A stretch of 12,981 nt of DNA, from the NCBI GenBank assembly GCA_020061125.1, contig JAGUYV010000348.1, forward strand, positions 1 to 12,981, given 5' to 3'. Below are positions 1-12,981 of the stretch, piece by piece. This DNA is from a bacterium. Its GTDB lineage: Bacteria; UBP15; UBA6099; DSWB01. Numbering within the stretch: the first letter of the stretch is position 1; each line of letters begins with the position of its first letter. The notes under the pieces are model-generated. The model worked only from the letters and a program-made list of their open reading frames with translations, ran no database searches and had not been told where the DNA came from. The translations under genes were made by a program, and so were the position numbers.

Positions 1-133
1 GCGAGCCAAGCCCGCCCGCGCCCGCCACCAGCACGCGCGCGGCCGCAAGCTTCTCCTGCCCGGCCTCGCCGATTTCGGTGATGCCGATCTGGCGCGCATA
101 GCGCCGCCTCTGGTCCGCGGTCAATTCCGCCAT
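1..133 (-). CDS. ThiF/MoeB/HesA-family adenylyltransferase, N-terminal fragment
   Basis: Only the first 44 codons are in the window; the gene continues past the left edge. The translation starts MAELTADQRRRYARQIGI and leads into a glycine-rich nucleotide-binding loop VLVAGAGGLGS. The RYxRQ-x(n)-G-x-x-GQ-x-KL-x(n)-V-x-GAGGLGS layout is the classic start of E1-like adenylyltransferases (ThiF, MoeB, HesA), which adenylate the C-terminal glycine of small sulfur-carrier proteins in thiamine, molybdopterin or cysteine synthesis. The fragment is too short to choose between these. The start is the first ATG in frame; no strong Shine-Dalgarno sequence is visible. It lies 64 bases downstream of the nucleotidyltransferase gene on the same strand, so it may be the last gene of the kinase operon, although no functional link is obvious. 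Confidence 0.85.
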   Translation of the reverse strand, partial: MAELTADQRRRYARQIGITEIGEAGQEKLAAARVLVAGAGGLGS

Positions 134-197
134 GAAGTTATCATAGGGCGCGCGCCCGGCGATGTAAACGAATTGTACCGTGGAGAGGCTTCGGGGG

Positions 198-944
198 TCA
201 TGCGCCCTGGAACGCGCGCTGCGCGCGCTCGTAGGACGCCATGTCGCCGATGCAGTGCAACGGCTCGTCGAAGCGCATGGCGTGCACCGGGACCCGGCGG
301 CACAGCCATGCGATGAAATGGCCGGGCGCGTCGGATCGGGCGCGGTCATTGCCGAACGATTCGAGGTATTCCCCGATCAGCGACAGGCTCGTCTCGGTGA
401 GGATATACATGCAGGGAACGCCGTACTCGGATTTCGGATTCTCCGGCTTTTCCTCGAAGTCCACGATGCGATCGTTTTCGTCCAGGGACACCACGCCGGT
501 CTTGCGCAGCTTTTCGATGTCCGGCAGATGGCGCGCCACCACGCAGTCCGTGCCCTTGCCCTGCTGAAACGCAATGAACCGCGCCAGAGGAAAGGTATAG
601 ATGTTGTCCCCGGCCATGACCAGGAGCGGGCCTTGCGGCGGGTCCAGTTCGGCTGCGAGCTTGAGATCGGCGATGGCGCCGAGGCGGTTGTCGTTGTCCG
701 TGCTGCCGTCGTTGAGAAGGACCGTGTCGTTGCGATTCAGCGACGCCGTCCAGGACTCGAACTGCGCGTGATAGAACGCGTTTGTGATCACGGTGAGGCG
801 CCGGATTTCATCCGTGGCGAAAAGCTGCTCCGAGAGATGCTGAATCACGGGCTTTCCGTTCACGGGCAGCAAAGGTTTGGCGGTAGTGCGCGTGATGTCG
901 CCCATGCGCCGTCCGTAGCCCGCGGCCAGAATCAGTGCGTTCAT
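198..944 (-). CDS. Sugar-1-phosphate nucleotidyltransferase (RmlA/GlmU-like)
   Basis: A 248-residue protein of the NTP-transferase family, which joins a sugar 1-phosphate to a nucleoside triphosphate and releases pyrophosphate. Visible motifs are the N-terminal NTP-binding segment LILAAGYGRRM (residues 4-14), AKPLLPVNGKPV (22-33), the metal-binding GDN (112-114), the GVV...I-x-x-F-x-EKP block (150-167) and APGHFIAWL (206-214). The C-terminus ends soon after CIGDMASYERA, so there is no hexapeptide-repeat acyltransferase domain; the length fits a stand-alone pyrophosphorylase. The start is set by the MNALILAAG beginning; an upstream extension in frame is unlike the family and overlaps the kinase gene. 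Its ATG overlaps the kinase TGA (ATGA), implying translational coupling. From context the substrate is probably the 1-phosphate made by that kinase. The exact sugar and nucleotide are not readable from sequence. Confidence 0.88.
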   Translation of the reverse strand: MNALILAAGYGRRMGDITRTTAKPLLPVNGKPVIQHLSEQLFATDEIRRLTVITNAFYHAQFESWTASLNRNDTVLLNDGSTDNDNRLGAIADLKLAAELDPPQGPLLVMAGDNIYTFPLARFIAFQQGKGTDCVVARHLPDIEKLRKTGVVSLDENDRIVDFEEKPENPKSEYGVPCMYILTETSLSLIGEYLESFGNDRARSDAPGHFIAWLCRRVPVHAMRFDEPLHCIGDMASYERAQRAFQGA

Positions 945-2143
945 ACGATGCGCGCTCCATGCCCCATGCGGCAGAAATGGACTTCGCAGGCGTCCGCGAA
1001 ATCCGGGTGTTTCGGGGGATACTGGGTGGCGATGGCGTCGCGGATGGCGTCGCGGCGGGACGGGTCGGACAGGCCGATGCAGCAGCCCCGGAACCCCGCG
1101 CCCGAGAAACGCGCGCCGTACACGCCCGGCGTCTGGTTCAAGATTTCGGTGAGCGTGATCATGGGCGGGCAGCCGCACTCGTAGTTCTCAATGGAGCTGA
1201 CGCCGGATTCCATCATGAGCCAGCCCAGATGCACGAGGTTGCCCGTGGCCCAGGCCGTGCGGCCCTCCTGCACGCGCGCGCACTCGGTGAAAAAGTGCTC
1301 GACGCGCTTTTGCAGATTCGGCTCCAGGGCGTGCCCGTACTCAATGTATTCCGCGGGCTTGACATGGCGAAGGCGCACCCGCTGCCCCTCGGGCGCGGGC
1401 CGGCCCGCAAGTTCGAGGATGCGCCGCGCCGCGGTTTCGCACTCGCGCACCCGCTTGTTGTAATCCGTGTTCTCCAGCTTTTTGGCGACACCGGAATACA
1501 CCACCAGGATGTCGAACGGGGGCAGCGCGGTCACAGGCGCCACGAGCTTGAAACTGCCGCTCTGGCAATCCATGCTCAACAGGCGTTGGGCATGGGCCAG
1601 CAGGATCACGGACTGATCCAGAATGCCGTTGTTGAGGCCGATGAATTCGTTCTCGATCACGCGGTCGTGCTCAATGTTCTGCACGGCGTCCGCGGAGATG
1701 CCGTTGGCGTATTCGAGGGCCAGGAGGTAGGCCACGCCGCAGGCCGCGGATGAGCTAAGCCCGCCGATGGGCATGTCTCCGTGCAGCACCCCGTTAATAC
1801 CCGTTTCGAGGGGCCGTGCGCGGGTCAGGGCCAGGGCCGCGCCGCGGGCGTAGTCGCCCCAGTCGTGTGCGCGCGCGAACGGCTCGCGCACGGAAAAGGC
1901 CTGGGGCTTGGGAAAGTTGAGGCTGCGCAGGCGCACGCGGCCCTCGGGATTCGGCTCGAACACCAGGGTGATGCTGTTTTCGAGCGCCATGCCCGTGACC
2001 AGGCCGTGCTGGTGATCCACATGCGCGCCAAGCGGGCAGATGCGGAACGGCGCGATGACGGCCTTGAGATCCGCGGCGCGAGAGCCGAATTCCCTGATAT
2101 GCTCCCGCTTGAGCCGCTCTATGCGTTCTTCCTGTGTCTGCAT
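941..2143 (-). CDS. GHMP sugar kinase resembling plant galacturonic acid kinase
   Basis: A 400-residue GHMP-superfamily kinase, which phosphorylates a sugar at C1 with ATP. Seen: sugar-binding segment PFRICPLGAHVDHQHG (32-47), ATP loop GGLSSSAA (127-134), the catalytic-Asp block NGILDQS (Asp176) and the C-terminal motif GARFSGAGFRGCC (343-355). In galactokinase the first motif has GEHTDY. Here Glu is replaced by Ala40, as recalled for Arabidopsis GalAK (PLGAHIDHQ). The blocks around 127-180 and 313-355 (SSIENYECG, PGVYGARFSGAGFRGCC) also look almost identical to the plant enzyme from memory, and Tyr228 sits where GalAK has a specificity-determining Tyr. Galacturonate, or another uronic acid, is therefore a likelier substrate than galactose. 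The start is the ATG before QTQEERIERLKREH, with GGGAG 12 bases upstream. It is first gene of the operon, driven by the promoter at 2183-2212 and coupled to the nucleotidyltransferase by ATGA. Confidence 0.85.
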   Translation of the reverse strand: MQTQEERIERLKREHIREFGSRAADLKAVIAPFRICPLGAHVDHQHGLVTGMALENSITLVFEPNPEGRVRLRSLNFPKPQAFSVREPFARAHDWGDYARGAALALTRARPLETGINGVLHGDMPIGGLSSSAACGVAYLLALEYANGISADAVQNIEHDRVIENEFIGLNNGILDQSVILLAHAQRLLSMDCQSGSFKLVAPVTALPPFDILVVYSGVAKKLENTDYNKRVRECETAARRILELAGRPAPEGQRVRLRHVKPAEYIEYGHALEPNLQKRVEHFFTECARVQEGRTAWATGNLVHLGWLMMESGVSSIENYECGCPPMITLTEILNQTPGVYGARFSGAGFRGCCIGLSDPSRRDAIRDAIATQYPPKHPDFADACEVHFCRMGHGARIV

Positions 2144-2182
2144 GCTTGAATCATGCTCCCGGCGCCGGAAATTACGATGGAT

Positions 2183-2212
2183 ATTATAGTGCGGGGCGGG
2201 CCGGTCTGCCAC
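2183..2212 (-). promoter_or_regulatory. Likely sigma70 promoter of the kinase operon
   Basis: On the minus strand a perfect TATAAT (2188-2183) is preceded by GTGGCA (2212-2207, 4 of 6 matches to TTGACA) with an 18-base spacer. Transcription would start near 2176, giving a leader of about 33 bases before the kinase ATG at 2143. It lies after the cytochrome terminator, so the kinase operon appears to be an independent unit. Confidence 0.6.
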
Positions 2213-2230
2213 GGCGCGCATCGCACCACG

Positions 2231-2257
2231 AAAAACCGCGCCCGTTGCCGGGCGCGG
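2231..2257 (-). terminator. Intrinsic terminator of the multiheme cytochrome gene
   Basis: A perfect 8-bp GC stem (CCGCGCCC at 2236-2243 with GGGCGCGG at 2250-2257) closes a 6-base loop. On the minus strand it is followed at once by TTTTT (2235-2231). It begins 33 bases after the cytochrome stop codon and points in the same direction, so it ends that transcript. Confidence 0.88.
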
Positions 2258-2290
2258 CGGGAATTTCCGTGTCTATCCGCGAGCCTCGCG

Positions 2291-4579
2291 TCACTTCCAG
2301 GCGTCGCAGTCGAGTTCTGGTTTGGCGCACAGGCCCTTGGCCCCTTCGAGATCCAGGGGCGTGCCCTTTTCATGGCACTTCACGCAGGTCGTGGCCCTGG
2401 TTTTCGCCTTGGCCGTGTGCGCATCGTGGCACTCGCCGCAGCGCGTGTGCGCCTTAATCTTGTGCAGACCCTTTTTCTGGATATCGGCATGGCATTTGGC
2501 GTTCGTGCAGTTCGAGAACAGCGCCTTGCTGTTCCAGTCGTGGGGCTTGTGGCAACCGCCGCAGTCCGGCTCCTTGGCGTGTTCCGCGGGCAGCTTGGCC
2601 TTGATATCCTGGTGACAGTCTTTGGACGCGCACCCGGCCACGGTGTTCTGGTGCGTATCATGGCATACTGTGCAGACCGTGTGTCTGGTTCCCAGGGACT
2701 GCTTGGCAGGCTCCATGTGGCACTGCGCGCAGGCTTTGGATCCGTCCCGCTTCCAATCAAAGGACACATGGCATTTGTAACAGGATTTATGGTTTTCCTT
2801 GCCGGGATTGCGCTTGCTGATTTCCGCGGGCGAGTGGCAGGTTTGCGAACAGGTGTCCATGCGGTGGCAGGACGCGCACTGCGCGAGTTCCGTGCTCTTT
2901 TTGGTATTGACATGGCCCTTTTCGGCCCAGTCGCCGCGGTGCGTGATGCTTGTCTGCGACTTGTGGCACGCGCCGCAGAACTGCTTGTTGTCGTGGCACA
3001 GGTTGCAGAACGGTTTCGAGATCTGCGCGGGCTGCTTGTGGGCTTTGTACCAATCTTTGGCCTTGTGCGTGGCCGGGGCGTTGGTCTTGTGGCAATCCAT
3101 GCACAGGTCCGGGCCGTGGCACTTGGCGCATTCCGCGGTCTGCGCCATGCTGGCGTTCTTGTGCTGCCCGGCGTTGAATTCCGGGGTGTGAGGCAGGGTC
3201 ACGGCCTGATGGCAACCGGGACCGCTGCACGAGCCGGCGCTGTGGCAGTTCTTGCACAGCCCGGTTTTGGACTGCGGATCTTTCTTGTGCGTATCCTTGA
3301 AATTGGCCGGGTGCGAGGGCGCGACCACTGCGGAAGATTTCTTGTGGCACGATGCGCAGAACGCCGTGGTGTGGCATGCCGTGCACTCATCGGATTCCGT
3401 TCTCTTGACTTTGCCCGCGGCGATGTCGCGCAGATGCGCGGCGTGTCCCATGGCCCATTCGGCCGGATGCGCGGTCTTGCCCTGGTGGCACGAAATGCAG
3501 AAGCCCGTGTCGTGGCATTCGAGGCACTTGTTGCTCAAAGCTGTATTGGACGCGAACAGCGGGTGCGTTTTGACAAATTCCTCGGGGTGCATGGCCCGGC
3601 CCGCGCCCTCCATCTTGAACGCCTGCCCGCGCTTGCCGTGGCAGTCGTTGCAGAACTCCGCGGTGTGGCAGTTGAGACCTTCGCAGGTTGCAACCTTGTC
3701 AGCAAACTTGCCGTGATCCTGTTTGAAAGTCTTGGCGTTGTGTTCTTTCTTGATTACATGGCAGTCGGTGCAGAAGTCGAAGGTGTGGCACTGGGTGCAG
3801 TATTTGCCGTTTTCCTTGGATTCCTTGACATGGTCGAAGCCTTCGGCTGGGTGCGGGTTCTGGGTCACATGGCAGCCCCAGCAGTATTCGCGGCTGTGGC
3901 ATTTGCTGCAATCCTGGCCCGCTTCTTTTGCGTTGCGGTGATGCGGCTGCGAGATGCCCGCTTTCTTGAGCTGCTCGCCGGTGACCGAGCCGAGCTTCAT
4001 GCCCTGGGGGGCGTGGCACACGCTGCACTCGGACGAGCCTTTGCCGTGCAGATCGTTGTGGCAGTTCAGGCACAGGGACCGGTTTTCTCCGGCCATGAGG
4101 GAGACCGCGGTGTCGGGCTTGTGACCCGTGCCCTTGTGGCAGACCAGGCAGGAGATATCTTTGTTGAAATGCGTGCCGTGGTTCAGCTTGATGCCGTTGA
4201 CCACGATGGTTCCCTGCTTGATTTTGCCCTCGTGGCAGGAGAGGCAATTGCCTTCGGACAGGTGCGGTTCGAGGGCCTTATGGGTTTTTTCGCCGCCGCG
4301 CCTGATTTTGGCCAGGGCCATGGCGGCCACGCTGGGCGCTTTGTGGCACTCGTCGCATGGCGTGTCATTATGAAGTGACACGGCCCACGAAGCGTATGGC
4401 GCGCGCATTTCGTGGCATGTTTTGCACAGGGCGTTGGGCGCGCCGGGATGGAACAGAGCGGCGAGCAGCGCCGGGGGCAGGATCACAACCGCGAGAATCA
4501 CGGCGGTTATGGCGATGGTTTTTTTGCGCCTGTTGAGGAGCTGGCTCGGGGAAAGGCTGGCGTTCTGGTTTTTGGGCAT
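2291..4579 (-). CDS. NapC/NirT-anchored multiheme c-type cytochrome, 32 heme motifs
   Basis: A 762-residue cytochrome with one N-terminal membrane helix (about 21-42) after a basic stretch (NRRKK), and the rest outside the cytoplasmic membrane. I count 32 heme-attachment motifs: 27 CxxCH, four CxxxxCH (at 299, 451, 650, 691) and one CxxxCH (577). The first part (CKTCHEM at 52, CDECH at 75, then 112 and 144) resembles the tetraheme NapC/NirT/NrfH quinol-oxidising domain. Residues 224-581 hold nine heme pairs with four residues between partners (five in one case), repeated every 37-53 residues; single motifs fill both flanks. Its likely role is electron transfer between the membrane and periplasmic or extracellular partners. 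The start chosen gives MPKNQN just before the anchor; the reading frame is open 61 codons further upstream but that part looks non-coding. No clear ribosome-binding site or promoter was found. Two extra Cys (751, 758) end the chain. It is divergent from rseC and near the rnf operon. Confidence 0.93.
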   Translation of the reverse strand: MPKNQNASLSPSQLLNRRKKTIAITAVILAVVILPPALLAALFHPGAPNALCKTCHEMRAPYASWAVSLHNDTPCDECHKAPSVAAMALAKIRRGGEKTHKALEPHLSEGNCLSCHEGKIKQGTIVVNGIKLNHGTHFNKDISCLVCHKGTGHKPDTAVSLMAGENRSLCLNCHNDLHGKGSSECSVCHAPQGMKLGSVTGEQLKKAGISQPHHRNAKEAGQDCSKCHSREYCWGCHVTQNPHPAEGFDHVKESKENGKYCTQCHTFDFCTDCHVIKKEHNAKTFKQDHGKFADKVATCEGLNCHTAEFCNDCHGKRGQAFKMEGAGRAMHPEEFVKTHPLFASNTALSNKCLECHDTGFCISCHQGKTAHPAEWAMGHAAHLRDIAAGKVKRTESDECTACHTTAFCASCHKKSSAVVAPSHPANFKDTHKKDPQSKTGLCKNCHSAGSCSGPGCHQAVTLPHTPEFNAGQHKNASMAQTAECAKCHGPDLCMDCHKTNAPATHKAKDWYKAHKQPAQISKPFCNLCHDNKQFCGACHKSQTSITHRGDWAEKGHVNTKKSTELAQCASCHRMDTCSQTCHSPAEISKRNPGKENHKSCYKCHVSFDWKRDGSKACAQCHMEPAKQSLGTRHTVCTVCHDTHQNTVAGCASKDCHQDIKAKLPAEHAKEPDCGGCHKPHDWNSKALFSNCTNAKCHADIQKKGLHKIKAHTRCGECHDAHTAKAKTRATTCVKCHEKGTPLDLEGAKGLCAKPELDCDAWK

Positions 4580-4634
4580 GGCTTGTGAATGGCGGGAGCG
4601 GAACAGACAGCGTGCGGCGCGGATGCGGAAACTG

Positions 4635-4663
4635 TTGGTGGCTTCCGGCGCGGGCGCTACAAT
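4635..4663 (+). promoter_or_regulatory. Candidate sigma70 promoter of rseC
   Basis: TTGGTG (4635-4640) and TACAAT (4658-4663) are separated by exactly 17 bases. Transcription would begin near 4670. The leader then contains a short stem-loop with a GAAA loop (GGCGG at 4673-4677 pairing CCGCC at 4682-4686) just before the Shine-Dalgarno GGAGG at 4696-4700. The -35 match is only 3 of 6, so this is a candidate. Confidence 0.5.
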
Positions 4664-4710
4664 ACAGTAGGCGGCGGGAAACCGCCCAACACCCTGGAGG
4701 AACGCGAACG

Positions 4711-5202
4711 ATGCCGGATGAACATGGAACCGTAGTGCGCGTGTTGAACAAAGATCTCGCACTGGTGCGCACGCAGCGCAGCGGCGCTTGCGAGGGGTGC
4801 ACGCAAAGCGGTTCCTGCCTCACCTTGAGCGGCGCCCACGCCGTGGTGGAAATCCGCGCCCGGAACGCCGCGGGCGCCCGCGAGGGCGACTCCGTGGTGT
4901 TGCGCATGAGCGACAGCGCGTTCTTGAGCGCGTCCTTCGCCATGTACATGGTTCCGGTGGCGGCGTTCATCGCCGGCGCCATATCCGCCAATGCGCTTGC
5001 CGCACGCCTTGGATTGAACGCCGACCTCGGCGCCTTCCTGGGGGGGATTGGGCTGTGCGCCCTTTCCTTTGTCATGATGCGCGTGATCCTGCGCTTCATG
5101 CCCCACCACGAAGATGCGCTCACTCCCGTGATCGTGTCCCGAAGCGCCGGGCCGCCCCAACAGCAGGCCTGTTCCCTCACGCACCCGGACCGGACGGATT
5201 AA
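4711..5202 (+). CDS. rseC: RseC/SoxR-reducing-system family membrane protein
   Basis: A 163-residue protein with the RseC layout: a short cytoplasmic N-terminal domain with a cysteine cluster GACEGCTQSGSC (Cys27, Cys30, Cys36), two membrane helices (about 71-95 and 106-128) and a short polar tail. In gammaproteobacteria RseC acts in sigma-E signalling and is linked to the Rsx/Rnf complex that keeps SoxR reduced; in other bacteria the family is commonly found beside rnf genes and is thought to help the complex, without a settled reaction. The ATG is preceded by GGAGG at 4696-4700 with 10 bases of spacing, which fixes the start; an earlier in-frame ATG would add an unlike extension. It is the only plus-strand gene here, divergent from the cytochrome gene and convergent with rnfB. 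No convincing terminator is seen in 5203-5300, only a 12-base palindrome over the stop codon (CGGATT/AATCCG, 5195-5206) and a later pyrimidine-rich tract. Confidence 0.85.
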   Translation: MPDEHGTVVRVLNKDLALVRTQRSGACEGCTQSGSCLTLSGAHAVVEIRARNAAGAREGDSVVLRMSDSAFLSASFAMYMVPVAAFIAGAISANALAARLGLNADLGAFLGGIGLCALSFVMMRVILRFMPHHEDALTPVIVSRSAGPPQQQACSLTHPDRTD

Positions 5203-5300
5203 TCCGCGAACCGTCTGTTCTGTTGTCGGACCGTTTCTCCCTTCCTTTTGGTTTTCTAAATCACTGAATAACAAACATGCCGGGCGCGCGCATTCCGCGT

Positions 5301-7400
5301 TCACGCCTCGACGAACAATTCATCAAATGCAGACTGATCGAAGCACACATTGCCGCACTGCAGGCAGCGCTGGGACTCGCGATCGGCCTGGCCGGGCTTG
5401 AGGCCCAGCTCCACTTCCTTGAAGTTGAGCGAACGCTCGGCGATGGTCAGCTCGGGCATGTGCGCACGAGGCTCTTCCGCAACACCGGTGATGTGCGGAA
5501 TCAGCGCCTCGGGAGTGGGCTTGAGCAGTTCGCTGGGCGGCGCCGTGACTTCCTGCCCGGTCACGAACAGGTGAATGGCGCGCGCTGCGCGGCGGCCCGT
5601 GCCAAGCGCCTTGACCACGGTCTGCGGCCCCGTGAACACATCGCCCGAGGTGAACACGAACGGGATATTGGTCTGCAGGGTCTGCTCGTTGGCCGCGAAT
5701 GTGGACCACTTGGTGGTTTCCACGCGGTATTCCTCGGCTTCCTTTGCCGCGAACGACAGATCCGCGCGCTGGCCGATGGCGGACAGGATGTTGTCCACTT
5801 CCATGATCGTGTTCGAGCCTTCGATGGGCACGGGGCGGCGGCGGCCGCTGGCGTCCGGCTCGCCCAGTTCCATGCGGATGTATTCGAGCTGCGCCGCATT
5901 GCCGTCCTTGTTCGCATAAATCTTGGTGGGCGCGGCCAGAAAGTGGAACTTCACGCCCTCGCGCTCGGCTTCCACGATTTCAATCATGTTGGCGGGCATT
6001 TCCTTGCGCGTGCGGCGGTACAGGAGCGTGACATCCGCGCCGCGGCGCAGACTGGTGCGCGCGCAGTCAATGGCCGTGTTGCCGCCGCCGATGACAACTA
6101 CTTTCTTGCCAAGCGGAAGGGGCTTGTTCAGGCCCTGGCCGATGAGGAAGGTGATGCCGCCGAACACGCCCGGCAGGTCCTCGCCGTCGCAGCGCATGGC
6201 CGAACTGGTCCAGCAGCCAATGCCGAGCATGATGGCCTCGAAGCCGTCGTCCTCGCGCAGACTCTGGATGGTCATGTCCTCGCCCAGTTTCTTTCCGTAA
6301 TGCACGGGCACGCCCAGGTTCACAACCTGCTGGCATTCCCAGTCCAGAATTTTCTTGGGGAGCCGGTACTCGGGGATGCCGTAGCGGGTCATGCCGCCGA
6401 GCTTGGGCATCATTTCAAAGATTTCGGGGCTGTGGCCGAGCCTGCGCAGGAAGAACGCCGTGCTCAAGCCCGCGGGACCGCCGCCGATCACGGCCACGCG
6501 CTTGCCTGTGTTTCTGGCCACGCGGATGTTCAGCGTCGGACCCTGGTACATCTCGATGTCCGCGGCGTACCGCTTGAGGTGGTTGATGTTCACGGCCTCG
6601 TCCACGAAGCGGCGGCGGCATGCGTCCTCGCACGGGTGCGGGCACACGCGGCCGATGGACAGGGGCATGCAGTTGCGTTCCTTGATGGTTTCCACGGCGG
6701 CCAGGGGCATGCCATTCTTGATGTAGCGGATGTAGCGCGGGATATCAATCTGCGCAGGGCAGAGCTGGCGGCACGGGGGCACGCACTCGTCGGTGCGGTT
6801 GAAGGCCAGAAGCCGCTCGGACAGGGTTTCGAGGTGCAGGACATGGTGCGGGCAGTTTTTCACGCAGGTGCCGCAGCCCACGCACAAATTCGTGTTGATG
6901 ACCGGCATGTGATCCGGCCCCATCTCGATGGCGCCGAAGGGACACACGCTTTTGCAGGTGCCAAGACCCAGGCAGCTCATGCCGCATTCCTTGGCGCCGT
7001 CCCAGTACAGGGCGGCGGCGCGGCAGTCCTGGATGCCCTGATAATCGAAGCGTTCGTTTACGCGGTACGAACCGCGGCAGTTCAGAACCGCAACTTTGGG
7101 TTCAGCGTCCAGATCCACGGCCTGACCGATGGCGGCGCCCACACGGGCTGCGATGGCCGGACCGCCGGCCACGCACACATTGGCGCCGGCCTTGCCAGCC
7201 ACTACCGCTTCCGCTGCGGCGTTGCAGCCCGCAAACCCGCAACCGCCGCAGTTGGCGCCCATGAGCGCCTCTTCCACCATGGCGATGCGCGGATCCTCTT
7301 CCACGAAAAACACTTTGGAAGCCACTGCCAGCAGCAGCGAACACACGATGCCAAGGCCAAACATCATGGCCACGGCGATGATAATCGGGGTGATAGACAT
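5301..7400 (-). CDS. rnfB: RnfB fused to a GltD/NfnB-like FAD-NAD(P) oxidoreductase
   Basis: A 699-residue fusion; ordinary RnfB has roughly 200-330 residues. The RnfB part has a membrane helix (about 5-27), a [4Fe-4S] domain (Cys51, 54, 59, 76 in ANCGGCGFAGC) and a two-cluster ferredoxin domain (Cys140/143/149/153 and 173/176/179/183). The fused part, from about 200, follows the glutamate-synthase small-subunit plan: a cysteine-rich domain (Cys206, 210, 214, 244, 253, 257, 261), an FAD loop VIGGGPAG (304-311), a second nucleotide loop VIGGGNTAID (436-445) with YRRTRKEMPA (461-470), the FAD-closing TSGDVFTGPQT (584-594), and a C-terminal CLQCGNVC (679-686). The Arg-rich segment after the second loop is like that in NADPH-using GltD, so NADPH is possible. 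RnfB normally takes electrons from or gives them to ferredoxin; the fusion adds a flavin and nucleotide site in cis. The start has AGGA 8 bases upstream. It is last gene of the operon, 4 bases after rnfA. Confidence 0.95.
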   Translation of the reverse strand: MSITPIIIAVAMMFGLGIVCSLLLAVASKVFFVEEDPRIAMVEEALMGANCGGCGFAGCNAAAEAVVAGKAGANVCVAGGPAIAARVGAAIGQAVDLDAEPKVAVLNCRGSYRVNERFDYQGIQDCRAAALYWDGAKECGMSCLGLGTCKSVCPFGAIEMGPDHMPVINTNLCVGCGTCVKNCPHHVLHLETLSERLLAFNRTDECVPPCRQLCPAQIDIPRYIRYIKNGMPLAAVETIKERNCMPLSIGRVCPHPCEDACRRRFVDEAVNINHLKRYAADIEMYQGPTLNIRVARNTGKRVAVIGGGPAGLSTAFFLRRLGHSPEIFEMMPKLGGMTRYGIPEYRLPKKILDWECQQVVNLGVPVHYGKKLGEDMTIQSLREDDGFEAIMLGIGCWTSSAMRCDGEDLPGVFGGITFLIGQGLNKPLPLGKKVVVIGGGNTAIDCARTSLRRGADVTLLYRRTRKEMPANMIEIVEAEREGVKFHFLAAPTKIYANKDGNAAQLEYIRMELGEPDASGRRRPVPIEGSNTIMEVDNILSAIGQRADLSFAAKEAEEYRVETTKWSTFAANEQTLQTNIPFVFTSGDVFTGPQTVVKALGTGRRAARAIHLFVTGQEVTAPPSELLKPTPEALIPHITGVAEEPRAHMPELTIAERSLNFKEVELGLKPGQADRESQRCLQCGNVCFDQSAFDELFVEA

Positions 7401-7404
7401 AGCG

Positions 7405-7986
7405 TTATCCTTTCACCATCCCTGTGAAGCCCCAGAACGCCAGAGCCATGAGGCCCGCTGTCACCAGGCCCAAGGCCGTGCCTTCCAGCGATTTGGGAAT
7501 GCGCGATATGGCGAAGCGCTCCCGGATGCCCGCGAACAGCACCAGCGCCAGGCCGAAGCCCGCGGCAGAGGCAAACGAGAACACCACCGAATTGACGAAG
7601 TTGTATTCATATTGAATGTTCAGAAGGCATACGCCAAGCACCGCGCAGTTTGTGGTGATCAGCGGCAGAAAAATGCCCAGCGCGCGATACAGCGGCGGCA
7701 TGGCCTTCTTCATGAACATTTCCACGAACTGCACCAGGGTGGCGATAACGAGGATGAATACGATGGTCTGTAGGTAAACGAGGTCGAACGCCTCAAGCAC
7801 GAAGGTCTGCACGGCCCAGGTAATCGCACCCGCCAGGGTAAGCACGAACACCACCGCCATGCCCATGCCCATGGCCGTATCCATTTTTTTGGATGTGCCC
7901 TGAAACGGACAGTTGCCCAGGAACTGGGCAAGAAGAATGTTCTTGACCAGAACCGCCGAAATTACCATTAAAAGAAATTTGGACAA
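7405..7986 (-). CDS. rnfA: Rnf complex membrane subunit RnfA
   Basis: A 193-residue polytopic membrane protein typical of RnfA, one of the two inverted, related subunits that form the ion channel and bind a [2Fe-2S] cluster in the middle of the membrane. Cys26 (LGNCPF) and Cys114 (TTNCAVLG) are the expected cluster ligands, matched by Cys25 and Cys108 of RnfE. The start codon is TTG: it gives MSKFLLMVISAVLVKN, which fits the family N-terminus, and a near-ideal ribosome-binding site GGGGGTGA lies 6 bases upstream. The next ATG would cut six residues from the first helix. It lies between rnfE and rnfB, in canonical order. Confidence 0.96.
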   Translation of the reverse strand: MSKFLLMVISAVLVKNILLAQFLGNCPFQGTSKKMDTAMGMGMAVVFVLTLAGAITWAVQTFVLEAFDLVYLQTIVFILVIATLVQFVEMFMKKAMPPLYRALGIFLPLITTNCAVLGVCLLNIQYEYNFVNSVVFSFASAAGFGLALVLFAGIRERFAISRIPKSLEGTALGLVTAGLMALAFWGFTGMVKG

Positions 7987-7992
7987 AACGGG

Positions 7993-8000
7993 TCACCCCC
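7993..8000 (-). promoter_or_regulatory. Strong ribosome-binding site for the TTG start of rnfA
   Basis: On the minus strand GGGGGTGA matches 7 of 8 bases of GGAGGTGA and ends 6 bases before the TTG at 7986-7984. This decides the rnfA start and may compensate for the weak start codon. Confidence 0.75.
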
Positions 8001-8010
8001 GAAAGGTGTG

Positions 8011-8601
8011 TTATTTCTTGGAGCTTGCCAGGTTCATAAGCCCGAGCAGAATGCCGAGGAACACGAACGCGCCGGGCGCTTCCTTGGCGAACAGGAACGG
8101 CTTGAAGCTGGAGGCCATCACCTGATAGCCGTAGATGGTGCCGACGGCCAGAACTTCGCGGATCGCCGCAAGAACGAACAGGGCGATCGTATATCCCAGA
8201 CCCAAGCCCAGGCCGTCTGCGAATGACAGCATGACCCCGTTTTTGTTTGCGAACGCCTCCGCGCGGCCCAGCGGAATGCAGTTCACCACGATTAACGGGA
8301 TGAAAATGCCGAGTTGCTGGTACAGCGGGTACACGAACGCATGCGTCACCATTTCCACGATGACCACGAATGTGGCCACGATGATGATGAACATGGCGAT
8401 GCGCACCTTGGGTGGAATCACATTGCGCATGGCTGATATCAGCACATTCGAGCAAACGAGCACGAATGTAACGGCCAGACCCATGCCGATGGCCTTGGAA
8501 CAGAGGTCCGATACGGCCAGCGCCGGACACAGGCCCAGCACCAGGCGGAATGGCGGAATCTCTTTCCAGAATCCCTTTGTCAGTTCTTGGAAAAATCTCA
8601 T
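8011..8601 (-). CDS. rnfE: Rnf complex membrane subunit RnfE
   Basis: A 196-residue membrane protein, the partner of RnfA in the channel core. The N-terminus (FWKEIPPFRLVLGLCPALAV) matches the family, with Cys25 in LGLCPALAV and Cys108 in VVNCIPLGRAEAFA as ligands of the shared intramembrane [2Fe-2S] cluster. Several hydrophobic helices fill residues 20-190, and the protein ends with a short lysine-rich tail. The ATG has AGGG a few bases upstream. The 43-base gap before it, after rnfG, is largely taken up by a very stable perfect hairpin; the 24-base gap after it carries the rnfA ribosome-binding site. Confidence 0.96.
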   Translation of the reverse strand: MRFFQELTKGFWKEIPPFRLVLGLCPALAVSDLCSKAIGMGLAVTFVLVCSNVLISAMRNVIPPKVRIAMFIIIVATFVVIVEMVTHAFVYPLYQQLGIFIPLIVVNCIPLGRAEAFANKNGVMLSFADGLGLGLGYTIALFVLAAIREVLAVGTIYGYQVMASSFKPFLFAKEAPGAFVFLGILLGLMNLASSKK

Positions 8602-8619
8602 GTGTCCCTGCCCGTTCCG

Positions 8620-8639
8620 CGGGCGGCGCGCGCCGCCCG
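8620..8639. other. Perfect GC palindrome in the rnfG-rnfE gap
   Basis: A perfect 20-base palindrome (CGGGCGGCGC followed by its reverse complement) that can fold as an 8-bp stem with a GCGC loop. It starts 5 bases after the rnfG stop and ends 18 bases before the rnfE ATG. No T-tract follows on either strand, so it is not a simple terminator. A role in mRNA processing or stability between the two cistrons is plausible. Confidence 0.7.
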
Positions 8640-8644
8640 GTTGT

Positions 8645-9229
8645 TTATTTCGCGGAGTTCAGTATGGAATCCTTGTTTTTAACATAAAAACCGGTAGCGT
8701 CCTTGGCCGCAGCCATGATGCCCTTTGAGGAAAAGGTGGCGCCGCTCATGCCGTCTATCTTGCCGCCGTTGACCTTGAGATCAAACGGATCCGCCACCTT
8801 GAGCTGCTTGAACGCCGCGAGGTACACCGGCTCCTGCTTTGTGCCGACGCCCTTGGTTTCCGTGTGTGTGAGAATGGCGACATCCATGATGGCGTCCGTC
8901 TTTACATCTATGGCAACCAGAACTTTGATGTTGCCGCCGAAACCGCCGGCCGAGGCGTCCACGCCCACGGCGAACACTTCGCCGCCCTTTTTGCACGGGA
9001 ACACCGGCCGGATGATGTCGCGGCCCTTGTCGTCCTTGCCCGCTTTCAGCTCGATTGTGTCCACAATGGGATCGTTGTCGAAACCGGGCACGATCTGCTT
9101 GAGCTTGGGCGCATACACCTGGTTCAGCTCGGCCATCTTGATAGGCTCTTTGGTCACGGCGTACATGGCCGACAGCCCGAACCCGGAAATCACGCTAAGC
9201 AGCGTGAGCGCCACGACCATTTTAATCAT
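8645..9229 (-). CDS. rnfG: Rnf complex flavoprotein subunit RnfG
   Basis: A 194-residue protein with one N-terminal membrane helix (about 3-25) and an extracytoplasmic FMN-binding domain. The flavinylation motif is present as DGMSGAT (159-165), which fits the Dxx(s/t)gAT consensus recognised by ApbE, with Thr165 as the FMN acceptor. The start MIKMVVALTLLSV fits the family and lies one base after the rnfD stop, suggesting translational coupling; an in-frame ATG 18 codons further upstream lies inside rnfD and is unlikely. No apbE/rnfF gene occurs in the window, so the flavin transferase must be encoded elsewhere if this Thr is modified. Confidence 0.95.
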   Translation of the reverse strand: MIKMVVALTLLSVISGFGLSAMYAVTKEPIKMAELNQVYAPKLKQIVPGFDNDPIVDTIELKAGKDDKGRDIIRPVFPCKKGGEVFAVGVDASAGGFGGNIKVLVAIDVKTDAIMDVAILTHTETKGVGTKQEPVYLAAFKQLKVADPFDLKVNGGKIDGMSGATFSSKGIMAAAKDATGFYVKNKDSILNSAK

Positions 9230-9230
9230 T

Positions 9231-10226
9231 TCACGCACGGGCGCGTACCTCCTTGACAACTCCCAGAACCCGCGGGCGGACACGGTCGAGAATCGGGGTC
9301 CACAGGCTCATGAACAGAATGGCGAACGGCACGCCGTTTGGATACAGGCCGAAAATGCGGATGAGCATGACCATGACACCGCAGCCGAGGCCGAAGACTA
9401 TCTTTCCGGCGGTGGTGACGGGCGCCGGGGAATACTCGGTGGAAAGGAAGAAAGCGCCCAGCATGGTATTGCCGGCCAGCACATGCAACAGGGGCGATGC
9501 GATTTTGGTGTCGCCGCCGAACCCCTGTGCCGCGGCCACGGCCGCAAACACGAACACACCCGCAAGAAACGATGCGGGAACAAGCAGGCAAATGCGTCGT
9601 CTCACAACAAGATACACGCCGCCAGCGAGCACTGCGGCCGCGCATACCCCGATGGGGCCAGCCACTCGCCCCCAGAACAAATCGGCCATGGGGATTTTCT
9701 CAACAAATGCCCCGCCGTATTTGAACAGCGCGTCCAGGGGCGCTTCCCTGGCGATGTTGGCCGCGGATTGCGCCGCTCCATGCGCCGCCGGGGAGGACCA
9801 TGCGGTGATTTCCGTGGGCCATGACAGTATCAGCACCACCCACCCCAGAAGCACGGGGTGGAACGGGCTGCATCCGATGCCTCCAAAGAAATGCTTGCCG
9901 ACCACAAGGGCGAACCCGACGCCCACCACCGGCGCCCACAGGGGAACGCCCGATGGCAGCAGCATGGCAAACAGGAACCCGAGATATACGGCATGCAGAT
10001 TGCCGAGAGTCATGGGTCTCTTTGTAGCCTTTTGCGCCAGGGTTTCAGCGAGAACCGCTGACGCCACGCACACGGCGATTACCGCGAGTGCGCGCGCCCC
10101 GAATCTCACAAAACCCATTACCGCGGCCGGGATCAGCGCGATAATGAAGTCCAGCATGATGCTCCGCACTGAATTGCCGTTGTGGCAAAACGGCGCAGGA
10201 GACACGATGAGTCTGGTTTCGCTCAT
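9231..10226 (-). CDS. rnfD: Rnf complex membrane subunit RnfD, flavin-acceptor Thr missing
   Basis: A 331-residue polytopic membrane protein of the RnfD/NqrB family. It has the expected start ETRLIVSPAPFCHNG, the conserved GKHFFGGIGCSPFHPVLLGW (110-129), MLGAFFLSTEYSPAPVTTAGK (255-275, with a break not written here) and the C-terminal YPNGVPFAILFMSLWTPILD. RnfD normally carries an FMN on the Thr of a motif such as SQATPLD or SGATPL. Here the matching stretch reads NIAREAPLD (157-165): the Thr position is Ala162, the upstream Asp and Ser are also absent, and no other SGAT-like motif is seen. The rest of the fold looks intact. The ATG has no strong ribosome-binding site; it follows rnfC after a 93-base gap that contains a hairpin and a tiny open frame. 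It is second gene of the operon. Confidence 0.95.
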   Translation of the reverse strand: MSETRLIVSPAPFCHNGNSVRSIMLDFIIALIPAAVMGFVRFGARALAVIAVCVASAVLAETLAQKATKRPMTLGNLHAVYLGFLFAMLLPSGVPLWAPVVGVGFALVVGKHFFGGIGCSPFHPVLLGWVVLILSWPTEITAWSSPAAHGAAQSAANIAREAPLDALFKYGGAFVEKIPMADLFWGRVAGPIGVCAAAVLAGGVYLVVRRRICLLVPASFLAGVFVFAAVAAAQGFGGDTKIASPLLHVLAGNTMLGAFFLSTEYSPAPVTTAGKIVFGLGCGVMVMLIRIFGLYPNGVPFAILFMSLWTPILDRVRPRVLGVVKEVRARA

Positions 10227-10285
10227 GTTTTTTGTCCGTCAATCCTCTTTTTTGTAGAGCTTCATGGCATTGACTCTATATTGAT

Positions 10286-10317
10286 CCGGAATGCCGCGCG
10301 CGGCGCTGGGCATCCGG
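10286..10317 (-). other. Stem-loop in the rnfC-rnfD gap
   Basis: On the minus strand CCGGATGCC (10317-10309) can pair with GGCATTCCGG (10295-10286) with a single bulged base, closing a 13-base GC-rich loop that contains part of a GCCGCG/CGCGGC palindrome (10293-10304). It starts 2 bases after the rnfC stop. No T-tract follows, so it may mark an mRNA processing or stability point rather than a terminator. Confidence 0.5.
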
Positions 10318-10319
10318 GT

Positions 10320-11843
10320 TCAACTTTGCTCCGTCTTTTTTTCTTCGCTCTGTGCGGGGGCCTCCGTGTTTGCTTCCGCGGGTTTTTCCTCGGGTTCGGC
10401 CTCCTGTGCGGGCGCGGCTTCGGCTGCGGCCACGGTCTGGTCCGCAGTCTGCTCGGCTTCGGGCTTGAACGCCGCCGGTTCGGCCTCGGGGGTCTGTTCC
10501 TCGGGGTCCTGGGCCGCGATTTCACACAGGGCGGCTTCGAGTTCGGCCTGGCGCTTGAGTTCGAGCTTGGCGATGCGGATGAATTGGAGCATGGGCCTGC
10601 GCGCCGGGCATACATATCCGCACATGCCGCATTCCACGCACGCATCCAGGCCCTGGCTGGTTTGCGCGCTCTCATATTGCTTGAATTCACAGAACCTGGT
10701 AAGCAGGTTGGGCTGCAGGTTGACCGGGCAGACCGAGACGCAGTCGCCGCAGTTGATGCACGGGGCTTCGTCCGGGATGTCCGACGCCGCGCCGTGCAGG
10801 GCGATAACCGCATCGGTTTCCCGAGTCACGGGCGCGTTGCGGTCATAATTGGCCCAGCCGGTCATGGGACCGCCCGCGACCAGGAATTCCACGCCCACGC
10901 GCAGTCCGCCGCAGGCCTCGACCACATCGCCCAGCCTCATGCCCAGGGGCACGCGCAGCATGCGGGGCCAGTACACTCCCGGGCCGGTCACGGTGATGAC
11001 CTTTTCGGTCAGCGGCTTGTCCTGGCGCACGGCTTCGAGCGCGGCCAGCACGGTTTCGGCGCGCACCATGGCAATGCCCGCGTCCGCTGCGGAGCCGCCA
11101 ATGGGTATCTCTTTGCCGTAATGCCTCTTGACCATGAGCAGCGGCAGGTTGTCGGGATACAGCAAAGGCGGGGTGTCAATCACATCAATGCTGTTCATGT
11201 CCTTGAGTTTGCGCATCACGCCCTTGTAGTCGTCCTGGTGGACGAGCAGGGTTGTGTGCGGATTGCCGAGCAGGTGGCGCAGCAGGGCCGCGCCCCAGCC
11301 GATTTGATCGGCGAACTGCGAGGCCACGCGGCGGTTGGTGCACACCATGGGTTCGGCGTCGTATCCGATTATTAATAAAGAATCATAAGTCTTTAATTGC
11401 ATGAGGGGGTCGAGCAGAGCGCGCAGGGGCCGCGCGCTGGGGCCGGTTTCCACCACTCCGCGCCCGGTGATGATTTTCCACAGTTTTTCGCGGTCTTCAA
11501 GCAGGAAATCCTTGATTCCCTGTGCGGGCGCGGCCTCTGCGCCGGCGCCAGGCTCGAGGACCACGGCGGGCGAGTATTCGCCGAACGGCGTGGGATGCTT
11601 TTCCAGAATGTCGGCCACTGTGCCGGAAACCGGCGCGAACACATCCGCGGCGTATGCGTTTCCGGCCGTGCCGATGACCTGGCCCTTTGCCACAGTGTCG
11701 CCCTTTTGCACCGCGGGCGCGCACGCAGGCCCGGAATGCTGGCGCAGGGGAATGATCAGGCGTTGCGGCGTTTCAGGTTCCTTGATCGGAGTCTGGGCCA
11801 GCTTGCCTGCCTTGCCTATTGTCCTGTAGAGGGTTTTCTTCAC
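10320..11843 (-). CDS. rnfC: Rnf complex subunit RnfC lacking the FMN/NADH signatures
   Basis: A 507-residue RnfC, first gene of the operon. Seen in order: the N-terminal biotinyl-like domain (QRLIIPLRQHSGPACAPAV, KGDTVAKGQVIG, FAPVSGTVADI), a divergent Rossmann-like NuoF-related region (about 110-260), an SLBB-like domain (280-330), two [4Fe-4S] motifs (Cys362/365/368/372 and 402/405/408/412) and a Glu/Ala/Pro-rich tail (about 440-507). Ordinary RnfC has GxGGAGFP, ECEPY and YPxGGxKQL in the nucleotide region; here these read GRGVVETGPSARPL (127-140), DAEPMV and YPDNLPLLMVKRHYGKEIP. The FMN and NADH sites therefore look degraded while the iron-sulfur part is intact. The GTG start gives MKKTLYRTIGKAG and has GGGAG (11857-11853) 9 bases upstream; an ATG 31 codons earlier lacks support. 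An AT-rich island with rare-looking codons lies at 11368-11398. Confidence 0.94.
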   Translation of the reverse strand: MKKTLYRTIGKAGKLAQTPIKEPETPQRLIIPLRQHSGPACAPAVQKGDTVAKGQVIGTAGNAYAADVFAPVSGTVADILEKHPTPFGEYSPAVVLEPGAGAEAAPAQGIKDFLLEDREKLWKIITGRGVVETGPSARPLRALLDPLMQLKTYDSLLIIGYDAEPMVCTNRRVASQFADQIGWGAALLRHLLGNPHTTLLVHQDDYKGVMRKLKDMNSIDVIDTPPLLYPDNLPLLMVKRHYGKEIPIGGSAADAGIAMVRAETVLAALEAVRQDKPLTEKVITVTGPGVYWPRMLRVPLGMRLGDVVEACGGLRVGVEFLVAGGPMTGWANYDRNAPVTRETDAVIALHGAASDIPDEAPCINCGDCVSVCPVNLQPNLLTRFCEFKQYESAQTSQGLDACVECGMCGYVCPARRPMLQFIRIAKLELKRQAELEAALCEIAAQDPEEQTPEAEPAAFKPEAEQTADQTVAAAEAAPAQEAEPEEKPAEANTEAPAQSEEKKTEQS

Positions 11844-11947
11844 TGGTGAATACTCCCGCAAAGCCGCTTGTGCATCGGATTTTTGGTCACTTTTATGCAA
11901 ACGGCCGCCTTTGGCACAGCCATCATATCTTGTCACAAAAAAATTTG

Positions 11948-11978
11948 CAGATCAAGCCGCGGCATGGCAAATGATCTG
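11948..11978. promoter_or_regulatory. Inverted repeat at the presumed rnf transcription start
   Basis: CAGATCA (11948-11954) and TGATCTG (11972-11978) are perfect 7-base inverted arms with a 17-base spacer that itself contains the palindrome GCCGCGGC (11956-11963). The repeat sits directly downstream of the -10 box, around +3 to +33 of the predicted transcript. It could be an operator or a leader hairpin. Confidence 0.35.
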
Positions 11979-11987
11979 ACACCGGAT

Positions 11988-12016
11988 AGTCTATGTGGAA
12001 ATATTTCAAGTGACAA
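11988..12016 (-). promoter_or_regulatory. Candidate sigma70 promoter of the rnfCDGEAB operon
   Basis: On the minus strand TTGTCA (12016-12011, 5 of 6 matches to TTGACA) and TAGACT (11993-11988, 4 of 6 to TATAAT) are separated by exactly 17 bases. Transcription would start near 11981 and leave a leader of about 137 bases before the GTG of rnfC. A second A+T element (TATGAT, revcomp of 11901-11950 region) lacks a matching -35 box. Confidence 0.45.
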
Positions 12017-12041
12017 TATATTTTTTTTGATTTCGGGGCAT

Positions 12042-12073
12042 AAAAAAACGCCGGGCGCAACCCGCGCCCGGCG
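12042..12073 (-). terminator. Intrinsic terminator of the right-hand gene
   Basis: A perfect 10-bp GC stem (CGCCGGGCGC at 12049-12058 with GCGCCCGGCG at 12064-12073) closes a 5-base loop; on the minus strand seven T follow at once (12048-12042). It lies 87 bases after the stop of the gene at 12161 and isolates the rnf promoter from read-through. Confidence 0.9.
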
Positions 12074-12160
12074 CCATGGTGTATATTTTTTCATTCGGTA
12101 TGAATCGCGCATTTACTGAAAATACACGCGATGCGCCGTTCTTTTTGTTACTGGAAGCTG

Positions 12161-12981
12161 TTACTCATTGCTTTTCAGGCGCTCGATGATCTCAAGCAGC
12201 TTTGCCCCAGCCTGTGTTTTTTCCGCGTCCGTGCCCCCGAGCAGGAAGTGCACCTGTTCGAGTTCGGTGATGAGCTGCGAGAGATCCGCGGGCGGCGGCG
12301 GAGGCGTCGCGGCCCCGGGCACCATGTCCAGGCCCGCGAGCGCGCTCTTGAGTTTTTCGCGCACCACGCCGCGCTTGGCTTCGAGTCGGTTGTACTCTCG
12401 CGCGGTTTTGAGTTCGCTGATCGAGAACGAGAACGGGTTCACGGGATTGTCAATGATCTGCGGCACGCGCGCGCGCAGCTTGATGATGGCGTGGTGCAGG
12501 TCCGCCCTGTTGGCCGCGGCCTCGATTTCGATGCGCGCCCATTGGGCCACGCCCGGCAGCGGGATGGTGTGCGAGGTGCCGCGCCGCAACCAGGCCTCGT
12601 ACTTGCGCTCCACGGTGTTCTTCTCGCCGTCCATGACCAGCTCCACGCGGTAGGACTTGATATAAGTGTCGCCGTTGTTTTTGAAGGCGGCGCGCTGCAG
12701 GGGCGAGAAAATTTCCAGTTCATAGGGCGTGGCCGCCTGCCCGGACAACTTGATGACCGCGCCGTCTTCGATTGCGGCGTCCACTTTGGCGCTGGCCAGC
12801 AACAGGGTTTCTCCCTTGTCGCGGTCCACGGTGGCGAAGTGGTAGCCCTGCCCGCCCTGTATGGGGCTGCGCAGCAGGTGCAGGGTCTGGTCAATGAGCA
12901 GATCCACATTTTCCCTGTAGCCTTCTCCACCCTTTTCGGTGAGTATGATGGCGTTGTCGAGGTTCTGGCGCACGGTCCACA
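12161..12981 (-). CDS. Unrecognised protein, C-terminal part
   Basis: About 272 residues to a TAA stop are visible; the frame is open to the right edge (…WT before VRQNLDNA), so the start lies outside. I do not recognise the family. Roughly the first 150 visible residues look beta-rich and soluble (for example ETLLLASAKVDAAI, KSYRVELVMDGEKNTVERKYEAW). There follows a charged helical stretch (SELKTAREYNRLEAKRGVV), a proline-rich linker (AATPPPPPAD) and a C-terminal helical segment rich in Leu and Glu ending ERLKSNE. No membrane helix or cysteine is seen in this part. The mixture suggests a structural or binding protein, not an obvious enzyme. It has a strong terminator downstream and its own transcript, so there is no sign that it belongs to the rnf operon. 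Confidence 0.7.
   Translation of the reverse strand, partial: WTVRQNLDNAIILTEKGGEGYRENVDLLIDQTLHLLRSPIQGGQGYHFATVDRDKGETLLLASAKVDAAIEDGAVIKLSGQAATPYELEIFSPLQRAAFKNNGDTYIKSYRVELVMDGEKNTVERKYEAWLRRGTSHTIPLPGVAQWARIEIEAAANRADLHHAIIKLRARVPQIIDNPVNPFSFSISELKTAREYNRLEAKRGVVREKLKSALAGLDMVPGAATPPPPPADLSQLITELEQVHFLLGGTDAEKTQAGAKLLEIIERLKSNE

Follow-up and report, generated by a model that had tools for sequence, protein, structure and literature searches.

The window, by which we mean the whole 12,981-nucleotide stretch analysed here, is one complete contig (C6) of a fragmented UBP15 metagenome-assembled genome (78.8% complete, 513 contigs). Its genes, by coordinates and strand, include:

2291..4579, minus strand: membrane-anchored multihaem cytochrome c with 27 CXXCH motifs and a NapC/NirT-like N-terminus
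4585..5202, plus strand: RseC/MucC family gene (PF04246), which probably starts near 4705 and converges with rnfB
5301..7400, minus strand: rnfB–GltD fusion gene, a single open frame of 699 aa with homologues elsewhere
7405..7986, minus strand: rnfA (TIGR01943)
8011..8601, minus strand: rnfE (TIGR01948)
8645..9283, minus strand: rnfG (TIGR01947, just above cut-off), SGAT flavin-attachment motif present
9231..10226, minus strand: rnfD (TIGR01946), flavin-attachment motif lost
10320..11936, minus strand: rnfC (TIGR01945), FMN/NAD loop lost, both [4Fe-4S] motifs present

The fusion is the final gene of this rnfCDGEAB operon. Beyond the cytochrome, the minus strand at 198–2221 holds a nucleotidyltransferase (198–1178; Pfam) and a GHMP-kinase-like open reading frame recognised by eye only (941–2221). 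As a preliminary description of this DNA had it, one uninterrupted 699-codon frame joins RnfB to a GltD-like part; its coordinates for the gene, its junction near base 6800 and the motifs it named are correct. The frame encodes:

7311..7391, minus strand: RnfB N-terminal membrane helix, residues 4–30 (sequence and structure model)
7173..7250, minus strand: RnfB flexible [4Fe-4S] domain, C51/C54/C59/C76 (Pfam FeS 48–77; invariant in 55/55 fusions)
6852..6986, minus strand: RnfB two-cluster ferredoxin domain, C139–C183 (Pfam Fer4 families; fusion alignment)
6543..6797, minus strand: Fer4_20 (GltD/DPD-type Fe-S domain), residues 202–286 including Lys276 (Pfam)
6468..6485, minus strand: FAD loop GGGPAG, residues 306–311 (sequence and fusion alignment)
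6072..6101, minus strand: second nucleotide loop, residues 434–443, with GGGNTA at 438–443 (sequence and fusion alignment)
5991..6020, minus strand: YRRTRKEMPA, likely NADPH-binding segment, residues 461–470 (motif comparison)
5343..5366, minus strand: CLQCGNVC near the C-terminus, whose C679, C682 and C686 are probably additional Fe-S ligands (55/55 fusions)

The N-terminal part has the full set of RnfB attributes (membrane helix, FeS domain, two-cluster ferredoxin domain, place in an rnf operon), and its three [4Fe-4S] motifs are C51/54/59/76, C139/143/149/153 and C173/176/179/183. Family profiles find both halves: the NCBIfam rnfB model (TIGR01944) passes at 72 bits against a cut-off of 68.7, and GltD-family models cover residues 205–688. 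Pfam places FeS at 48–77, a dicluster ferredoxin at 142–188, Fer4_20 at 202–286 and Pyr_redox_2 at 301–602, with the boundary between RnfB and Fer4_20 around residue 200 (about base 6800). A structure model built from few homologues (mean pLDDT 46.8), which we use for the N-terminal helix claim only, shows a helix at residues 4–30 with pLDDT of about 70–90. The protein ends in a CxxC-x3-C motif (C679, C682, C686) that is invariant in all 55 aligned fusions, and these cysteines probably complete its GltD-type clusters.

This fusion is a genuine gene. The window is a single MAG contig, and an assembly join or a frameshift had been named in advance as what could undo the claim. The probability of such an artefact is now negligible: five further UBP15 assemblies, and many Desulfobacterota, encode full-length homologues of equal architecture. 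Six of the seven UBP15 genomes, i.e., the host and those five, carry the full-length fusion (55–59% identity), and it was absent at E 1e-150 from 186 further genomes in a wider sampling. A phylum-wide sample of 297 Desulfobacterota genomes, centred on one Desulfovibrionaceae-assigned genome reached via a dsrA search, held full-length fusions at 51–57% identity in 22 genomes and 19 more fusion places at 37–43% identity, often as a second copy; among 149 genomes of inferred Desulfovibrionaceae, 34 matched the fusion at E 1e-130, nearly all at full length. The names Desulfobacterota and Desulfovibrionaceae are here inferred from a DsrA that is 75% identical to a D. vulgaris DsrA sequence. A pattern scan of genome contigs caught the UBP15 fusions and ordinary RnfB but missed those of Desulfobacterota. 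No further fusion sequence was found in a scan of viral contigs, and a plasmid search with the fusion returned mostly GltD-like matches, one place (H3) spanning query residues 91–688 at 30.6%.

In both UBP15 and Desulfobacterota the fusion gene usually closes an rnfCDGEAB operon. A tree of the RnfB part sets the fusions apart from 20 sampled ordinary RnfB (support 0.985), with UBP15 on its own branch (0.992); the fusions probably have one origin, and the tree gives no direction of transfer. At some loci (L135, L140–L144, L146, L157, L159–L162, L164, L165, L168 and L169) no other rnf gene was recognised near the fusion, within a stretch that for most reached about 8–9 kb on each side. Two versions of about 600 aa (L170, L171) begin to match the window protein at residue 101, the RnfB N-terminus apparently gone. 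Formate-dehydrogenase-like open reading frames lie close to the fusion at L152, L154, L156, L163, L166 and L167, several of them split (about 135 + 538 aa), possibly at a selenocysteine TGA.

The closest solved relatives of the module are 9bov, 9n5u and StnC (8oh5), followed by NfnL (5jca). Its FAD and NADP motifs are present in 30/30 of the closest fusions, in which YRR...EMPA is also invariant; the same motif occurs in the NADPH enzymes NfnL and StnC, and the earlier lean towards NADPH is, on this motif comparison, a reasonable one. In 25 more distant fusions, forming two separate clades, the second nucleotide loop is degenerate and nearly all Fe-S cysteines are present; paralogues degenerate in both this loop and the YRR segment are L152–L169, L201, L202, L204, L205 and L207–L209. 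The preliminary description had also raised the prospect of flavin-based bifurcation within the complex, which in an NfnAB-like scheme would take place at the FAD of the GltD part. The fold shared with NfnB speaks for it, as does Arg346, whose aligned residue in StnC, R239, corresponds to R201 of NfnB (PMC10482914). However, where NfnL aligns a Glu, the window protein and all 30 fusions of >47% identity have Lys276 in place of the NfnB glutamate ligand; this residue matches StnC K170, which occupies the position of that glutamate at the proximal cluster, and StnC was shown to be non-bifurcating (PMC10482914). Because the fusion shares its lysine with StnC and lacks the proximal-cluster Glu of NfnB, and as no NfnA-like partner appeared among the scanned window proteins (part of the window ORFs), we consider Nfn-type bifurcation very unlikely.

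Further differences from ordinary Rnf lie in the other subunits. Ordinarily, the NuoF-like fold of RnfC accommodates both FMN and NAD(H) (PMC9588780, PMC12174285). Its G-x-G-G-A-x-F-P loop was found in 30/31 ordinary operons versus 0/22 RnfC in or near fusion operons (the 22 include the rnfC of L166, which neighbours a stand-alone fusion, and the near duplicates L150 and L151), and the flavin-attachment motif of RnfD (around Thr153 of 7zc6_D) in 30/33 ordinary versus 0/22 fusion operons, all being raw locus counts that include shared ancestry; a regular-expression match in the L133 RnfD, at residue 378 and thus elsewhere in the protein, was not counted. The RnfC loop was likewise found in none of 18 further Desulfovibrionaceae fusion loci. 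Three solved RnfC (7zc6, 8ahx, 9eri) have the FMN loop, and in their phmmer alignments with the window RnfC it is replaced by GRGVVETGPSARPL. The window RnfC scores 21.2 bits for Complex1_51K, below the cut-off of 31.2, and 31.3 bits for SLBB, above the cut-off of 27. The [4Fe-4S] motifs of RnfC are widely kept (the first in 22/22 fusion-associated RnfC, the strict second in 14/22), and SGAT or a close variant is present in every fusion operon where RnfG was found. Against a canonical ferredoxin:NAD+ Rnf, then, the window complex lacks the RnfC loop and the RnfD motif but retains that of RnfG; the host genome also carries an ordinary Rnf operon with an intact RnfC loop. The proposal that RnfB itself exchanges electrons with NAD(P)H gains from the complete FAD/NAD(P) module but needs amending in one respect, namely that the site does not come on top of one in RnfC, the RnfC FMN/NAD loop being gone.

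Cytochrome genes recur beside these operons. The 27-haem cytochrome of the window lies on the rnf strand, but the opposite-strand rseC gene stands between it and rnfB, which counts against its being the partner of the complex; RseC also neighbours many fusion operons, and a cytochrome with 22 haems occupies the corresponding place in two further UBP15 genomes. All 18 Desulfovibrionaceae loci open with a cytochrome c gene of 5 or 10 haem motifs, after which come rnfCDGEA and the fused rnfB; in these and several others the cytochrome gene is immediately 5′ of rnfC. At L132, L133, L136, L138, L139, L149, L152, L155 and L156 no cytochrome of at least four haems was found in the examined stretch, and such operons again count against a cytochrome partner. 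The gene order cytochrome-rnfCDGEA recurs, again with the RnfC loop missing, in two Desulfovibrionaceae genomes whose RnfB is small (266 and 305 aa). We dropped the idea that RnfC loss is bound to the fusion itself, as these two share that loss; they suggest instead that it tracks the cytochrome and that the fusion is a further step. The host genome also contains dsrA (G000:C313, L098) and thus possibly comes from a sulfite or sulfate reducer; such a potential has also been reported for a UBP15 genome (PMC11484514).

From sequence as a whole, we would reconstruct the complex as a large-RnfB, cytochrome-linked Rnf that passes electrons from NAD(P)H via RnfB, RnfAE and RnfG to multihaem cytochrome c, a reading to which we give an even chance. 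In it, the C-terminal polyferredoxin part of RnfB would have given way to a module of GltD/StnC type, with FAD, two [4Fe-4S] clusters and an NAD(P)H site, at which NAD(P)H, most likely NADPH, would reduce the FAD or be formed. Electrons would move through the RnfB clusters to the RnfAE [2Fe-2S] cluster, across the membrane to the covalent RnfG flavin outside, and from there to the cytochrome rather than back via RnfD and RnfC to NAD+; RnfAE would probably couple this step to ion movement, and ferredoxin may still enter at the two-cluster domain of RnfB. If the core keeps its coupling direction, the acceptor beyond RnfB must have a potential above that of NAD(P)H, so that a ferredoxin acceptor at RnfC would be energetically unworkable. 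These energetics suggest a path from NAD(P)H through RnfG to cytochrome c, or its reverse, as do the flavin sites, retained in RnfG but lost in RnfD and RnfC, and the cytochrome genes nearby. The cytochrome path also gains from the ordinary Rnf in the host genome and from StnC, one of the closest solved relatives, which channels NADPH electrons into Fe-S clusters (PMC10482914). The nearest tested precedent for this path is the Methanosarcina Rnf, which uses no NAD(P) and whose RnfG is the proposed cytochrome c donor (PMC4023990). Against it count the open-access literature searched, in which we found no biochemistry of any large-RnfB Rnf, and Desulfovibrio alaskensis G20, in which mutating the decahaem cytochrome of the operon left fitness on ethanol, formate and H2 unchanged (PMC4841214), though the G20 RnfB may or may not be fused.

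The reverse flow, in which periplasmic cytochrome c supplied by hydrogenases or formate dehydrogenases would feed RnfG, RnfAE and RnfB and an ion gradient would drive reduction of NADP+ and/or ferredoxin, seems to us unlikely, if worth keeping in view. A link of this kind between the periplasmic cytochrome pool and NAD(P)H/ferredoxin has been proposed for Desulfovibrio Rnf (cited in PMC4287179), the host dsrA fits a sulfite or sulfate reducer, and G20 rnf mutants did not grow on H2, formate or ethanol; yet the same study reads Rnf as a generator and not a consumer of the gradient, and the silent G20 cytochrome mutant weighs here too (PMC4841214). Less probable still is an outlet at RnfC, by which RnfB would send the electrons it receives from ferredoxin or NAD(P)H by way of RnfD to the [4Fe-4S] clusters of RnfC, and these to a cytoplasmic one-electron acceptor. 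With its two [4Fe-4S] motifs RnfC may indeed hand electrons to some further partner, the conservation of those motifs and the operons that show no cytochrome are in keeping with this, and another RnfC partner (an “other acceptor”) was argued for in D. toluolica (PMC5109826). But RnfC has also lost its feeder, the flavin site of RnfD, and NqrA exemplifies an RnfC relative that persists without redox cofactors (PMC12174285). Should the path from NAD(P)H to cytochrome c hold, these complexes might form a third Rnf/Nqr branch, i.e., NAD(P)H:cytochrome c oxidoreductases whose path ends at periplasmic RnfG, with the RnfD and RnfC flavins lost and an NAD(P)H input convergent with Nqr, a broader proposal that we hold tentatively and at somewhat less than even chance.

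Rnf ranks among the main energy converters of anaerobes, and its usual annotation is ferredoxin:NAD+ oxidoreductase. Should complexes with a large RnfB be unable to reduce NAD+ at RnfC and connect NAD(P)H with cytochrome c instead, the metabolic models of many sulfate reducers would have a basic step wrong, and this might explain why an attempt to demonstrate ferredoxin:NAD+ activity failed in vesicles of D. alaskensis (PMC4841214). Large-RnfB complexes also offer a natural experiment on which flavins ion coupling needs.

The fusion itself is not new, as a large RnfB with NAD sites (“Rnf2”) has already been described in Desulfobacteraceae (PMC5109826, PMC11887813). In Desulfobacula toluolica Tol2, Desulfococcus multivorans and D. 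autotrophicum, Rnf2 resembles the window complex in its RnfB, which reaches about 700 aa and has NAD-binding sites (PMC5109826, PMC11887813), and in its RnfC without an NADH domain; the D. multivorans rnf2 cluster includes a cytochrome gene, and D. multivorans and HRM2 have two Rnf types each, with an ordinary Rnf1 in the same genome as in the window host (PMC5109826). Rnf2 belongs to the Desulfobacteraceae core genome and was abundant in all six strains studied (PMC11887813). It comes, however, from a different phylum, its equivalence is by published description only, and the match to Tol2 is incomplete, as the Tol2 RnfC is described as lacking both NADH and SLBB domains (PMC5109826) whereas SLBB is above cut-off in the window RnfC. 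A 2024 survey reported that many Desulfovibrionaceae have lost rnfB and that their operon ends with a gene for an FAD-dependent oxidoreductase (PMC11434368); in our 18/18 loci the gene after cytochrome-rnfCDGEA is a fusion that retains the RnfB part, and the survey probably misread fused RnfB as loss.

Outside this group the likenesses are partial. StnC (8oh5; PMC10482914) shares a GltD-like NADPH module that feeds an Fe-S chain and has Lys at the proximal cluster, but it is fused to a NuoG-like part and feeds StnAB outside any membrane-bound Rnf. The Methanosarcina acetivorans Rnf with its multihaem cytochrome shares RnfG as the proposed exit to cytochrome c (PMC4023990), yet its RnfB has no flavin module and its donor is ferredoxin. 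Na+-NQR, like the window complex, combines an FAD input subunit that oxidises pyridine nucleotide with an RnfC relative devoid of an NAD site (PMC12174285); in contrast, its NqrF is an unrelated FNR-type module, its acceptor is quinone and its NqrA has no Fe-S cluster.
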